This document shows positions 1-64,000 of a stretch of 64,000 nt of DNA, in pieces. The stretch comes from Halalkaliarchaeum desulfuricum (GTDB taxonomy: Archaea > Halobacteriota > Halobacteria > Halobacteriales > Haloferacaceae), in NCBI RefSeq assembly GCF_002952775.1, contig NZ_CP025066.1, positions 992,001 to 1,056,000 on the forward strand. Reading direction: 5' to 3'. The translations under genes and the position numbers were made by a program. A model generated the notes under the pieces. That model was not told where the DNA came from. It worked only from the letters and a program-made list of their open reading frames with translations, and did no database searches. Numbering within the stretch: position 1 is the first letter of the stretch; each line of letters begins with the position of its first letter.

Positions 1-90
1 AGTCCGCCCTCGAGACGGGGTCTATTGTCGCCACTGGACGGGTGGTTTTATTCCGTTTCCGGAACGGACGATAACCGGTGAAGGTCCCGC

Positions 91-474
91 ATGTCCGGTT
101 CCGCCGATCGGGACGAACCGACGGTCGTGCTCGGGCTCGAGAGGAATCTCGCGGGTGCGCTCGCCTATTCGCTTACGTTCATCTCGGGGCTGTTTTTCTA
201 CGTCCTGGCGGACGACGAGTACGTGCGGTTCCACGCCACACAGAGCATCGTTACGTTCGGGGGTATCTTCGCGCTCGTTCTCCTGCTCGAGTTGCTGGGA
301 GGGGTACTCGGCGTGTTGGCACCCGGTACCGCGCTCCCGGCGACGTTCGCGTTGCTTTCGTCCGCGCTGGGGCTTTTCGCGTTCGTTCTCTGGATCGTGT
401 TGCTGGTCCAGGCCGCCCGTGGGAGACGGTTCCGTCTTCCCGGCATCGGTCGGGTCGTGGATCAGTTCATCTGA
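91..474 (+). CDS. DUF4870 (Tic20-like) small membrane protein
   Basis: A 127-residue integral membrane protein with three hydrophobic segments at about residues 20-40, 51-76 and 83-107. The stretch DDEYVRFHATQS between the first two helices matches the R-F-H-A-x-Q signature of the DUF4870/Tic20-like family, so the family call is good. The molecular function is not known for archaeal members. ATG 91 is chosen because a TATA-like TTTTATT lies at 46-52, which would give a leader of roughly 15 nt. The short C-terminus is basic and probably cytoplasmic. It faces a convergent membrane-protein gene. Confidence 0.85.
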   Translation: MSGSADRDEPTVVLGLERNLAGALAYSLTFISGLFFYVLADDEYVRFHATQSIVTFGGIFALVLLLELLGGVLGVLAPGTALPATFALLSSALGLFAFVLWIVLLVQAARGRRFRLPGIGRVVDQFI

Positions 475-528
475 GCCCACGGCGACGAATTCACCTGATT
501 TCGACGCTCTGAACCTGTGGCCTCTCAC

Positions 529-1062
529 CTACCGTCGTCTGGCCATGAATTCGTCCACGGTCCGCGGAAACAGGAGCGTCGCCACGGTAGCGACGATTCC
601 GGACACGAGCAAGCCGAGCCAGGGTCGGGAGGTGGCTCCCGAGAGGGAAAGCCCGCCGAACGCCGCGGCCAATAGTGTGAGGTTGAAATACCCGACTCGA
701 AGCACGAGCAACGAGGGCGCGAGCGTCACCCAGCCGGGGATGGCGGTCCAGAGCGGGTGGATCCAGCCGCCGCGGACCAGGGCCCCAACAATCGTCATCG
801 TGACCCATGCGACGAGCGCCATCGCTGTGACGTCGACGAACTCCGTGCGCGGATACTGCCAGATGTACAGTAATGCTGGAAGCCCCAGGACAGCCACCTC
901 CCCGAAAACGCGTATCACGTCGTGGAGAAACATGCCGAGCGGGTCTTTCTTCCCCCGGGCGAGTTGGCCGTAGCCGTACCAGATCCGACGCTCCGGGGAG
1001 CGAGATGCGGCAGCTTCACGGCCGGGTGGTGGACGTCGATAGCGTCCGTCGTCTTCTGTCAT
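529..1062 (-). CDS. Uncharacterised multi-pass membrane protein
   Basis: A 177-residue protein with a basic, polar N-terminus of about 35 residues followed by four or five hydrophobic segments. I recognise no named domain. ATG 1062 is the likely start; a TTG codon lies directly before it. The first seven codons (MTEDDGR) belong to a 25-bp unit that is present three times in tandem, so two more ATGs with the same following codons lie upstream in the other two frames. Both are short dead ends. The stop of the first overlaps this ATG as TGATG, which could couple their translation. The gene is convergent with the DUF4870 gene. Confidence 0.7.
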   Translation of the reverse strand: MTEDDGRYRRPPPGREAAASRSPERRIWYGYGQLARGKKDPLGMFLHDVIRVFGEVAVLGLPALLYIWQYPRTEFVDVTAMALVAWVTMTIVGALVRGGWIHPLWTAIPGWVTLAPSLLVLRVGYFNLTLLAAAFGGLSLSGATSRPWLGLLVSGIVATVATLLFPRTVDEFMARRR

Positions 1063-1113
1063 CAACGTGTCCGTCGTCTTCTGTCATCCAAGCGTCCGTC
1101 GTCTTCTGTCATC
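1042..1113. repeat. 3 x 25-bp tandem repeat duplicating a start codon
   Basis: Three copies begin at 1042, 1067 and 1092. A 22-bp core is nearly identical in all (the middle copy differs at one base), separated by 3-bp spacers. Read on the minus strand, each core contains an ATG followed by codons for MTEDDGR. Because 25 is not a multiple of three, each ATG opens a different frame. The frame from 1112 gives a 16-residue peptide ending at 1062, and that from 1087 gives a 23-residue peptide ending at 1016. Confidence 0.9.
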
Positions 1114-1161
1114 GAACGATGACGGGCTACCGAACGCGGAGTTCGGTCGCTTACGTGTCGC

Positions 1162-2289
1162 CTACGTCAACCCGTGGGTGATCGCATTCCCGCTGTCCGT
1201 ATCGAAGAGGTGAATCTTGTTCCGGTCGGCGACGACCTTCACGTCTTCCCCTTCGGTGACGTCGGTGTCGGGCGACAGGCTGATCAGCAACTGTCCCGTT
1301 CCGCGTCCCTCGGCACTGGCTTCGACATCCCTGTCGAACAGCAGATACACGAACACCTCATCGCCCATCGGTTCCATGACATCGACCACCGCGTCGATCG
1401 GATCAGTCGGTTCCTGTGCCTTTCGCTGATCATCCGCGAGATAGACGTCTTCGGGACGAACGCCGAGTGTTACGTCCTGTGCGGGCTCGACGCCCTGGTC
1501 GGCGGGGTTCAGCGGTACGGTGACGTACTCGGAATCGAAGCCGTCTTCCTCGATTACACCGTCGACGAAGTTCATCGCCGGCGAGCCGATGAAGCCGGCG
1601 ACAAAGAGGTTCGTCGGCTCGTTGTAACACTCGAGCGGCGGCGCGACCTGCTGGAGTCTGCCGCCGTCGATGACGGCGATGCGGTCGGACATCGTCATCG
1701 CCTGTGCCTGGTCGTGGGTGACGTAGACGATCGTCGTGTCCAGCTGGCGGTGGAGCCGCTGCAGTTGGGTTCGCATGTGGACGCGCAGTTCCGCATCGAG
1801 GTTCGCCAGCGGCTCGTCCATCAAGAACACGTCGGGTTCGCGCACGATGGCGCGGGCGATCGCCACACGCTGGCGCTGTCCGCCCGACATCTCCGAGGGC
1901 ATCCGGTCCATCATCCCTTCGAGTTGCACGATGTCGGCGGCCTCCTCGACGCGACGGTCCACCTCCTCCTGGTCGTACTTCCGGAGCCGGAGACCAAACG
2001 AGATGTTGTCGTACACGTCCATGTGCGGGAACAGCGCGATGTTCTGGAACACCATCGAGATGCCACGGTCCTTCGGCGGGAGGTTCGTCACTTCCCTGTC
2101 GCCGATGTAGACACTCCCCTCCGTTGGAAGCGTGAGGCCGGCGATCGTCTCCATCGTCGTCGACTTCCCACACCCGGAGGGGCCAACCAGCGTGAGGAAC
2201 TCGCCGTGTTCGACCTCCAGGTTCATGTCTTCGACTGCCGTTACGTCCTCGTACCGTTTCGTGATGTTTTCGAGCGTGACTGATGCCAT
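1162..2289 (-). CDS. Sugar ABC transporter ATP-binding protein (MalK/UgpC type)
   Basis: A 375-residue ATPase that energises carbohydrate import at the cytoplasmic face of the membrane. Visible motifs are Walker A GPSGCGKST (about residues 37-45), the ABC signature MSGGQRQRVAIARA, Walker B DVFLMDEP, and an H-loop in VYVTHDQAQAM. The C-terminal 130 residues form the TOBE/regulatory region typical of CUT1-family ATPases. It is the last gene of a four-gene operon and starts 2 bp after the MalG-type permease stops. The substrate cannot be read from the sequence; maltose, trehalose, glucose or glycerol-phosphate type sugars are all possible. Confidence 0.93.
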   Translation of the reverse strand: MASVTLENITKRYEDVTAVEDMNLEVEHGEFLTLVGPSGCGKSTTMETIAGLTLPTEGSVYIGDREVTNLPPKDRGISMVFQNIALFPHMDVYDNISFGLRLRKYDQEEVDRRVEEAADIVQLEGMMDRMPSEMSGGQRQRVAIARAIVREPDVFLMDEPLANLDAELRVHMRTQLQRLHRQLDTTIVYVTHDQAQAMTMSDRIAVIDGGRLQQVAPPLECYNEPTNLFVAGFIGSPAMNFVDGVIEEDGFDSEYVTVPLNPADQGVEPAQDVTLGVRPEDVYLADDQRKAQEPTDPIDAVVDVMEPMGDEVFVYLLFDRDVEASAEGRGTGQLLISLSPDTDVTEGEDVKVVADRNKIHLFDTDSGNAITHGLT

Positions 2290-2291
2290 GG

Positions 2292-3329
2292 TTACTCTTT
2301 GACTGCTCCCGCGGTGAGTCCGCTGACGATCTTTTCCTGTGCGACGATGACCAGTATCGCCACCGGCAACACGGCGACGATGCTTGCTGCAGCCATGAGG
2401 TTGAACAGCACCTCGAACTCGCCCTGGAACCGGAGGATTCCCTCCAGCATCGGTGCCCAGTTCTGGTGACGGCCGTCCGTCATGAGCGAGGAGAAGAAGT
2501 ACTCGTTGTACACGGCGATGAAGGTCAACACACCTGCGGTTGCGACGCCGGGTGCCGATAGGGGGACGATTACCCGAAACAGGGCACCGAGTCGGGTCGT
2601 CCCCTCGATGCGAGCGGCGTCCTCGAGACCGTCGGGGATCTGTGAATAGAACGTCATCAGGATAAATATCGACAACGGGAGGAAGATCGCCGACAGCGGG
2701 ACGAAGATCGCGTAGGGGGTGTTGTACAGCGATCCGTCCGCCATGATCGGTCGGAGGACGTCGACGTTCCGGTTGAACAGTCTGTTGAGAGGGACGAAGA
2801 ACGCCGCCGGCGGGAAAAACGAGGTGACGAGCACCAGCAACAACAGCGGGTTCTTCCCCCGGAACCGGAGCCGACCGAAGACGTAGCCGGCCAGGCTCCC
2901 GACGAACAACACGATGACTGTCGCCATCGTGGCGATCAGGAAGCTGTTGAAGACGTACCGGTGGAAGGGAATCGTCTGGAAGATTTCGACGAACGCGAGC
3001 ACGTTCAGGTCAGTCGGGAGGCCGACGGGGATCCCGATCGTCGCGTCGATGAGCGGGAGTTCCACGTCCGCCCGCGGCGTTCCACCGGGCGTGAAGGCCC
3101 CGGTGTCGCCGAGTTGTGCCCGCGGCGTCACCGCGAGCACGAACAGCCAGTAGAAGGGGAAAAGCGTCGTGACGAGAAACACCACCGTCGCCGTATAAAA
3201 GGCCGCACGGTAGGCCCGGTCGGGGTTGGAGATCATCCTGGCTGCCCACGCCTCGACCGCGCCGCGGTCCAGTTCCGGCTCCTCGGTCCGATCCATCGCC
3301 GCGATGTCGGGGTGTTCGTCGTCGGTCAT
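2292..3329 (-). CDS. Sugar ABC transporter permease (MalG type)
   Basis: A 345-residue inner-membrane permease with a charged N-terminus of about 40 residues, a first transmembrane helix near residues 41-66, and five more helices in the second half. The EAA loop that contacts the ATPase is seen as DGLEDAARIEGTTRLGALFRVIVPLSAPG. The segment between the first two helices (about residues 67-115) is longer than in Escherichia coli MalG. It overlaps the upstream MalF-type permease by 4 bp, which suggests translational coupling. Confidence 0.93.
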   Translation of the reverse strand: MTDDEHPDIAAMDRTEEPELDRGAVEAWAARMISNPDRAYRAAFYTATVVFLVTTLFPFYWLFVLAVTPRAQLGDTGAFTPGGTPRADVELPLIDATIGIPVGLPTDLNVLAFVEIFQTIPFHRYVFNSFLIATMATVIVLFVGSLAGYVFGRLRFRGKNPLLLLVLVTSFFPPAAFFVPLNRLFNRNVDVLRPIMADGSLYNTPYAIFVPLSAIFLPLSIFILMTFYSQIPDGLEDAARIEGTTRLGALFRVIVPLSAPGVATAGVLTFIAVYNEYFFSSLMTDGRHQNWAPMLEGILRFQGEFEVLFNLMAAASIVAVLPVAILVIVAQEKIVSGLTAGAVKE

Positions 3330-4333
3330 GAGATCCCTCCATCGGTATCACGGAGCCCCCACAGGTAGACGATTACCAGGAGACCGATCACGACAGCCGT
3401 CAAGAACGCGACCGCCGACGCGGTCGCCCACCGGCGGGTCTGCTGCAGGGAGATAATCACGAGGCAGGTCAGCGACGGGACCGTCTGACAGCCGGCCGTC
3501 GCGTCGATCAGGCCGTAGATCCGCATCGCGTCCATCGTGCGGAACAGCATCGCGACCAAAAGCGCCGGCATCACCAGCGGCAGTGTGATGAACTTGAAGC
3601 GCTGCCACGGGGAGGCACCCGAGACCCTCGCGACGTCGTAGAGCCCCCGATCGATGCTCTGGAGCCCTGCGAGGATGAGCAACGCCATGAACGCCGCCGT
3701 CTTCCAGATGTCCGCGACCAGCACGATGATAAACGAGTCGCGGCTGCTGGCCAGCGGATTGTCGCCGAAGATACCGAGCCACTGCATGAACTCGGTCCCG
3801 AAGCCGATCGTGGGATTGAAGATCAAAAAGAAAATCATCGCCTGGATGACGATGGGGATCGCCCACGGGATGATGATCGCGACGCGCACCCAGCGCCGGC
3901 CGTAGAAGTCCTGGTTGATCACCAGCGCCTGACCGAAGCCGATCAACGTTTCGAACAGCACGCTGATGATCGCGAACGCCAGCGTCACCATTATCGCCTG
4001 CCGGAAGAACGGCGTTCCGAGTTCGACAAACGGGAACTGTCCGGTGAAGACGATGTCGAGGAACTGCCGTGGAATGCGGGCTTCGCCGGCCAGAAGCGCG
4101 ATATAATTGTCGAGGCCCACGAACTCGCCGAACGGATCAGCGGCAGCGACCTCGTCTGCAAGCAGCGAAAACCGGAACGTCTCCACCAGCGGGTAGAACG
4201 CGATCACGCCCAAAAGCAGGAACGACGGGATCAGCAAGATGTACGCGTACACCTCCTCGCTCCGGGTCTCGAGCCAGTTGAGCGGACGGGCGAGGAGCCG
4301 TGTCCCGCTTTCGCCCTGGGAATCGGGAGGCAT
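3326..4333 (-). CDS. Sugar ABC transporter permease (MalF type)
   Basis: A 335-residue permease with about six transmembrane helices. The first lies near residues 30-50 (AYILLIPSFLLLGVIAFYPL). The EAA loop reads YDVARVSGASPWQRFKFITLPLVMP. It forms the heterodimeric channel with the MalG-type partner, whose start codon it overlaps. The solute-binding protein gene ends 15 bp upstream, so the order of transcription is binding protein, MalF, MalG, MalK, the usual CUT1 order. Confidence 0.93.
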   Translation of the reverse strand: MPPDSQGESGTRLLARPLNWLETRSEEVYAYILLIPSFLLLGVIAFYPLVETFRFSLLADEVAAADPFGEFVGLDNYIALLAGEARIPRQFLDIVFTGQFPFVELGTPFFRQAIMVTLAFAIISVLFETLIGFGQALVINQDFYGRRWVRVAIIIPWAIPIVIQAMIFFLIFNPTIGFGTEFMQWLGIFGDNPLASSRDSFIIVLVADIWKTAAFMALLILAGLQSIDRGLYDVARVSGASPWQRFKFITLPLVMPALLVAMLFRTMDAMRIYGLIDATAGCQTVPSLTCLVIISLQQTRRWATASAVAFLTAVVIGLLVIVYLWGLRDTDGGIS

Positions 4334-4348
4334 TCGAGTCGGCCCTCG

Positions 4349-5803
4349 CTATCCTTCTTCGGTCGTCGCCAGCGACTCTTCGAGATCCGCCATCGCTTCC
4401 TCAGGCGTCTTGTCCCCTTGATATGCGTCGTGGATCTCGGAGGAGATCTCCGGCGACTGTTCCGGCCACACCGCCGTCACCGGCCGCGGGACGGTGTTCT
4501 CGCCGGCGACCGCCAGCGTCTCGAGGAACCGGCCCATCGGGCCGACCGCGTCCGGATCCGCCTGTTCGGTGACCGAAGGGTTCGGCGGGATGTAGCCGCC
4601 GAGTTCGAAGTTGCTCAACATGACGTCCTCGTCGACGAACGCCTCGAGCACCTGGAGCGCCTCGTCGAGGCGTCCCGTTTCCGGGTTGACAGTGAGGTGC
4701 CAGCCGCCGAGCGCGTGGGCCGTCCCGCCGGTTCCGTCGTAGCTTCCCTGCCCCGCTTCGACGCCGTACGGCAGCGGCATCGCCGCGTGATCCTCGAAGT
4801 CGAAGGCGGCGTCCTCGGCGTTGATCGGAATGACGTACGGCCAGTTCCGGTGGAAAATCGCGTTGCCGCCCGTGAACGGCTCGCGGGACGGTTCCTCGGT
4901 GAATTCGACGAGGTCCGATGTCGAGATCTGGGGGATGTCCGGATCCGCGTTATCGGCGTCGGGACCGTGCATGAACGACCGCATCATCCGGATCGTGTCG
5001 AGGACCGGCTCCTCGTTCACGGTGATCGGACGTTCGCCGACCGGGCCGAAGAGGTTCTCGTGATCCCCGAAGTAGGCACCGCCCATCGACGTCATCATCT
5101 CGTTGAACGTACAGCAGGAGGTCCCCTCGTAGTTGTCCCCCTGTGTCGTAAACGCGTAGTCGAACTCGGCTTCGCCGCCGTGGTACTCCCAGACGTCAGC
5201 CGCCATTTCGGCGAACTCCTGCCAGGACATCGGCTCTGTCGCCCAGTTTTCCCCCTCCGGATCGTAGCCGGCTTCCTCGACCAGATCCTTCCGGTAGTGC
5301 ATCATCGGGTAGTCCGGGAACAGGGGAACACCGTAGAGATCGCCGGTTTCCGGATGGCTCGCGGTGTCGACCGCGGCCGGGAGGTAGTCGCTATGGATTG
5401 TGTTCAGGGTCTCGTCGGACAGTTCCTCCTCCAGGTTGACCAGCTGTTCGCGGATGATGAACGGGATCGTCCAGCCGGAGTCCATCATGAAGATGTCCGG
5501 GCTCGAACGACCGGCGTCCAGCGCCGAGGTGAAATCGGCGCGCCGTTCGCCGGTCTCGAAGTCGCCCGGCAGGATCTCGACCTCGATGCTCTCGTCGAGT
5601 CCGGCGTCGTACAGGGACTGGATCACCTCGTCCTCGATCCCCACCCACTCGCCGTCCATCGTGATCTCGATCGGCTGGTCCTCGTCGTCGCCGAGACAGC
5701 CCGCGACGCCGACCATTACGCCCGATGCTCCAGCCGCTTGCACGAACCGCCGTCTGGAGACGCCACTCCGTTTCGAATCGCGTTGGGAGTCAGTATCGAC
5801 CAT
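4349..5803 (-). CDS. Extracellular sugar-binding lipoprotein of the ABC transporter
   Basis: A 484-residue type 1 extracellular solute-binding protein. The N-terminus carries a twin-arginine signal (SRRRFVQAAG) and a lipobox VAGC with Cys36 as the lipid anchor, so it is probably folded in the cytoplasm, exported by Tat and tethered outside the membrane. The mature protein is very acidic. It is the first gene of the operon; a TATA-like box at 5831-5840 predicts transcription starting only a few bases before ATG 5803. A nearby imperfect palindrome may bind the regulator. Confidence 0.92.
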   Translation of the reverse strand: MVDTDSQRDSKRSGVSRRRFVQAAGASGVMVGVAGCLGDDEDQPIEITMDGEWVGIEDEVIQSLYDAGLDESIEVEILPGDFETGERRADFTSALDAGRSSPDIFMMDSGWTIPFIIREQLVNLEEELSDETLNTIHSDYLPAAVDTASHPETGDLYGVPLFPDYPMMHYRKDLVEEAGYDPEGENWATEPMSWQEFAEMAADVWEYHGGEAEFDYAFTTQGDNYEGTSCCTFNEMMTSMGGAYFGDHENLFGPVGERPITVNEEPVLDTIRMMRSFMHGPDADNADPDIPQISTSDLVEFTEEPSREPFTGGNAIFHRNWPYVIPINAEDAAFDFEDHAAMPLPYGVEAGQGSYDGTGGTAHALGGWHLTVNPETGRLDEALQVLEAFVDEDVMLSNFELGGYIPPNPSVTEQADPDAVGPMGRFLETLAVAGENTVPRPVTAVWPEQSPEISSEIHDAYQGDKTPEEAMADLEESLATTEEG

Positions 5804-5830
5804 TACAGTTGGGTGGGTATGTGTACCACC

Positions 5831-5840
5831 CGTATATAGA
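5831..5840 (-). promoter_or_regulatory. TATA box of the sugar ABC operon
   Basis: Minus-strand TCTATATACG lies about 28 bp from ATG 5803, which predicts a nearly leaderless mRNA. Between it and the start codon, 5812-5830 holds GGTGG and CCACC arms around a 9-bp centre. That is a possible operator at the transcription start. Its link to the TrmB-family gene at 6776-7831 is inference. Confidence 0.6.
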
Positions 5841-5906
5841 TTTGGGACGTGTTACTACACCTGTTGTTGTTATATAAATTATAACTTTGTACGGCAGCCT
5901 GCAGGC

Positions 5907-5913
5907 TTTTATA
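5907..5913 (+). promoter_or_regulatory. TATA box for the gene at 5938
   Basis: TTTTATA is centred 28 bp before ATG 5938, which fits a leaderless transcript and decides this start over an upstream in-frame codon at 5887. Between this box and the divergent ABC promoter lies an AT-rich block, TTATATAAATTATAA, at 5870-5884. Confidence 0.65.
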
Positions 5914-5937
5914 CGCCGGGGGCAACCATCCAGCAAC

Positions 5938-6738
5938 ATGTCGGCACTCGACAGGGTACGCGAACCGGCCTACACGGGCGATCGCCGCTGTTGGCCCTGT
6001 ACCGTGCTGAACACGATTCTGATCGGGATCGTAACCGTCGCCGTCGCCGTAGTCTGGCCGCTGGCAGCACTGGCCGTTCTCCTCGGGGGGTTACTCCTCG
6101 TGTATCTGCGCGGCTACGTCGTCCCGTACACCCCGCAGTTCGCCCCGTGGCTCGTCGAACGGCTCCCGATCGACGTCGGATTCTCCCACGGATACGGGAC
6201 CGATCCCGATTCCGACTCGCTCGCGGACGACCTCGACTCGCCCGCCCCCGACGCGGTCCTCGAGGAACTGTTCCGGGCCGGCGTCCTCGAGGGCGACGAC
6301 GAACTCCACCTGTCGGAACCGTTCGAGACAGACTGGGAGGACCGGATGGAAGAGCTTGCTGCTGCTTCCGAATCCGAACTGCTCGAACGGGCGGGTGAGG
6401 CCGCTCGCGGGGACATCGAGGCACAGTCCCATAACGGGCGGATCCTCCTGGCGGGCGATCGCGACGTGTGGCTGTCGCGGCCGGTCGCGATCGCGGAAAC
6501 CGCGGCCGTCGAGACGCTGGCCGAGCGGGGGATCGACCCCGACGTTCGGACCGCCGCGGCGAGACCGTTGCGGCTGTTCCTGGATCGATGTCCCGACTGC
6601 GGCGGCCCCGCGGCCGAAACGACGATCAGCAGGTGTTGTGGCGGCCCGGGCAGCACGCAGCGACGCCCCGGTCGGGAGGTACTGGCGTGTGAGTCGTGTG
6701 AGGCTGTGCTGTTCGACTTCGAACGGCTGCCCGAGTAA
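5938..6738 (+). CDS. Haloarchaeal membrane protein with zinc-ribbon-like C-terminus
   Basis: A 266-residue protein of unknown function. It has CWPC at residues 18-21 and two adjoining hydrophobic segments (about 23-56). A long acidic soluble region follows. The C-terminus carries CPDC (218-221), CC (233-234) and CESC (251-254), which could bind zinc. I do not recognise a named family. It is divergent from the sugar ABC operon and convergent with the TrmB-family gene, so it lies between a transporter and its probable regulator. Co-regulation is possible but unproven. Confidence 0.75.
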   Translation: MSALDRVREPAYTGDRRCWPCTVLNTILIGIVTVAVAVVWPLAALAVLLGGLLLVYLRGYVVPYTPQFAPWLVERLPIDVGFSHGYGTDPDSDSLADDLDSPAPDAVLEELFRAGVLEGDDELHLSEPFETDWEDRMEELAAASESELLERAGEAARGDIEAQSHNGRILLAGDRDVWLSRPVAIAETAAVETLAERGIDPDVRTAAARPLRLFLDRCPDCGGPAAETTISRCCGGPGSTQRRPGREVLACESCEAVLFDFERLPE

Positions 6739-6775
6739 CGAATCGGTTGGATTTGTCTGAGCGTTTGCCGACAGG

Positions 6776-7831
6776 TCACTCGAAGGAGGGGGTTCCGTCC
6801 CGATCCAGGAGGATCTCCTGGGCTTCGACCTCCTCGAGGGCGGCCACGAGGCCGCCGATCCGGACGCGATCGCCGTCGTCGGTTTCGACGACGAACGACG
6901 CCACCTCCTCGCTCTCCTCGAAGGCGACGTCGACGACTTCTCCCTCGACGTGAACGTTCTCGCCCGTTTCGACGTCCCGTCCCTCGATGGCCGCGTAGAA
7001 CTCCCCGTCGAGTTCCCGCATGTCTTTCACGGCACGCCTGATGGAGGCGTAATGTCGTGGGAACGGGCGTTCCTTGCCGTCTGCCGCGAGGGTCTCTGCA
7101 GTCGTCCACAGCACGGTTCCGAAAAAGCCCGACACCAGGAATCCGAGCGCGGATCGGTTGAAGATGACGCCGTACCGGTCGCGATCGTCCCGCAGCGCGT
7201 CCTGGGTGGCGTACACCGAGTGCTCTCCGTCGGCGACCGCGAGGATCGGCGTCGTGATCCCCCGTCGCGCCCGGGCGATCGTCGCGACCTCGAAGTAGTC
7301 GTACTCCCTCGGATCCGGGGCGCGTGAGGCCGGCGTCACGAGCAGTTCCACGCTCACCCCGTCGTCGATCTTCTCTGCGAGTTCGTCGTGGAACCGGCGC
7401 AACAGCTCCGGAGTCAGCGACAGGGCAAGTTCGTAGTCGGCGTCGGCGATCACTTCCTCGAGATACCTGAGGATTGTCGACCGGGACTTGACCAGCGAGA
7501 CGGCCTCCGTCTCCCGTGCCGGTGCCGTGTATCTGGCCTCGAGTTCGGCGACGAGTTCGGCGAACGACGACTCCAGGTTCCCGAAGGCGTCTTCGGGGTC
7601 CACTGCCACGATCTTCATCGGACGGGATTCCCGCAGTTCGACCAGCCCGCGATCCGAGAGACTCCGGACAGTGTCGTAGACGCGGGGTTGCGGGATGTCG
7701 GTCCTGTCGGCGATCTCGCTTGCCGTGAGCTCCCCCCGCTCGAGAACAGTCAGGTAGGCCTCGATCTCGTATTCCCCGAGGTTGAACTGTTCGCCGAACC
7801 GCTCGAGCGTGTTCCGGAGGTCATCCGTCAT
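6776..7831 (-). CDS. TrmB-family sugar-sensing transcriptional regulator
   Basis: A 351-residue regulator. The N-terminal winged helix (about residues 10-75, [20 protein letters not shown]... [17 protein letters not shown]) is the TrmB-type DNA-binding domain. A short coiled-coil linker and a sensor domain follow (about 105-250, phospholipase-D-like fold in this family), then a C-terminal beta-rich domain typical of the full-length sugar-binding TrmB proteins. Family members repress or activate sugar transport and glycolysis/gluconeogenesis genes depending on bound sugar. Its position next to a CUT1 ABC operon supports local control of that operon. Confidence 0.88.
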
Positions 7832-7862
7832 GTTCGTACGCTCGAAGCCGCCCGTAAAGAGT

Positions 7863-8376
7863 TTACTGGTGTTCGAGTAATATCAATTTCCGAAACACAG
7901 TTAAAACGTTGTGGTCGCACCCGTGCAAAGCGGAATGGCGTATGTCTTCGATCGTCTCGACGAGCCGGAGGGCGGCGTCGACGTCGACCGACTGTGGATG
8001 CACGGGCGTGACAAAGACGCAGACGCCCAGCGACGAGTCGATGCCCTGCTCGATCAACGCCGCGTGGGCTCCGTCGAGGAACCCGGCCCCCATCGGGGGG
8101 ACATCCCGCCCGTCGAGCCGCCGTTTCCGGTAATCGTCCGTCGCGACCAAGAAGGTTCGGTGATCGTCGGGGTCGTGTGCGATCGGAACCCCGCTGATGA
8201 TCGGCGGAACGAACAGTTCGCAGACCAGAACAGTCACCTCGAGATCCGGACGGGAGAACAGCCGTATTGGATGCCGGGGGCGCCCGTTCTCGAACGACGT
8301 TATCGACGAGGTAGTCGGCCGCCGTCAGCCCCGCGAGACCGAGCGTCGAGAACCCGGCGGAGCATGCCAAACATGA
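7863..8376 (-). pseudogene. Decayed PAC2-family (proteasome assembly chaperone-like) gene
   Basis: Pieces of one PAC2-family protein occur in order but in different frames. GFSTLGLAGLTAADYLVDN (8355-8299) reads in one frame. FENGRPRHPIRLFSRPDLEVTVLV (from 8294) continues in another, through VPPMGAGFLDG and FVTPVHPQSVDVDAALRLVE. Compared with my memory of intact family members of about 240-250 residues, sequence is missing at the frameshift, a second block is missing between ELFVPP and SGVPIAHDPDDHRTF, and the C-terminus ends early in unrelated residues. The remaining 124-residue open frame has only an internal GTG as a start. I read this as a multiply deleted pseudogene. Confidence 0.75.
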
Positions 8377-8453
8377 TCTACTGTTCAATCGAATGAGATA
8401 TAGTCGTTCTACCGTGTGGTAGAGTGGCACGTCCACGGATCGGGAACGCACCA

Positions 8454-8460
8454 TTTATAA
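8454..8460 (+). promoter_or_regulatory. TATA box of the eL21-rpo4 operon
   Basis: TTTATAA lies 33 bp before ATG 8490, which predicts a leader of about 5 nt and supports 8490 over the in-frame ATG at 8424, which is upstream of the promoter. Confidence 0.65.
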
Positions 8461-8489
8461 TCGAACCCGCAGTAAAGGGACGTACGACT

Positions 8490-8783
8490 ATGCCGAGTTC
8501 GAATGGGCCCATGAAGGGAACGCGGAAAAAGCTCGCCAACCATCCCCGAGAGCGGGGACAGTCGCCACCCCAGCGGGCGATCCAGGAGTACGAGGAAGGC
8601 CAGATGGTCCACCTCAAAATCGATCCGAGCGTCCCCAAGGGGCGATTCCACCCCCGGTTCAGCGGCCACACCGGCGAAGTGATCGGAACGCAGGGATCTT
8701 CCTACAAGGTGTCGATCACCGACGGCGGGAAAGAAAAGACCGTCATCGCGCATCCGGCACACCTCCGCGCCCAGCAGGGGTAG
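8490..8783 (+). CDS. rpl21e: 50S ribosomal protein L21e (eL21)
   Basis: A 97-residue ribosomal protein, the normal archaeal length. It begins [23 protein letters not shown], and the central [21 protein letters not shown] and [11 protein letters not shown] segments are highly characteristic. It starts a conserved euryarchaeal cluster, with Rpo4, DUF655, KsgA and HemK2 following in the same direction with short gaps. Confidence 0.97.
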
Positions 8784-8784
8784 T

Positions 8785-9141
8785 ATGACGATATTCAAAG
8801 AGAAGATCGACGAGGAGCATCTCACTGTCTCGGAGGCGAAAGAGTACCTTTCGCAGGTCGAATCCGAGCGCGCGCTGGAGGACGACCGGGAGCTGCGATA
8901 CGAACTCGCTCGCGCGCTCGAGCACGTCAACCGGTACGCGTTCCTGGACCCCGAGGAGGCCCGCGAACTCGTCGAAGAGCTCCAGCAGCTGGAGAAGGTC
9001 GACGAGAAGACGGCGATCAAGATCGTCGACCTCCTCCCGGAGGACCGGACGGAACTTCGCGCGGTGTTCGCCCAGGAACGGTACAGCCTCGACGGCGACG
9101 AACTCGACGAGGTTCTCAACCTCATCGCGAAATACGCGTGA
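8785..9141 (+). CDS. rpoF: DNA-directed RNA polymerase subunit Rpo4 (RpoF, Rpb4 family)
   Basis: A 118-residue helical, acidic protein of the Rpb4/RpoF family, the small polymerase stalk subunit that pairs with Rpo7 (RpoE). The C-terminal HRDC-like region is seen in EARELVEELQQLEKVDEKTAIKIVDLLPEDRTELRAVFAQER. It starts one base after the eL21 stop, so the two are certainly co-transcribed. Gene order eL21-rpoF-DUF655 is a strong context marker in Euryarchaeota. Confidence 0.95.
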   Translation: MTIFKEKIDEEHLTVSEAKEYLSQVESERALEDDRELRYELARALEHVNRYAFLDPEEARELVEELQQLEKVDEKTAIKIVDLLPEDRTELRAVFAQERYSLDGDELDEVLNLIAKYA

Positions 9142-9194
9142 CCGTGCCCGCCGAACGGACGGGGGGTCGAACGACCACCGGGCTTCTCGGGCGA

Positions 9195-9202
9195 TTTTTT
9201 AA
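9195..9202 (+). promoter_or_regulatory. TATA box before the DUF655 gene
   Basis: TTTTTTAA lies about 29 bp before ATG 9228. It suggests a second, leaderless promoter inside the eL21-hemK cluster. Confidence 0.6.
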
Positions 9203-9227
9203 GTAGCCCGTTGTCGTATCGGAGCAT

Positions 9228-9839
9228 ATGGAAGGGACGGATTCAGACTCTCTCGACTCTTCGCCCGACGAGGGGGAGGAGATCTACGCGGTCGTGCTCG
9301 ACTACTTCCCGCACGGGCATCCGGACGACTCCCGCCCGCAGTTCGAAAAGTCGCCGGTGGCCCAGGCGATCGGGGAGGACCGGTTCCGGCTGTTCGAGTT
9401 CACGCTCACGGAGGACCCGGATCTGAACATCACCGATCGGATCAGAATCGAGCCCGAACAGGACGAACGGATCTCGCGGATCCGGGAGATCGAATACGAC
9501 GACCTCTCGAGCAGCGCGACGTCCGAACTCGAGTACGCCGTCGAGGAGTTGATCGACCGCAACGAGCGTCGGTTCGTCGACTTCTACAACGACGCCCAGC
9601 CGATCACCCTTCGGCTCCACCAGCTGAACCTGCTTCCGGGGGTCGGAAAGAAGATCAGGAACACGATCCTCGACGAGCGAAAACGCGGGCCCTTCGAGAG
9701 CTTCGAGGAGATCACCGAACGGGTCAGCGGGCTGCACAGCCCGAAGGAAGTCATCATCGACCGAATCATCGAGGAACTTCGCGAGGAGGACCTCAAGTAC
9801 AAGACGTTCGTCCGCCGGGAGGACGGCGGGAGCGAATGA
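9228..9839 (+). CDS. DUF655 family protein (predicted nucleic-acid binding)
   Basis: A 203-residue archaeal conserved protein. The N-terminal half is an acidic beta-rich domain. The C-terminal part contains a helix-hairpin-helix, LNLLPGVGKKIRNTILDERKRGPFESFEEI, of the type that contacts DNA or RNA backbone. Its invariable neighbours (eL21, Rpo4, KsgA) suggest a role in ribosome biogenesis or RNA metabolism. That role is inference from context; I know of no established activity. It overlaps the KsgA start by 4 bp. Confidence 0.9.
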   Translation: MEGTDSDSLDSSPDEGEEIYAVVLDYFPHGHPDDSRPQFEKSPVAQAIGEDRFRLFEFTLTEDPDLNITDRIRIEPEQDERISRIREIEYDDLSSSATSELEYAVEELIDRNERRFVDFYNDAQPITLRLHQLNLLPGVGKKIRNTILDERKRGPFESFEEITERVSGLHSPKEVIIDRIIEELREEDLKYKTFVRREDGGSE

Positions 9840-10717
9840 CCGGCGGGAGCGACGTCGAGACCGGATCTCGCGATCCGGACGCACTCGTGCGGCGAGCCGG
9901 AGCCAGGGGGAATCCCGACAGGGACCAGCACTTCCTGGTGGACGACCGCGTCCTCGACAGGATCCCGACGTATCTCCCGGAGTCGGCCGACCGGAGCCAC
10001 GTCCTCGAGGTCGGCGGCGGCGCCGGCGCGTTGACCGACCGCCTGCTTGCGGCTGCGCCTGCGGACGGAAGCGTCACCGTGATCGAACGGGACCCGACGT
10101 ACGCTTCGTTTCTTCGGGAGGAGTTCGAAGCGGAGATCACAGAAGGAACGCTCACCGTCATCGAGGCGGATGCCCTGGAGTGTGAACTCCCGGCATTTAC
10201 CGCCTGCGTCTCCAACCTCCCGTACGGCGTCTCGAGTGAACTCGCGTTCCGGCTGCTCCCGGCAAAGCGACCGCTGGTGTTGACGTTCCAGCGGGAGTTC
10301 GCCGAACGGATGGTCGCCGAGCCGAACACGGCAGAGTACGGCCGCCTGTCGGTGAGCGCACAGCATTACGCCGACGTCGAACTCCTCGAGGTCGTCCCGC
10401 CGGAGGCGTTCGATCCGCAACCGGCGGTGGAAAGCGCGATCGTCCGGGCGACGCCGCGCGAGCCGGCCTACACCGTCGACGACGAGGCGTTCTTCCTCCG
10501 GTTCGTGAAGGCGCTTTTCACCCAGCGCCGGAAAACGGTCCGGAACGCGATCCGCAACACCGCCCACATCTCCGGACTGGACGATCCCGCGGCAGTCGTG
10601 AGTGCCGTCGACGAGACCACCCTCTCGAAACGGCCGGGAGAGCTCTCCCCAGCGGGATTCGCGGAACTGGCCGCGGTCGCAGCCGAGCACGGGGTCGTGT
10701 CCGGCGGCGGGGAGTAA
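9836..10717 (+). CDS. rsmA: 16S rRNA dimethyladenosine transferase KsgA/RsmA
   Basis: A 293-residue SAM-dependent enzyme that dimethylates the two adjacent adenines in the 3' terminal helix of 16S rRNA. Motif I is HVLEVGGGAGALTDRLL (about residues 53-69), and the catalytic motif IV is NLPYGVSS. The C-terminal helical domain ends with TLSKRPGELSPAGFAELA. A start of ATGA overlaps the DUF655 stop. An extra N-terminal segment of about 35 residues precedes the core and includes the usual DQHFLVD entry motif. Confidence 0.96.
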   Translation: MTGGSDVETGSRDPDALVRRAGARGNPDRDQHFLVDDRVLDRIPTYLPESADRSHVLEVGGGAGALTDRLLAAAPADGSVTVIERDPTYASFLREEFEAEITEGTLTVIEADALECELPAFTACVSNLPYGVSSELAFRLLPAKRPLVLTFQREFAERMVAEPNTAEYGRLSVSAQHYADVELLEVVPPEAFDPQPAVESAIVRATPREPAYTVDDEAFFLRFVKALFTQRRKTVRNAIRNTAHISGLDDPAAVVSAVDETTLSKRPGELSPAGFAELAAVAAEHGVVSGGGE

Positions 10718-10720
10718 CTC

Positions 10721-11323
10721 GTGGCCCGCCCCGACGACCTCGCGGAGCGACGCGGGCTGGAAACCGACGTCTACCAGCCGGCGGAAGATTCTGCGCTGCT
10801 GGCGTCGGCGACGGTCGAGGCCGTCGAGGCCGGCGACGCGGTGCTCGAGGTCGGAACCGGATCCGGCTGGGTCGCAGCCCAGGTCCGGGAGACCCGCGAG
10901 GCTCGTGTGATCGCCGCCGACGTCAATCCGCACGCCTGCAGGCAGGCGCGCGATCGTGGGCTGGAGGTGGTGCGGGCCGATCTCGTTTCCCCGTTCCGAA
11001 CGGACAGCTTCGACGTGGTCACGTTCAACCCGCCGTACCTCCCAACCGATCCCGACAACGAGTGGGACGACTGGATGGAAGCTGCACTCTCGGGCGGGGA
11101 AACCGGTCGCCGTCTGGTCGAACCGTTCCTGGAAGAGGTCGGGCGTGTGCTCGCATCCAGCGGGTGTGTGCTCCTGCTCGTGAGCAGCCTCACCGACCGG
11201 GAGGTGGTCGAATCGATCGCGGCCGACGCAGGGTTCGAAACGGAGGCCGTCCGGGAGGAATCGTATCCCTTCGAGACCCTGTGGGTGTTGCGGCTGTTTC
11301 CTGTCGGACCGGACACGTCGTGA
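10721..11323 (+). CDS. HemK2/Mtq2-type N5-glutamine or protein methyltransferase
   Basis: A 200-residue class I methyltransferase. It has the SAM-binding motif VLEVGTGSGWVAAQV (41-55) and the glutamine-binding NPPY motif at 103-106. This places it in the HemK2/Mtq2 family, which methylates the GGQ glutamine of class 1 release factors (aRF1 in archaea). It starts with GTG, three bases after the ksgA stop. Mtq2-type enzymes in archaea and eukaryotes work with the zinc protein Trm112, which is not encoded in this window. Confidence 0.9.
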   Translation: MARPDDLAERRGLETDVYQPAEDSALLASATVEAVEAGDAVLEVGTGSGWVAAQVRETREARVIAADVNPHACRQARDRGLEVVRADLVSPFRTDSFDVVTFNPPYLPTDPDNEWDDWMEAALSGGETGRRLVEPFLEEVGRVLASSGCVLLLVSSLTDREVVESIAADAGFETEAVREESYPFETLWVLRLFPVGPDTS

Positions 11324-11437
11324 TCAACGAGGGACTCGCTTGTCCCCGGCTACCGGTCGAACCGCCGAAAGGTTCTTTATGTGCGAGTGACAGGCTCGGA
11401 GTAGCACACCGCCCCGCGCAGTGCCTTCCCACGAGGT

Positions 11438-12826
11438 ATGCCCTCCGACACTGATCCCGGCGACGGCGTCGAACCGTCCGCCGGTTCCGATACCGACGCA
11501 GCGGCCGGCTTCGGCGCCCCCCAGTTCGACCTGGACAGCTCACGGGGCGTCCCAGACAGCTCACGAGTCGCCCCAGACAGCTCACGGGGCGTCCCCGACC
11601 ACCGGGTCGGGCGAGCCGGGAGCCGAGGGGGCGACACCCTTCGGCTCGTGGGGATGGTTGTTTCCGGGGTGGCAGTGGTTCTCGGTGCGGCCTACGATTA
11701 CCTCGTTTTGGGGGGAACTGAACCGCTGGCGTTCGGCTGGAACCCGACGCCGGTGGACTGGCTGTTTCTCCTTTCGCTGTCGGTCTTCGGTTGGCTCCTC
11801 GTATTTCCGCTCGTCCGAGACCGGGAACGCGCCGCCCGCTACGGTCGTCTCCTCCGGGCCGAGCCGCTCAGACTCGCGGCCGCCCTGTATCTCCTCGCGT
11901 TTTTCGTCGCCGGGCTCGTCGGAACGGTAGTAGGGAACACGATCTCTGAAGGGCTCGATCACGGATACCAGCCGCCCGTCTTCTTTTCGGTCCCGGACCA
12001 CGTTCCGGTACAGTGTCTCGGTGCCGAGGCGGCCGGGCGGTGCCGCGGGAGCTTCCAGTATCCGCTGGGTACCGACGCCCACGGGAACGGCCTGATCGAA
12101 CTCGTCGTGCTCGGTGCCGGCGTGAGCCTGCGCGTCGCGTTCGTCGTGGGGATGATCGCCGTTCCACTCGCGCTCGCGGTCGGCGTGATCGCCGGCTATG
12201 CGGGCGGACGAACCGACGCCGTGTTGATGCGGTACGTCGATGTCCAGGGCACCGTTCCCGCCTTCCTCGTGTACATCGTATTGATCTACGTCTACGGTCG
12301 GAGCCTGTTTCTGCTCGTTCTCGTGTTCGGCCTGTTGAGCTGGGGCGGTATCGCACGGATCGTGCGCAGTGAGGTACTCCAGATCCGGACGGAGGCGTAC
12401 GTCGCGGCTGCGCTGGGCCAGGGTGCCGGTCGGTTCCGGGTGCTCCGTCGACACGTGGTGCCGAACGTGTACGACAGCCTCGCGGTCTCTGCGACGCAGG
12501 CGATACCGCGGATCCTGCTGATCGAAGCGGCGATTTCGTTCATGCTTTTAAACGACATCGGCGTCGCATCGTGGGGCCACACGGCGACGATGGGGCTGCG
12601 CCACCAGCACCAGTTCGTCCACACGTGGTGGATCTCGACGATTCCGATCGCGTTCCTCGCGATGACGGTGCTGTCGATCACCGTGCTCGGCGACTTCTTC
12701 CGGGACGCGCTCGACCCCACGGCCGGTCGTCCGGACGCCGAAACGGATGTCGATAGCGCGATCGGAACGGAAGTCGACCATAGCAGTGGCGGGACAGAAG
12801 CAGAGCCCGAGGTCGACCGTCGTTAG
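11438..12826 (+). CDS. Dipeptide/oligopeptide-type ABC permease (DppC family)
   Basis: A 462-residue permease, much longer than the roughly 300 residues usual for DppC. The first 70 residues are an acidic, low-complexity cytoplasmic extension with a threefold 7-residue repeat (DSSRGVP type). About six or seven transmembrane helices follow. The DppC-type core starts near YPLGTDAHGNGLIELVVLGAG, and the EAA loop is EAYVAAALGQGAGRFRVLRRHVVPN. If ATG 11654 were the true start, the repeat segment would be lost. A TATA-like CTTTAT at 11375-11380 favours an upstream start. It is convergent with, and overlaps by 4 bp, the DppB-type gene. Confidence 0.88.
   Translation: MPSDTDPGDGVEPSAGSDTDAAAGFGAPQFDLDSSRGVPDSSRVAPDSSRGVPDHRVGRAGSRGGDTLRLVGMVVSGVAVVLGAAYDYLVLGGTEPLAFGWNPTPVDWLFLLSLSVFGWLLVFPLVRDRERAARYGRLLRAEPLRLAAALYLLAFFVAGLVGTVVGNTISEGLDHGYQPPVFFSVPDHVPVQCLGAEAAGRCRGSFQYPLGTDAHGNGLIELVVLGAGVSLRVAFVVGMIAVPLALAVGVIAGYAGGRTDAVLMRYVDVQGTVPAFLVYIVLIYVYGRSLFLLVLVFGLLSWGGIARIVRSEVLQIRTEAYVAAALGQGAGRFRVLRRHVVPNVYDSLAVSATQAIPRILLIEAAISFMLLNDIGVASWGHTATMGLRHQHQFVHTWWISTIPIAFLAMTVLSITVLGDFFRDALDPTAGRPDAETDVDSAIGTEVDHSSGGTEAEPEVDRR
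11534..11596. repeat. 3 x 21-bp in-frame tandem repeat
   Basis: Copies begin at 11534, 11555 and 11576. The outer two differ only at the last base and the middle one at a few. In the DppC-type frame they encode D-S-S-R-G/V-V/A-P three times. The unit length keeps the frame, so the repeat lengthens the N-terminal tail without disrupting the gene. Confidence 0.9.
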
Positions 12827-13830
12827 CTCTCGTTGAGCTCGATCCGCGGATCGAACACCATGTATGCAACGTCCTGCAGGAAGTTCCCGACGATTCCGAC
12901 CCCCGCGACGAACAGCGCCATCCCAATGATTACCGGCAGGTTCCGAGTCATGATCGCATTGTAGCTGAGCGTGCCGAACCCGGGAAGTTCGAAGACGAAC
13001 TCGATCACGAAGACGTTCACGACGAGCACGCCGAGGAGGTTTGCGAAAAACAGCGAGATCAGCGGGATCAGCGAGATCCGAAGGAGGTGTCGGACCACGT
13101 GGACCGGCTCCATCCCCTTCGCTTTTACCTGCGTGACGAACAGTTCCCCTTCCCGCGACAGCACGGCCGACCGAACGTATCTGGCCTGCTCGGCGATCAG
13201 TCCGGTGCCGAGCAGGACCGCCGGAAGCGCCAGCCGCTTGAGATTGTGCGTCGAAAGCACGCGCTGTTCGAGGTCGTAGCCGATCAAAAACAGCCACCCG
13301 AACTGGTACATCCCGACCAGGATCGCCACGGCGGCGATCCAGAAGTTCGGGACGCCGAACACGGTGTAGGTGAAGCCGGTCGCCACCCGGGAGAGAACGG
13401 GGTTCGTTCCGATCGCGGAGTAGGTACCGACGGCAACGCCGCCGACAAGTGCGATCGCCATGCCCGGGACCACGTACCCCAGCGTGATCGTCAACCGTTC
13501 GCCGATCAGCGTCGTCACTGGCGTCGGATGGCTGTAGGAGACTCCGAGATCCAGCCTCGCGACGCTTGCAAGCCAGTTCACGTATCGCTCGTGGACCGGC
13601 TGGTCGAGGTTTCTCGCCTCGCGGTACGCCTGCACTGCCTGTTCGGCCTCCCGTTCGATCTCCTCGGCGCTTGCCCCGCTATCTGCGAGTTCGGCCGCGA
13701 CGGAGAATTCCACGGAGGCCTCGCCTGGATCGCCGGTGAAGGCGACGAGCGCGAACGTCACCGACACGACGACCCACAGCGCGAACAGCGAAAACACCAA
13801 CCGGCGAGCGAGCCACCACCAGCGGTTCAT
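12823..13830 (-). CDS. Dipeptide/oligopeptide-type ABC permease (DppB family)
   Basis: A 335-residue permease with a first transmembrane helix at about residues 8-30 and five or more helices after residue 105. The EAA-loop region reads ELFVTQVKAKGMEPVHVVRHLLRISLIPL. It is the natural heterodimer partner of the DppC-type protein, yet lies on the opposite strand. The two genes converge and share their last 4 bp (12823-12826). No peptide-binding protein or DppD/DppF ATPase is in the window. A TATA-like element near 13944-13951 implies a leader of about 90 nt. Confidence 0.9.
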   Translation of the reverse strand: MNRWWWLARRLVFSLFALWVVVSVTFALVAFTGDPGEASVEFSVAAELADSGASAEEIEREAEQAVQAYREARNLDQPVHERYVNWLASVARLDLGVSYSHPTPVTTLIGERLTITLGYVVPGMAIALVGGVAVGTYSAIGTNPVLSRVATGFTYTVFGVPNFWIAAVAILVGMYQFGWLFLIGYDLEQRVLSTHNLKRLALPAVLLGTGLIAEQARYVRSAVLSREGELFVTQVKAKGMEPVHVVRHLLRISLIPLISLFFANLLGVLVVNVFVIEFVFELPGFGTLSYNAIMTRNLPVIIGMALFVAGVGIVGNFLQDVAYMVFDPRIELNES

Positions 13831-14020
13831 CGTTTGTTCAGGGTTGAGGGAAGCGTCGAACGGGGACGTCGACAGAGGGGTTTGCGACGGGCGGGGAGGG
13901 CTGTGCGGAGGGACACGACAGTCTGGGATGTTTCCTCGTACCGCATAAATGTTTCTCAGCCGTCACCGGCGATCCAGCGGTACCCTCCGGGACTCGATAC
14001 TCGACCGGGCCGGAACGCCC

Positions 14021-14027
14021 TTTTATC
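14021..14027 (+). promoter_or_regulatory. TATA box of the R15P isomerase/PfkB operon
   Basis: TTTTATC lies 24 bp before ATG 14048, consistent with a leaderless message and with the chosen start. The rest of 13831-14020 shows no gene. Confidence 0.65.
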
Positions 14028-14047
14028 CGGGGGACCCACACGGAGCC

Positions 14048-15040
14048 ATGACCACACAAACGCTGGACGAGGCGGTCGAGTCGACCGCAGGCGCCATCGC
14101 CTCGATGGAGATCCGCGGGGCGGCGACGATCGCGGCGGCGGCGGCCGACGCCCTCGCAGCCCAGGCGGAGGCCAGCACCGCAAGCGACCCGGAAACGTTC
14201 CGGCGGGAGCTCCGAGCGGCCGCCCGCAGGCTCCACGAGACGCGCCCGACCGCCGTGTCGCTGCCCAACGCGCTCAGATACGTTCTTCGTCGGATGGACG
14301 GCGACAGGGGCGGCGACGTCACCGACGTCGACGCGCTACGCCGGAACGTGGTCGGTGCCGCCCAGGAGTTCGACGACCGACTCGACCGCGCACAGGAGGA
14401 ACTCGGCAAGGTCGGCGCCAACCGCCTCCGCGACGGCGATGTCGTGATGACTCATTGCCACTCGACCGACGTTCTCTCGTGTGTCGAGGCCGCGGTCGAC
14501 CAGGGGAAACAGCTCGAGGCGTACGTAAAGGAGACTCGGCCGCGGAATCAGGGCCACATCACCGCCAGACGGCTCCGCGAACTCGGCGTTCCCGTCACGT
14601 TGATCGTCGACTCCGCGGCCCACCGGTATCTCCCTGAGGCCGACCACGTGCTCGTCGGGGCCGACTCGATCGCCGCCGACGGCAGCGTGATCAACAAGAT
14701 CGGCACCTCCGGGCTGGCCGTGAGCGCCCGCGAACTCGGGACGCCGATCGTGGTCGCCGCCCAGACCATCAAGCTCCACCCGGAGACGCTAACGGGACAC
14801 ACCGTGGAGATCGAAACCCGTGACGAACGCGAGGTCGTCGACGAGTCAACCCGGGGTGATATCGGCGACATCGAAGTCGCAAACCCCGCCTTCGACGTCA
14901 CGCCGCCGCGGTACGTCGACGCCATCGTCACCGAGAGCGGCCAGTTCCCGCCCGAGAGCATCGTCACGCTGATGCGTGAGCTGTTCGGGGAGTCGGCAGA
15001 CGAGCCGTGGAAAGAACCCGACGAGAGGATCACCCACTAA
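14048..15040 (+). CDS. Ribose-1,5-bisphosphate isomerase
   Basis: A 330-residue member of the eIF2B-alpha/MtnA-like fold family, specifically the archaeal R15P isomerase group. It converts ribose 1,5-bisphosphate to ribulose 1,5-bisphosphate. Cys137 in THCHST and Asp206 in VGADSIAADGSVINKIGT are the catalytic pair known from the Thermococcus enzyme. The following PfkB kinase starts 10 bp downstream, so the two are one operon. In haloarchaea lacking RuBisCO, this enzyme is part of a non-carboxylating pentose bisphosphate pathway. I see no RuBisCO here. Confidence 0.92.
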   Translation: MTTQTLDEAVESTAGAIASMEIRGAATIAAAAADALAAQAEASTASDPETFRRELRAAARRLHETRPTAVSLPNALRYVLRRMDGDRGGDVTDVDALRRNVVGAAQEFDDRLDRAQEELGKVGANRLRDGDVVMTHCHSTDVLSCVEAAVDQGKQLEAYVKETRPRNQGHITARRLRELGVPVTLIVDSAAHRYLPEADHVLVGADSIAADGSVINKIGTSGLAVSARELGTPIVVAAQTIKLHPETLTGHTVEIETRDEREVVDESTRGDIGDIEVANPAFDVTPPRYVDAIVTESGQFPPESIVTLMRELFGESADEPWKEPDERITH

Positions 15041-15050
15041 TGGGGCACGA

Positions 15051-16019
15051 ATGACGGACACCAAGCCGAACGTGATCTGTGCGGGCCACATCAACTGGGA
15101 CGTGACGATGCACGTCGACAAACTGCCCGAACCCGACGGCGAGGTGCAGATCCGGGAGCTGATCCAGTCGGGCGGGGGGAGCGCCGCAAACGTCGCAGTC
15201 GGCCTCTCGGGGCTCGACGCCGACGCGACGGTGTTCGGAAGCGTCGGGGGCGACGACTCCGGCGCGTTCGCCCTACAGGAACTCGATCGATCGGGAGTCC
15301 AGTGTGGTCACGTCCTGGTCGCGAAGGACGAAACGACCGCGGTGAAGTACCTCGTCGTCGACGACGACGGCGAGGTGATGGTGTTCGCGAGCGACGGCGC
15401 GAACGAGGCGTTTTCGGCGGGTGACCTCCCGCCACGGGTGGTCGCAACGGCGGATCACCTCCACCTTACGAGCCAGCGGCCCGAAACCGCCGTCGAGCTC
15501 GCCGCGCTGGTTCGCGACGTCGGGGGGACTGTCAGCTTCGATCCAGGCCGGCGCGTCGGACAGCGGGCGTTCAAACGGGCGTTCCCCCACGTCGACGTCC
15601 TGTTTTGCAACCGCCGGGAGGCGGAACTCGCGGCCGAGGATTACCGGGAAAACGGTCCCGACGACGGCTTGCTCGTGACGAAACGTGGAGCCGACGGCGC
15701 GACGGTTTCCGCGCCGAAGGGAACCGTCTCGCATCCGGGCTTCGAGATCGACGCCGTCGACACCACCGGGTCAGGCGACGCGTTCGCCGCCGGCTTTCTC
15801 GCCGCCTGGCTCGGATCCCGGACGTTCCGTCGGCGGTTCCGGCGGGACGGTGGAGCCGCCGGTCCGGACGTTGGTTCCGACGGTTCCGACGATCCACCAC
15901 TCGAGGAGGTGCTCGCGGTCGCGAACGCCTGTGGCGCGTTGACCGCGATGGAAGCGACGGCCCGGACCGACCTCACGTGGGATCGGGTCGCGTCGCTGGT
16001 CGAGAAAACGGAGGAGTGA
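15051..16019 (+). CDS. PfkB-family sugar/nucleoside kinase, probable ribose-1-phosphate kinase
   Basis: A 322-residue ribokinase-like kinase. The substrate-side glycine motif GGGSAANVAVGLSGL (41-55) and the ATP/catalytic motif DTTGSGDAFAAGF (237-249, catalytic Asp243) are intact. An acidic linker near residues 265-285 is a halophilic insertion. Its product is presumably the substrate of the upstream ribose-1,5-bisphosphate isomerase. By analogy with the haloarchaeal pentose bisphosphate pathway, ribose 1-phosphate is the likely phosphate acceptor. The substrate is inferred from context; a nucleoside kinase role remains possible. Confidence 0.85.
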   Translation: MTDTKPNVICAGHINWDVTMHVDKLPEPDGEVQIRELIQSGGGSAANVAVGLSGLDADATVFGSVGGDDSGAFALQELDRSGVQCGHVLVAKDETTAVKYLVVDDDGEVMVFASDGANEAFSAGDLPPRVVATADHLHLTSQRPETAVELAALVRDVGGTVSFDPGRRVGQRAFKRAFPHVDVLFCNRREAELAAEDYRENGPDDGLLVTKRGADGATVSAPKGTVSHPGFEIDAVDTTGSGDAFAAGFLAAWLGSRTFRRRFRRDGGAAGPDVGSDGSDDPPLEEVLAVANACGALTAMEATARTDLTWDRVASLVEKTEE

Positions 16020-16021
16020 CC

Positions 16022-16924
16022 TCACGCCGCAGTCTGCCGGTCTGAAGCCGTGAGATAGATCCCGGACAACACGACGATCCCCGAGGCCACCGTCACCGCC
16101 GTCGGAACCTCGGCGAGCAACACCAGCGCCAGGATCGTGGCGCCGACCGGCTCGCCCAGCAGGGAGACGGAAACCACACTCGACTCGAGGTGCCCTAGCG
16201 CCCAGTTTATGACGGTGTGACCGAACAGCCCCGGCCCGAGCGCCAGCCCCGCAAACAGCAGCCACTCGCGGGCGGGATAGTCCGAAACCGGGTGGCCACC
16301 GCCGACGACGAATCCGAAGAGGACGACGGTACAGACGGAGTAGACGACGACGACGTACGGAACCAGTGCCACCCGCTGGCGGAGATCCCGGCCGGCGAGA
16401 ACGTAGACGGCTGCCATCACCGCCCCGAGAAGCGCGAGCGCGTTGCCGTACAGCGGGTTCGGCCCGACGAGAACGCCCCCGAGCAGATCCCCGAGCGACA
16501 TCCCGACCATCCCGGCGACCGCCACGAGGATTCCAAGCACCATCCGTCGGGTCACGCGTTCGCGCAACAGGAGCCACGCCCCCAGCGCGACGAACACCGG
16601 CTGTGCCTGCACGAGCGTGACGCTTGCCGCCACGCTGGTCCAGTCGAGCGACTCGAACCAGGCGCCGAAGTGGATCGCAAGCGCCGTCCCCGAGACGACC
16701 GCGTATCCGAAATCGCGCCGCGTGATCCGCCGGAAGTCGTCCCGGTATCGAACAAGCGCCACCGGCAAGAGCGGAAGCGTCGTAAACAACACCCGATAAA
16801 AGGCCGCGACCACGCTGGGGGCGTCGCTCCAGCGCACGAGGATCGCGCCGAAGCTGATCGCGACGATCGCGACACTCAGGCCGCCGATCGGCGGGACGAC
16901 GGGACGACTCCCGGGGTTCGACAC
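16022..16924 (-). CDS. EamA/DMT-superfamily transporter
   Basis: A 300-residue membrane protein with ten predicted helices arranged as two EamA repeats, typical of the drug/metabolite transporter superfamily. The first repeat begins IGGLSVAIVAISFGAILVRWSDAPSVVAAFYR. The second contains LLFAGLALGPGLFGHTVINWALGHLESSVVS. Such proteins export amino acids, nucleosides or other small metabolites; the substrate is not predictable. It is convergent with the PfkB gene, ending 2 bp beyond its stop. Confidence 0.9.
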   Translation of the reverse strand: MSNPGSRPVVPPIGGLSVAIVAISFGAILVRWSDAPSVVAAFYRVLFTTLPLLPVALVRYRDDFRRITRRDFGYAVVSGTALAIHFGAWFESLDWTSVAASVTLVQAQPVFVALGAWLLLRERVTRRMVLGILVAVAGMVGMSLGDLLGGVLVGPNPLYGNALALLGAVMAAVYVLAGRDLRQRVALVPYVVVVYSVCTVVLFGFVVGGGHPVSDYPAREWLLFAGLALGPGLFGHTVINWALGHLESSVVSVSLLGEPVGATILALVLLAEVPTAVTVASGIVVLSGIYLTASDRQTAA

Positions 16925-17004
16925 GGAATCACGTGGCAGCGGGGACCGCTTACCGGTTTCGGAACCGGTGCATCGGCGGCGTCATCCCACCGAAGCAGCG
17001 ACAG

Positions 17005-18801
17005 CTACGTCTCGAGCAGATCCTCGGCCCGGTCGAGATACTTCCGGTAGACGCCGATCGCCGACTCGACAGGCGCAGGTGAGGTCATGTCGATCCCTGC
17101 GGTCTCGACCACCGAAAGCGGGTACTCCGAGCCGCCCTTGCGGAGCATCTCCCGGTACGATTCGGAAGCCGGCTCGCCCTCGGTTCGGATCCGCTCGACG
17201 ACGGCCGCCGCCGCGGAGATGCCGGTCGCGTACTGGAACACGTAGAAGTTGTAGTAGAAGTGCGGGATCCGCATCCACTCGCGGTGAATCCGATCGTCGA
17301 GTTCGGCGGGATCGTAGAACTCGGCTTTGAGCTCCCCGTACAGCTGATCGAATGCGTCCGGAGTGAGAGGTTTTCCATCCTCGACTGCGGTGTGGATCCG
17401 GTGTTCGAAGTCCGCGAACATCGTCTGTCGGAACAGCGTCGAGCGGAACCGTTCGAGATACTGATCGAGGACGTGGATCCGAATCTCGTCGCTGGGTGCG
17501 TTTTCCAGCAGGTAATCCGTAAGCAGCGTCTCGTTTACCGTCGAGGCGATCTCGGCGACGAAGATGTCATAGCCCGCGTACTGCCAGGGCTGGCTCTCCT
17601 TTGCGAGTTCCGAATGCATCGAGTGACCCAGTTCGTGTGCGAGCGTGAACATCGAGGGGACGTCGTCCTGATAGTTCATCAGGATGAACGGCTGGGTGTC
17701 GTAGGTGCCCGACGAGAACGCCCCCGATCGTTTCCCGCGGTTCTCGTAGACGTCGACCCACCGGGAGTCGAGCCCTTCCTGGAGGCGGCGTTGGTACGGC
17801 TCCCCCAGCGGTTCGACCGCCTCGACGATCCAGTCTTCGGCCTGTTCGTACTCCACGTCGGGGCCCTCCTCTCCCGTGAGAGACATATACAGATCCCACG
17901 ACCGGAGCTCGTCGACCTCCAGCGCCCGGCGCTTGAGTTCGGAGTGGCGGTGAAGGGCATCCAGGTTCTCCCGGACGCTGTCGACCAGCGCGTCGTACAC
18001 GTCGGTCGGGACGTTCGAGCCGTCGAGGGCGGCCTCGCGGGCAGTGTCGTAGTTCCGGGCGCGGGCGACCTTGACGTCCTTTTTCAGTTGCTTTTCGAGG
18101 GCGGTGCCGACCGCGTTCCGGACCGTCTCCCACTCGTCGTAAAACTCCTCGTGGACGGTCCGCCTGAACGGGCGGTGGGGGTTCTTCTGGAGGCGGACGA
18201 AGTTAGCCTGCGAGATCTCGACCTCCTCGCCGTCCGGATCCTCGACGGTCGGAAACGTCATGTCGGCGTCCGAAAGCATCGAGTAGATCTCCGACGGCGC
18301 CGAGGTGACCTCCCCGAGTTCGGCGAGCAACTCCTCGATTTCGGGTGACCGGGTGTGCGGTTTCATCCGAAGCACGTCGTCGAAGAAGTGCTCGTACTCC
18401 CGGAGTTCGGGCTCCTGCTCCATGAACGCCTCCACGTCCGCGTCGTCCATCGTCTGGAGCTCAGGCTCCACGTACGAGGTCGCCGCCGCCGCGTCTGACT
18501 GCAGCGTGGAGGCCTTCGCCGACAGCGCCTGGTACTCCTGATTGCGGGTGTCCTCGCTTTTCCGGAGGTTCGCGTACGTCACGACAGTCGATACGGTTCG
18601 CATCAACTCTTCGCGACGCTCGAGGAACTCCAGAAGCGTCTCCGGGTCGTCCGTCAGTTCACCCTCGTAGGCGGCGAGTTCGTCGATTCGATCGCTCACC
18701 GATTCGTAAGCGTTCTCCCAGGCGTCGTCGTCCTCGTAGATCGACTCGAGAGCCCACTTGTATTCCCGTTCGATCTCCTCGCGTTCGGGGAGGGAACTCA
18801 T
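17005..18801 (-). CDS. pepF: Oligoendopeptidase F (M3 family metallopeptidase)
   Basis: A 598-residue cytoplasmic zinc peptidase that trims short peptides. The zinc-binding HExxH is HELGH at 389-393, with the third ligand glutamate in DIFVAEIASTVNE about 25 residues on. Length and the N-terminal helical domain match PepF. It stands alone, downstream of the GNAT gene on the same strand. The downstream EamA gene is on the same strand, with an 80-bp gap. Confidence 0.95.
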   Translation of the reverse strand: MSSLPEREEIEREYKWALESIYEDDDAWENAYESVSDRIDELAAYEGELTDDPETLLEFLERREELMRTVSTVVTYANLRKSEDTRNQEYQALSAKASTLQSDAAAATSYVEPELQTMDDADVEAFMEQEPELREYEHFFDDVLRMKPHTRSPEIEELLAELGEVTSAPSEIYSMLSDADMTFPTVEDPDGEEVEISQANFVRLQKNPHRPFRRTVHEEFYDEWETVRNAVGTALEKQLKKDVKVARARNYDTAREAALDGSNVPTDVYDALVDSVRENLDALHRHSELKRRALEVDELRSWDLYMSLTGEEGPDVEYEQAEDWIVEAVEPLGEPYQRRLQEGLDSRWVDVYENRGKRSGAFSSGTYDTQPFILMNYQDDVPSMFTLAHELGHSMHSELAKESQPWQYAGYDIFVAEIASTVNETLLTDYLLENAPSDEIRIHVLDQYLERFRSTLFRQTMFADFEHRIHTAVEDGKPLTPDAFDQLYGELKAEFYDPAELDDRIHREWMRIPHFYYNFYVFQYATGISAAAAVVERIRTEGEPASESYREMLRKGGSEYPLSVVETAGIDMTSPAPVESAIGVYRKYLDRAEDLLET

Positions 18802-18835
18802 ATCGGACGAACGGTCGGTCGAACAGTAAGTCTTC

Positions 18836-19423
18836 TCACTTCAACTGACTGTTATTGCCGGTGAATTCCGCTGTCGTTTTCCAGTTTTCGAGGTCCAGAA
18901 GCATGACGAGCGCGTCCTCCCCGTCGGCGTAGTACCGGGGGACCCGCCGGGCGGGTTCGAACCCCTCCGAGCGGTACAGCGACACGGCAGCCTCGTTGCT
19001 GGGACGCACTTCGAGTTTGGCGACGGTCGCCCCCTGGACCAGAAGCGACACGAGCGCCCGGCCGAGGAGCCGACGGCCGACTCCCCCACCCTGTACGTCG
19101 GGCCGCACCGCCAGATCCTTCACGTGGCCGATGTCGCGCCCGAAGTTCGGCGTGACGTCGGCGATGACGTATCCCAGGACGTCCTCGCCGTCGTCGCCGA
19201 CGCGATCGGAGTTCCCCCTGTCGTTCCGGTGCTCGTCACGGTCGTCCGGTTCGGGACGGACCGCGACCAGGAACCCCGCTTCCCCGAGAAACCGCTCGAA
19301 CACGGAAAACGTCCACGGCTGGGAAAACACGGCCCGTTCGATCCGCGAGACCGAGAGCAGATCGCTCTGGGTCGCCCGTCGAACGTACAGCGAGTCAGCC
19401 TCGCGTTCGGGAACCGTGGTCAC
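18836..19423 (-). CDS. RimI-like GNAT N-acetyltransferase
   Basis: A 195-residue acetyltransferase of the RimI/Naa10-like GNAT group, which acetylates protein N-termini. It has IRRATQSDLLSVSRIE-type entry, the acetyl-CoA pyrophosphate loop RPDVQGGGVGRRLLGRAL, and the C-terminal NEAAVSLYRSEGFEPARRVPRYY, which is very typical of RimI. An acidic Asp/Arg-rich loop is inserted after the second strand. I chose GTG 19423 because homology begins just after it and T-rich sequence resembling a promoter (CTTTTTAC) lies upstream; an in-frame start at 19495 would add an arginine-rich, unconvincing extension. Confidence 0.85.
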   Translation of the reverse strand: MTTVPEREADSLYVRRATQSDLLSVSRIERAVFSQPWTFSVFERFLGEAGFLVAVRPEPDDRDEHRNDRGNSDRVGDDGEDVLGYVIADVTPNFGRDIGHVKDLAVRPDVQGGGVGRRLLGRALVSLLVQGATVAKLEVRPSNEAAVSLYRSEGFEPARRVPRYYADGEDALVMLLDLENWKTTAEFTGNNSQLK

Positions 19424-19498
19424 ACAGATGGATAACGACCCTCCAGTAAAAAGACGCTCGTTCGCGCCGCTCGATCGGTGCGCGAGCCTGCGCACCGT

Positions 19499-19876
19499 TC
19501 AAAGGAGCCCGAACAGACGAAGGATCGCGACGGTGACGACCAGGGCGATCCCGAGTGCGGTGCCGATCCACACGCCGACCGAAAGAGCGGACGTCTCCTC
19601 GGCGATATCGGCGAGGCGATCGCCGACGCCGTCGGGTTCACCCCCGTAGTCGAGTACCTCCTCGGCACAGTAGGAACACAGGACGCGCGTCTCCGCCGGC
19701 CGCTCGTGTTGCGTCCGGCAGATCGGCAACCCGTCACAGGTGTACGTCTCGCGGCCGATGCCGACGAGGACCGCCTCCTCCGGAACGATCTCGGTCCGGC
19801 AGTTCGTACACGCGACGACGTCGTACTCGACGGCGCCGTGGGGCGTTTCCGCTTCGACAGTTCGGGCGTCGGTCAT
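19499..19876 (-). CDS. Small zinc-ribbon protein with C-terminal membrane anchor
   Basis: A 125-residue protein of unknown function. CTNC (about 23-26), a lone Cys in TYTCDGLPIC, and CSYC (about 67-70) look like one or two zinc ribbons. Residues 98-122 (SVGVWIGTALGIALVVTVAILRLFG) form a tail anchor, so the zinc domain probably faces the cytoplasm. I do not recognise a named family. It lies between the aconitase gene and the acetyltransferase gene, all on the minus strand. Confidence 0.75.
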   Translation of the reverse strand: MTDARTVEAETPHGAVEYDVVACTNCRTEIVPEEAVLVGIGRETYTCDGLPICRTQHERPAETRVLCSYCAEEVLDYGGEPDGVGDRLADIAEETSALSVGVWIGTALGIALVVTVAILRLFGLL

Positions 19877-19950
19877 GAGGTTGTTGCGTTGTGGTCGGCC
19901 GGAATGTCGTGAGTGCGATCGGTGGTAGTTCCGCTCCGTCGGCGTCGTGA

Positions 19951-21936
19951 TCAGTCGTCAGCCGGCGCTGCGCCGGATCCGCTCTCGTGGTGCTGTTTCG
20001 TCCACGAGAGCTTGCCGCCGGCCGCGAGGATCTCACGTTCGCGTCCGGAGGCGTCCAGCTGTGCGGTGAACTCCCAGTCGTCGTTGACGCGGACGGTGAA
20101 CGTCTCCTGTCCCGAGCGGACGCCCTCGCCGACGTTGTCGACGATTTCGAGATGGTCGCCCTGTTCGATCCGGTCGTAGGTTTCCTCGTCGATGGTGAGC
20201 GGAACGAGCCCGAAGTTGAACAGGTTGGCCTTGTGGATCCGGGCGAAGCTCCGCGCGAACACGCCCTGCACGCCGAGATACATCGGACACAAGGCGGCGT
20301 GCTCCCGGGAGGAGCCCTGCCCGTAGTTCTCGCCTGCGACCAGGAAGCCGCCGTCGGCCTCGAGTGCCCGGTCTGCGAACGTCTCGTCGACACGCGAGAG
20401 CGTGTACTCCGACAGCTTCGGGATGTTCGACCGGTACATCAGGATGTCGGACGTCGCGGGGATGATGTGGTCGGTCGTGATGTTGTCGCCCATCTTCAAC
20501 AGCGCCTCGCCGGCGAGCGCTGACTCGAGTTCCTCGCGGAGGGGAACGTCGCCGATGTTCGGTCCCTTGATGAGTTCGTCGTCGATCGCCTCGTCGGGGG
20601 CGATGATGTCGGGATCGTCCTGTCCCATCCCCGGGGAGTAGCCGTCTCCGATCTCGAATCCGGGCGCCTCCAGGTCGCCGAGCTCTTCGGCGAGGTCCCG
20701 CGGGTCGACGATTTCGCCGGTAATCGCGGCGGCAGCCGCCACCTCCGGGGAGCACAGGTACACCGCGTCGTCCTCGATCCCCGACCGGCCCTCGAAGTTC
20801 CGGTTGAACGTCCGCAGGGAGACCGAGTCGGAGGCGGGCACGTGGCCGATCCCGATACACGCTCCACAGGTTGCCTCCGAGAAATTGACGCCGGCGGCCA
20901 TCATCTCGGCGGTCCATCCTTCGCGGGAGAGCATCTCCGAGGCCTGCTTGGATCCGGGAGCGACGATCATTTCCGTCTGTTTGGCGACCTCTCGTCCCTT
21001 CAGCATTTTCGCTGCGGGGAGGATGTCCTCGTAGGCCCCGTTGGTACACGAGCCGACGATGACCTGATCCACCTCCGTGCCGGCGGCCTCCCGAACGGGA
21101 ATCACGTTGTCGGGCATGCTCGGGGCGGCGATCAGCGGTTCGAGCGCCGAGAGGTTCACGACGACCTCGTCGTGGTACTCGGCGTCCTCGTCGGGGGTGA
21201 GTTCGACGTATTCCTCCTCGCGACCGATCCGGGAGAGCCAATCTCTCGTCTCCTCGTCGGTGGGGAAGATCGAACTCGTCGCCCCCAGTTCCGTTCCCAT
21301 GTTCGTGATCGTCGTCCGTTCTGGAACGGTGAGGGATTCGACGCCGGGACCGGTGTACTCCAGCACCTTGCCGACGCCGCCTTTTACGGAGAGCTCGTCG
21401 AGCAGGTGAAGGATCACGTCCTTGGCGGTCGCCCACTCGGGGAGTTCACCCTCCAGACGGATGTTGACGATTTCGGGCATCTCGACGTAGTAGGGACCAC
21501 CGCCCATCGCGACCGAGATGTCGAGCCCGCCGGCACCGATCGCCAACTGCCCGAGCCCCCCGGGTGTCGGGGTGTGTGAGTCGGAACCGAGCAGCGTCTT
21601 GCCCGGCGCCGCGAAGTTCTCCTTGTGGACCTGGTGACAGATCCCGTTGCCCGGCCTGGAGTAGTAGGCGCCGTACTTCCCCGACGCCGAGCGGAGGAAC
21701 CGGTGGTCGTCGGTGTTTTTAAAATCGAACTGGTAGGTCTGGTGGTCACAGTACTGCGCTGCAAGCTCCGTTTGCACTTCCTCCAGTCCCAGTGCCTCGA
21801 ACTGGAGCCACACCATCGTGCCGGTGGTGTCCTGGGTGAGCACCTGATCGATCTCGATCCCGATCTCCTCGCCGGGTTCGAGTTCGCCGTCGACGAGATG
21901 GTCCGCGAGAATTTGCTCCGTAACTGTCTGTCCCAT
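19951..21936 (-). CDS. acn: Aconitate hydratase
   Basis: A 661-residue aconitase that isomerises citrate and isocitrate in the TCA cycle. Cluster-binding cysteines are visible in VGSCTNGAYEDI and ATCGACIGIGHVPA. The swivel domain contains ILMYRSNIPKLSEYTLSRVDETF and NYGQGSSREHAALCPMYLG. Length fits the shorter mitochondrial-like/archaeal aconitases. A TATA-like element on the minus strand at 21964-21970 (ATTTATA) predicts transcription beginning a few bases before ATG 21936. Confidence 0.96.
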   Translation of the reverse strand: MGQTVTEQILADHLVDGELEPGEEIGIEIDQVLTQDTTGTMVWLQFEALGLEEVQTELAAQYCDHQTYQFDFKNTDDHRFLRSASGKYGAYYSRPGNGICHQVHKENFAAPGKTLLGSDSHTPTPGGLGQLAIGAGGLDISVAMGGGPYYVEMPEIVNIRLEGELPEWATAKDVILHLLDELSVKGGVGKVLEYTGPGVESLTVPERTTITNMGTELGATSSIFPTDEETRDWLSRIGREEEYVELTPDEDAEYHDEVVVNLSALEPLIAAPSMPDNVIPVREAAGTEVDQVIVGSCTNGAYEDILPAAKMLKGREVAKQTEMIVAPGSKQASEMLSREGWTAEMMAAGVNFSEATCGACIGIGHVPASDSVSLRTFNRNFEGRSGIEDDAVYLCSPEVAAAAAITGEIVDPRDLAEELGDLEAPGFEIGDGYSPGMGQDDPDIIAPDEAIDDELIKGPNIGDVPLREELESALAGEALLKMGDNITTDHIIPATSDILMYRSNIPKLSEYTLSRVDETFADRALEADGGFLVAGENYGQGSSREHAALCPMYLGVQGVFARSFARIHKANLFNFGLVPLTIDEETYDRIEQGDHLEIVDNVGEGVRSGQETFTVRVNDDWEFTAQLDASGREREILAAGGKLSWTKQHHESGSGAAPADD

Positions 21937-22040
21937 ATCGTTCGAGCGTCGGGACGCCTCGGGTATAAATCCCTTGAGTCATTAGCCCGAGGAGCTATGA
22001 TTCGGGGAAGGAGAACCGATTCGTTCGTCCCCGTACGGCG

Positions 22041-22517
22041 TCAGTGATCTTCTTCGTACAGCCAGGTCTCGTCGATGCGCTCGTAGTCGACGAGATCCTC
22101 TTCGTCGAAGAACAGCGCGATCTCGCGTTCGTTCGCTCCCTCGTCTTCGTGGTCGGAGGCGTGGACGACGTTGCGGCCCAGATCGAGCCCGTAATCCCCG
22201 CGGATCGTGCCGGGATCGGCCTCCAGCGGGTCGGTCTCGCCGACCATGCTCCGTACCTGCCGGGTGGCGTCTGCGCCCTGGAGAACGAACGCGAAGACGG
22301 GACCGGACGTAATGAACGACACCAGGTCGTCGTAGAACGGCTTGTCCTCGTGCTCGGCGTAATGTTCGCTCGCGAGTTCCTCGTCGATCTGCAGGAACTT
22401 GCCGCCGACGACCTTGAGGCCGCGCTCCTCGAACCGGGAGAGGATCTCCCCGATCAGTCCACGCTGGACGCCGTCGGGCTTGACCATCACGAACGTGCGC
22501 TCGCCGTGGTGGCTCAT
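22041..22517 (-). CDS. ndk: Nucleoside-diphosphate kinase
   Basis: A 158-residue NDP kinase that transfers the gamma-phosphate of ATP to other nucleoside diphosphates through a phosphohistidine. [16 protein letters not shown] and the active-site NVVHASD with catalytic His are present. The C-terminal [16 protein letters not shown] is the family end. It is the last gene of the L7Ae-eS28-eL24-ndk operon and overlaps the eL24 stop by 4 bp (ATGA). Confidence 0.97.
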
Positions 22518-22885
22518 TGGTCCTCCGCGGAGTCGACCTCTTCGGCTTCCTCGGCTTCCTCGGCTTCCTCGGCTTCTTCGGCTTCCTCAGCCTCCTCGAC
22601 TTCTTCGGCTTCCTCAGCCTCCTCGGCTTCTTCGGCTTCCTCAGCTTCCTCAGCTTCCTCAGCTTCCTCGGCCTCCTCGACTTCTTCGGCTTCTTGAGCC
22701 GGGGCGCGTTCGGCGCGTCCAGCCTCGGTCCACTCCAGGTCGCGGGCTTCGCGGCCGAGCAGATAGTTCTTCTCGGCCTTGGAGTCCTTGAAGTGGAGCA
22801 CGGTACCGTCGGTCTTGACGAACATCGTGCCCGTTCCGGGCTCGATCTCCTCGCCGGTGTAATCGCAGGTGCGCTTTTCGACCAT
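22514..22885 (-). CDS. rpl24e: 50S ribosomal protein L24e (eL24), zinc ligands mostly lost, long Glu/Ala tail
   Basis: A 123-residue protein. Residues 1-55 are the eL24 core ([17 protein letters not shown], then [21 protein letters not shown]). The Haloarcula homologue has CDYC and CSSKC zinc ligands, but here only the first Cys remains; the others are Thr, Lys and Ala. Residues from about 65 on are a nearly pure EEA repeat with a few Val. Typical eL24 proteins are 55-70 residues, so the tail doubles the length. It starts inside the eS28 stop and overlaps ndk. Confidence 0.93.
22537..22692. repeat. 9-bp microsatellite-like repeat encoding the EEA tail of eL24
   Basis: On the plus strand the unit is close to GGCTTCCTC repeated about 17 times, with CTC/TTC and GGC/AGC/GAC variation. 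It stays in frame throughout and encodes Glu-Glu-Ala or Glu-Glu-Val. Synonymous variation suggests it is old enough to have diverged, although expansion by slippage is likely. Confidence 0.9.
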
Positions 22886-23109
22886 TACTGCCCTCCGATC
22901 GAATCGGCGTCACGCTGGGTCTCCCGGAGCTGGAGGATGTCGCCTTCCCGGACGGGACCCAGGACGTTCCGCGTGATGATTCGTCCTTTGTTCGATCCTT
23001 CCTGGATGCGGCACTTGACCTGCATGGCCTCGCCGTGCATCCCGGTCTTGCCGACGACCTCGATGACCTCCGCGGAGGTCGAGTCGCCGGTGCCCTCTTC
23101 TGCGCTCAT
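22885..23109 (-). CDS. rps28e: 30S ribosomal protein S28e (eS28)
   Basis: A 74-residue archaeal ribosomal protein with the OB-fold signature [21 protein letters not shown] and the conserved end [27 protein letters not shown]. It lies 6 bp after L7Ae and its stop overlaps the eL24 start by one base (TAATG-type junction), so it is in the same operon. Confidence 0.97.
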
Positions 23110-23115
23110 GGTCGC

Positions 23116-23478
23116 TTACCGGAGTTCCTCGACCTTTCCGGCGATGTCTTCGACGTCGTCGTCCGCCTCGCCGCCATCGATGATCGCCGCCGCCGCGCTG
23201 CCGACCTCCAGGCCGGCCGCGCGTCCGACATCGTCTTGCGTTTCGACGAAGACGACCGGGATCCCCTTCTCGTCGGCCAGTTCGGGGAGATGCATCACGA
23301 TCTCCTCGGGCTGGACGTCCTCGGCAACGATGACGAGGTCGGCGTTGCCGCGCTCGACGGCTTTGGTCGTTTCGTTGGTTCCTTTCTTGACGGTACCTGT
23401 ATCGCGGGCGATCTCGAGCGCCTCGAGAGCTCGATCCGCGAGGTCGGCCGGAGTTTCGTAGTCGACGTAAACTGGCAT
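23116..23478 (-). CDS. rpl7ae: 50S ribosomal protein L7Ae (eL8), kink-turn RNA binding
   Basis: A 120-residue RNA-binding protein, a component of the large subunit and, in archaea, of C/D and H/ACA guide RNPs and RNase P. Visible are the RNA-contact motif [30 protein letters not shown] and the hydrophobic core [22 protein letters not shown]. It is first in the operon with eS28, eL24 and ndk. The likely TATA box at 23592-23598 gives a leader of about 90 nt, unusual in this window of mostly leaderless genes. Confidence 0.97.
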
Positions 23479-23591
23479 GGTTGTTATCCTCCTGCCCGTG
23501 GGCTCGCGTGTCCACGCCGGCGGTCGGGTCCCTGACGGCGCGGCACATCATCAACCCCGAACAGGCTGTACAGTCCGTTGAGCGGGTTCGG

Positions 23592-23598
23592 TTAAAAA
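23592..23598 (-). promoter_or_regulatory. TATA box of the L7Ae operon, long leader
   Basis: Minus-strand TTTTTAA lies about 115 bp upstream of ATG 23478, implying a leader of roughly 90 nt. The leader contains TGATGA at 23553-23548, the sequence of a box C element. Confidence 0.5.
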
Positions 23599-23631
23599 CG
23601 CTTTCAAACTACCGAGCGCGTGCGAACAGGA

Positions 23632-23694
23632 ACCACGGAGGACGATTCGACCACCACGGAGGACGATTCGACCACCACGGAGGACGATTCGACC
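23632..23694. repeat. 3 x 21-bp perfect tandem repeat between tbsP and L7Ae
   Basis: Copies start at 23632, 23653 and 23674 with unit accacggaggacgattcgac plus c, and are identical. The block lies just downstream of the tbsP stop and upstream of the L7Ae TATA box. One minus-strand frame reads VVVESSS repeatedly, but no gene uses it. Confidence 0.9.
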
Positions 23695-23710
23695 GAGACG
23701 ACTGTGTCGT

Positions 23711-24529
23711 TCACTCCGACGTCAGTTCCAACGCGATCGACGCGAGTTCGTCCGGATCCGCACCGACGAGGCGCTCGTCGCCGAGTTTGAGCCGGAGGCG
23801 GGGGCGTCCCACGTCGATCGGGACCTTCTCGGTGTCGATCGCACCGACGTCCTCGAGCCAGGTTTTGGTCCGCGAGAACGTCGCCTTCGAGGCGATACCG
23901 ACGTCCTCGCCCCACTTGGAGATGTCATACAGCAACACGTCGTTTTTCGCGGCCACGAGCAACGAGATCGTCACCTCGTCGAGACCGTCGCCGTTGCCAC
24001 GGGCCGTCTCGACTGCCCCGAGTACGGCCTCGAAGTCGTCCCGCGTCGCCTCCCCGATCTCCGCGGCGAGCGTCTCCCGCACGTGGCTGATCCCCGGGGT
24101 CCGAAGGTTGAACGGTTCCGCGTCGGCCCAGACTCCGTCGTAGGCGTCGACGACAGCGTCGACGAACTCGCGGTCCTCGGTGACCAAGGCGCCCACATTC
24201 TCCCCGGAAGTGACGAGCGCCATCACGGACTCCTCGGAGACGAGAAGCGAGTTGTCCTCGTCCTCGACGAGCGTGCGCATCTCGAGTGTTCCTTCCTCGA
24301 CGAGATCTGCCGCCCGCGATCCGACCAGGAAGTCGTCCATGACGTACTTCAGGACGTCCTCGTCGGCGAGCAGGCGAACGTCGGGCCCCCCGTCGACGTC
24401 GGCGGCGACCGCGACGAACGCCTCGATTATTGCCGCCGACGGATCGACGACGTACAGCGTTCCCTCGGCCCGATCCAGCACCCCGCCGAGGATATTCTCG
24501 ACGTCCTCCTCCAGTAAATTCGATGTCAT
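23711..24529 (-). CDS. tbsP: TbsP-type transcriptional regulator (DUF5821 family)
   Basis: A 272-residue haloarchaeal regulator. The N-terminal two thirds resemble the sensor region of this family (SNLLEEDVENILGGVLDRAEGTLYVVDPS at the start). The C-terminal winged helix is around DISKWGEDVGIASKATFSRTKTWLEDVGAIDTEKVPIDVGRPRLRLKLG. The family has been reported to act together with TrmB on gapII and glucose metabolism in haloarchaea. An AT-rich TATTAAATAG about 30 bp upstream supports ATG 24529. The gene symbol rests on resemblance recalled from the family. Confidence 0.8.
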   Translation of the reverse strand: MTSNLLEEDVENILGGVLDRAEGTLYVVDPSAAIIEAFVAVAADVDGGPDVRLLADEDVLKYVMDDFLVGSRAADLVEEGTLEMRTLVEDEDNSLLVSEESVMALVTSGENVGALVTEDREFVDAVVDAYDGVWADAEPFNLRTPGISHVRETLAAEIGEATRDDFEAVLGAVETARGNGDGLDEVTISLLVAAKNDVLLYDISKWGEDVGIASKATFSRTKTWLEDVGAIDTEKVPIDVGRPRLRLKLGDERLVGADPDELASIALELTSE

Positions 24530-24726
24530 CAGTGTATGGAGATAATCGTCTGATATCTATTTAATATTAACGGGGAACCACCGAGTAAAACAGCCGATAA
24601 CGCGTTCCTATCACCAGAAATGGCCATGTTTTGTCAGTACGATATCATGCTAGTAATTTCCATTTCGTGCCAGGTTGTTATTAATTATATGTCACGGTAT
24701 TCTTTCGCCCGGCAGAAGCTGGTAGT

Positions 24727-24767
24727 CCCGTCGAAAGTGACGCGAGTACAGAGCTCCTTTCGACGGG
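24727..24767. promoter_or_regulatory. Perfect 11-bp inverted repeat upstream of the glyA promoter
   Basis: CCCGTCGAAAG at 24727-24737 is matched by CTTTCGACGGG at 24757-24767 with 19 bp between. It ends 22 bp before the TATA box, so it is DNA-level structure rather than part of the mRNA. It could be an operator, or a terminator-like hairpin for nothing obvious. Confidence 0.55.
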
Positions 24768-24789
24768 AAGACCGGCGGAGACGGACAGG

Positions 24790-24795
24790 TTTATG
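24790..24795 (+). promoter_or_regulatory. TATA box of glyA
   Basis: TTTATG is centred about 27 bp before ATG 24820, giving a leaderless transcript and deciding the glyA start over the in-frame ATG at 24793, which lies inside this box. Confidence 0.6.
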
Positions 24796-24819
24796 GGTGT
24801 TTCACCCGCGGAACGGGAT

Positions 24820-26067
24820 ATGGAGTTCGAACACGTACGCGCTGAAGATCAGTCGGTTGCGGACGCACTGGCCGGCGAAGTCGACCGACAGGAGGGGACG
24901 CTGTCGTTGATTGCAAGCGAGAACTACGTGAGCCGGGCGGTGATGGAGGCCCAGGGTAGCCTCCTCACGAACAAGTACGCGGAAGGCTACCCCGACCGGC
25001 GGTACTACGCCGGATGCGAGTACGTCGACGAGATCGAACAGCTCGCGATAGACCGGGCCAAGGAGCTGTGGGGTGCCGACCACGTAAACGTGCAGCCGCA
25101 CTCGGGCACCCAGGCGAACATGGCGGTGTATCTCGCGACGCTTTCCCCCGGCGATCGAATCCTGTCGCTCGAGTTGAGCCACGGCGGTCATTTGAGCCAC
25201 GGCCATCCCGTGAACTTCACGGGACAGCTGTTCGACGTCGAACACTACCACGTCGATCCCGAAACCGGCTATCTCGACTACCAGGAACTGAAAGAGAAAG
25301 CAGAATCGTTCGAGCCAGACATCATCGTCTCCGGGTTCTCCGCGTATCCCCGAGAGGTCGAGTGGGAGACCATCCAGGAGGTCGCCGACTCGGTCGGTTC
25401 CTACCACCTGGCGGACATCGCACACATCACCGGTCTCGTCGCCACCGGCGTGCACTCTTCGCCGGTCGGGGTCGCCGATTTCGTGACCGGCTCGACTCAC
25501 AAGACGATCCGGGCCGGTCGCGGCGGGATCGTAATGACCGACGACGAGCACGCCGAAGCCATCGACAAGGCAGTGTTCCCCGGTGGACAGGGCGGCCCAC
25601 TCGCGCACAACATCGCAGGGAAAGCAGTCGGGTTCGGTGAAGCGCTGACACCCGAATTCGACGAGTACATCCAGCAGACGGTCGACAACGCCCGGACGCT
25701 CGGGGAGACGCTCGCGGAACACGGATTGTCGCTGGTCTCCGGTGGCACCGACAATCACATGGTGTTGGTCGACCTCCGGGACTCCCACCCCGACCTTTCC
25801 GGTGGGACGGCCGAAGACTCGCTCGCGGCCGCGAACGTCATTCTCAACGCGAACACCGTCCCCGGCGAAACCCGGTCGGCGTTCGACCCATCCGGGCTGC
25901 GAATCGGCACGCCCGGCATCACGACCCGGGGATTCGACGAGGGGGCCGTCGAGGAGCTCGCGGACCACATCTACCGGCTCATCGACAACCACGACTCCGA
26001 GGACGTGATCTACGAGGTCGGCGAACGCATCGACGAACTCTGTGCCGAGTATCCGTTGTACGATTGA
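24820..26067 (+). CDS. glyA: Serine hydroxymethyltransferase
   Basis: A 415-residue PLP enzyme that interconverts serine and glycine with transfer of a C1 unit to a folate-like carrier. ASENYVSRAVMEAQGS, NKYAEGYPDRRYYAGCEYVDEIE, and the PLP-lysine motif GSTHKTIRAGRGG are visible. The chosen start MEFEHVR matches the usual haloarchaeal N-terminus and the promoter position. With the class V aminotransferase and malate synthase elsewhere in the window it connects glycine, serine and glyoxylate. Confidence 0.96.
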   Translation: MEFEHVRAEDQSVADALAGEVDRQEGTLSLIASENYVSRAVMEAQGSLLTNKYAEGYPDRRYYAGCEYVDEIEQLAIDRAKELWGADHVNVQPHSGTQANMAVYLATLSPGDRILSLELSHGGHLSHGHPVNFTGQLFDVEHYHVDPETGYLDYQELKEKAESFEPDIIVSGFSAYPREVEWETIQEVADSVGSYHLADIAHITGLVATGVHSSPVGVADFVTGSTHKTIRAGRGGIVMTDDEHAEAIDKAVFPGGQGGPLAHNIAGKAVGFGEALTPEFDEYIQQTVDNARTLGETLAEHGLSLVSGGTDNHMVLVDLRDSHPDLSGGTAEDSLAAANVILNANTVPGETRSAFDPSGLRIGTPGITTRGFDEGAVEELADHIYRLIDNHDSEDVIYEVGERIDELCAEYPLYD

Positions 26068-26252
26068 GATCCTCTCCGAAGCCGAATATCGGCGGCGGAA
26101 CCGCCTCCTCGAGGACGGATCGCTCGTCTCGAACAATCAAAAAGAATAATACCAGTTCCGGGTAAACTACAGGTAGTCGATGTCTCTCGGTCAGATAACG
26201 TTCCGTGTCACTGTGTTTTGCGGTGTGCGGACTGGCGAGGCGAGGGGTAGAC

Positions 26253-26861
26253 ATGTATGAGCTTACCCCCCACCTCGACGCGCAGGTCGAGCCGGGGACG
26301 AACCTTCTGATCACGGGTCCGCCGCTCACCGGGAAGCGATCGCTCGGGATGGACCTGCTCGCGGAGGGTACGAAACAGGGGGACGGCGCGATCGTAGTGA
26401 CGACGAAGGACAGTGCCGATCGAGTCCTCGGCGATTACGCGAAGCGGACCGAGTACGAGGGACAGCCCGTCGCAGTCGTCGACTGTGTCACCCGCCAACA
26501 GGGGGTCGGGGAGATGCGCGACGATGACCGGATCAAGTACACGTCCTCGCCGGTAGACATGACCGGAATCGGGATCAAGCTCTCGGAGTTCCTCCAGGCG
26601 TTCTACCACGATCGGGGGATACAGCGGAACCGCATCATGCTCCACTCGCTTTCGACGCTTTTGATGTATTCGGACCTCCAGACGGTGTTCCGGTTCCTCC
26701 ACGTCTTCACCGGGCGGATCCAGAGCGTCGGCGGGCTCGGCCTGTTTTGCATGGATTCGACGGCGCACGACGACCGGGAACGGAACACCCTCACCCAGCT
26801 GTTCGACGGGATCGTCGAGACGTCCGAGGACGCCGAGCCGACGATCCGGCTCGGCGAGTGA
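26253..26861 (+). CDS. RecA/KaiC-like protein with degenerate Walker B
   Basis: A 202-residue haloarchaeal RecA-superfamily protein. Walker A is present as GPPLTGKRSL (about 22-31). At the Walker B position the sequence is RIMLHSLSTLLMY, where KaiC/RadA-type proteins have an aspartate (V-I-D-S-L). Nucleotide binding may remain, but hydrolysis is doubtful. ATG 26253 is chosen because the upstream in-frame codons look non-coding. It stands alone, so the role is unknown; related proteins are often signalling or chromosome-associated. Confidence 0.78.
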   Translation: MYELTPHLDAQVEPGTNLLITGPPLTGKRSLGMDLLAEGTKQGDGAIVVTTKDSADRVLGDYAKRTEYEGQPVAVVDCVTRQQGVGEMRDDDRIKYTSSPVDMTGIGIKLSEFLQAFYHDRGIQRNRIMLHSLSTLLMYSDLQTVFRFLHVFTGRIQSVGGLGLFCMDSTAHDDRERNTLTQLFDGIVETSEDAEPTIRLGE

Positions 26862-26917
26862 AGACCGAATACTGCCGACTCGGGAACGGAACCGGGACAC
26901 AGTGAGGACGGGACCAC

Positions 26918-28774
26918 TCAGGAGTGTGGATGGAACCGTCTGGCCGCCTCCCGGACGGCTTCGGCGTCCCCGAGGAACGTCACGTGGTCGCCGTACTCGA
27001 TCATCTCGTCGGCGTCGGGAACGTGTGTGTCCTCGCCCCTGCCGATGACTGCGACGATACAGCCGGACGGGATCGCCTCGTTCACCTCCCGGATCGTCTT
27101 GCCCGCGAGGTCCTCTGCGGTCACCTCGATCTCGACCACCTCGTGCCCCTCTCCGAGTTCGTTCATCCAGTGAGCCATCGCCGGACGCTCGATCTCGTTG
27201 TCGATCGACCACGCCGTCGCGAGGGAGGCGTCGATCGCGGTCACGTCGAGCGTGTCGAACGCGTCGACGTTCTCGGGCCGATTGACCCTGGCGTACACCC
27301 GCTCGATGTCGAACTTCGACCGCGCGAGCTGTGACACGAGCAGGTTGTCGTTGTCGTCGCCGGTTGCGGCGACGACGATCTTCGCGTCGTCGATTCCGAG
27401 GCTCCGGAGGACGTCGGATTCAGTCGCGTCGCCCTCGTGGGCAGTGAATCCGAGCTCCCGAACCTCTCTGACGACGTCGCGGTCGATATCGACGAGAACC
27501 ACGTTTTCGCCGCGCTGTTCCAGTTGCCGTGCGAGCGTGCGACCGACCCGGCCGCCGCCTGCGATGATCACTTTCATTGGTATCACGCCGAGCCTGTCTG
27601 CGATCTGCCGTGCCAGCCCGGCCTGGATCACGACAGTGGCAAAGATGATGAGAAACACGACCCCAACCAGCGCCTGGGCCGCCTCGCTTTGGCCCGCGTC
27701 CTGCAGTTGGATCGCGAACACGGTCGCGACCGACGCCGGAATGATCCCGCGCGGCCCGACGAGGCTGAGAAACAGCTTCTCCTCCCGGGTAAAACGCCAG
27801 GATCTGACCGACAGGAACACCACGCCCGGACGCACCACCAGAGCCACCACGACAACGACCAGGACGCCGGCGAGCCCGAGTTGAGCGATGTCCCCGAAGT
27901 CCAGAAGCGCCGCGAGGACGATGAAAATGAACGACAGCACGATAGCCCTGATGTCGCGCTCGAACGATTCGATGGCGTCACGGTGAGGAAGCTCCACGTT
28001 CCCGAGGACGATCCCGGCGGTGGCGGCGGCTGCGACACCGGATTCGGCGGCGACGGTGTCGGCGATCGCGTACGTGCCCACGATCCCGGCGAAGACGATC
28101 AACCGGGTGACGTGCGGGGCCGAGTCGGGGGAGATGTCCAGATGCGTCAGCGCGTAGTACACGACGGCAGCGACGGCGAGCCCGGCGGCGACGCCGACAC
28201 CGACGCGTTCGAGGAACCCCAGAAACACCGACCCGTAGGATCCGTTTCCAACGACCAGCAGTTCGAAGATCACTACCGCGAGTACCGCGGCCGTGACGTC
28301 GTTGATAATCCCCTCCGCTTCGAGTACCGACGCGACCTGTTCGCGGACCGTCACCACCTCGAGGATCGGGGTGATCACGGTCGGTCCCGTGGCGATCATC
28401 AACGCCCCGATCAACAGCGCGACTTCCCATCCCGGCCCGATCAGATAGTGAACGACGGCCGCAGTGCCCAGAAACATGACGACCGCACCCACGGAAACCA
28501 TCCCGACAACGGCCTGCGGTGCCCGTTGCAGGCGCTCCCGTTTGAGTTCGAACGCCCCCTCGAAAACGATCACTGCCACGCCGACACCGACGATGACGAA
28601 CAGTCCGTCGCCGAACGTCTCCAGGGAGACCAGCCCCAGTACGTGCGGGCCGATCAGCACCCCCGAAAGGATGTGAAACAGGACACTCGGAACCTGGAGT
28701 TTCATCGAGAGGAGCTGTCCGACGACACCGAGGGCGAGAACGAGAGCGGTGACCGCGAGGACGGCTGAACTCAC
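26918..28774 (-). CDS. Cation:proton antiporter (CPA1/NhaP-like) with RCK (TrkA) domains
   Basis: A 618-residue transporter. About twelve transmembrane helices (residues 1-390) form a Na+/H+ or K+/H+ exchanger. An RCK-N/TrkA-N domain follows, with nucleotide motif VIIAGGGRVGRTLARQLEQRGENVVLVD, then a TrkA-C domain at the end (EVVEIEVTAEDLAGKTIREV). The RCK domain suggests control by NAD(H) or cyclic dinucleotide. I chose GTG 28774 because a TATA-like stretch at 28799-28804 lies 26 bp before it; an in-frame GTG at 28810 lies upstream of that box. Confidence 0.88.
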   Translation of the reverse strand: MSSAVLAVTALVLALGVVGQLLSMKLQVPSVLFHILSGVLIGPHVLGLVSLETFGDGLFVIVGVGVAVIVFEGAFELKRERLQRAPQAVVGMVSVGAVVMFLGTAAVVHYLIGPGWEVALLIGALMIATGPTVITPILEVVTVREQVASVLEAEGIINDVTAAVLAVVIFELLVVGNGSYGSVFLGFLERVGVGVAAGLAVAAVVYYALTHLDISPDSAPHVTRLIVFAGIVGTYAIADTVAAESGVAAAATAGIVLGNVELPHRDAIESFERDIRAIVLSFIFIVLAALLDFGDIAQLGLAGVLVVVVVALVVRPGVVFLSVRSWRFTREEKLFLSLVGPRGIIPASVATVFAIQLQDAGQSEAAQALVGVVFLIIFATVVIQAGLARQIADRLGVIPMKVIIAGGGRVGRTLARQLEQRGENVVLVDIDRDVVREVRELGFTAHEGDATESDVLRSLGIDDAKIVVAATGDDNDNLLVSQLARSKFDIERVYARVNRPENVDAFDTLDVTAIDASLATAWSIDNEIERPAMAHWMNELGEGHEVVEIEVTAEDLAGKTIREVNEAIPSGCIVAVIGRGEDTHVPDADEMIEYGDHVTFLGDAEAVREAARRFHPHS

Positions 28775-28798
28775 TACTAACAGTATTGCACTAGGAGG

Positions 28799-28804
28799 TA
28801 AAAA
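28799..28804 (-). promoter_or_regulatory. TATA box of the antiporter gene
   Basis: Minus-strand TTTTTA sits 26 bp upstream of GTG 28774, the expected spacing for a leaderless transcript. Confidence 0.55.
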
Positions 28805-28893
28805 GCGCACCGTATTACTGGTGAGGGAAAGCCGAAAACCAAACAGCGAGGCGGCGAGTTGCGATCCCGGTTGCGCCGACGATCACGAGGGCT

Positions 28894-28926
28894 CGGGGAT
28901 TAATGACACTCGGCTCCGAATCCCCG
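28894..28926. promoter_or_regulatory. Inverted repeat in the redoxin promoter
   Basis: CGGGGATT (28894-28901) and AATCCCCG (28919-28926) are perfect inverted arms with 17 bp between, ending 11 bp before ATG 28938. The position covers the expected transcription start, so a repressor site is possible. Confidence 0.4.
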
Positions 28927-28937
28927 GACAGAAACCG

Positions 28938-29462
28938 ATGGTATCACAGGGGCAGACTGCACCGGACTTCATCGCACCCGCCGTCGACGGCGGTCGAACG
29001 GTCGAACTCGTACTGTTCGAACTGATCGAGCGTTACGAGGCCGTAGTGCTGCTTTTTGCCCCCTGTACGTTCGTCCCGGAACCGACCGCCGAGTGGCTCG
29101 CCGTCGAGCGGGCGGGCTGGCCGGACCACGAACGGATTGGGACGGTCGGGCTCTCGGCCGACAGCCTGTATGCGGCGTACGCATACGCCGACCGCTACGG
29201 GTTCTCGTTCCCGATCGTCTCGGATTTCCACGGCGGCGTCTCCGACCAGTACGAGCTGCTGGCCGACGAGTGGGAGAGTCACGGAGACGTCCCACGCCGG
29301 GCGGCCGTCGTCGTCGACGGCGACTGGACCGTTCGGGCAGTCGAGACTGTCGAGGATCCCCACGATCGGGTCCAGCCAGGGCCGGCAACCCGCACCGCCG
29401 ACGCTCTCGAGAAATGCGGAATCGACGTGGAACGACCTGACGTCGACTACGACATCGTGTGA
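28938..29462 (+). CDS. Redoxin-domain protein without the usual peroxidatic cysteine
   Basis: A 174-residue protein of the AhpC/TSA (peroxiredoxin) fold: GQTAPDFIAPAVDGGRTVEL at the N-terminus, then a DRYGFSFPIVSDFHGGVSDQYELL region and a C-terminal extension. Canonical members carry P-x3-T-x2-C. Here the segment is APCTFVPEPTAEW, so the catalytic Cys position is Pro and a Cys lies four residues earlier. Another Cys is near residue 160. Activity as a peroxidase is uncertain. It is divergent from the antiporter; an 8-bp inverted repeat flanks its start region at 28894-28926. Confidence 0.8.
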   Translation: MVSQGQTAPDFIAPAVDGGRTVELVLFELIERYEAVVLLFAPCTFVPEPTAEWLAVERAGWPDHERIGTVGLSADSLYAAYAYADRYGFSFPIVSDFHGGVSDQYELLADEWESHGDVPRRAAVVVDGDWTVRAVETVEDPHDRVQPGPATRTADALEKCGIDVERPDVDYDIV

Positions 29463-29497
29463 CGGCATCGGCCGGGATCGATCGGAACTGCAGCCGG

Positions 29498-29968
29498 CTA
29501 CGTGGGCTCGGCGTCCCTTTTGAGCGACAGCACCGTCCGGTCGAACGAACAGACCAGCGTGTCCTCGCCGTCGTCTTCGACTTTGAACGCCTCGACGTGC
29601 ATCGTCACGACGCCGCGGTTCCCGTCGCTGGTCTCGCGTTTGTCCGTGACCGTCGACTGCGCGTAGATCGTGTCGCCGTGGAAGACGGGCGCCGGATGCT
29701 CGACATCGTCGTACGAGAGGTTCGCGACGATCGTCCCGTCGGTGGTGTCGGGGATCGAAAGTCCGACGGCGAGCGCCATCGTATAAATACCATTGACGAG
29801 CCGCTCGCCGAACTGGGTGTCCGCCGCGAAGTCTGCGTCGAGATGGAGCGGCTGCTGGTTCATCGTCATGTCGCAAAAGCGCTGGTTGTCGGCTTCGCTT
29901 ATGGTCCGTCGCTTCCCGTGTTCGATCGTCTCCCCGACCGTGAACTCCTCGTAGTAGAGCCCGGACAT
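29498..29968 (-). CDS. MaoC-like hot-dog dehydratase
   Basis: A 156-residue single hot-dog protein of the MaoC (R)-specific enoyl-CoA hydratase family. YYEEFTVGETIEHGKRRTISEADNQRF begins the domain, followed by the active-site region DxxPLHLDADFAADTQFGERLVNGIYTMALAVG (Asp-His hydratase dyad appears as NQQPLHLDADFA, so the usual Asp is Asn here). A TATA-like element at about 29990-29996 points to ATG 29968 as a leaderless start. Its CoA substrate is unknown; the nearby malyl-CoA lyase-like gene makes an organic-acid CoA ester plausible. Confidence 0.85.
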   Translation of the reverse strand: MSGLYYEEFTVGETIEHGKRRTISEADNQRFCDMTMNQQPLHLDADFAADTQFGERLVNGIYTMALAVGLSIPDTTDGTIVANLSYDDVEHPAPVFHGDTIYAQSTVTDKRETSDGNRGVVTMHVEAFKVEDDGEDTLVCSFDRTVLSLKRDAEPT

Positions 29969-30134
29969 ACCGCCTCCGTCGCCGCGGGCGTACTTATGGG
30001 TTCGCGTCGGTGTCGGGGACCCCTCGAACACCGAATCGCGGGAGCCGTCGCCGGGTACGGATCGCTTCTCCGGGTATGGGAATCAGGGACACGGTTTTTG
30101 TCGAGGAGGGCAAACCAGCCCTTGAGTGAGAACG

Positions 30135-31205
30135 ATGTCCCCGAGCACCCGCGGACGCGAGGTCGAACGCTACGAACCGCTCGAGGACGACCGCGTCCGG
30201 TGTGCAGTCTGTCCCCGTCGCTGTGTCGTTCCGCCCGGCGAGCGTGGCGTCTGTGACGTCCGACAGAACGACGGCGGGCGGTTCGAGCTGCTCACGTACG
30301 GCAGGGCGGTCTCGACCGCGATCGACCCGATAGAAAAGAAGCCGCTGTTTCACTTCGCGCCGGGTGCCCGCGTGCTCTCGGTGGCCGCACGCGGCTGTAA
30401 CTTCGAGTGCGACTTCTGTCAGAACTACCGGATCGCGATCGAACACGAGGACGTCCCCGAACAGTCGTTCCCGCCGGCCGAACTGGCTGACGCCGCCGAA
30501 GAGAGGTCGTGCGAAGGGATCGCATACACGTACACGGAGCCGACGATTTTCCTGGAGTACGCCCTCGATACGATGCGGGAGACAGGCGAGGACACGTGTA
30601 ACGTGTTCGTCTCGAACGGTTACATGACAGAGGAGACCGCGACACAGCTTGCCACCGAGTTAGACGCGATCAACATCGACATCAAAGGCCACACCGAGTT
30701 CTACCGAAAGCGGTGTGCCGTTCCGGATCCGGCGCCGATCTACGACGCCGCGGAAACGCTCGCCGATGCGGGCGTCCACGTCGAGATCACGAACCTCGTG
30801 ATACCCGACGAGAACGACGATCCCGAAGTCGTGCGGGAGAGAATGGCCTGGATACGGGAGGAACTCGGTCCGGGGACGCCGGTGCACTTCTCGCGGTTCC
30901 GCCCGGCCTACCGGATGCAGGACGTTCCGCCGACGCCGATAGCGACGCTGGAATCACTGATGGACGTGGCCCGCGAAGAGGGGCTGTATCACGTGTACTG
31001 TGGCAACGTCCCGGGACACGAATCCGAAAGCACCGACTGTCCGGACTGTGGAACCTGCGTGATCAAACGGCAGGGGTTCGAAATCCGATCGTACGATCTG
31101 GAGGACGGCGGCTGTCCGTCGTGCGGTCGGCCGATCGAGGTCGCCGGCACCGAATGGAGCCGAGGTGCAGAATCGACCGGAAGCAGGCGGCGGCTGCGGT
31201 TCTGA
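30135..31205 (+). CDS. amrS: AmmeMemoRadiSam system radical SAM enzyme (AmrS)
   Basis: A 356-residue radical SAM enzyme. The cluster motif is CNFECDFC (C-x3-C-x2-C), preceded by conserved CAVCPRRCVVPPGERGVC and DPIEKKPLFHFAPG, which identify the AmmeMemoRadiSam group (formerly annotated as pyruvate formate-lyase activating-like). The C-terminal third has extra cysteines (CPDCGTC, CPSC) that may bind metal. Its MEMO1-type partner is encoded convergently 26 bp downstream. The biochemical reaction of this system is not settled. ATG 30135 was preferred to GTG 30126. Confidence 0.93.
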   Translation: MSPSTRGREVERYEPLEDDRVRCAVCPRRCVVPPGERGVCDVRQNDGGRFELLTYGRAVSTAIDPIEKKPLFHFAPGARVLSVAARGCNFECDFCQNYRIAIEHEDVPEQSFPPAELADAAEERSCEGIAYTYTEPTIFLEYALDTMRETGEDTCNVFVSNGYMTEETATQLATELDAINIDIKGHTEFYRKRCAVPDPAPIYDAAETLADAGVHVEITNLVIPDENDDPEVVRERMAWIREELGPGTPVHFSRFRPAYRMQDVPPTPIATLESLMDVAREEGLYHVYCGNVPGHESESTDCPDCGTCVIKRQGFEIRSYDLEDGGCPSCGRPIEVAGTEWSRGAESTGSRRRLRF

Positions 31206-31231
31206 CTGCACGCCGTCCCGTTCGGACGCGA

Positions 31232-32131
31232 TCAGGCGTCGCCGCCGTCGATGCCGGCGGCGGCGTACCCGACTGTTCTGCCGCCAGTGGTTGCCGTGTC
31301 GGCGCTGGTCGCGTACGCGTAGACGGTTCCCGACTCCGCACCGAGTCGGCTACCGGCCGAAAGCGTTGCCGCCGTCGCCCCCGGGCCACACATCGTGTGG
31401 GCGGTCCGCTCGACGTGATCGAGCAGCCCGACAGGGTCCAGATCGGCGAGGAGATCGAGGACGGGTTCGTCGGCGGCGGTCGCCGCCTCGGGCGGCTCGT
31501 AGTGGGTGAGATCCGTCGAGGCGATCACGACGGCGTCGCGCCCGATCGCGTCGATCGCCCGGGCGATCGCTTCCCCGAGGGATTCACACCGCGATCGCTC
31601 CCGCGTTGCGACCGAGACCGGGAGGATCCGCGAGGTGGCCTCGAGCTGCTGGAGAAACGGGAGTTGGACCTCGACTGCGTGTTCCGCCCCGTGTGCACGG
31701 TCGTCTATCCGGATCGCCTCCGCCGTTCCGAGGAGCTCATCCCGGAGTCGGTCGTCGACCGGGAGCGTTCCGAGGGGGGTTTCCCAGGCGTCGTGGGAGG
31801 GGAGCGCGATCTCGGCTCCGACCTGTCGGTGGTTCGGTCCGAGAACAACGGCCGTTTCCGGCGTCCACGAACGCGCGAGGGCAGCGTAACTGTGCGCCGC
31901 AATCGGGCCCGAGTACGGATAGCCGGCGTGTGGAACCACGAGTCCGAGGAGACGCTCCTGGGGCGATCTCGACTCACCCGACCGCGGGTCACTCTCCCGT
32001 TTCGCCTCTGTCTCCGGGACAGTTCCGGGACCGTGTTCGTTAGTGAAACACGCCTCGATCTGTTCTTTCAGGGCCGCAGGGTCGCCCCGATAAAATTCCC
32101 CGGCCACAGCGGGCTGACGAACGTCCGTCAT
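31232..32131 (-). CDS. amrB: AmmeMemoRadiSam system protein B (MEMO1 family)
   Basis: A 299-residue MEMO1-like protein related in fold to class III extradiol dioxygenases. VRQPAVAGEFYRGDPAALKEQI, LGLVVPHAGYPYSGPIAAHSY and VVLGPNHRQVG are typical, with conserved His residues that bind metal in homologues. It pairs with AmrS, although the two genes are convergent. The third partner, the AMMECR1 protein, is not in this window. The C-terminus ends in a DAxxAT-GGRTVGYAAAGI segment. Confidence 0.92.
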   Translation of the reverse strand: MTDVRQPAVAGEFYRGDPAALKEQIEACFTNEHGPGTVPETEAKRESDPRSGESRSPQERLLGLVVPHAGYPYSGPIAAHSYAALARSWTPETAVVLGPNHRQVGAEIALPSHDAWETPLGTLPVDDRLRDELLGTAEAIRIDDRAHGAEHAVEVQLPFLQQLEATSRILPVSVATRERSRCESLGEAIARAIDAIGRDAVVIASTDLTHYEPPEAATAADEPVLDLLADLDPVGLLDHVERTAHTMCGPGATAATLSAGSRLGAESGTVYAYATSADTATTGGRTVGYAAAGIDGGDA

Positions 32132-32235
32132 CGTACTCGATGGATACGGCCGCCGGAAGGAAGTGAATATCCCCTCGATATTGCGGGTGGGAAAACAGCG
32201 TGTGGATTTTTCACCGCGACGAGCAACCGGTGTGT

Positions 32236-33132
32236 ATGGTCAGACGAAGTGTGCTCTTCTCGCCGGGCGATCAGCCGAAGCTCATGCGAAAGGCACCGGG
32301 AACCGGTGCCGACGCCGTCGTGTTCGATCTCGAGGACGCCGTTGTCCCCGACCGCAAGGACGAGGCACGCACGGCAGTGCGCGAGACATTGACCGACGAT
32401 CAGTTCGATCCCGCTCCCGAAGTGTGCGTTCGGCTCACCGCAACGGAGCCGGACGCTGATCTCGACGCCCTGGTCGGCGGGGACGACGAGTCGAAGAAGG
32501 GCAGCCGCAACCACAGCGGCACCCTTCGGCTGGACGCGCTGGTGTTGCCGAAGGTCGACTCCGCGCGGACGGTCGAGCGTCGCGTGGAGATGGCCCGCGA
32601 GCGCGGGCTCGACGTGCCGGTGCTGGCGCTCGTCGAGACGGCCGCCGGCGTGCTCGCGGCCGAGGAGATCGCGACCGTCGACGCAGTCGACGCGTTGATC
32701 TTCGGCGCGGAGGACCTCGCTGCTGACGTCGGCGCCTCTCGAACGAAAGGGGGCGAGGAAGTTCTGTACGCCCGTGAACACGTCGTTCTGGCTGCAGCGG
32801 CCGCCGGGATCGACGCGATCGACACTGTGTACATCGACTTCGAGGACGACGAGGGGCTCCACGAGGAGGCCTCGTTCGCCCGGCAGTTGGGCTTCGATGG
32901 GAAACTCGCGATCCATCCGGCACAGGTGTCGGTGATAAACGACGCGTACACGCCCGACGAGAAGGAGCTGTCGTGGGCCCGCCGCGTGCTCGCTACAAGG
33001 GAACGGGCCGACCGCGAGGGACGCGGCGTCTTCGAGGTCGACGGCGAGATGATCGATCGGCCCCTGATCGCCAGAGCCGAACGGGTGCGTGAACTCGCGA
33101 CGGCGGCCGGGATCGAGTTCGAGTCGCAATAA
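32236..33132 (+). CDS. HpcH/HpaI-CitE family CoA-ester lyase (malyl-CoA or beta-methylmalyl-CoA lyase-like)
   Basis: A 298-residue TIM-barrel lyase. [75 protein letters not shown] and [12 protein letters not shown] place it in the CitE-like group that cleaves malyl-CoA, beta-methylmalyl-CoA or citramalyl-CoA. In haloarchaea such an enzyme supplies glyoxylate in the methylaspartate cycle. Glutamate dehydrogenase follows 61 bp downstream on the same strand. The exact substrate is not fixed by the sequence. Confidence 0.88.
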
Positions 33133-33193
33133 AAATCGCGCAGTAACTCGGGCGACCGGTACAGTTAACAACAAACACAGTAGTCGGTCAATT

Positions 33194-34450
33194 ATGTCTG
33201 ACCAGGCCAACCCCTTCGAAAGTCTCCAGGAGCAGATCGACGACGCTGCGGCGCATCTCGACGTCGATGCTGGCCTGATCGAGCGGCTCAAAAACCCCGA
33301 GCGGGTGCTCGAGACGAACCTCACCGTCGAGCGCGACGACGGCACCCTCGAAACCGTACGGGCCTACCGGTCGCAGTTCAACGGCGACCGGGGTCCGTAC
33401 AAAGGCGGTATCAGGTACCATCCCGACGTCAACATGGACGAGGTGAAGGCGCTGTCTGGCTGGATGGTGTACAAGTGTGCGGTCGTCGACATCCCGTACG
33501 GCGGGGGGAAAGGCGGGATCGCGATCGACCCCACCGACTACAGCGAGACGGAACTCGAACGGCTCACCCGGGCGTTCGCGATGGAGTTGCGGCCACTCAT
33601 CGGCGAGGACATCGACATCCCCGCACCGGACGTAAACACGGGCCAGCGGGAAATGAACTGGATCAAAGACACCTACGAGAAGCTCGAAAACACCACAGCG
33701 CCCGGCGTGATCACCGGGAAAGCGCTCGATTCGGGCGGTTCCGAGGGTCGCGTCGAGGCGACCGGCCGATCGACGATGCTCGCAGCCCGGGAGATGTTCG
33801 ACTACCTCGATCGGGATATCGAGGGTGCGACGGTCGCCGTCCAGGGGTACGGCAACGCCGGTTCGGTCGCGGCGTATCTGCTCGACGACCTCGGGGCGAA
33901 GATCGTCGCAATGTCCGATACGTCCGGCGGAACCTACAGCCCCGACGGGTTCGACGCTCGCGAGGTAAAGGAGTTCAAAAGCGAAACGGGAAGCGTCGTG
34001 GGGTATCCCGAAGCCACCGAGGAACTGACCAACGAGGAGCTGCTCGCGCTCGATGTCGACTTGCTGGTGCCGGCGGCACTGGAGAACGCCGTCGACGCCG
34101 ATCTCGCCCGTGAGCTACGGGCCGACGTCGTCGCAGAGGCCGCAAACGGCCCGCTGACACCCGGTGCCGACGAGGTTCTCGAAGAGACGGACGTGTACGT
34201 GCTGCCGGACATCTTCGCGAACGCCGGCGGCGTGACGGTGTCGTACTTCGAGTGGGTCCAGAACCGCCAGCGGTTCTACTGGACCGAACAGCGCGTCAAC
34301 GAGGAGCTCGAACGGCTTATTTGTGACGCGTTCGACGACCTGATCGAAACCTACGAGGAGCTCGACCTGCCGAACCTCCGGACGGCCGCCTACGTCGTGG
34401 CGATACAGCGAGTGGCTAATTCGTACGAAGAGGCCGGGAACTGGCCGTAG
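33194..34450 (+). CDS. gdhA: Glutamate dehydrogenase
   Basis: A 418-residue hexameric dehydrogenase of the Glu/Leu/Phe/Val family that interconverts glutamate and 2-oxoglutarate plus ammonia. [13 protein letters not shown], the catalytic-lysine region [19 protein letters not shown], and the dinucleotide motif [17 protein letters not shown] are present. The conserved end [19 protein letters not shown] is intact. It may be co-transcribed with the CitE-like lyase. Cofactor preference (NAD or NADP) is not clear from the motif alone. Confidence 0.96.
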
Positions 34451-34496
34451 CGGAGTTCGAGGGGGAAAACAGGGACGGAGCAGAAACGCCGGCGGG

Positions 34497-34955
34497 TCAG
34501 GCCGGGTTTTTCCGGGTGAGTTCGCTCCCGCAGATCGGGCACCGGTCGTGCTGCTCGTCGAACTCCCGCCCGCAGCCGGCACACTGGAACAGCCAGTCGC
34601 GCTGTTCGGTGATCCCGTCCCGCGCGATCGCGTGAACGGCGATCCCGAGGTGCTCGGCGACGTTTTGCATCGCGTAGTCGTCGGTGACGAGCGTCCCGTC
34701 AAGTTCGAATGCGGTCGCGAGCAGACGGGTGTCCGTCTCCGACAGCTCGTCGGCGTCGCCGGTTTCGCGTGCCGCACGCGAGACCTTCTCGACGGTTCCC
34801 TCGGCGGGGATGTGGATGTGCATCCCCGCACCCTCCATCGCGTCGAACCTGAAGGCGTGTTCGCCCTCGAGTTCCTCCTGGACGAGCGGGATCGATGCCG
34901 TCTGCTCGTCGGTGTGATACTCGTGAATGAACGCGGACGTGTCGAGAACGTGCAT
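34497..34955 (-). CDS. nob1: Nob1-type rRNA endonuclease (PIN domain plus zinc ribbon)
   Basis: A 152-residue PIN-domain RNase that, in its family, cleaves the 3' end of pre-16S rRNA. Acidic catalytic residues are visible at D5 (VLDTSAF), E28/E29, D75 and D92/D93. The C-terminal zinc ribbon has CAGC (125-128) and CPIC (139-142). Its ATG abuts the stop of the PRC-barrel gene, so both form one minus-strand operon. It faces away from the IF-2 gene, keeping the translation theme. Confidence 0.93.
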   Translation of the reverse strand: MHVLDTSAFIHEYHTDEQTASIPLVQEELEGEHAFRFDAMEGAGMHIHIPAEGTVEKVSRAARETGDADELSETDTRLLATAFELDGTLVTDDYAMQNVAEHLGIAVHAIARDGITEQRDWLFQCAGCGREFDEQHDRCPICGSELTRKNPA

Positions 34956-35201
34956 CTAGCGTTGAACGACGATGTAGTCTTTGACCGCCTGCACTGTAGA
35001 GACCGGGACCCGTAGTCGTCCCCGATCGTCGGTGTCGAACGACACCTGCCGGACGTCGAGCTGCTCGTGGGGCGAAACGAGGAGATGTTCGAGGCGCCCG
35101 GACTTCAGGTCCATCGTGATGTTGTACAGGTCACCCAGCTCTGTGCCGTCGGTTCCCATGACGGCTTTCCCCGAGAGGTTCTCGGCGAGTATGTCTGCCA
35201 T
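34956..35201 (-). CDS. PRC-barrel domain protein
   Basis: An 81-residue protein made of one PRC-barrel: ADILAENLSGKAVMGTDGTELGDLYNITMDLKSGRLEHLLVSP, then a strand-rich end. Archaeal PRC-barrel proteins are found beside rRNA-processing genes and have also been linked to cell division. ATG 35201 is supported by TTTATATC at 35223-35230, about 25 bp upstream. It is the first gene of the operon with nob1. Divergent from infB. Confidence 0.85.
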   Translation of the reverse strand: MADILAENLSGKAVMGTDGTELGDLYNITMDLKSGRLEHLLVSPHEQLDVRQVSFDTDDRGRLRVPVSTVQAVKDYIVVQR

Positions 35202-35348
35202 GCTTCGAATGACAGACTGGAGCGATATAAACGCCACGGGGCGTCGGACGGTTGCGCGCCGGCTGTCGGACGGGCGACGGGGACGACGGTTCTGAAAGGC
35301 TTAACTCCCGCCCCCGACTGTACCAACCAAGGAGTTTTCGGGGGACCC

Positions 35349-37163
35349 ATGTCGAACGACACATCCACTGACGCCGGGACGGAGGACGCGGCCACGCTGC
35401 GGACGCCCATCGTCGCCGTCCTCGGCCACGTCGACCACGGGAAGACCAGCTTGCTCGACAAGATACGCGGCTCGGCCGTAAGCGAAGGCGAGTCCGGAGC
35501 GATCACCCAGCACATCGGCGCGACGGCGGTTCCGCTGGAGACGATCTCCTCGATGGCAGGGGAACTCGTCGATCCGGACGACTTCGATCTGCCGGGGCTT
35601 TTGTTCATCGACACGCCGGGACACCACTCGTTTTCGACGCTGCGGGCACGCGGCGGGGCGCTGGCCGACATCGCGATCCTCGTCGTCGACGTGAACGACG
35701 GGTTTCAGCCCCAGACCGAGGAGGCGATCGACATCATCCAGCGGACGGGCACGCCGTTCGTCGTCGCCGCGAACAAGGTCGACACGATCCCGGGATGGAA
35801 CCCGAACGAGGGCGCACCGATCAAGGCGAGCTACGACGCCCAGTCCGAACGGGTCCGATCGACCCTCGACGAGGGACTGTACGACATCATCGGCGACCTC
35901 TCGTCTGCGGGGTTTTCGGCCGACCTGTACTGGCGCGTTCAGGAGTTCCAGCGAAACATCGGCGTCGTCCCGGTGTCGGCAATGACCGGCGAGGGAGTGT
36001 CCGACCTGCTCGCGGTGCTGATGGGACTGTCCCAGCGATACATGCGCGAGGAGATGGAGGTCGACGTCTCGGGCTCCGGCGTCGGAACGGTGCTCGAGGT
36101 GAAAGAGGAGCGCGGGTTCGGTGCGACGATCGACGTCGTCGTCTACGACGGCGTGATCAGGGAAGGCGACACGATCGTCGTGGGCGGAATGGACGAGCCG
36201 ATCGTCACCGAGATCCGGGCGCTGTTGCAGCCCCGACCGCTGGCGGAGATCCGCACCGAGAACCGGTTCGAACGCGTCGACGAGATCGAGGCGGCCGCCG
36301 GCGTGAAGATCGCCGCGCCGGAACTCGACGACGCGATGGCGGGTGCGCCCGTCATGGTCGTGCGTGATCGCCCCGTCGAGGCCGTCGTCGACGACGTGCG
36401 CGCAGAGCTGGCGGAACTCGAGGTCGAAACCGAGGAAGACGGCGTCGTCGTCAAGGCCGACACCCTGGGGAGTCTCGAGGCGATGGCCGACGCGCTCCGG
36501 GAGGCGGAGATCCCGATCCTCCGGGCAGAGGTCGGCGACATCGCGCCCCGGGACGTCGCGGTCGCCGGCACCGCGAACGAGGCGACCTACCGGGCGATCC
36601 TCGGGTTCAACGTCGACGTACTCTCGAACGCCGAAGACGAACTCGAGGAGTCCGAAGTCGAGGTGTTCGTCGACGACGTCATCTACCAGCTCGTCGAGGA
36701 CTACGAGGCGTTCGTCGAGGAACGCGAACGGGCCCAGCAGGAGACGATCCTCGAGAAGATCGTTCGGCCCTGTCGGTTCCGGATCCTCGAAGACCACGTC
36801 TTCCGGCAGTCCGATCCGGCAGTAGTCGGCGTCGAAGTACTCTCGGGAACGCTCCAGAACAACCGGCACGTCGTCGCGTTCGAGAACAACGAGCCCGAGC
36901 GAAAGGGGCAGCTCGCGGGGATCCAAGAGCAGGGCGAGGACATCTCGGAGGCTCGTGCGGGAACCAGAGTCAGCGTCGCGATCGACGGCCCGACCGTCGG
37001 ACGGCAGATCGACGAGGGCGACGAGCTGTGGACGGAGCTGCCGGAGAAACACGCGAAGATCCTCGAACAGGAACTCGCAGACGAGATTCCGGCCGACGAG
37101 CGGGAGGCGCTGCAGGGCTACCTCGACAAACAGCGGAGCCGCGATCCGTTCTGGGGCAAATAA
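35349..37163 (+). CDS. infB: Translation initiation factor IF-2 (aIF5B)
   Basis: A 604-residue GTPase that promotes subunit joining. G1 is GHVDHGKTS (about 25-33), G3 DTPGHHSFSTLRARGGALADIAILVVD, and G4 NKVD. The later beta-barrel and C-terminal domains include LFxVSAMTGEGV-type NVGVVPVSAMTGEGVSDLL and the end LQGYLDKQRSRDPFWGK. Length matches archaeal IF-2, and there is no intein, although this gene hosts inteins in some archaea. Confidence 0.97.
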   Translation: MSNDTSTDAGTEDAATLRTPIVAVLGHVDHGKTSLLDKIRGSAVSEGESGAITQHIGATAVPLETISSMAGELVDPDDFDLPGLLFIDTPGHHSFSTLRARGGALADIAILVVDVNDGFQPQTEEAIDIIQRTGTPFVVAANKVDTIPGWNPNEGAPIKASYDAQSERVRSTLDEGLYDIIGDLSSAGFSADLYWRVQEFQRNIGVVPVSAMTGEGVSDLLAVLMGLSQRYMREEMEVDVSGSGVGTVLEVKEERGFGATIDVVVYDGVIREGDTIVVGGMDEPIVTEIRALLQPRPLAEIRTENRFERVDEIEAAAGVKIAAPELDDAMAGAPVMVVRDRPVEAVVDDVRAELAELEVETEEDGVVVKADTLGSLEAMADALREAEIPILRAEVGDIAPRDVAVAGTANEATYRAILGFNVDVLSNAEDELEESEVEVFVDDVIYQLVEDYEAFVEERERAQQETILEKIVRPCRFRILEDHVFRQSDPAVVGVEVLSGTLQNNRHVVAFENNEPERKGQLAGIQEQGEDISEARAGTRVSVAIDGPTVGRQIDEGDELWTELPEKHAKILEQELADEIPADEREALQGYLDKQRSRDPFWGK

Positions 37164-37198
37164 ACCCTTATGTGCGCGCCGAGTCCATCCTCGCCCGT

Positions 37199-37918
37199 AT
37201 GAGCGATCTCCCGGATGAGTTCAACTGCACCGTCACGAACTGGGAGTACATCTACGGGCTCTGTCGGAACGTCTCCGACCAGGTCAAACAAGACCAGTTC
37301 GAGCCGGACGTCATCGTCGCGCTCGCTCGCGGCGGCTGGTTCGCCGGCCGGTGTCTGTGTGACTTCCTCGGTCTGGACGACCTCGCCAGCCTCAAGATGG
37401 AACACTACGTCGGCACCGCGGCGAAAGCCGACGAACCGCAGGTTCGATATCCGATGCCGGAAGGGAGCGTCGACGGGAAGGACGTCCTCATCATCGACGA
37501 CATCGCCGACACCGGCGGGTCGATAAAGCGAGCCCACGAGTACGTCAACGAACGGAATCCGGAGACGGTGAGAACTGCGACGCTCCAGCTCCTCCAGACC
37601 AGCGAGTTCGAGCCGGACTTCGTCGGGGAACGTCTCGAGCGGTGGACCTGGGTGGTCTACCCGTGGAACTTCATCGAGGACATGATCGATCTCATCTCGG
37701 GGGTCATGGAGAAGGCCGACGAGGACACCTTCGATCGCGAGGCGATCAGACAGTACCTCTCCGCATACCACGAGGTCGACAGAATGGAGATGGAGATCGC
37801 CCAGCCGAACCGACTCGACGAGGTGCTCGCGGAGATGGAACGACGCGACGTCGTCGAACGGGTTACGGGAACCTTCGAGGACGACGGCAACGTCCCCCGC
37901 TGGCGGCTGGTCGAGTAA
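37199..37918 (+). CDS. Phosphoribosyltransferase (GPT/XPRT-like)
   Basis: A 239-residue PRTase. The PRPP loop is VLIIDDIADTGGSIKRA. The N-terminal VIVALARGGWFAGRCLCDFLGLDDLASLKMEHY is typical of hypoxanthine/xanthine-guanine-like enzymes. The C-terminal 80 residues are an extra helical domain (EKADEDTFDREAIRQYLSAYHEV) usual in archaeal members. It probably salvages a purine base or xanthine; the exact base is not clear. It starts 35 bp after infB and is followed at once by the ATP-NAD kinase gene. Confidence 0.9.
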   Translation: MSDLPDEFNCTVTNWEYIYGLCRNVSDQVKQDQFEPDVIVALARGGWFAGRCLCDFLGLDDLASLKMEHYVGTAAKADEPQVRYPMPEGSVDGKDVLIIDDIADTGGSIKRAHEYVNERNPETVRTATLQLLQTSEFEPDFVGERLERWTWVVYPWNFIEDMIDLISGVMEKADEDTFDREAIRQYLSAYHEVDRMEMEIAQPNRLDEVLAEMERRDVVERVTGTFEDDGNVPRWRLVE

Positions 37919-37919
37919 C

Positions 37920-39020
37920 ATGCACGTTGGCGTCGTCGTCAATCCGATCGCGGGAATGGGCGGTCGGGTCGGACTAAAAGGCACAGACGGGAAGGTACAG
38001 GAGGCCCGCGAGCGGGGCGCAGAGCCACGGGCACCGGACCGGGCGCGCCGTGCGCTGTCCAGACTTGCCGAACTCGATCCCGACGTTCGGGTGTCGGCGG
38101 TCGCGGACCCGATGGGTGAGTCGCTCGTCCGAGAGGCGGGTCTCGAACCCGAAGTGGTCGCCGAGCCGTCGGACCCGTTCGGCGACGCGCCGGCGGAGGA
38201 CGATGAGTACGCCCGCGCGGAAACCTCCGCCGGAGACACCCGACGGGCGGTCGAGGCGTTCCTGGAGGCGGGCGTAGATCTGGTTCTGTTCGTCGGGGGC
38301 GACGGCACCGCCGCCGACGTCGCCGAAGCGCTGGAGGGGACCGACACACCGATGCTGGGCGTCCCGGCGGGCGTAAAAGTGTACTCCTCGGTGTTTGCCG
38401 TCTCCCCGGAGGACGCCGCCGCGGTGGCGGTTTCCTTCGAGCGCACCGAGCGCCGCGAGGTGATGGACATCGACGAGGACGAGTATCGCGAGGGTGAAGT
38501 GAATCCGGAGCTGCGGGCGATCGCCCGCGTCCCCGTCGCCGAGGACCTCCAGTCGTCGAAACAGCTCGGCGGCGGCACCGTCGAGTCGCTCGCGGAGGGG
38601 TTCGCCGCCGACGTCGAGGAAGGGGTCACCTACGTGCTCGGGCCGGGATCGACGCTGGGGGCGATCAAAGAGCAACTGGGTTTCGAGGGGTCCCCCCTCG
38701 GCGTGGACGTCTGGCGGGACGGCGAGGTGCTCGCCCGTGACGCGACCGAAGACGAGATCCTGGAATGTCTGGGCGAGCGCAACGTCGTGGTCGTCACCCC
38801 GATCGGTGGCCAGGGGTTCGTCCTCGGCCGGGGCAACCCGCAACTGTCGCCGGCGGTGATCCAGCAGAGTGAACTCGAGGTGGTCGCCTCCCGTCGGAAA
38901 CTCGACGATCTGCGCGTGCTCCGGGTGGATACCGACGATCCCGAACTCGACGAGTCGCTCCGCGGCTGGATTCGAGTGCGCGTGGGTGCCTACGAAACCC
39001 GGATGATGAAGATCGTCTGA
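37920..39020 (+). CDS. ATP-NAD kinase family protein (AcoX-like)
   Basis: A 366-residue protein with the NAD-kinase/diacylglycerol-kinase signature GGDGT at 126-130 and the N-terminal VGVVVNPIAGMGG. It belongs to the ATP-NAD kinase group that includes AcoX-type proteins, longer than the catalytic NAD kinase NadK. The reaction is likely phosphorylation of a nucleotide-like substrate, but NAD kinase activity is not certain. An acidic insertion around residues 85-108 is typical of halophiles. It overlaps the end of the PRTase gene region by spacing of only one base. Confidence 0.88.
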   Translation: MHVGVVVNPIAGMGGRVGLKGTDGKVQEARERGAEPRAPDRARRALSRLAELDPDVRVSAVADPMGESLVREAGLEPEVVAEPSDPFGDAPAEDDEYARAETSAGDTRRAVEAFLEAGVDLVLFVGGDGTAADVAEALEGTDTPMLGVPAGVKVYSSVFAVSPEDAAAVAVSFERTERREVMDIDEDEYREGEVNPELRAIARVPVAEDLQSSKQLGGGTVESLAEGFAADVEEGVTYVLGPGSTLGAIKEQLGFEGSPLGVDVWRDGEVLARDATEDEILECLGERNVVVVTPIGGQGFVLGRGNPQLSPAVIQQSELEVVASRRKLDDLRVLRVDTDDPELDESLRGWIRVRVGAYETRMMKIV

Positions 39021-39179
39021 TCGCCCGCCGCGACGGAGATCGGTTGTACTTTTAACTCAGTTGTATCCTACTCCCATCCTTTCATATTCTCCAGCGTGTG
39101 CGGCTCCCCTTCCATACGGAACCTCGTCATTAATGAACATACAGACAAGATTAAGGACGTATGTGGCCTACGGCGTGCC

Positions 39180-40211
39180 ATGGAAACGCGAAAGGTGCAG
39201 CGGCTCGGTCCATCGACGCTGGCGATGACACTTCCGGCGGAGTGGACCAGGGAACACGACGTCGACAAGGGAGACGAGGTGTCGATCCGGATCGGCGGCA
39301 AGGGAACGTTGACGGTGCTGCCACAGTCGACAAGCACCGAGGAGTCCGAGGCGACCATTCACGCCGACGCGCTCGACGCGGACGCGCTGGAGCGGGCGAT
39401 CGTCGCCCAGTACGTGCTCGGCCGGCGGGTGATCCACGTCCGGCAGTCGGAGGGTGCACTCGACAGCGATCACATCAACGCCGTATATAAGGCCGAAACC
39501 CAGCTCATGGGACTCGGCGTCATCGAAGAGACCCCCGAAAGCATCGCCATCAGGTGTTCGGTCGACCCCGAGGACTTCACCCTGGACAACCTCCTCGAGC
39601 GGCTGGAAAACACCGGCTCGACGATGCGCGGGGAGGCGGTGAAGGCGCTCGCACACGGCAACCCGGACCTCGCACAGCGCGCGCTCAACCGCGAGCGGCA
39701 GGCGAACAAGATCTTCGTGCTCATGCTGCGGCTCATCTTTACCGCCTACCAGAACCCGAACCTCTGTCGGGCCGTGGGGCTGGAATCGGGGTTCCCGCTG
39801 ATCGGCTACCGATCGGTCGCAAAGAACCTCGAACTCACCGCGGACAACGCGGAGGACATCGCCGACATCGTCCTGGAGATCGACGGACACACCCTCGATA
39901 TCGACGGCGGAACGATGCGACAGATCCGCGAGTTCACGGACAGCGTCGACGAACTCACGAGCCTGGCGGTCCGATCGGTCGTGGAACGCGACTACGATCT
40001 CACGATCGAGTGTCGGGAGCTGTTCCGCGGACTCGCAGACCGCGAGCGGGAGATCCTCGACGACCTCCCGGAGCTGTCCAATCAGGAGCTGCTCCACGTC
40101 CGGGAAGTGCTGGTGAGCCTCCAGCAGACTGCCCAGTACGCGATGCGCAACGCCGAGATCGCGGCGAACCTCGCGCTCAACGAGGAATCCGAACACGTAG
40201 AAATTTCGTGA
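39180..40211 (+). CDS. PhoU-domain protein with N-terminal AbrB/SpoVT DNA-binding domain
   Basis: A 343-residue regulator. Residues 1-50 (METRKVQRLGPSTLAMTLPAEWTREHDVDKGDEVSIRIGG) form a SpoVT/AbrB-type swapped-hairpin DNA-binding domain. The rest holds two PhoU helical domains (EILDDLPELSNQELLHVREVLVSLQQTAQYAMRNAEIA). Archaeal proteins of this architecture regulate phosphate uptake. No Pst transporter is beside it, so the target is elsewhere or unknown. Confidence 0.9.
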   Translation: METRKVQRLGPSTLAMTLPAEWTREHDVDKGDEVSIRIGGKGTLTVLPQSTSTEESEATIHADALDADALERAIVAQYVLGRRVIHVRQSEGALDSDHINAVYKAETQLMGLGVIEETPESIAIRCSVDPEDFTLDNLLERLENTGSTMRGEAVKALAHGNPDLAQRALNRERQANKIFVLMLRLIFTAYQNPNLCRAVGLESGFPLIGYRSVAKNLELTADNAEDIADIVLEIDGHTLDIDGGTMRQIREFTDSVDELTSLAVRSVVERDYDLTIECRELFRGLADREREILDDLPELSNQELLHVREVLVSLQQTAQYAMRNAEIAANLALNEESEHVEIS

Positions 40212-40241
40212 GCGGCGCAGGCGACACCGCGGCTCCAGCGA

Positions 40242-41288
40242 CTAGCCCTCCCCGAACCCCGGCGGCTCGAACGGACACAGTTCGTCGGTTGCGAACGGGT
40301 TTCCGGTTTCCGCGTACGCACGGGCTCGGCTCCCGCCACAGATGTCCCGGTACGGACAGGCCCCACAGCGTCCTTCGAGGTTACTCCGGTCCCTGAGCTG
40401 TCGGAACAGGGAAGCTTCACGGTACGTCTCGACGATCGAACGCTCCCGAACGTTGTCCACGGATTTTCGAAACAACTCCGAGGGTTGAACGTTCCCCACG
40501 TGATCGACGTGGACGATGCCGTCCCCCGCGTAGGTTCCAAACTGGTCGCGGACACCGGTGACGATCTCCCCGCGCTGAATGGCGACCCGACGGTACTGGG
40601 GCGCCTCGATCGTCCGGACGTCGAACGGAGAGACGTTCGACGCCTCGTGGAGCCAGCGCATGATCGCGTCCGCGGTCGACGGATCGACGTTTTCGAGAGT
40701 GCAATCGGATGCCGGAATCACGAAAAACAGGTTCCACAGCACGATGTCTAGCTCCTCGATCCTGTCGCGAATCGCCGGCAGCTCCTCGAACGTTTCGCGG
40801 CTCACGACAGTGTTTACCCCCGCCGGCAAGCCCACCTCGCGTGCGGCTTCGAGCGTCTCGACTGCCGCCTCGAAGCTTCCGGGCGCCGAGCGAACCGCGT
40901 CGTGCCCCTCGGCGGTTGCTCCTTCGAGGCCGACAGCGAGACGATAGAGCCCGGCCTCCGAGAGGCGTTCGAGGCAGTCCAGGGAGATACCGCCCGACAG
41001 GGAGGCGTCGAGTGCGACAGTGAGCCCGATCCCGTTTCCGTATTCGACGAGTTCGAAGAGGTCGTCGCGTTCGAGCGGATCGCCACCGGAAAAGACGACG
41101 AGCAGTCCCTTCCCGAACTCCCGGAGGCTATCGAGCAGCCGTTTTGCCTCCTGGGTCGTCAGTTCCTCGGGATGTGGCTGCTCGGTCGGGTTCCGACGGC
41201 AGTTCGCGGAACCGACGCCGCCTGCCCGCGTGCTCTCCCAGGTCACGACGAGCGGTCTATCGTCGGTGTCTATTGCTTCCGATTTCAT
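40242..41288 (-). CDS. Pseudo-radical-SAM/SPASM domain protein
   Basis: A 348-residue haloarchaeal protein built like radical SAM/SPASM peptide or heme-modifying enzymes. The core barrel is recognisable (TWESTRAGGVGSANCRRNPTEQPHPEELT, VFSGGDPLERDDLFELVEYG, GVNTVVSRETFEELPAI). The C-terminal SPASM-like cysteine cluster CGACPYRDICGGSRARAYAETGNPFATDELC is intact. At the C-x3-C-x2-C site only Cys30 is left; the first two positions are Gly23 and Ser27. Thus the usual SAM iron-sulfur cluster cannot be held by three cysteines. A named haloarchaeal group of such pseudo-rSAM proteins exists. Confidence 0.88.
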   Translation of the reverse strand: MKSEAIDTDDRPLVVTWESTRAGGVGSANCRRNPTEQPHPEELTTQEAKRLLDSLREFGKGLLVVFSGGDPLERDDLFELVEYGNGIGLTVALDASLSGGISLDCLERLSEAGLYRLAVGLEGATAEGHDAVRSAPGSFEAAVETLEAAREVGLPAGVNTVVSRETFEELPAIRDRIEELDIVLWNLFFVIPASDCTLENVDPSTADAIMRWLHEASNVSPFDVRTIEAPQYRRVAIQRGEIVTGVRDQFGTYAGDGIVHVDHVGNVQPSELFRKSVDNVRERSIVETYREASLFRQLRDRSNLEGRCGACPYRDICGGSRARAYAETGNPFATDELCPFEPPGFGEG

Positions 41289-41427
41289 GCTCGTGAATTG
41301 ACCGATGAAGTCGGTGCTACCCGACGTTTGGCCCCTCAGGGGAATATAGTTCGATGCATGTTCTAACCGAATGAAAAAACCCCCGTACGGAAGAGGATCA
41401 AAAATCCACCCGTGGTCGGTACGCGAC

Positions 41428-41434
41428 TTTTTAA
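41428..41434 (+). promoter_or_regulatory. TATA box of the pilB-pilC-type operon
   Basis: TTTTTAA lies about 35 bp before ATG 41467. It lies downstream of the in-frame ATG at 41371, which therefore cannot be the start. Confidence 0.6.
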
Positions 41435-41466
41435 GTCCCCTCCTCCCGTTGTCGTATCCAAGCGAA

Positions 41467-43107
41467 ATGTCAGGTGAGCGCTCTACCGAGGAAATCGGTG
41501 GACTAACGCGGCGCATACGACACGTCTGGGAGCTGTTTCGGGGCTCGAATCTGGACGTGCGACCGTTCCGTCCGTCCACAGACGGAACGCTGTCGACGTT
41601 CACTCTGCCGCCGGGCGAACGGGAAGTCGAACGCTACTGGGTGAACGCTCCGTACGCATACGTCGTCATCACCTACGACGAGACCGAAAACGAACACCGA
41701 TACTACGCCGTCGAACCGGACCTCGACGAGTTCGGACGGGCACTGCTCGGCCGCGTCGTCGAGGACATCCGTGATCCGCTGTTGTTCCGGGAGGACATCG
41801 ATCCCATCGACGAGTCGACGCTCGGAGCCGAAGTGGAGTCGCTGCTCGAACAGTACGGGATAGAGCCCGACATGGCAACGTTTCACACGCTCGTATACTA
41901 CCTCCTCCGCGACTTCCAGGGGTACGGAAAGGTCGACCCCCTGTTGAACGACCCTCGTATCGAGGACATCTCCTGTGACGGGTACGATCTCCCGATATTC
42001 GTCTACCACGCGGAGTACACTGACGTCAAAACGAATATCTCGTTTCCTCCCACTGAGCTGGACAACTACGTCGTTCGGCTCGCCCAGCAGTCCGGCAAAC
42101 ACATCAGCGTCGGGGAGCCCATCGTCGAGACGACGCTGCCGGACGGCTCGCGTGCGGAACTGGCGTATGGCGAGGAAGTCACCCCACGGGGGTCGGCGTT
42201 CACCATCCGACAGTACGCCGAGGAGCCGTTCACGCCGATCGACCTGGTGAACTACGGGACGTACAACGTCGAGCAGATGGCGTACTTCTGGCTGTGTATC
42301 GAACACAACAAGTCGCTGATCTTCGCCGGCGGCACCGCGTCGGGGAAGACCACCTCGATGAACGCCGTCTCGATGTTCGTTCCGCCGCGGGCGAAGGTGC
42401 TGACGATCGAAGACACCCGGGAACTGTCGCTGTATCACGACAACTGGCTCTCGTCTATCACCCGGGAACGGCTCCAGGAAGGGGCCGACCTCGACATGTA
42501 CGACCTGCTCCGGTCGGCACTCCGTCATCGCCCGGAGTATATCATCGTCGGCGAGGTCCGCGGCGAGGAGGCGGTGACCCTGTTCCAGGCGATGAACACC
42601 GGCCACACGACGTTTTCGACGATCCACGCCGACTCGGTCCGGACCGTCATAAACCGGCTGGAGAACGAGCCGATAAACGTTCCCCGTGCGATGGTGCAGT
42701 CGCTCGACATGGTCGTCGTCCAGCGACTCGTCAGGTTCGACGACGAACGCCTCCGGCGAGCGAAGATCATCGGGGAGATACGCGGGATCGACCAGCGAAC
42801 CGGGGAACTGGATTACGCCTCGGCGTTCGACTGGAACCCCACATCCGACACCTTCTCCCGAAACGATTCGTCGTTGCTTTCGGAAATCCAGGAGGATCGG
42901 GCGTGGAGTCGGTCGGAGTTGCTCTCGGAGCTTCGACGTCGCGAGACGTTCCTCCGGAAACTCCAGGAGATCGGCGTGACCGGCTACCGTCGCTTTACCG
43001 CACTCGTAAACGAGTACTACGCCGATCCCGAACGGACGATGCGACGGCTCGAATCGGAGGTCGAGGCGGCCGGCGACGGGGCGACCGCCGGCGCCGAGGT
43101 CGACTGA
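41467..43107 (+). CDS. Type IV pilus/secretion ATPase (PilB/GspE, TadA-like)
   Basis: A 546-residue secretion ATPase that powers assembly of a type IV pilus-like filament. Walker A is AGGTASGKTTSMNAV (about 286-300). The Asp box, Walker B-type IIVGEVRGEEAVTLFQAMNTGHTTFSTIHADS, and the conserved KVLTIEDTRELSL are present. An N-terminal domain of about 180 residues comes before the core. The PilC-type membrane platform follows with a one-base stop/start overlap. No pilin, prepilin peptidase or other minor component is in the window. Confidence 0.93.
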   Translation: MSGERSTEEIGGLTRRIRHVWELFRGSNLDVRPFRPSTDGTLSTFTLPPGEREVERYWVNAPYAYVVITYDETENEHRYYAVEPDLDEFGRALLGRVVEDIRDPLLFREDIDPIDESTLGAEVESLLEQYGIEPDMATFHTLVYYLLRDFQGYGKVDPLLNDPRIEDISCDGYDLPIFVYHAEYTDVKTNISFPPTELDNYVVRLAQQSGKHISVGEPIVETTLPDGSRAELAYGEEVTPRGSAFTIRQYAEEPFTPIDLVNYGTYNVEQMAYFWLCIEHNKSLIFAGGTASGKTTSMNAVSMFVPPRAKVLTIEDTRELSLYHDNWLSSITRERLQEGADLDMYDLLRSALRHRPEYIIVGEVRGEEAVTLFQAMNTGHTTFSTIHADSVRTVINRLENEPINVPRAMVQSLDMVVVQRLVRFDDERLRRAKIIGEIRGIDQRTGELDYASAFDWNPTSDTFSRNDSSLLSEIQEDRAWSRSELLSELRRRETFLRKLQEIGVTGYRRFTALVNEYYADPERTMRRLESEVEAAGDGATAGAEVD

Positions 43108-45248
43108 TGTGGTATCTACTACCCCTCGTGGTGGTGCTTGCACCACCAGTCGCGCTCGCCGCCTCGCGGTTCGATCGTCGGCTGGATCTGTTCGTCACCC
43201 GCCTCGCACTTTCGGCGTTTGGAAACTACGTGGGCGAGGAGACCGCCGACAGCGAACGACAGCGCGATCGGCTTCGGGCCGCTCACGTCGGGGAAACCCA
43301 CCGGATGTACGCGTCGAAAACGCTGTTGTACAGCGCCGTTCTCGCCGTCTCCGGGAGCGTTCTCGGGGTGTATCTGGCCGGCTACGTTCTCTCGGAGTTG
43401 GCGATAACCGAGGAGACGCTCCGTGCGGCGCTTCCGCCGGCGCTGTCGTTTCTCTCCCCGATCGCGCGCCTCTCCGAGATCGGACTGGGCGAACTGTTCT
43501 TATTGCTCGCGTTCTCCGGGGCGACGGTCGGGACCGTGCTCGCGGTGGGGACCTACTATCTGCGATGGGAGTTGCTCGATCAGTTAGCTGACGCACGGGG
43601 GAAACGGATCGACGTGACGCTTCCCCGCACGGTCGCGTTCGTGTACGCGCTGTCGCGGTCGGGAATGGCGTTTCCGATCGTGCTCGCGACGCTGTCCAGA
43701 AACGAACGGGTGTACGGCGAAGCCGCACGGGAGCTTTCCGTCGCCGTCCGGGAGATGGAAACGTTCAGCACCGACGCGTTGACCGCCCTCCGCGAGACGG
43801 CCCACCGGACGCCCAGCGAGAACATGGCGGAGTTCACGGAAAACCTCGCATCGATCCTCGAATCGGGACAGAACCTATCCGGGTTCCTCGAGGATCAGTA
43901 CGAGCGGTTTCAGGAGGAGGCGAAGGCACAACAGGAGCAGTATCTCGAACTGCTGTCGACGTTCGCCGAGGCGTACGTGACGACCCTGGTGGCGGGGCCG
44001 CTGTTTCTCGTGACGATCCTGGTGGTCGTCGGCCTCGTGTTGAGCGACACGCTCCCGATACTGCGGCTCGTCATCTACCTCGGCGTTCCGCTCGGAAGCG
44101 TCGCGTTCATCGCCTACGTCGGCAGCGCCACCGAATCGCTGCGGCGCCCGGGCGGCGCGGACGCCCCCGAACGGCGACGGCTCGACGTCGCACGACGCCA
44201 GGCTGTCGGCCAACTCGGTGCCGACACCCCCGCCCGGATCCAGGCCTCCGAATCCCGCGACGTGCAGTCCGACGGCGGGACCACCTCGACAGCGCAGCAG
44301 GACGCCCTCGAACGGCTCGCGGTGTACGACCGGTACTCTCGCCTGCTCGACCGCGTGACGAATCCGCTCGAGACCGCCTACCGAATGCCGTCGGCGACGT
44401 TCATCCTGACGGCTCCGATCGGGGTGCTGTGGGTGCTCGCGACGGCGGAGCCGACGCCGGTTACCGAACCCGTCTCGGTGCTGGCCGCGATCGATCGGGC
44501 CGTCGTCGAGGCGGCAGTGTTCGCGCTCGGCGTGTACGCCGTCGTGTTCGAACTGCGATCCCGAAAGCAACGGGCGATCGAGCGGGCGGTCCCCGACTTC
44601 CTCGATCGGTTTGCAAGCGTCAACGACGCCGGGATGAGCGTGGTCCGAAGTCTCCAGCGCGTCTCGGAGTCCGACCTGGATGAACTGTCCGCGGAGCTGC
44701 AGCGCACCTGGCGGGACATCCAGTGGGGGGCCGACGTCGAAACCGCGCTGTATCGGCTCGAAGAACGGGTGAACTCGCCGATGGTCTCCCGGGCGGTCGC
44801 GTTGACCACGAACGCGGTCCACGCGAGCGGCGACATCGCCCCCGTATTGACGATCGGCGCCGACGAAGCCCGCGCGACCCGGCGCCTCCGGCGCGAGCAG
44901 AGACAGGTGATGTTGACGTACCTCATCGTCATCTACATCTCGTTTCTCGTCTTCCTGGGGATCGTGGTCGCGCTCACGGTAGCGTTCGTTCCAGCCGTCG
45001 AGGGCGCCCAGTTCGACCCAGACCTGCCCGAGGCGACCGCGGGTGCGTCCGTCGGGTTCGTCGACACGATTACCCAGGCCGACGTGGGCGCCTACGAGGA
45101 GTTGCTGTTTCATGCCACGATGATTCAGGCGCTGTTTTCGGGGCTGATCGCCGGACAGCTCGGAGGAGGAACGATACAAAGCGGCGCGAAGCACGCGGTC
45201 GTGCTCCTCGTGTTAGGCTACCTGACGTTCGCAGTGATGGTCTTTTGA
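43107..45248 (+). CDS. Type II/IV secretion system F-family membrane protein (PilC/TadC-like)
   Basis: A 713-residue multi-pass platform protein with two GspF/T2SSF domains, each a cytoplasmic helical bundle plus membrane helices. The first domain contains VTLPRTVAFVYALSRSGMAFPIVL, the second AVPDFLDRFASVNDAGMSVVRSLQRVSES. There are eight to nine hydrophobic segments, with a charged linker at about 345-405. It starts on the TGATG overlap with the ATPase gene and is translated from the same mRNA. Confidence 0.92.
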   Translation: MWYLLPLVVVLAPPVALAASRFDRRLDLFVTRLALSAFGNYVGEETADSERQRDRLRAAHVGETHRMYASKTLLYSAVLAVSGSVLGVYLAGYVLSELAITEETLRAALPPALSFLSPIARLSEIGLGELFLLLAFSGATVGTVLAVGTYYLRWELLDQLADARGKRIDVTLPRTVAFVYALSRSGMAFPIVLATLSRNERVYGEAARELSVAVREMETFSTDALTALRETAHRTPSENMAEFTENLASILESGQNLSGFLEDQYERFQEEAKAQQEQYLELLSTFAEAYVTTLVAGPLFLVTILVVVGLVLSDTLPILRLVIYLGVPLGSVAFIAYVGSATESLRRPGGADAPERRRLDVARRQAVGQLGADTPARIQASESRDVQSDGGTTSTAQQDALERLAVYDRYSRLLDRVTNPLETAYRMPSATFILTAPIGVLWVLATAEPTPVTEPVSVLAAIDRAVVEAAVFALGVYAVVFELRSRKQRAIERAVPDFLDRFASVNDAGMSVVRSLQRVSESDLDELSAELQRTWRDIQWGADVETALYRLEERVNSPMVSRAVALTTNAVHASGDIAPVLTIGADEARATRRLRREQRQVMLTYLIVIYISFLVFLGIVVALTVAFVPAVEGAQFDPDLPEATAGASVGFVDTITQADVGAYEELLFHATMIQALFSGLIAGQLGGGTIQSGAKHAVVLLVLGYLTFAVMVF

Positions 45249-45251
45249 CCG

Positions 45252-45929
45252 ATGTCGGACCACTCGCTCCGGGAGACGTACGATCGGATCGCCGCCCACT
45301 TCTCGTCGACCCGGGAGTATCCCTGGCCGGAGGTGACCGAGTTCCTCGTGGAGCACGGCACCGAAATCGACGACGGAGAGGAAAGCGCGAGAGACGACGG
45401 CGACAGGATCGGACTCGACGTCGGCTGTGGCAACGGCCGGCACACCGAACCGCTCGTCGAGTACGTCGATCTCGCGGTGGGGATCGACGTGAGCCGCGGA
45501 TTGCTCGCGGAGGCGAACAGCCGGAGCTCCGAGCGCGGGTTCGACGGTGACTCGACGTTTCTCCAGGGCGACGCCGGAGCCCTGCCAATCGCCGACGGGA
45601 CAGTCGACGTCGGCGTGTACGTCGCGACGCTGCATCACCTGTCGCCGCGGGAACGGCGGATCCGTAGCCTCGAGGAGTTCGCTCGGGTGCTCTCCGGGAA
45701 CGGCATCGGTCTCGTGAGCGCCTGGAGCACGGCACACGACCGGTTCGACCGCGAGTCGGGGTTCGACACCACCGTCGACTGGACGCTTCCCGGCGGCGAG
45801 ACGGTGCCGCGGTTCTACCACATCTACGATCCCGACGAGTTCCGCGCCGACCTGGAGGCGAGCCCCCTCCGTGTGGAGTCGTTCGAACTCTCGAGTGGCA
45901 ACTGCTACGGTGTCGTCCGGCCGGAGTGA
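45252..45929 (+). CDS. Trm9-like tRNA wobble-uridine methyltransferase
   Basis: A 225-residue class I methyltransferase. The N-terminal TYDRIAAHFSSTREYPWPEVTEFL is the characteristic opening of the Trm9/ALKBH8 methyltransferase group. Motif I is GLDVGCGNGRHTEPL, and VYVATLHHLSPRERRIRSLEEFARVLSGNGIGLV follows. Trm9 proteins methylate carboxymethyl uridine at tRNA position 34 in eukaryotes and act with Trm112. The archaeal role is less certain. It begins 3 bp after the PilC-type gene, probably riding on that operon. Confidence 0.82.
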   Translation: MSDHSLRETYDRIAAHFSSTREYPWPEVTEFLVEHGTEIDDGEESARDDGDRIGLDVGCGNGRHTEPLVEYVDLAVGIDVSRGLLAEANSRSSERGFDGDSTFLQGDAGALPIADGTVDVGVYVATLHHLSPRERRIRSLEEFARVLSGNGIGLVSAWSTAHDRFDRESGFDTTVDWTLPGGETVPRFYHIYDPDEFRADLEASPLRVESFELSSGNCYGVVRPE

Positions 45930-45993
45930 CCGCGGCGGCGGGACGGAGCGATCGAATCTGTGGAGTTATCCCCCGCGAACGACTACCGGACCT

Positions 45994-47052
45994 ATGGAAC
46001 CGACGGAGGGCGATGAGGCCAGCGATCGGCTGGACGGACGCGAGGAACGCGACGTGGACGAGCGGTACGAGGTCGCAGTCGTCGGGGGTGGCCCGGCGGG
46101 GCTGTCGACTGCACTGTACACGACCCGGCTGGGCCACGACACCGTCGTGCTGGATCGCGGCGGGGGCCGCGCGGCGATGATGCTCGAGACGCACAACGTG
46201 ATCGGGGTTCCCGAGGGGACGTCCGGCAACGAACTGCTGGCGACGGCACGCGAGCAGATCCAGGCGTACGGCGCCGACTACCACCGGAAGTACGTCGAGT
46301 CGATCGAACGCGACGACGACGGGTTCCGGCTCGAGACGGGCAACGTAACGTACGGCGCCGATCGCGTGGTGATCGCCGTGGGATTCAGCGACGAGCGACC
46401 GGAGCCGCCGCTGCCCCGAACTGGCCGGGGGCTGCACTACTGTCTGCACTGTGACGCGTACATGTTCGTCGACGAGCCGGTGTACGTGATGGGAACCGGC
46501 GAGGCGGCCGCCCAGGTCGCGATGGTCATGCTCAACTTCACCGACGAGGTGGATCTGCTCACGCGCGGCGATGACCCCGAGTGGAGCGAAGAAACCGACC
46601 GACAGCTCGAGGCGCATCCAGTCGAGGTAATCCGTGAGGAGATTGTCGGACTCGAGAAGCGCGAGGACGGCTGGCTCGCCGGATTCGAGTTCGAAGACGG
46701 CACGTTCCGCGAGTACAGGGGCGGGTTCCCGATGTACGGTTCGAACTACCGGAACGAACTCCTCGACCAGCTCGGCCTCGACCGGACCGACGACGGCGCG
46801 GTGGTCGTCGACGAACACGGCCGGACCAGCGTCGGCGGCGTCTACGCGGTGGGGGACGTTACCCCCGGCCACAACCAGGTTCCGGTCGCGATGGGCGAGG
46901 GGGCGAACGCGGGGATCGCGATCCACAAGGAACTCCGGACGTATCCGAAACCCCTGTCGGAGATCGAACGCGACGGTCCAGTCGACGAACGCGAGGTGCC
47001 CGCGGTTTCCGATCGGCTTCGGGAGGCGGCTGCGGCATTCTTCGGGAAGTAG
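45994..47052 (+). CDS. FAD-dependent NAD(P)H oxidoreductase, thioredoxin-reductase-like
   Basis: A 352-residue flavoprotein. FAD-binding EVAVVGGGPAGLSTALYTTRLGHDTVVLDRG (about 27-57), a central CLHC redox-like motif in YCLHCDAYMFVDEPVYVMGTGEAAAQVAM, and the C-terminal VYAVGDVTPGHNQVPVAMGEGANAGIAI are present. It resembles thioredoxin reductase in domain order. A CxxC is found, but its surroundings are not the standard CATC site; donor and acceptor are unknown. A polar N-terminal extension of about 25 residues is present. Confidence 0.9.
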   Translation: MEPTEGDEASDRLDGREERDVDERYEVAVVGGGPAGLSTALYTTRLGHDTVVLDRGGGRAAMMLETHNVIGVPEGTSGNELLATAREQIQAYGADYHRKYVESIERDDDGFRLETGNVTYGADRVVIAVGFSDERPEPPLPRTGRGLHYCLHCDAYMFVDEPVYVMGTGEAAAQVAMVMLNFTDEVDLLTRGDDPEWSEETDRQLEAHPVEVIREEIVGLEKREDGWLAGFEFEDGTFREYRGGFPMYGSNYRNELLDQLGLDRTDDGAVVVDEHGRTSVGGVYAVGDVTPGHNQVPVAMGEGANAGIAIHKELRTYPKPLSEIERDGPVDEREVPAVSDRLREAAAAFFGK

Positions 47053-47119
47053 ACTGGACGATCGGAATTATTACGTCACCTGCAATCGATATTTAAATTG
47101 AATGATACGTACCGACGGC

Positions 47120-47668
47120 ATGGGGACCGAACAGGTTCTCGAGGCGGCAAAGGAGTACGCAGTCGAACACGCGCTCGACGACATTGTCGTCGCCTCGACG
47201 ACGGGCGAAACGGGGGCGATGGCCGCGGACGTGTTCGACGCGATCGATCGGAACCTCGCGGTCGTGGGACATTCGACAGGCTATCGCGAACCGAACGAAC
47301 AGGAACTCCACGACGAGCACGTGGAAGCGATCGAATCAGCCGGGGGCGAGGTCTTCGTCGGCCCGATGGTCTTCAGTAACGTCGGTGCTGCAGTCGCAAA
47401 ACGGGACGGCCACGCGGTACAAAGCGTCCTCGCGAACGCGCTCCGGCTCTTCGGGCAGGGGAGCAAGGTGGCCATCGAATGTGTTCTCATGGCATGTGAC
47501 GCCGGACTCGTCGACGTCGATCGTCCCGTGCTCTCGATCGCTGGCACCGGAAGCGGGGCGGATACGGTCTTTTTGATCCACTCGGCGAACAGCCGAGATC
47601 TGTACGATCTGCGCGTCCTCGAGGTGATCGCCAAACCCGCCGACCGGGAAAACATGCCGTTCTACTGA
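47120..47668 (+). CDS. Pyruvate kinase C-terminal-domain-like protein
   Basis: A 182-residue protein (188 from the upstream ATG 47102) with the alpha/beta fold of the allosteric C-terminal domain of pyruvate kinase. TEQVLEAAKEYAVEHALDDIVVASTTGETG is the clearest match. Stand-alone archaeal versions of this domain have no known reaction. TTTAAA at 47092-47097 predicts transcription starting at about 47120, so that ATG is preferred. Confidence 0.82.
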   Translation: MGTEQVLEAAKEYAVEHALDDIVVASTTGETGAMAADVFDAIDRNLAVVGHSTGYREPNEQELHDEHVEAIESAGGEVFVGPMVFSNVGAAVAKRDGHAVQSVLANALRLFGQGSKVAIECVLMACDAGLVDVDRPVLSIAGTGSGADTVFLIHSANSRDLYDLRVLEVIAKPADRENMPFY

Positions 47669-47759
47669 TCCGGGAACCCCCGGCGAAGGGTTCGGATACT
47701 GCAAGCGCTGCCCGTCGTGGAACGAACGCTTTTAGTGGTTCTCCCGGGTATTCAGGGAC

Positions 47760-47951
47760 ATGGCCATCAAACCCAAGTACATCAAACAGCTCGCCAATCG
47801 ACTGCTCGAGACGTATCCGAACGCCTTCAACACCGACTTCGAGACGAACAAAGAGAGCGTCGAACAGCTCACCAACGTCGAGTCCAAGGGCGTCCGCAAC
47901 CGGATCGCCGGCTACATCACCCGCAAGAAAGCCGGCCAGGCTGCTTCCTGA
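47760..47951 (+). CDS. rps17e: 30S ribosomal protein S17e (eS17)
   Basis: A 63-residue archaeal ribosomal protein: AIKPKYIKQLANRLLETYPNAFNTDFETNKESVEQLTNVESKGVRNRIAGYITRKK is diagnostic. TTTTAG at 47730-47735 lies about 28 bp upstream, indicating a leaderless mRNA. Confidence 0.97.
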   Translation: MAIKPKYIKQLANRLLETYPNAFNTDFETNKESVEQLTNVESKGVRNRIAGYITRKKAGQAAS

Positions 47952-47997
47952 TTTTCCCGGTCCTGTCCGAGCGTGTCCGAGCGCGATCGTTGTCTGA

Positions 47998-48315
47998 TCA
48001 TCGCAATCCCCGAGCCAATCCCCCGAATGCCCCAAGTGCTACTGCGATCGCGGCGCTGAGCGCAACGAACCCGCCAGTCGCCAGGAACGGCTCCCACGCT
48101 CCGTCGACGATTATCGTCCCCGCGAAGACCAGCCAGACGAACAGCCCGAAGGCCGCGCCCGCCAGCACCCCCCGCGGGACCGTTCTCGCGAGCAGGCCGA
48201 CGAACGCCCCGCCGATCACGACCCCGATCCAGTGGGCGCTCGCGAGCCCGACGCCGGCGATCGCCGCACCGATCCACAGCAGCCAACGCAGGACCCTCCG
48301 CTCGCGTGGAGTCAT
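47998..48315 (-). CDS. Small membrane protein coupled to the penicillin acylase gene
   Basis: A 105-residue protein with about three or four hydrophobic helices (GAAIAGVGLASAHWIGVVIGGAFVGLLA, GVLAGAAFGLFVWLVFAG, GGFVALSAAIAVALGAFGG). It opens MTPRERRVLRWLLW. No family is recognised. It starts within the last 4 bp of the acylase gene, so the two are translationally coupled and may act together. Confidence 0.72.
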   Translation of the reverse strand: MTPRERRVLRWLLWIGAAIAGVGLASAHWIGVVIGGAFVGLLARTVPRGVLAGAAFGLFVWLVFAGTIIVDGAWEPFLATGGFVALSAAIAVALGAFGGLARGLR

Positions 48316-50783
48316 TCGTCGTCACCTCCGTCGCCAGCACTGATAAACCGGAACCGCACGTCACCCCGTAGCTCCCGGTCCATCGGCTTGTACTCCCCGT
48401 CGGCCCACCGGCGGAGCTGATCGTCGTAGTGGGGCGAAAAGTAGTTCCCCGAGTTCCCACCCGGGAGGATCGCCTCGCAGTCACCGTCCGGTTCGCAGAT
48501 CATCCGCCAGCTGCTGCCGGCCGGCCGGGCGGGCCTGAAGTTCATCAGGGTCCGCGGCGAGCCGTCGGTTTCGTGGCGGGGATACCCGAGCGCGCCGACA
48601 CCGAACGGGTGCGTCAGGACCCCGGTGTGGGTCGCGTCGCCGTAGCGGTCGGCGCCCCCGAACCGCGGGTTGTCGCCGTCGATTCCGTCGAGCGCACGTT
48701 CCATCGCCTCCCGTGCGAGCTCCGCCCTGTCTCGTCCGTCGAACAGCGACGAGTCCGGTCCGGCGTTCAAAAGAGCCCAATCGCCGGGGTAATACTCCGC
48801 CCCCAGGCCCAAGTCCGAAAACAGCGGTTCGAAGACGATTTCGCGGTAGCCGTCGAGCCACGCCGCGAACAATAGTGCACCCCGGGAGTCGCGGTCCATC
48901 CGTCCGTCCCACTCTGAAAGGGTTTCACCGGCGTTTCTCACCCGGGATGACGCCTCGGCGTGGGTCAACGCCGGCACCAGGAAGTCGGCGTCGTCGATCC
49001 GGTAGTCCCGAACGTCCAACTGCATCGAGCGGACGAACTGGCGGTCCACGGGCCGGTTCTCCTCGATCCGTTCGTCCAGCAGGTCCCACACGCGACGACC
49101 GCGATAGCCGTCTGCATACGACGCCGCAAAGTAGTGGGGATACCGGTCGTCGTCGATCACCCGCTGGTTGGCGGTGCCGAGGTGCGTCGGGTCGATCGCG
49201 GCCGGCATCTCTTCGAACGGGATGAACCCTTCCCAGGTCGGCTGGCCGTACGGTTCGAAGCCGTCCCACTCCCCCTCGCCGGCGGAGCCGTCGAACACCC
49301 GGTCGCCCCGGACTGGCTCGCCGTCAGTGCGACGGATCGGGACCTTCCCGGTCACCTGAAAGAGTGTCCGGCCGTCCCGGTCGGCGTAGACGAGACACTG
49401 CGTCGGGAGATCGAACCGCCGTGTGGCCTCGAGGAAGTCGTCGATCCCGCCGCTTCGGGCGTACTCGAAGATGGCCCGGGTCGTCCGGGTCGCAGCCAGC
49501 CCCGTCCAGGCGACCGCCACCGATCGCCCCTCCCGGTCGATCATCGGCCCGTGAACCGTTCGGTTCACCTCGATCGTCCGGTCCCGCTCTCCCTCGACCG
49601 GGATCTGCCGTGCCTCCCGGTCGAACTCCCGCCACTCGCCGCGGTAGCGGTACCGATCTCCGTCGTCGTCGACCTCGTAGGTATAAAAGTCGATCACGTC
49701 AGCGCCAGCGTTGGTAAAGCCCCACGCCCCAGCGTGGTTGGCGCCGATGATTACGAACGGGACGCCGGGGAACGTCACCCCGCGAACGCTCGCGTCGGGC
49801 GTTTCGACGTGCTGTTCGTACCACAGCGGTGGGACGGACAGATCGAGGTGCGGGTCGTTCGCGACGATCGGCCGGCCGGAGTCGGTGTGTTCGCCGGAGA
49901 CGACCCAGGAGTTGGAGCCGACACCGGGTGGTGACTCGAACCGCGAGAGACGGGCCACCTCTGCAGACGAGAGGCCAGAAACGTCGGTGCCGGACTCGCG
50001 GTCGTCAATAGCACCGGGACTCCGAGAGACGGCGTCGCGACCGGGGGAAGACCCGTCATCCTTCCGCAGAATTGGGGCGTCGTGAGGGATGCGAGACGGG
50101 TACAGTTCCTCGACGATGTCGGCGCCGAGCCGTTCTTCGAGCAGCGCCAGCCGGAGCGTCCTGAACGAGCCCGTAAGCCCCCACGAGATCTGCTTTTCCA
50201 TCAACATCGTGTCGACCGGCGTCCACGGGTCCGGCTCGTACGCCAGCAGCCCGAACTCCATCGGGAGCGGCCCGTCGTCGATGCGGGCGTTGACCCCCTC
50301 CGCGAACGCGGTGACTGCCTCACCGACCGGTTCCCCACGCAGCCGTTCCCAGTTGGCCCGCGCCGCATCGAGGAACCCCATCCGGACGTTGAACTCGTCG
50401 GATTCGAGGGCGTCGGGACCCACTACCTCCGAGAGCCGACCGCGCATCACCCGCCGCTGGAGGTCCAGTTGGAACAGCCGATCTGCCGCCTGCGCGTAGC
50501 CGACGGCGTAGTAGGCGGCCACCTCCGAGTCGGCGTCGACGTGGGGAACCCCCTCGTCGTCGAACCGTACCGTCGCCGCACCGTACGGCGACGACAGTTG
50601 CCGTATCCGGTCGTCGCCCGCGGCGCCCCAGACGGTACCCGAAAGCGGGGCGAAACCGCGGAGGTAACCCGACACCGGCGAGAGGACACCCCCTGCGACG
50701 CCGCCGGCGAGGACCGCTGAGACCAGGTCGCGCCGGGAGACCGAAATCGATCGACCTCCAGTCGGTGTGTCACCACTGTCCAT
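48312..50783 (-). CDS. Penicillin acylase family N-terminal nucleophile amidohydrolase, Tat-exported
   Basis: An 823-residue Ntn hydrolase that cleaves amide bonds of acylated compounds such as beta-lactams or acyl-homoserine lactones. A Tat signal SRRDLVSAVLAGGVAGG is at the N-terminus. The self-processing site is GVGSNSWVVSG, with Ser290 the nucleophile of the mature beta chain. The segment before it would be the alpha chain, followed by an acidic spacer at 240-270. VYADRDGRTLFQVTGKVPIRR follows in the beta chain. The substrate in a haloarchaeon is unknown. A downstream small membrane protein overlaps its stop. Confidence 0.92.
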   Translation of the reverse strand: MDSGDTPTGGRSISVSRRDLVSAVLAGGVAGGVLSPVSGYLRGFAPLSGTVWGAAGDDRIRQLSSPYGAATVRFDDEGVPHVDADSEVAAYYAVGYAQAADRLFQLDLQRRVMRGRLSEVVGPDALESDEFNVRMGFLDAARANWERLRGEPVGEAVTAFAEGVNARIDDGPLPMEFGLLAYEPDPWTPVDTMLMEKQISWGLTGSFRTLRLALLEERLGADIVEELYPSRIPHDAPILRKDDGSSPGRDAVSRSPGAIDDRESGTDVSGLSSAEVARLSRFESPPGVGSNSWVVSGEHTDSGRPIVANDPHLDLSVPPLWYEQHVETPDASVRGVTFPGVPFVIIGANHAGAWGFTNAGADVIDFYTYEVDDDGDRYRYRGEWREFDREARQIPVEGERDRTIEVNRTVHGPMIDREGRSVAVAWTGLAATRTTRAIFEYARSGGIDDFLEATRRFDLPTQCLVYADRDGRTLFQVTGKVPIRRTDGEPVRGDRVFDGSAGEGEWDGFEPYGQPTWEGFIPFEEMPAAIDPTHLGTANQRVIDDDRYPHYFAASYADGYRGRRVWDLLDERIEENRPVDRQFVRSMQLDVRDYRIDDADFLVPALTHAEASSRVRNAGETLSEWDGRMDRDSRGALLFAAWLDGYREIVFEPLFSDLGLGAEYYPGDWALLNAGPDSSLFDGRDRAELAREAMERALDGIDGDNPRFGGADRYGDATHTGVLTHPFGVGALGYPRHETDGSPRTLMNFRPARPAGSSWRMICEPDGDCEAILPGGNSGNYFSPHYDDQLRRWADGEYKPMDRELRGDVRFRFISAGDGGDDE

Positions 50784-50905
50784 AGTTCCGACACCCTCGG
50801 TGAGGACTTAAAAGATCGGCCGCCAGGGAAACCCAGGGGCTGTAGACGCGAGGAAGTGACGGGGACACGAAGATATTTGGTGGATCGTCCGATACACTCG
50901 CGGCG

Positions 50906-52270
50906 ATGCCCTCCACAGCGTCCTCTACCCCGCTTGCGAGCCGCCGATCGCTGCTTGCTGCCATCGGCACAGCGGCGACCGTCGGTCTCGCCGGCTGTAG
51001 CGCGTTCGAATCCGACGAGTCGTTACCGGCGTTCGAACCGGAGGCGATGGTGGACGTTCTCTCGACGCCGGCACCGGAGTACCGACGACCCGCACCGGTC
51101 CAGCCGTCGGCAGCGGCGATCGACGCCGGCCTCGAACGTGGTGACGGGTTCCTCGATTCGATCCCCGACGAGGTGACCGCAGAGACCGTCCCGGACGAGG
51201 ACCTCCACGAGCACATCGACGTACAATCCGAACGTGCCAGGACCCAGCGGGAGGACGTCGAGGAGGCCCCGGACCGGTTCAGGGCACTTGAGGAGGTTCG
51301 GCAGTACCGCCGATACGCCCGCCGGGCCGCGGCGACCTACGAGGCGGCCGCCGCCGGCCCCGGCGAATGGGATCGACTTCGGGAGTCCCTCGAAGCGGAG
51401 CGCAACGATGCCAGGTCACGGGCGAAGCGCCGGCTCGCAGCCGTCGAGTACGTCGGAGACCACCCGGACCGGACACTGCTTCTCACAGTTCGACTGGAAG
51501 AGATGCTCACCGCCGCGTTGAGACTGGGGCGCCGTCGACCGGGCGAGAGGGCTCCGGTCCACACCCTTGCAGATCTGGCACGGCGGACGGAGCGACTGCG
51601 AACGAGCGTCGACGCCGCCGAGGAATTGCGCACCCGGCACGTGGAACGATCCGACGAGGCGACCGACTTCACGACCTGGTTCGACATCGCGCTCGAACGA
51701 TCCCTGCGGCCGCCGGATCTCGTGAGGGTCCACGACGAGGACGCCACGCCGGCGGATGTCGTCGGCGGTCAGGCGGACCGTCCGGAGGTGAGACACGCGA
51801 TCGCTCTCGCCCTGGGTATCCCCGGCGACTTCGACGACGTGGACCGCCACGCGAACCGGGGGACCCTCGCGCTGGGTCTCGAGGGCGTTCTCGAACTCGA
51901 GCGAGACGCCCGCGCGTTCGAGACGGTGACCGGACGGATCGAGGACCGCGAGTTCCCCCGGCCGGAATCGATCGACCGGGTTCGCGAGGAACGTGAGGCG
52001 ACGATCGAGGCGGCACACCAGGCGGCAAACCAAGCGGAGATCGATCCGTCGGAACCGAGCCTCGGTGCCGACGTGTTCGTCCGGACCTGTGGGTGGATCG
52101 ACTCGACCGACCAGTCGATCCGGCGGGACATCGACCGGGATCAGAGCAGTGATCTCGGGTTCCAGTACGCCCAGTATGCGAACGCACGAGCACGAATCGA
52201 GGCGCTGCCGTCAGCGATCGAGACGGTACGAGAGCGGATCGAGGCGGCAACCCAGGACACACCTTTTTGA
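50906..52270 (+). CDS. Uncharacterised Tat lipoprotein, helical
   Basis: A 454-residue secreted lipoprotein of unknown function. SRRSLLAAIGTAATVGLAGC is a Tat signal with lipobox Cys31. The mature part is acidic and Glu/Arg-rich with predicted long helices (RAREQREDVEEAPDRFRALEEVRQYRRYARRAAATYEAAAA-like pattern), and shows no catalytic motif I recognise. It is divergent from the acylase gene across a 122-bp intergenic region that must contain both promoters, so the two exported proteins could be co-regulated. Confidence 0.8.
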   Translation: MPSTASSTPLASRRSLLAAIGTAATVGLAGCSAFESDESLPAFEPEAMVDVLSTPAPEYRRPAPVQPSAAAIDAGLERGDGFLDSIPDEVTAETVPDEDLHEHIDVQSERARTQREDVEEAPDRFRALEEVRQYRRYARRAAATYEAAAAGPGEWDRLRESLEAERNDARSRAKRRLAAVEYVGDHPDRTLLLTVRLEEMLTAALRLGRRRPGERAPVHTLADLARRTERLRTSVDAAEELRTRHVERSDEATDFTTWFDIALERSLRPPDLVRVHDEDATPADVVGGQADRPEVRHAIALALGIPGDFDDVDRHANRGTLALGLEGVLELERDARAFETVTGRIEDREFPRPESIDRVREEREATIEAAHQAANQAEIDPSEPSLGADVFVRTCGWIDSTDQSIRRDIDRDQSSDLGFQYAQYANARARIEALPSAIETVRERIEAATQDTPF

Positions 52271-52292
52271 GGGCTCCCCCGGAGAGACGCCC

Positions 52293-53267
52293 ATGGAGTA
52301 CACGACGCTTGGCGACACCGGAGTGACCGTCTCGAAGATCTGTCTCGGCTGTATGAGCTTCGGCGATCCGGGGTGGCGCGAGTGGGTGCTCGACGAGGAG
52401 GCGGGGATCGAACTCGTCGAACGTGCACTCGAGTTGGGTGTCAACTTCTTCGACACCGCGAACATGTACTCGCACGGCGAGTCCGAGCGTGTGCTCGGGG
52501 AAGCGCTGGAGGGCCACCGCGAGGAGGCAGTCGTCGCGACGAAAGGCTACTTCCAGATGGACGAAGAGGATCCCAACTCGGGTGGCCTCTCCCGGAAAGC
52601 GATCGAACAGGAGCTCGAGGCGTCGCTGGACCGGCTGGGGATGGAGACGGTCGACCTCTACCAGATCCACCGCCGGGACGCGGACACGCCGGCGGCGGAG
52701 ACGCTCCGGGCGCTCGACGACGCGGTCCGCCGCGGGAAGGTCCGGTATCTGGGTGCCTCCTCGATGTGGGCCCACGAGTTCGCGGAGTACCTCCACGCGA
52801 GCGATCGGCTCGGGCTGGATCGGTTCGTCACCATGCAGAACCACTACAACCTGGTCTACCGCGAGGAGGAACGGGAGATGCTCCCGCTGTGTGACCGGGA
52901 ATCGGTCGGCGTGATCCCGTGGTCACCGCTCGCCCGTGGGTACCTCGCGCGACCGCACGAAGAGATCGACGCGACCCGACGCGGGGAGGCCGAAGAGCAC
53001 ATGTACGAACACCCGTACCGGGAGGGCGGCGGCCGGGAGATCAACGAGCGGGTCGAAGAACTCGCCGCGGAGAAAGGCGTGAAGATGGCCCAGATCGCGC
53101 TGGCGTGGCTGTTCGGCAAGGACGTGGTGGACGCGCCGATCGTCGGGACGACGTCGATCGAGCATCTGGAGGACGCCGTCGAGGCGATGGAGATCGACCT
53201 GCGCGACAGCGACGTGGAGTATCTAGAAGAACCGTACGAACCGGTGGACGTTTCCGGACACGAGTAG
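52293..53267 (+). CDS. Aldo/keto reductase
   Basis: A 324-residue NADP(H)-dependent TIM-barrel reductase. The tetrad is visible as Asp and Tyr in NFFDTANMYSHGESE, Lys in VVATKGYF and His in LYQIHRRD. IPWSPLARGYLARP and the cofactor-binding VGTTSIEHLEDAVEA fit the AKR11/12-type group. It starts 22 bp after the lipoprotein stop, probably in one transcript. Substrate is not known. Confidence 0.93.
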   Translation: MEYTTLGDTGVTVSKICLGCMSFGDPGWREWVLDEEAGIELVERALELGVNFFDTANMYSHGESERVLGEALEGHREEAVVATKGYFQMDEEDPNSGGLSRKAIEQELEASLDRLGMETVDLYQIHRRDADTPAAETLRALDDAVRRGKVRYLGASSMWAHEFAEYLHASDRLGLDRFVTMQNHYNLVYREEEREMLPLCDRESVGVIPWSPLARGYLARPHEEIDATRRGEAEEHMYEHPYREGGGREINERVEELAAEKGVKMAQIALAWLFGKDVVDAPIVGTTSIEHLEDAVEAMEIDLRDSDVEYLEEPYEPVDVSGHE

Positions 53268-53294
53268 CGGGTGTGACTCCCCGTCGGCAGATCC

Positions 53295-53582
53295 CTAATC
53301 CGAGGCGCGGTTACTGTCCACTCCCGGGAACGATCGGTCCCAGTTTCCGCGCTCCGACTCGAGATACTCGGTACCCTCCTCGGTCAGACGATACACCGTC
53401 GCCTCGTCGACGGATTCGATGTAGCCGGCCTCCTCGAGGAACGCACACCGTCGCTCGGCGAGCGTTACGTACAGCCCCGTATTGCTCGCGATGAGCGCGG
53501 GAAACTCAGCGCCGTTGGTGTACAGGAAGTTCATCACTCGCCGGTCGGCGTCCGTCAGTTCACCACGTCGGGGACGGGACAT
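53295..53582 (-). CDS. Winged-helix DNA-binding protein (PhiH1-repressor-like)
   Basis: A 95-residue protein: LTDADRRVMNFLYTNGAEFPALIASNTGLYVTLAERRCAFLEEAGYIESVDEATVYRLTEEGTEYLESE is a winged helix resembling the small haloarchaeal PhiH1-type repressors. ATG 53582 is chosen as the nearest start to the domain; two more ATGs upstream would add up to 10 residues. It is convergent with the aldo/keto reductase gene, so its target cannot be inferred. Confidence 0.82.
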   Translation of the reverse strand: MSRPRRGELTDADRRVMNFLYTNGAEFPALIASNTGLYVTLAERRCAFLEEAGYIESVDEATVYRLTEEGTEYLESERGNWDRSFPGVDSNRASD

Positions 53583-53711
53583 TCTGTTGTGTCTATGCAT
53601 ACCAACCCGCAAATACCCTCGGGGGAGTTCCAGCGAAATGAAAATCGCACCGGTGATCGCGCGAAACTGTTCGGGGATATAAAAGACCAGAGGGGGGGGC
53701 TGTCTCTTCGA

Positions 53712-55304
53712 TCAGTTCGCGCTGATGACGTCGTCGATCCGCGTGATCAGCGTGCTGGCTTCGGTTGCGTTTCTGAACACCTCACGCTTCACTTCGGCGG
53801 GATCGAGGACGCCGTGATCGACGGGATCGGCGACTTCGACCTCGCCGCCAGTCGACACCAGACCGGCGCGTCCGTCGCCGTTGGCGGCACGCAGGTCCGC
53901 CAGCGCGTCGATCGGGTCCTCGCCCGCAGTCGTCGCGAGTGTCCGGGGGATGGCGTCGACGGCGTCGGCGAACGCTTCGACGGCGAGCTGCTCGCGCCCC
54001 TCGACGCCGGCGGCTGCCTCACGGATCGCGCCGGCGACCGCTATCTCGACGGCAGCCGCGCCGGGAACCACCCCGCCGGTGTTCAGTGCCGCAACGGCGG
54101 CGTCGACCCCGTCGGTGACTGCGCGTTCGAGTTCGTCCAGCACGCCCTCGGTGCCGCCGCGAAGGAACAGGGTCACGGTATCGGCGGCCGCGCCGCCCTC
54201 AAAGAACGCCAGATCGTCGTCGTCGTACGACTCGACGCGAACCGTCTCGGCGGCGCCGAGGTCGTCGCTTTCGAGGCCGTCGACGGTCCCGAGCAGGCCG
54301 GCACCGGTCGCCCGGGCGATCGTCCTGGCCGTCGAAGAACTCACGTCCTCGAAGACGACGACCCCCTCCCGGGCGAGGATTCCGGCAGTCGTGTCGGCGA
54401 CCTCGCCGGTGGTGACCAGCACGTCGGCATCGGCGTCGACAACCGACTCTGCCATGTCGCGGTACTGCTCCCGTTCGCTTTCGACGGCAGCGTTCAACTG
54501 ATCGACGTTCCCGATCTGATACTCCGCGTCGACCTCGGTTTCGGCGAGATCGAGGTCGGCATCGAGGATTGCCACGGCGGCGTCGGACACCGGTGCCGGG
54601 CGCTCGCGACCGACGTAGTCCGCGTCGGCGATCACGCCCTCGATCACCTCCGTGGCTGCCGAGGACCGACCGGCCCGCGCGACGACCTCGATCGCGTCGC
54701 GGTCGAGATCGCCGTCTCCGTCGACGTGCCGTACCGCCTCGACGACAGCGTCGGCAAGCGTCGACGGGGTGACCCCGCCGGTGCCCTTGCCCGTCATCGC
54801 CGTCTCGGCGACCTGCTGGAGGATCTCGTTGTCGACCTCGCCTTCGAGCGTCAGTTCCTCGACTGTCTCGAGGGCAACCTCGCGCGCGGTCAGATACCCC
54901 TCGACGATCGTCGTCGGGTGAACGTCGTTCTCGAGCAGTTCCTCGGTCTCCGAGAGCAGTTCGCCCGCGAGCGCGGCGGCCGTCGTGGTCCCGTCACCCA
55001 CTTCCTCGTCTTGACTCTCGGCGACGTCGACGAGCATCTCGGCGGCCGGATGCTCGATGTCCATCTCCTCGAGCACCGTCGCGCCGTCGTTCGTGACGAC
55101 GACGTCACCGGAGTCCGAAACCAGCATCTTGTCCATCCCGTTGGGACCGAGCGTGGTCCGTACCGACTCGGCGACGGCCTTCCCGGCCTGGATGTTGGCC
55201 GACTGTGCATCCCGGCCGCTGGTTCGTTCGGTATCCTCGCTGAGAACGAACATCGGCTGTCCGGCGATCCGTCGCTGTCGCTGTGCTCCTTCGGATTCGG
55301 ACAT
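53712..55304 (-). CDS. Thermosome subunit (group II chaperonin), divergent third-type subunit
   Basis: A 530-residue chaperonin. The ATP-binding motifs [26 protein letters not shown] and [16 protein letters not shown] are present. The usual LPGGGAPE loop is VVPGAAAVE, and the protein ends at [12 protein letters not shown] without the Gly/Met-rich tail of the main haloarchaeal subunits. Both points suggest the accessory CCT3-like subunit. TTTTTTATCG at 55331-55340 is a TATA box 26-30 bp before ATG 55304. Confidence 0.93.
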
Positions 55305-55332
55305 GAATGCGAACGGATCTTCGAGCGGTTCG

Positions 55333-55340
55333 ATAAAAAA
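55333..55340 (-). promoter_or_regulatory. TATA box of the thermosome gene
   Basis: Minus-strand TTTTTTAT lies about 30 bp upstream of ATG 55304, indicating a leaderless or nearly leaderless transcript. No clear heat-shock element was recognised. Confidence 0.55.
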
Positions 55341-55446
55341 GTTTTCCTCACAGGGACAGGAGCGTGTGAGAATCGTGGGGAGCGCTGACACCGCAAACGC
55401 TACCGGAACAGGAAAGCCTGCCTTACTAGATGTTTTGAAACGAAGT

Positions 55447-56754
55447 ATGGGAATTGATAAACGAACACACGATCGTGAGTTCGTGAGAACGTTCTTCACG
55501 ACACCGACAGCGGAGAAGGGTGTCGAAGACTCCGCGAAGAAACTACGCGGTGGGATCGGATTGCGCGGCATGCAAGCCCCGGACGTGTGGGTGCCGGACA
55601 ACGAGGACGCCACCGCGCCGTCCATGCGCGGAGAGGGAGCAGAAAACATCGCCAAAGTCGTCGCTGAGGGGGGCGCAGACTTCCCCGGCGAGATCCACCC
55701 CCGAGTGGTCTGGCACCGTGACGATCCAGAAACGCGCTACGAGGGATTCGAACAAATGCTCACGATCGCCGACCCCGAGAGGGGCGCGATCGACCACATC
55801 GACGGCTTCGTGATCCCGGAGGTCGGCGACATCGACGACTGGAAGAAGGCCGACGAGTTCTTCACCCTCGTCGAGACGGAGTACGGCCTCGCGGAGGGAA
55901 GCCTCGCGATGTCCGTGATCGTCGAAAGCGGGGCGGCAGAGCAGGCGATGACAAAGCTGCGCGACGAGATGGGAAAGCCCACGAACAACCTGCAGCGGCT
56001 GTTCATGCTGGTCATCGGCGAGGTCGATTACACGAAGGATATGCGTGCGATTACGCCGACGGGTTCGCTGCCGTCGTGGGACGAAATTCGACACAACACC
56101 TCGAGTGCCGCGAGCGCGGCGGGGCTCATCTCCGTCGACGGGCCGTACGACGACATCCGCGACATAGAGGGGTATCACGAGCGCATGACCGACAACCAGT
56201 CGAAGGGGCTGCTGGGCATCTGGTCGCTGACACCCACCCAGGTCGTCGAGGCGAACAAGGGACCGCTTCCGCCCGAAGACGGCTACTGGCTCATCGAGGC
56301 CGGCGACCGGGAGGTGAAACTGGAAGACGACGACGGCGTGCAGGTGTATCGTGGCGACAGGATCGGACTCGAAGAGACTGACGACGGCTACGTGCTCACC
56401 GTCGGGGGCGACCGACTCGAACTCGACGACGACGGGGTCCGCGAGGAGCTTCTGGATCTGGTGTCGTACGTCCCGAGCATGGGCGACATCGTCGACTCGA
56501 TGGAGGAGTTCGAGGCCGCCAAGGAGGCCGGCCGGGGCGCGATCGCGATGACCCAGGCTGCGACGCTCCGGATCGACGGGGTGGAAGTCGACGTCGAGCG
56601 CGATCGGATGTGGGACGAGGCGACCTATCAGGCGTTGATGGTCCCGATCAGTCTGTTCCAGGACGTCTACGAGAACAGACCCGACCAACACGAGGAACTC
56701 GCAGCGATGTACAGCGAGGACGTCGTCGAACGCGCGATGGACGTCGGGAACTGA
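55447..56754 (+). CDS. aceB: Malate synthase, haloarchaeal type
   Basis: A 435-residue malate synthase of the short haloarchaeal class, which condenses glyoxylate with acetyl-CoA. [55 protein letters not shown] and [17 protein letters not shown] are characteristic. The C-terminus [13 protein letters not shown] matches the family end ([10 protein letters not shown]). It is not accompanied by isocitrate lyase here, so glyoxylate may come from another source. A class V aminotransferase that also uses glyoxylate lies 97 bp downstream. Confidence 0.95.
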
Positions 56755-56819
56755 CTGTCGTCGATCGGTCGGCTCGCCGTCCGAAATCGGCCGCCGGCAA
56801 CCGACGGCGGTGACCGCCG

Positions 56820-56827
56820 ATTTTATA
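56820..56827 (+). promoter_or_regulatory. TATA box of the class V aminotransferase gene
   Basis: ATTTTATA lies about 28 bp before ATG 56852, predicting a leaderless message separate from the malate synthase transcript. Confidence 0.6.
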
Positions 56828-56851
56828 CTGTCCGTTCGTGAATCTCCAGAT

Positions 56852-58054
56852 ATGGACCAAGCCACCACCAGTCCAGAGACTCGCGAGAGAGAAGGGAACG
56901 CGGTCCGGGCGTCCGACGATCCGCCGGAGGTCGGCGAACTCCTCCCGCCGGATCGGACGCTGATGGGCCCGGGACCGAGCGACGTCCACCCGCGGGTACT
57001 TCGGGCGATGAGCACGCCGTTGATCGGCCATCTCGACCCCTCGTTCGTCGAGATGATGAACGAGGTACAGGAGCTGCTCAGGTACACGTTCCGGACGGAC
57101 AACAAGTGGACGATCCCCGTGTCGGGCACGGGATCGGCGTCGATGGAATCTGCGATCGGAAACATGGTCGAGCCGGGCGACACGATGCTGGTTCCGACGA
57201 ACGGCTACTTCGGCGACCGGATGGCGAAGATGGCCCGACGGGCCGGCGGGGAGGTCGTCGAGGTCGACGCGCCGTGGGGCGAACCGCTCGACCCCGACGA
57301 CGTCGCAGACGCGTTCGACGAACACCAGCCGGACGTGTTCGGGTTCGTCCACGCCGAGACGAGCACCGGCGTCCTGCAGCCGGATGTCCCGGAGCTCACA
57401 AGCATCGCCCACGACCACGACGCCTACGTGATCGCCGACACCGTCACCTCGCTGGGCGGCGTCGAACTCCGCGTCGACGAGTGGGACATCGACGTGGCGT
57501 ACTCGGGTCCACAGAAGTGTCTCTCGTGTCCGCCGGGTGCGAGCCCGCTCACGCTCAACGACCGGGCGATGGAGAAAGTGCTCGATCGGGACGAGTCCTC
57601 CCGGTCGTGGTATCTCGACCTCTCGCTGCTGGAGGGGTACTGGGGCGAGGAACGCGCGTACCACCACACCGCCCCGATCACGAACGTCTACTCGATCCGG
57701 GAAGCACTCCGCCTCGTCGCCGAAGAGGGCATCGAAAATCGGTGGGAGCGACACCGCGAGATCGCCGGCGTACTGAAGTCAGGTCTCGAGGGACTCGGAC
57801 TCGATCTCCACGCCGAAGAGGAGTACTGGCTCCCGAGCCTCAACGCCGTCGAGGTGCCAGACGGCGTCGACGACGGGGCAGTCATCGACTACCTCCTCGA
57901 GGAACACGACCTAGAAATCGCCTCCGGGCTGGGTGCGCTCGAGGGTGACATCTGGCGGATCGGTTGTATGGGGTACTCGGCGAAGCGGAAGAACGTCGAG
58001 TTCCTGCTGGCCGCCCTCGAGGACGCACTCGAGGCGCAGGGCTACGACGCCTAG
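56852..58054 (+). CDS. Alanine-glyoxylate / serine-pyruvate type aminotransferase (class V)
   Basis: A 400-residue PLP aminotransferase. LMGPGPSDVHPRVLRAMSTPLIGHLDP, SGTGSASMESAIGNMVEPGD, VIADTVTSLGGVELRVDEWDIDVAYSGPQKCLSCPPG (with the PLP Lys in GPQKC) and the final WRIGCMGYSAKRKNV are those of the AGXT/SGAT group. It likely makes glycine from glyoxylate, or uses serine. It follows malate synthase, so both enzymes meet at glyoxylate. Confidence 0.93.
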   Translation: MDQATTSPETREREGNAVRASDDPPEVGELLPPDRTLMGPGPSDVHPRVLRAMSTPLIGHLDPSFVEMMNEVQELLRYTFRTDNKWTIPVSGTGSASMESAIGNMVEPGDTMLVPTNGYFGDRMAKMARRAGGEVVEVDAPWGEPLDPDDVADAFDEHQPDVFGFVHAETSTGVLQPDVPELTSIAHDHDAYVIADTVTSLGGVELRVDEWDIDVAYSGPQKCLSCPPGASPLTLNDRAMEKVLDRDESSRSWYLDLSLLEGYWGEERAYHHTAPITNVYSIREALRLVAEEGIENRWERHREIAGVLKSGLEGLGLDLHAEEEYWLPSLNAVEVPDGVDDGAVIDYLLEEHDLEIASGLGALEGDIWRIGCMGYSAKRKNVEFLLAALEDALEAQGYDA

Positions 58055-58072
58055 ATCCGACGACACCCCGAG

Positions 58073-58128
58073 TCTCCGGAGGTGACTCGCCGTCGGTGTC
58101 TCTCCGGAGGTGACTCGCCGTCGGTGTC
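58073..58128. repeat. 2 x 28-bp tandem repeat after the aminotransferase
   Basis: The unit starting TCTCCGGAGGTGACTCGCCG recurs at 58073 and 58101, followed by a degenerate further piece of the CGTCGGtgtct type to about 58145. It lies in the 146-bp gap before the DUF2797 gene. It has no open frame of its own that looks coding. Confidence 0.85.
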
Positions 58129-58200
58129 TCCCCGTCGGCGGCTCTCCGACGTCGACTCTGCGTCGCGTCGTTTTTATTCGGGCGTTGCTAACCGCCTCAC

Positions 58201-58989
58201 GTGCAGATCGTCGGCTACGCGACGGACGCGGGGGACGGTGAATCCGGACTGTTATTCAGCGACGGCAACGGCAGCGACGTCGAGTTCCGGCCGACCGACC
58301 CGGGGTCGGAGTTGTCCTACACCCTGGGAGACCGACGATGTGCCGGCACCGTCCACACCGGCGAACACCTCGCCTGCGACGCCGAGGACGCCCCGTACTG
58401 CCGGGATCACGCCGACACCTGGGTGTGTGCGCGGTGTACCGGAACGTGCCTGAAAGACGAGATGGATTGCCACGAGAAGCACGCGATCTACCTGGCGGCG
58501 TTTGCGCCCGACCTGTTCAAAGTCGGGGTCACCCGCCTGTGGCGGCTGGAGACCCGCCTGCGCGAGCAGGGGGCCGATCGGGGGGCACACATCCGAACCG
58601 TTCCCGACGGTCGAATCGCCCGAGAACTAGAAGCCGAGGTCGCCGCCAGAGATGATCTACCGGTTCCGGTGTCCGACAGCGTTCGCGTCGATCGAAAGCG
58701 ACGGGGACTGGGTCGCGGCGTCGACGTGAAGGCGTGGCCCCGGCTGTGTTCGGCGTTCGACCCTCACGAGACGTTTGCGTTCGACTACGGGCTGGATCTC
58801 GACCGGCGTCCGGTCGCGGAGACGATGCTCACGGGAACCGTCCGGGGGACGAAGGGACGCATACTCGTGCTCGATCGCGGGGCGTCGACGTACGCCGTCG
58901 ACCTCCGGGACCTGGTGGGTCACGAGGTCGTCCCCGAACGGAGCCGGCGGGAACGGCAGTCCAGCCTGGGCGCGTTCGAGAGGAACTGA
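58201..58989 (+). CDS. DUF2797 family protein
   Basis: A 262-residue protein of unknown function. A Cys/His-rich N-terminal region (CAGTVHTGEHLACD, YCRDH, CARCTGTC, DCHEKH) could bind zinc. It is followed by YLAAFAPDLFKVGVTRLWRLETRLREQGA, which resembles a GIY-YIG-like nuclease fold, and a basic helix-rich segment. The start is GTG 58201, with TTTTTATT at 58171-58178 as a TATA box 26 bp upstream. It is convergent with an ABC-2 permease gene. Confidence 0.85.
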   Translation: MQIVGYATDAGDGESGLLFSDGNGSDVEFRPTDPGSELSYTLGDRRCAGTVHTGEHLACDAEDAPYCRDHADTWVCARCTGTCLKDEMDCHEKHAIYLAAFAPDLFKVGVTRLWRLETRLREQGADRGAHIRTVPDGRIARELEAEVAARDDLPVPVSDSVRVDRKRRGLGRGVDVKAWPRLCSAFDPHETFAFDYGLDLDRRPVAETMLTGTVRGTKGRILVLDRGASTYAVDLRDLVGHEVVPERSRRERQSSLGAFERN

Positions 58990-59036
58990 CCGACGAATGC
59001 GGTCAACTCGACGGATACGGGGACTCCGACGACCGG

Positions 59037-60104
59037 TCACTCGAAGCCGTGCCGGGCGATTGCGGTTCGTACCCCGAGGTAGCCGGCCGCTGCGACGGTG
59101 GCGTAGACGACGACGGTGGCAGTGGTGGTCGCGGTCGCACTGTCGACTGCAAGCAGGGCGGCGGCGTTGATCGGGTTGCCCGGAAGCAGCGTCGAGCCCG
59201 CAAAGACCACGAGGACACCCACCGAATAGAGGAACTGAGCGTCCCGTCGGCGCGGGGCAAGGGTCGCGATCGCGATCCCCATCGCCACAACCGCCGTCGC
59301 GAACGCGGCGACGAGCAGCAGCAGCGTTCCGGGGTTCGCGATCGGGGTGTCGTTTACCCAAAGCAGGAGGATCCACAGCGCCGCCTGCGCCGGCGCGAGC
59401 CCGATCGCCGCGAGGCTCTTGCCGTCGACGATCTCTGCGGTCGTCACCGGCGCGACCCGAAGCAGCTCCAGGGTTCCGCGATCCAGCTCTTCCGTGACCG
59501 AGTCGACGATCAGTGATCCGCTTATAAACACCGGCAGGAACAGCAACAGCGGAATCAACACCGTGTAGGTGAACCCGTAGTACGGACTGCCGCCCGGACG
59601 CTCGGGGAGGGGAAGCGGCTGCCGGTCGAGCCATCCCGCGTTGCGCCCCCGCTCGTCGCGTTCGAGCCCACGCAGCGCCTGCTGCAGCTGGGCGACGACC
59701 ACCGTCGACTCGACGCTGCTATCCGGGGCGACGGCGGTCACCTCGATTCTCCCGTCCCGGCGATCGACCCTGACGGCGGTGTCTGCTGCCCCCGTGTCGA
59801 AGGTCCCCCGTGCAGTTTCCCAGTCGTCGTACCGCGTCGTGGAGATCCCGTCGACGCGATCGGCGGCGGCGATCAGTTCGTCGACCGTCTCGCCGGAAAC
59901 CGCAACCTCGACCTCGTAGCCGTCGAGGCTGGATGGATCGTACAGCGAGACCAGCCCGACGACCAGAAACGAGGAGAACGCGGCGATGAAAAGCTGGATG
60001 AGGAGCGCCAGCACGATCGTCTTCTCCCTGCGGAGCACCGAAAGCTCCCGACCGGCGATTCGCAGACGCGGCGAGGACGACCGTCCAGGCTTTCGATCAC
60101 GCAT
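59037..60104 (-). CDS. ABC-2 type transporter permease (NatB-like)
   Basis: A 355-residue permease. One N-terminal helix (VLALLIQLFIAAFSSFLVVGLVSLY) is followed by an extracellular segment of about 120 residues and then five or six helices (LIPLLLFLPVFISGSLIVDSV onward). EELDRGTLELLRVAPVTTAEIVDGKSL matches the ABC-2 permease coupling region. It is the last gene of the ABC operon and overlaps the upstream fused permease by 8 bp. Confidence 0.88.
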   Translation of the reverse strand: MRDRKPGRSSSPRLRIAGRELSVLRREKTIVLALLIQLFIAAFSSFLVVGLVSLYDPSSLDGYEVEVAVSGETVDELIAAADRVDGISTTRYDDWETARGTFDTGAADTAVRVDRRDGRIEVTAVAPDSSVESTVVVAQLQQALRGLERDERGRNAGWLDRQPLPLPERPGGSPYYGFTYTVLIPLLLFLPVFISGSLIVDSVTEELDRGTLELLRVAPVTTAEIVDGKSLAAIGLAPAQAALWILLLWVNDTPIANPGTLLLLVAAFATAVVAMGIAIATLAPRRRDAQFLYSVGVLVVFAGSTLLPGNPINAAALLAVDSATATTTATVVVYATVAAAGYLGVRTAIARHGFE

Positions 60105-62022
60105 AGAGGGTCACCACCCCGAAGTTGTATCCGGCGTGGATCAGCGTCGCAACCACGAGTGCGATCGCGTACAGCCGCCGGTTTCGGCGTGCCCCGAGCG
60201 CGGAAACGACGGCGGTGACGACGTGCAACGCGAGCGGCGCCAGAAGCAGCGCGAGCAGGAACGCCCAGGGAAGCTCGCCGATGCCGGCCACCCCCGAGGG
60301 TCCAAACGCCGCACGACCGAGCGTGAGCTCGGGGAGACCGACCAGCTGGACGACGACGGTTCCCTTCTCCGCGAGGAAGAACCCGATTCCCGAGGCCGTC
60401 CCGACCGCGAGCGCGGACGAAACTGACGCCTCGAGGCGATCGTCGGCGAAGCCGGCGTACACGTGAACGCTCTTTGCGATTTCCTCGATCAGTGCGATCA
60501 CGACCAGCAGAAGGGGGATCGACACCGCGATCGGGAGGGCGAAAAGCACCGCCACCGCGAGCAGTTCGGCGACGAAGACGAACGGGACAAAGAGGGCGGT
60601 CAAAAGCGCGACGGACCGCGGCCCGGAGACGCGCACCGAGAGGGCGTCGAGCGCCTTCGCAGGCAGCGGCTTCTGGGTGAACAGGTCCTCCTCGCGGTAG
60701 ACGCCGGCACCGAGCCAGAAGCAGACCGCCGAGACGAGATACAGCGGCCCCGTCGCGAACAGGTACTCGCCGAACCCGACTGCTTCCCCCTGCAGGTCGA
60801 GCACGACCAGCGTCAGCGGCGAGATCAGCGCGATCGGGGTGACGTTGGTGAAGATCGCCGGGACGAAGACGTACGTCGTGAAAAACACCGAGACGGTGAC
60901 GGTGACGAAGGTGAGCTCCTTGAACGACCTGGCGAAAAGCGCCCCCAGGAACGTCGCAGCCAGGAACGCGAGCGCGACGGGGACGATCGCGAGCACCGAA
61001 ACGATCCCCCCACCGACGAACAGCGCAATGAGGGCAGTGACGCCGATCGCGCCGGCGAGGTACGGGAGCGTCTTGCCCGCGACGATGTCCAGTGGCTCGA
61101 CGGGCGCAACCAAAAGCAGCTCCCCGCGTCGGTTCACTCGCTCTCCGAGCATCGAACTCCCGTACGCCTGGATGATGAAGTTCATCGGGATCAAAAATAC
61201 GAACGCGAGGATCAGCGACGCGAAGGGGAACGGCGGGGTGATTTCGGCCGGCGACCCGGTCGTTGCGGCGCCGAACAGCCCGCCGGAGCCACCGAGTTGG
61301 GGAACTGCGAGCCCGTCGTCGGCGTCGTCGTCAGTCGCCGGGAGTGCCGGCTCGACGCCGTCGCCTTCGGCGTCGGTCGTGTCGTCGCGATCGCCGTCCG
61401 AGTCGTCGGCCGGAGCGTCGCGATCGTCTACCGAGCCGTCACCTGCAGGATCGAACCCTCCTCGCGGTTCATACCGGAGCGTCACGTCGACCGGGAACGC
61501 CGCAGACTGGTTCGACTCGTCGGCCATCAGTCGGTCGTTGTACGACTCGGCGGCAGCACGGAGCGTCTCGACGGCGGCGGCCCCCTTCGGGCTCTCGACG
61601 GCCGTAACGGTTACCCAGCCGTCGGCCGCGATGCCGTCAGTGGCGTCCGCGTCCGTCGACGGGACGGAACTCTCCACGTGGACGTCGGCGTCGGTCCCGA
61701 GTGTCGCGTCCGGCGGGCGTGGCGAGAGTCGGTCGTCGGCTTCCACGACCGACGCGTACGGGTCGTCCTCGTCGACAGCCACCCGGTAGATATCGCTGTC
61801 GGGAGTGACCCCACCGACGCCGGACAGGGCCGCGGCACCGACGACCGCGCCGACCAGAAGGACCGCCAGAACGCCGATCGCGACGGTCCGTCGGTCCACG
61901 GTTCCGGTCGCCGTCGAGAGTTCCCACCGAGCGATCCGGCGGATTGCGGCGAGGCGCCCCAGGCCGTCTTCCTCGGCTGTGCCGGATCCGTCGTTCGTGC
62001 CCGGTTTCCCCTCCCGGTTCAC
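60097..62022 (-). CDS. ABC-2 permease fused to a PrsW-type intramembrane protease domain
   Basis: A 641-residue membrane protein. Residues 1-440 are a NatB-like ABC-2 permease: helix at 47-66, an extracellular part with an acidic insert at about 199-237, helices from 268 on, and the coupling segment GERVNRRGELLLVAPVEPLDIVAGKTLP. Residues 470-641 carry the four PrsW protease motifs: EEIAK (513-517), FFLAE (548-552), His600, and HAGYN (629-633). GTG 62022 is chosen because it overlaps the ATPase stop (GTGA) by 4 bp and homology begins soon after. Confidence 0.88.
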   Translation of the reverse strand: MNREGKPGTNDGSGTAEEDGLGRLAAIRRIARWELSTATGTVDRRTVAIGVLAVLLVGAVVGAAALSGVGGVTPDSDIYRVAVDEDDPYASVVEADDRLSPRPPDATLGTDADVHVESSVPSTDADATDGIAADGWVTVTAVESPKGAAAVETLRAAAESYNDRLMADESNQSAAFPVDVTLRYEPRGGFDPAGDGSVDDRDAPADDSDGDRDDTTDAEGDGVEPALPATDDDADDGLAVPQLGGSGGLFGAATTGSPAEITPPFPFASLILAFVFLIPMNFIIQAYGSSMLGERVNRRGELLLVAPVEPLDIVAGKTLPYLAGAIGVTALIALFVGGGIVSVLAIVPVALAFLAATFLGALFARSFKELTFVTVTVSVFFTTYVFVPAIFTNVTPIALISPLTLVVLDLQGEAVGFGEYLFATGPLYLVSAVCFWLGAGVYREEDLFTQKPLPAKALDALSVRVSGPRSVALLTALFVPFVFVAELLAVAVLFALPIAVSIPLLLVVIALIEEIAKSVHVYAGFADDRLEASVSSALAVGTASGIGFFLAEKGTVVVQLVGLPELTLGRAAFGPSGVAGIGELPWAFLLALLLAPLALHVVTAVVSALGARRNRRLYAIALVVATLIHAGYNFGVVTLYA

Positions 62023-62936
62023 CTGGCTGTCCCCGCGCGTTCGCCGTCGACGGATCGATCGGCAAGCTCGAGGAACACGTCCTCGAGGCTGGACTCCCGC
62101 GTTCTGATGTCCAGCACCGATCCGCCGGCGTCTTCTGCCCGCTCTCGAGCCGACTCGACGCCGTCCATGTCCGCGCAAACCACCCGGAACCGACGGCCCG
62201 TTCCGTCCGATCCGCCGGATGTCGGTTCGGCCCCGTCGATCGGTACGTCGACGTACACGTGATAGCTCGTCTCACCGTGTTCGGCACGGATCTCGGGCAC
62301 GGTTCCTCTGGCGACGATCTCCCCTTCGTTCATGATGATCACCCGGTCACACACCGACTCGACGTGATACAGGTTGTGTGCCGAGAAGACGACCGTCTTC
62401 CCGCGATCCCTGAGATCGCGTGTGAACTCGAGGACGTAGTTGGTGGTTAGCGGATCCAGCCCCGACGCGGGTTCGTCGTAGAGTAATACCTCCGGGTCGT
62501 TGACCAGCGATCGGGTGATCGCCACCTTCCGTTTCATTCCCTTCGACATGTCGCCGATGCGGCGGTCCCGGTACTCCAGTTCGAGCCGGTCGAGCGAGTC
62601 GGCGATCCGTTCGTCGGCGATCTCCCGTTCGACGCCGTACAGATCAGCGAAGAACCGCAGATACGAGCGGGGCGTCATGTCCTCGTACAGCGGCGACTCC
62701 TCGGGAAGGTAGCCGAGCAGCCTGCGCATCGCCGGATCGTCGGCGTCGTACCCCGCAACCATCGCCGTCCCTGCAGTCGGTTCCACAAGTCCCGCGAGCA
62801 TCTTCAGCGTCGTCGTCTTTCCCGCGCCGTTCGGGCCGACGATTCCGAACACTTCGCCGGGTTCGACCTCGAAACTGGCGTCGACGACCGCCGGGAACCC
62901 GGCGTACGTCTTCCGCAGACCTGCGACCTCGATCAT
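62019..62936 (-). CDS. ABC-2 transporter ATP-binding protein (NatA-like)
   Basis: A 305-residue ATPase, first gene of the operon with the two permeases. Walker A GPNGAGKTTT (about 34-43), signature MSKGMKRKVAI, Walker B VLLYDEPASGLD, and the switch histidine in VVFSAHN are present. It energises an exporter of unknown substrate; NatAB-like systems export sodium or peptides. Minus-strand TTATAAG near 62963-62970 is the likely TATA box, placing transcription close to ATG 62936. Confidence 0.93.
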   Translation of the reverse strand: MIEVAGLRKTYAGFPAVVDASFEVEPGEVFGIVGPNGAGKTTTLKMLAGLVEPTAGTAMVAGYDADDPAMRRLLGYLPEESPLYEDMTPRSYLRFFADLYGVEREIADERIADSLDRLELEYRDRRIGDMSKGMKRKVAITRSLVNDPEVLLYDEPASGLDPLTTNYVLEFTRDLRDRGKTVVFSAHNLYHVESVCDRVIIMNEGEIVARGTVPEIRAEHGETSYHVYVDVPIDGAEPTSGGSDGTGRRFRVVCADMDGVESARERAEDAGGSVLDIRTRESSLEDVFLELADRSVDGERAGTAR

Positions 62937-62962
62937 GTGAACTACCCGTCGGGATCCTCCGA

Positions 62963-62970
62963 CTTATAAT
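62963..62970 (-). promoter_or_regulatory. TATA box of the NatA-permease operon
   Basis: Minus-strand ATTATAAG lies about 30 bp before ATG 62936. The remaining 62971-63336 contains no confident gene, only the small minus-strand candidate ORF and the promoter of the phosphoglucose isomerase gene. Confidence 0.55.
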
Positions 62971-63069
62971 TCGCCCAGAAAGCACGAAGAAAACGTCCGT
63001 CGTTGTCCGCGTACGCCGGCCGGATGCGTCGCTACCGAACGGTGCCGTCCGATCTATCGTGAAAAATGC

Positions 63070-63177
63070 TCAATCCGTTTGTTCGGTCGCCTCTCCGCCT
63101 CGTTCCCAGACGCCGCCGGCGGACACGCCGGTCGGCGCCGTGTGACTCACGTCCCGCATCGTTGCGTTGTTTGCCAT
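63070..63177 (-). CDS. Candidate small ORF, doubtful
   Basis: Reading from ATG 63177 gives a 35-residue peptide (MANNATMRDVSHTAP... ending EQTD). A strong TATA-like stretch, TTTATATATG on the minus strand at 63206-63215, lies about 32 bp upstream, so the region is probably transcribed. A second, arginine-rich reading starts at ATG 63190. I do not recognise the product, and it may be a non-coding transcript. Confidence 0.3.
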   Translation of the reverse strand: MANNATMRDVSHTAPTGVSAGGVWERGGEATEQTD

Positions 63178-63336
63178 CGTGCTCTTTCATAGCACGGACG
63201 TCATATATAAACGCACCGGGGAACTGGCTATTACATTCCTTATCAAATAAGGGACCTTATACACCGGACCGCACTCGCCGAAATCGGCAGCCGGAAGACG
63301 AGACAACTTAAGTGGCGAGGACGCCCCGAATGAGCC

Positions 63337-64000
63337 ATGAACGTCGACATCGGGAACGCGCTCGACACCTCGCCGGGGGTCTCCAGGGACGGTCTGGAAC
63401 GGCTCGACCGGCGAGTAGAACGCGCCCACGGGCGAATTCAGGAGGGGCGAGAGCGCGGCGAACACGGCTTCGCCGCGTTGAACCTCCCCGAGCGGTGCGA
63501 CCCGAGGGAGGTCGAAGACACCGTGGCGCCGTTCGGGGACCCACGCGCCGTCGTGACCGTTGGAATCGGGGGCAGCGCGCTGGGGGCAGCGACGTTCTCG
63601 GCTGCCTTGGAAAGCGACGTCGACGCCTACTTCCTCGACAACGTGGATCCGGCACACGCCCGGAGGCTGTTGTCGTCGCTTCCACTCGAGGAGACCGTGG
63701 TGAACGTCGTCTCGAAGTCCGGGACGACCGCGGAGACGCTCGCAAACTTTCTGGTCGTCAGGGACGCCATGCAGCGGGCTTCCGTCGACTGGACCGACCG
63801 AACGTTCGTGACGACCGGGCCGTCGGGCAACCTCCGGGAGCTCGCAGCAAAACACGATCTGCCCGCCCTCGACGTCCCGGAGGGTGTCCCGGGACGATTC
63901 GCCGCACTCTCGCCGGTAGGACTGGCGTGTGCGGCGATTCAGGGCCACGACGTCGAGGCAATCCTGGAAGGGGGCTCGGCGGCCGCCGATCGACTGGATC
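63337..64000 (+). CDS. pgi: Glucose-6-phosphate isomerase, 5' part (cut by window end)
   Basis: The first 221 codons of a phosphoglucose isomerase that interconverts glucose 6-phosphate and fructose 6-phosphate. VTVGIGGSALGAATFSAAL and VVNVVSKSGTTAETLANFLVVRDAM (the phosphate-binding SKSGTT) are diagnostic. The reading frame is open to the last base. CTTAAG at 63307-63312 may be the promoter, making ATG 63337 nearly leaderless. Confidence 0.95.
   Translation, partial: MNVDIGNALDTSPGVSRDGLERLDRRVERAHGRIQEGRERGEHGFAALNLPERCDPREVEDTVAPFGDPRAVVTVGIGGSALGAATFSAALESDVDAYFLDNVDPAHARRLLSSLPLEETVVNVVSKSGTTAETLANFLVVRDAMQRASVDWTDRTFVTTGPSGNLRELAAKHDLPALDVPEGVPGRFAALSPVGLACAAIQGHDVEAILEGGSAAADRLD

Follow-up and report, generated by a model that had tools for sequence, protein, structure and literature searches.

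As judged from its sequence, the AhbD-like protein encoded at one locus of the window (the whole 64,000-nucleotide stretch of Halalkaliarchaeum desulfuricum DNA analysed; Table 1) has lost two radical-cluster ligands together with many barrel residues that do not otherwise vary, whereas its four AuxII ligands are under very strong constraint. This cysteine-loss variant is known from two species of one genus, and it is very probably a pseudoenzyme that retains AuxII only. Its radical-SAM site reads TRA-G23-GVG-S27-AN-C30, with two of the three cluster ligands gone, and since the three-cysteine cluster is missing, the usual cleavage of SAM is not expected on established chemistry. The original prediction had reported G23, S27 and C30 in place of C-x3-C-x2-C, and the sequence, the homolog set and the sister ortholog all bore this out. 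It had also described the SPASM-side cysteines as intact, which held for C308, C311, C317 and C338 of AuxII but not for the AuxI-type cysteines, which the protein lacks in common with most of its family. Only the AuxII (Twitch-like) part of a SPASM domain, with four cysteines, is therefore present, and the protein lacks the full SPASM motif of seven to eight cysteines and two auxiliary clusters. Those four cysteines match the AuxII motif of AhbD, CX2CX5CX20-38C, as defined in the accessible part of PMC10452713. The same source describes most non-methanogen AhbDs as likewise having the AuxII cysteines only, with two serines and one glutamate at the AuxI positions, and E228, S270 and S320 are retained in the pseudo protein.

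Table 1. Features of the pseudo-radical-SAM locus and its neighbours (positions in the window)
Feature	Position	Strand	Remark
Pseudo-radical-SAM gene, AhbD-like (TIGR04053 relative), 348 aa	40242..41288	-	Ortholog in sister species
Degenerate radical-SAM cluster site, G23, S27, C30	41199..41222	-	C/C/C in 125/125 other homologs
AuxII motif, intact, C308-X2-C311-X5-C317-X20-C338	40275..40367	-	dN/dS 0.018, residues 300-348
C105, cysteine uncommon in the family	40974..40976	-	Common to both species
C196, new cysteine replacing a Gly invariant in 125/125	40701..40703	-	Common to both species
H260 (Phe in nearly all relatives) and H263 (invariant)	40500..40511	-	
TATA-like element AACTATATTC, 5' of the pseudo gene	41342..41351	-	Kept in sister species; putative promoter role
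Neighbour: PhoU-domain protein, AbrB/MazE-like N-terminus	39174..40211	+	Context only
Neighbour: PilB3-type secretion/pilus ATPase, divergently transcribed	41467..43107	+	Context only

The ortholog in the sister species (G001, the sole other genome of the genus compared) is 84% identical, has the same neighbours, reads G23/I27/C30 at the cluster site and has GGN where the family has GGD. The start codon and the upstream TATA-like element are kept between the two species, and the frame is open in both at a dS of about 0.41. A sequencing error, which the original prediction had named as what might undo it, could be ruled out because the first and second cysteines are missing in the sister species too. 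The radical site was C/C/C in all 125 other homologs read, and 124 of them had all four AuxII cysteines; these counts refer to distinct fetched sequences rather than to every match, identical ones having been dropped, as was a shorter copy (L009) in favour of L077. A separate pass over 109 loci gave 108 C/C/C sites and a single G/I/C, that of the sister species. When 391 genomes of the class were searched, only this genome (G000) and the sister genome scored about 785 bits, the next best match reaching 401, and no ortholog was seen outside the genus among them; 247 of the 391 matched at E 1e-90 or better, and the cysteine site was read in a minority of these. The change goes well beyond the cluster ligands. 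At 44 of the 143 columns conserved to at least 95% the pseudo protein departs from its relatives, in 40 cases in both species and in 33 to the same residue, which places the greater part of the change before the two species diverged. The departed positions include H29, S120, D122, T161, C163 and the GRG of residues 194-196, several of which we take to line the SAM site of the fold.

The distribution of substitutions between the two orthologs was strongly graded along the chain. Their dN/dS (Nei-Gojobori, two sequences per pair, codon bias uncorrected) was 0.212 overall, and fell from 0.557 over residues 1-60 and 0.487 over residues 1-120 to 0.172 (121-240), 0.055 (241-348) and 0.018 (300-348). 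An intact pair from the same two species (L038/L039) gave 0.09 overall and a flat profile over the corresponding stretches (0.135, 0.091, 0.071, 0.082 and 0.071). Amino-acid differences within the pseudo pair amounted to 33/120 against 6/107 (p 8e-6), and over residues 1-120 the intact pair differed at only 9/120 positions as against those 33/120 (p 7e-5). These results indicated that constraint is relaxed in the SAM half and maintained in the half carrying the AuxII cluster, which agrees with the earlier proposal of a pseudo-radical-SAM protein with cluster ligands in its C-terminal domain only. The losses of conserved columns, however, were not confined to the SAM half (32/97 in residues 1-240, 12/46 in 241-348, p 0.44). 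Taken with the dN/dS gradient, this suggests a protein that was changed throughout at its origin and in which present-day constraint falls chiefly on the C-terminal half.

As to its family, the pseudo protein matched the Pfam Radical_SAM domain (PF04055) with 57.4 bits against a gathering cut-off of 29.5. Its best NCBIfam match was TIGR04053 (350.5 bits, and 360.1 for the sister ortholog), below the curated cut-off of 395, followed by AhbD (TIGR04545, 230.5 bits against a cut-off of 500) and then NirJ2; four intact haloarchaeal relatives likewise stayed under the TIGR04545 cut-off, with 287-338 bits. TIGR04347, the named haloarchaeal pseudo-SAM family to which the original prediction had pointed, came below three other families, with 148.2 bits against a cut-off of 525. 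The scores thus describe an AhbD-like protein that lies below every curated cut-off shown and does not belong to the named pseudo-SAM family, and the right comparison is with TIGR04053 and AhbD. With the haloarchaeal AhbD-like proteins of TIGR04053 (here L038 and L040) it shares the fold, the AuxII motif and the same E228, S270 and S320 in place of AuxI cysteines; unlike them, it has no CX3CX2C, and 40 of the 143 otherwise conserved columns are changed in both species. The AuxII motif is also common to AhbD (TIGR04545, including Methanosarcina barkeri AhbD), from which the pseudo protein differs in having no radical-SAM site. In a quick tree, which carried a long-branch warning, the pseudo pair grouped together (SH-aLRT 99), its long stem (1.87) setting it away from both of its own paralogs, and the idea that an intact paralog was recently duplicated within the genus found no clear support.

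An AlphaFold2 model of the pseudo protein (mean pLDDT 86.9, pTM 0.87) had SPASM-type radical SAM proteins as its nearest solved folds, with PqqE (6c8v) first in Foldseek (E 1.3e-17) and SuiB (5v1s_A) matching at Z 26.6 and an rmsd of 3.6 over 325 residues. The model gave no evidence of a collapsed cluster loop; because the same loop was similarly uncertain in an intact Natrinema homolog modelled as control (pLDDT of block 21-30, 63 vs 69 between the two models), the predicted structure is mute on the loss of the cluster.

The setting in which the intact relatives occur is that of heme synthesis. Haloarchaeal TIGR04053 proteins look like AhbD, the enzyme converting coproheme to heme. In the accessible parts of the papers, an alignment of AhbD proteins includes one from Halorubrum lacusprofundi (PMC10452713), Haloferax volcanii requires its ahbD gene (HVO_2144) only when growing anaerobically (PMC5746218), and haloarchaea are reviewed as using an alternative heme route (PMC8305020). 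A TIGR04053-like protein, defined by a best match to the pseudo protein at E 1e-60 or better, was found in 40 of 60 relatives: in all 26 genomes with an AhbC-type TIGR04347 protein (E 1e-100 or better), in 11 of the 15 with a full-length HemE (G023, G042, G045 and G053 having none) and in three with neither marker (G005, G047 and G049), so that 37 of the 40 holders also carry a marker of the coproheme route. The two markers were mutually exclusive over the 60 genomes (TIGR04347 in 26, full-length HemE of the URO-D type in 15, both in 0, neither in 19; p 4e-5). This genome and its sister have no AhbA/B, and their HemE adjoins a ferrochelatase and is accompanied by ChdC (G000:C1:1522421-1524518, L200). 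The heme route of the two species is of the coproporphyrin type, and our literature search found no paper describing such a route in haloarchaea. Two intact TIGR04053 paralogs are present in this genome (L038 and L040) and two also in the sister species. A protoporphyrinogen-oxidase-like gene (TIGR00562, 135.2 bits against a cut-off of 97.85; L045:8349-10974) comes just after L040 in the same orientation, and the two are likely a heme operon. The surroundings of the other paralog, L038, include an HTH_10 regulator and, from a respiratory complex, NrfD and ferredoxin-type subunits (L043:4783-11620), a setting resembling that of H. volcanii ahbD beside anaerobic respiration genes.

Around the pseudo gene itself, a PhoU-like gene is followed by the pseudo gene and pilB3 in the two species of the genus, that is, at 2 of the 14 PhoU loci read, and in the 12 other genomes read neither the pseudo gene nor pilB3 was found within 1.5 kb of the PhoU locus. 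The PhoU-like gene and the gene preceding it stay paired in most relatives read, and the genes that follow vary (window positions 39174-43107). As the arrangement with the pseudo gene and pilB3 was seen only in this genus, the neighbourhood was rejected as a clue to function.

Our preferred reading, which we put forward tentatively and at a little less than an even chance when taken as a whole, is that of a pseudoenzyme derived from an AhbD-like (TIGR04053) protein, with one C-terminal AuxII [4Fe-4S] cluster, working non-catalytically and independently of SAM as a tetrapyrrole carrier or sensor. The ancestor would have been an AhbD-like radical SAM heme synthase that lost the radical-cluster ligands and kept those of AuxII, leaving an AhbD-like barrel fold that may carry a single C-terminal [4Fe-4S] cluster and work without SAM. 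The ligand would most likely be a tetrapyrrole, coproheme or heme, held by a carrier or a sensor, with AuxII as a redox or structural switch. This reading draws on the loss of the first two cysteines in both species and in 0 of the 125 other homologs read, on the fall of dN/dS from the N- to the C-terminus that the intact pair does not show, on TIGR04053 and then AhbD as the nearest families, on the company of TIGR04053-like proteins with the coproheme route and on the intact paralog adjoining a porphyrinogen oxidase gene. The cluster state it proposes corresponds to that of an engineered protein: when M. barkeri AhbD is deprived of the radical-cluster residues C23 and C26 together with its AuxI ligands, one [4Fe-4S] cluster remains, according to the accessible part of PMC10452713, which also reports that binding of FeCopro by M. 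barkeri AhbD requires neither auxiliary cluster, as tested with the radical cluster present. The engineered AhbD retained the AhbD substrate pocket, however, and in the pseudo protein the pocket is partly changed: residues 258-262 and 271-274 (strand/loop), fixed in AhbD-like relatives, differ, so that coproheme may no longer be accommodated in it. Against the reading stand also the lack of a heme gene adjoining the pseudo gene, the departures from conserved columns outside the SAM half and the restriction of the carriers to two genomes. The handling of coproheme or heme, considered on its own, is a possibility we would hold with some reserve. A role as heme chaperone is proposed by analogy only, with HemW and CgdH2, radical-SAM-superfamily heme chaperones related to a heme-pathway enzyme (PMC10320005, accessible part); the likeness would be one of function and not of descent, as these proteins belong to the HemN branch rather than to AhbD and CgdH2 keeps its cluster motif. 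The 'peptide carrier' of the original prediction found no support, no maturase or precursor-peptide context having been noticed.

Other uses of such a protein can be imagined. It might pair with an intact TIGR04053 paralog and tune heme synthesis, or pass electrons via AuxII, with no ligand of its own; the two intact paralogs in both species and the location of the conserved part in the C-terminal half speak for such a partner or regulator, but the pseudo gene adjoins neither paralog and its pocket is altered, and we regard this as unlikely. We consider it improbable that this is an Fe-S protein responding to redox state or iron in a role apart from heme, such as that of a sensor which acts on the adjacent genes of PilB3 or PhoU type: the AuxII ligands held at a dN/dS of 0.018 and the divergent promoter region with pilB3, partly conserved in both species, would fit it, but Pfam revealed no DNA-binding domain in the pseudo protein, and gene neighbourhood by itself, in two closely related species, carries little weight. 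There is a very slim chance that the metal site has been rebuilt, C30 joining the newly gained C105 and C196, and perhaps the likewise new H260, in another kind of cluster or metal centre at the barrel mouth, coupled to AuxII in a new enzyme. In the predicted secondary structure C30, C105 and C196 all follow the ends of barrel strands, and C196, in place of the invariant glycine, and the rare C105 are both fixed in the two species; yet C30 lies within the fast-drifting part, and the two new cysteines may be due to chance. If true, an old fold would have given rise to a new metalloenzyme through the relocation of its ligands. Slimmer still is the chance that we are looking at a decaying copy heading to a pseudogene, as the relaxation of residues 1-60 could suggest, since the frame remains open in both species at a dS of 0.41, dN/dS is 0.21 overall and 0.018 at the C-terminus, and the upstream element is conserved. 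Membership of TIGR04347, for which the NCBIfam name 'pseudo-SAM/SPASM protein' might be invoked, was ruled out by the score and is further contradicted by the three cysteines found in all 28 sequences of that family read.

TIGR04347 is haloarchaeal and belongs to the same wider superfamily as the pseudo protein. Of 29 TIGR04347-type loci fetched, 28 cover the site, and all of these (L048-L075) have an intact CX3CX2C and GGE, which means that, despite its 'pseudo' name, the family is not cysteine-less in this sample. One of them (L048) scored 747.6 bits to TIGR04347 and 449.5 to AhbC (TIGR04546, cut-off 650); TIGR04347 is probably the haloarchaeal AhbC, H. volcanii HVO_1121 is likely a TIGR04347 protein, and no protein over the TIGR04347 cut-off was found in this genome or the sister species. 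The 'pseudo-SAM/SPASM' label may thus mislead annotators. In a literature search judged by titles and the beginnings of abstracts, and with most subscription journals outside its coverage, no paper was found on the pseudo protein, on TIGR04347, on TIGR04053 or on pseudo-radical-SAM proteins, and the radical SAM pseudoenzyme papers that came up were unrelated. With the label corrected, it is the named pseudo-SAM family that has the cysteines, in the 28 sequences read, and an unnamed AhbD-like pair that lacks them.

AuxII is the conserved auxiliary cluster in AhbD; the accessible part of PMC10452713 calls the role of this cluster "enigmatic" and describes AhbDs with AuxII alone as unstudied. In the pseudo protein the radical cluster has been lost in evolution and the AuxII region kept at a dN/dS of about 0.02, a pattern suggesting that AuxII serves some purpose apart from radical chemistry. 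The protein is in this sense a natural separation-of-function variant, one that can be expressed and assayed by published methods.
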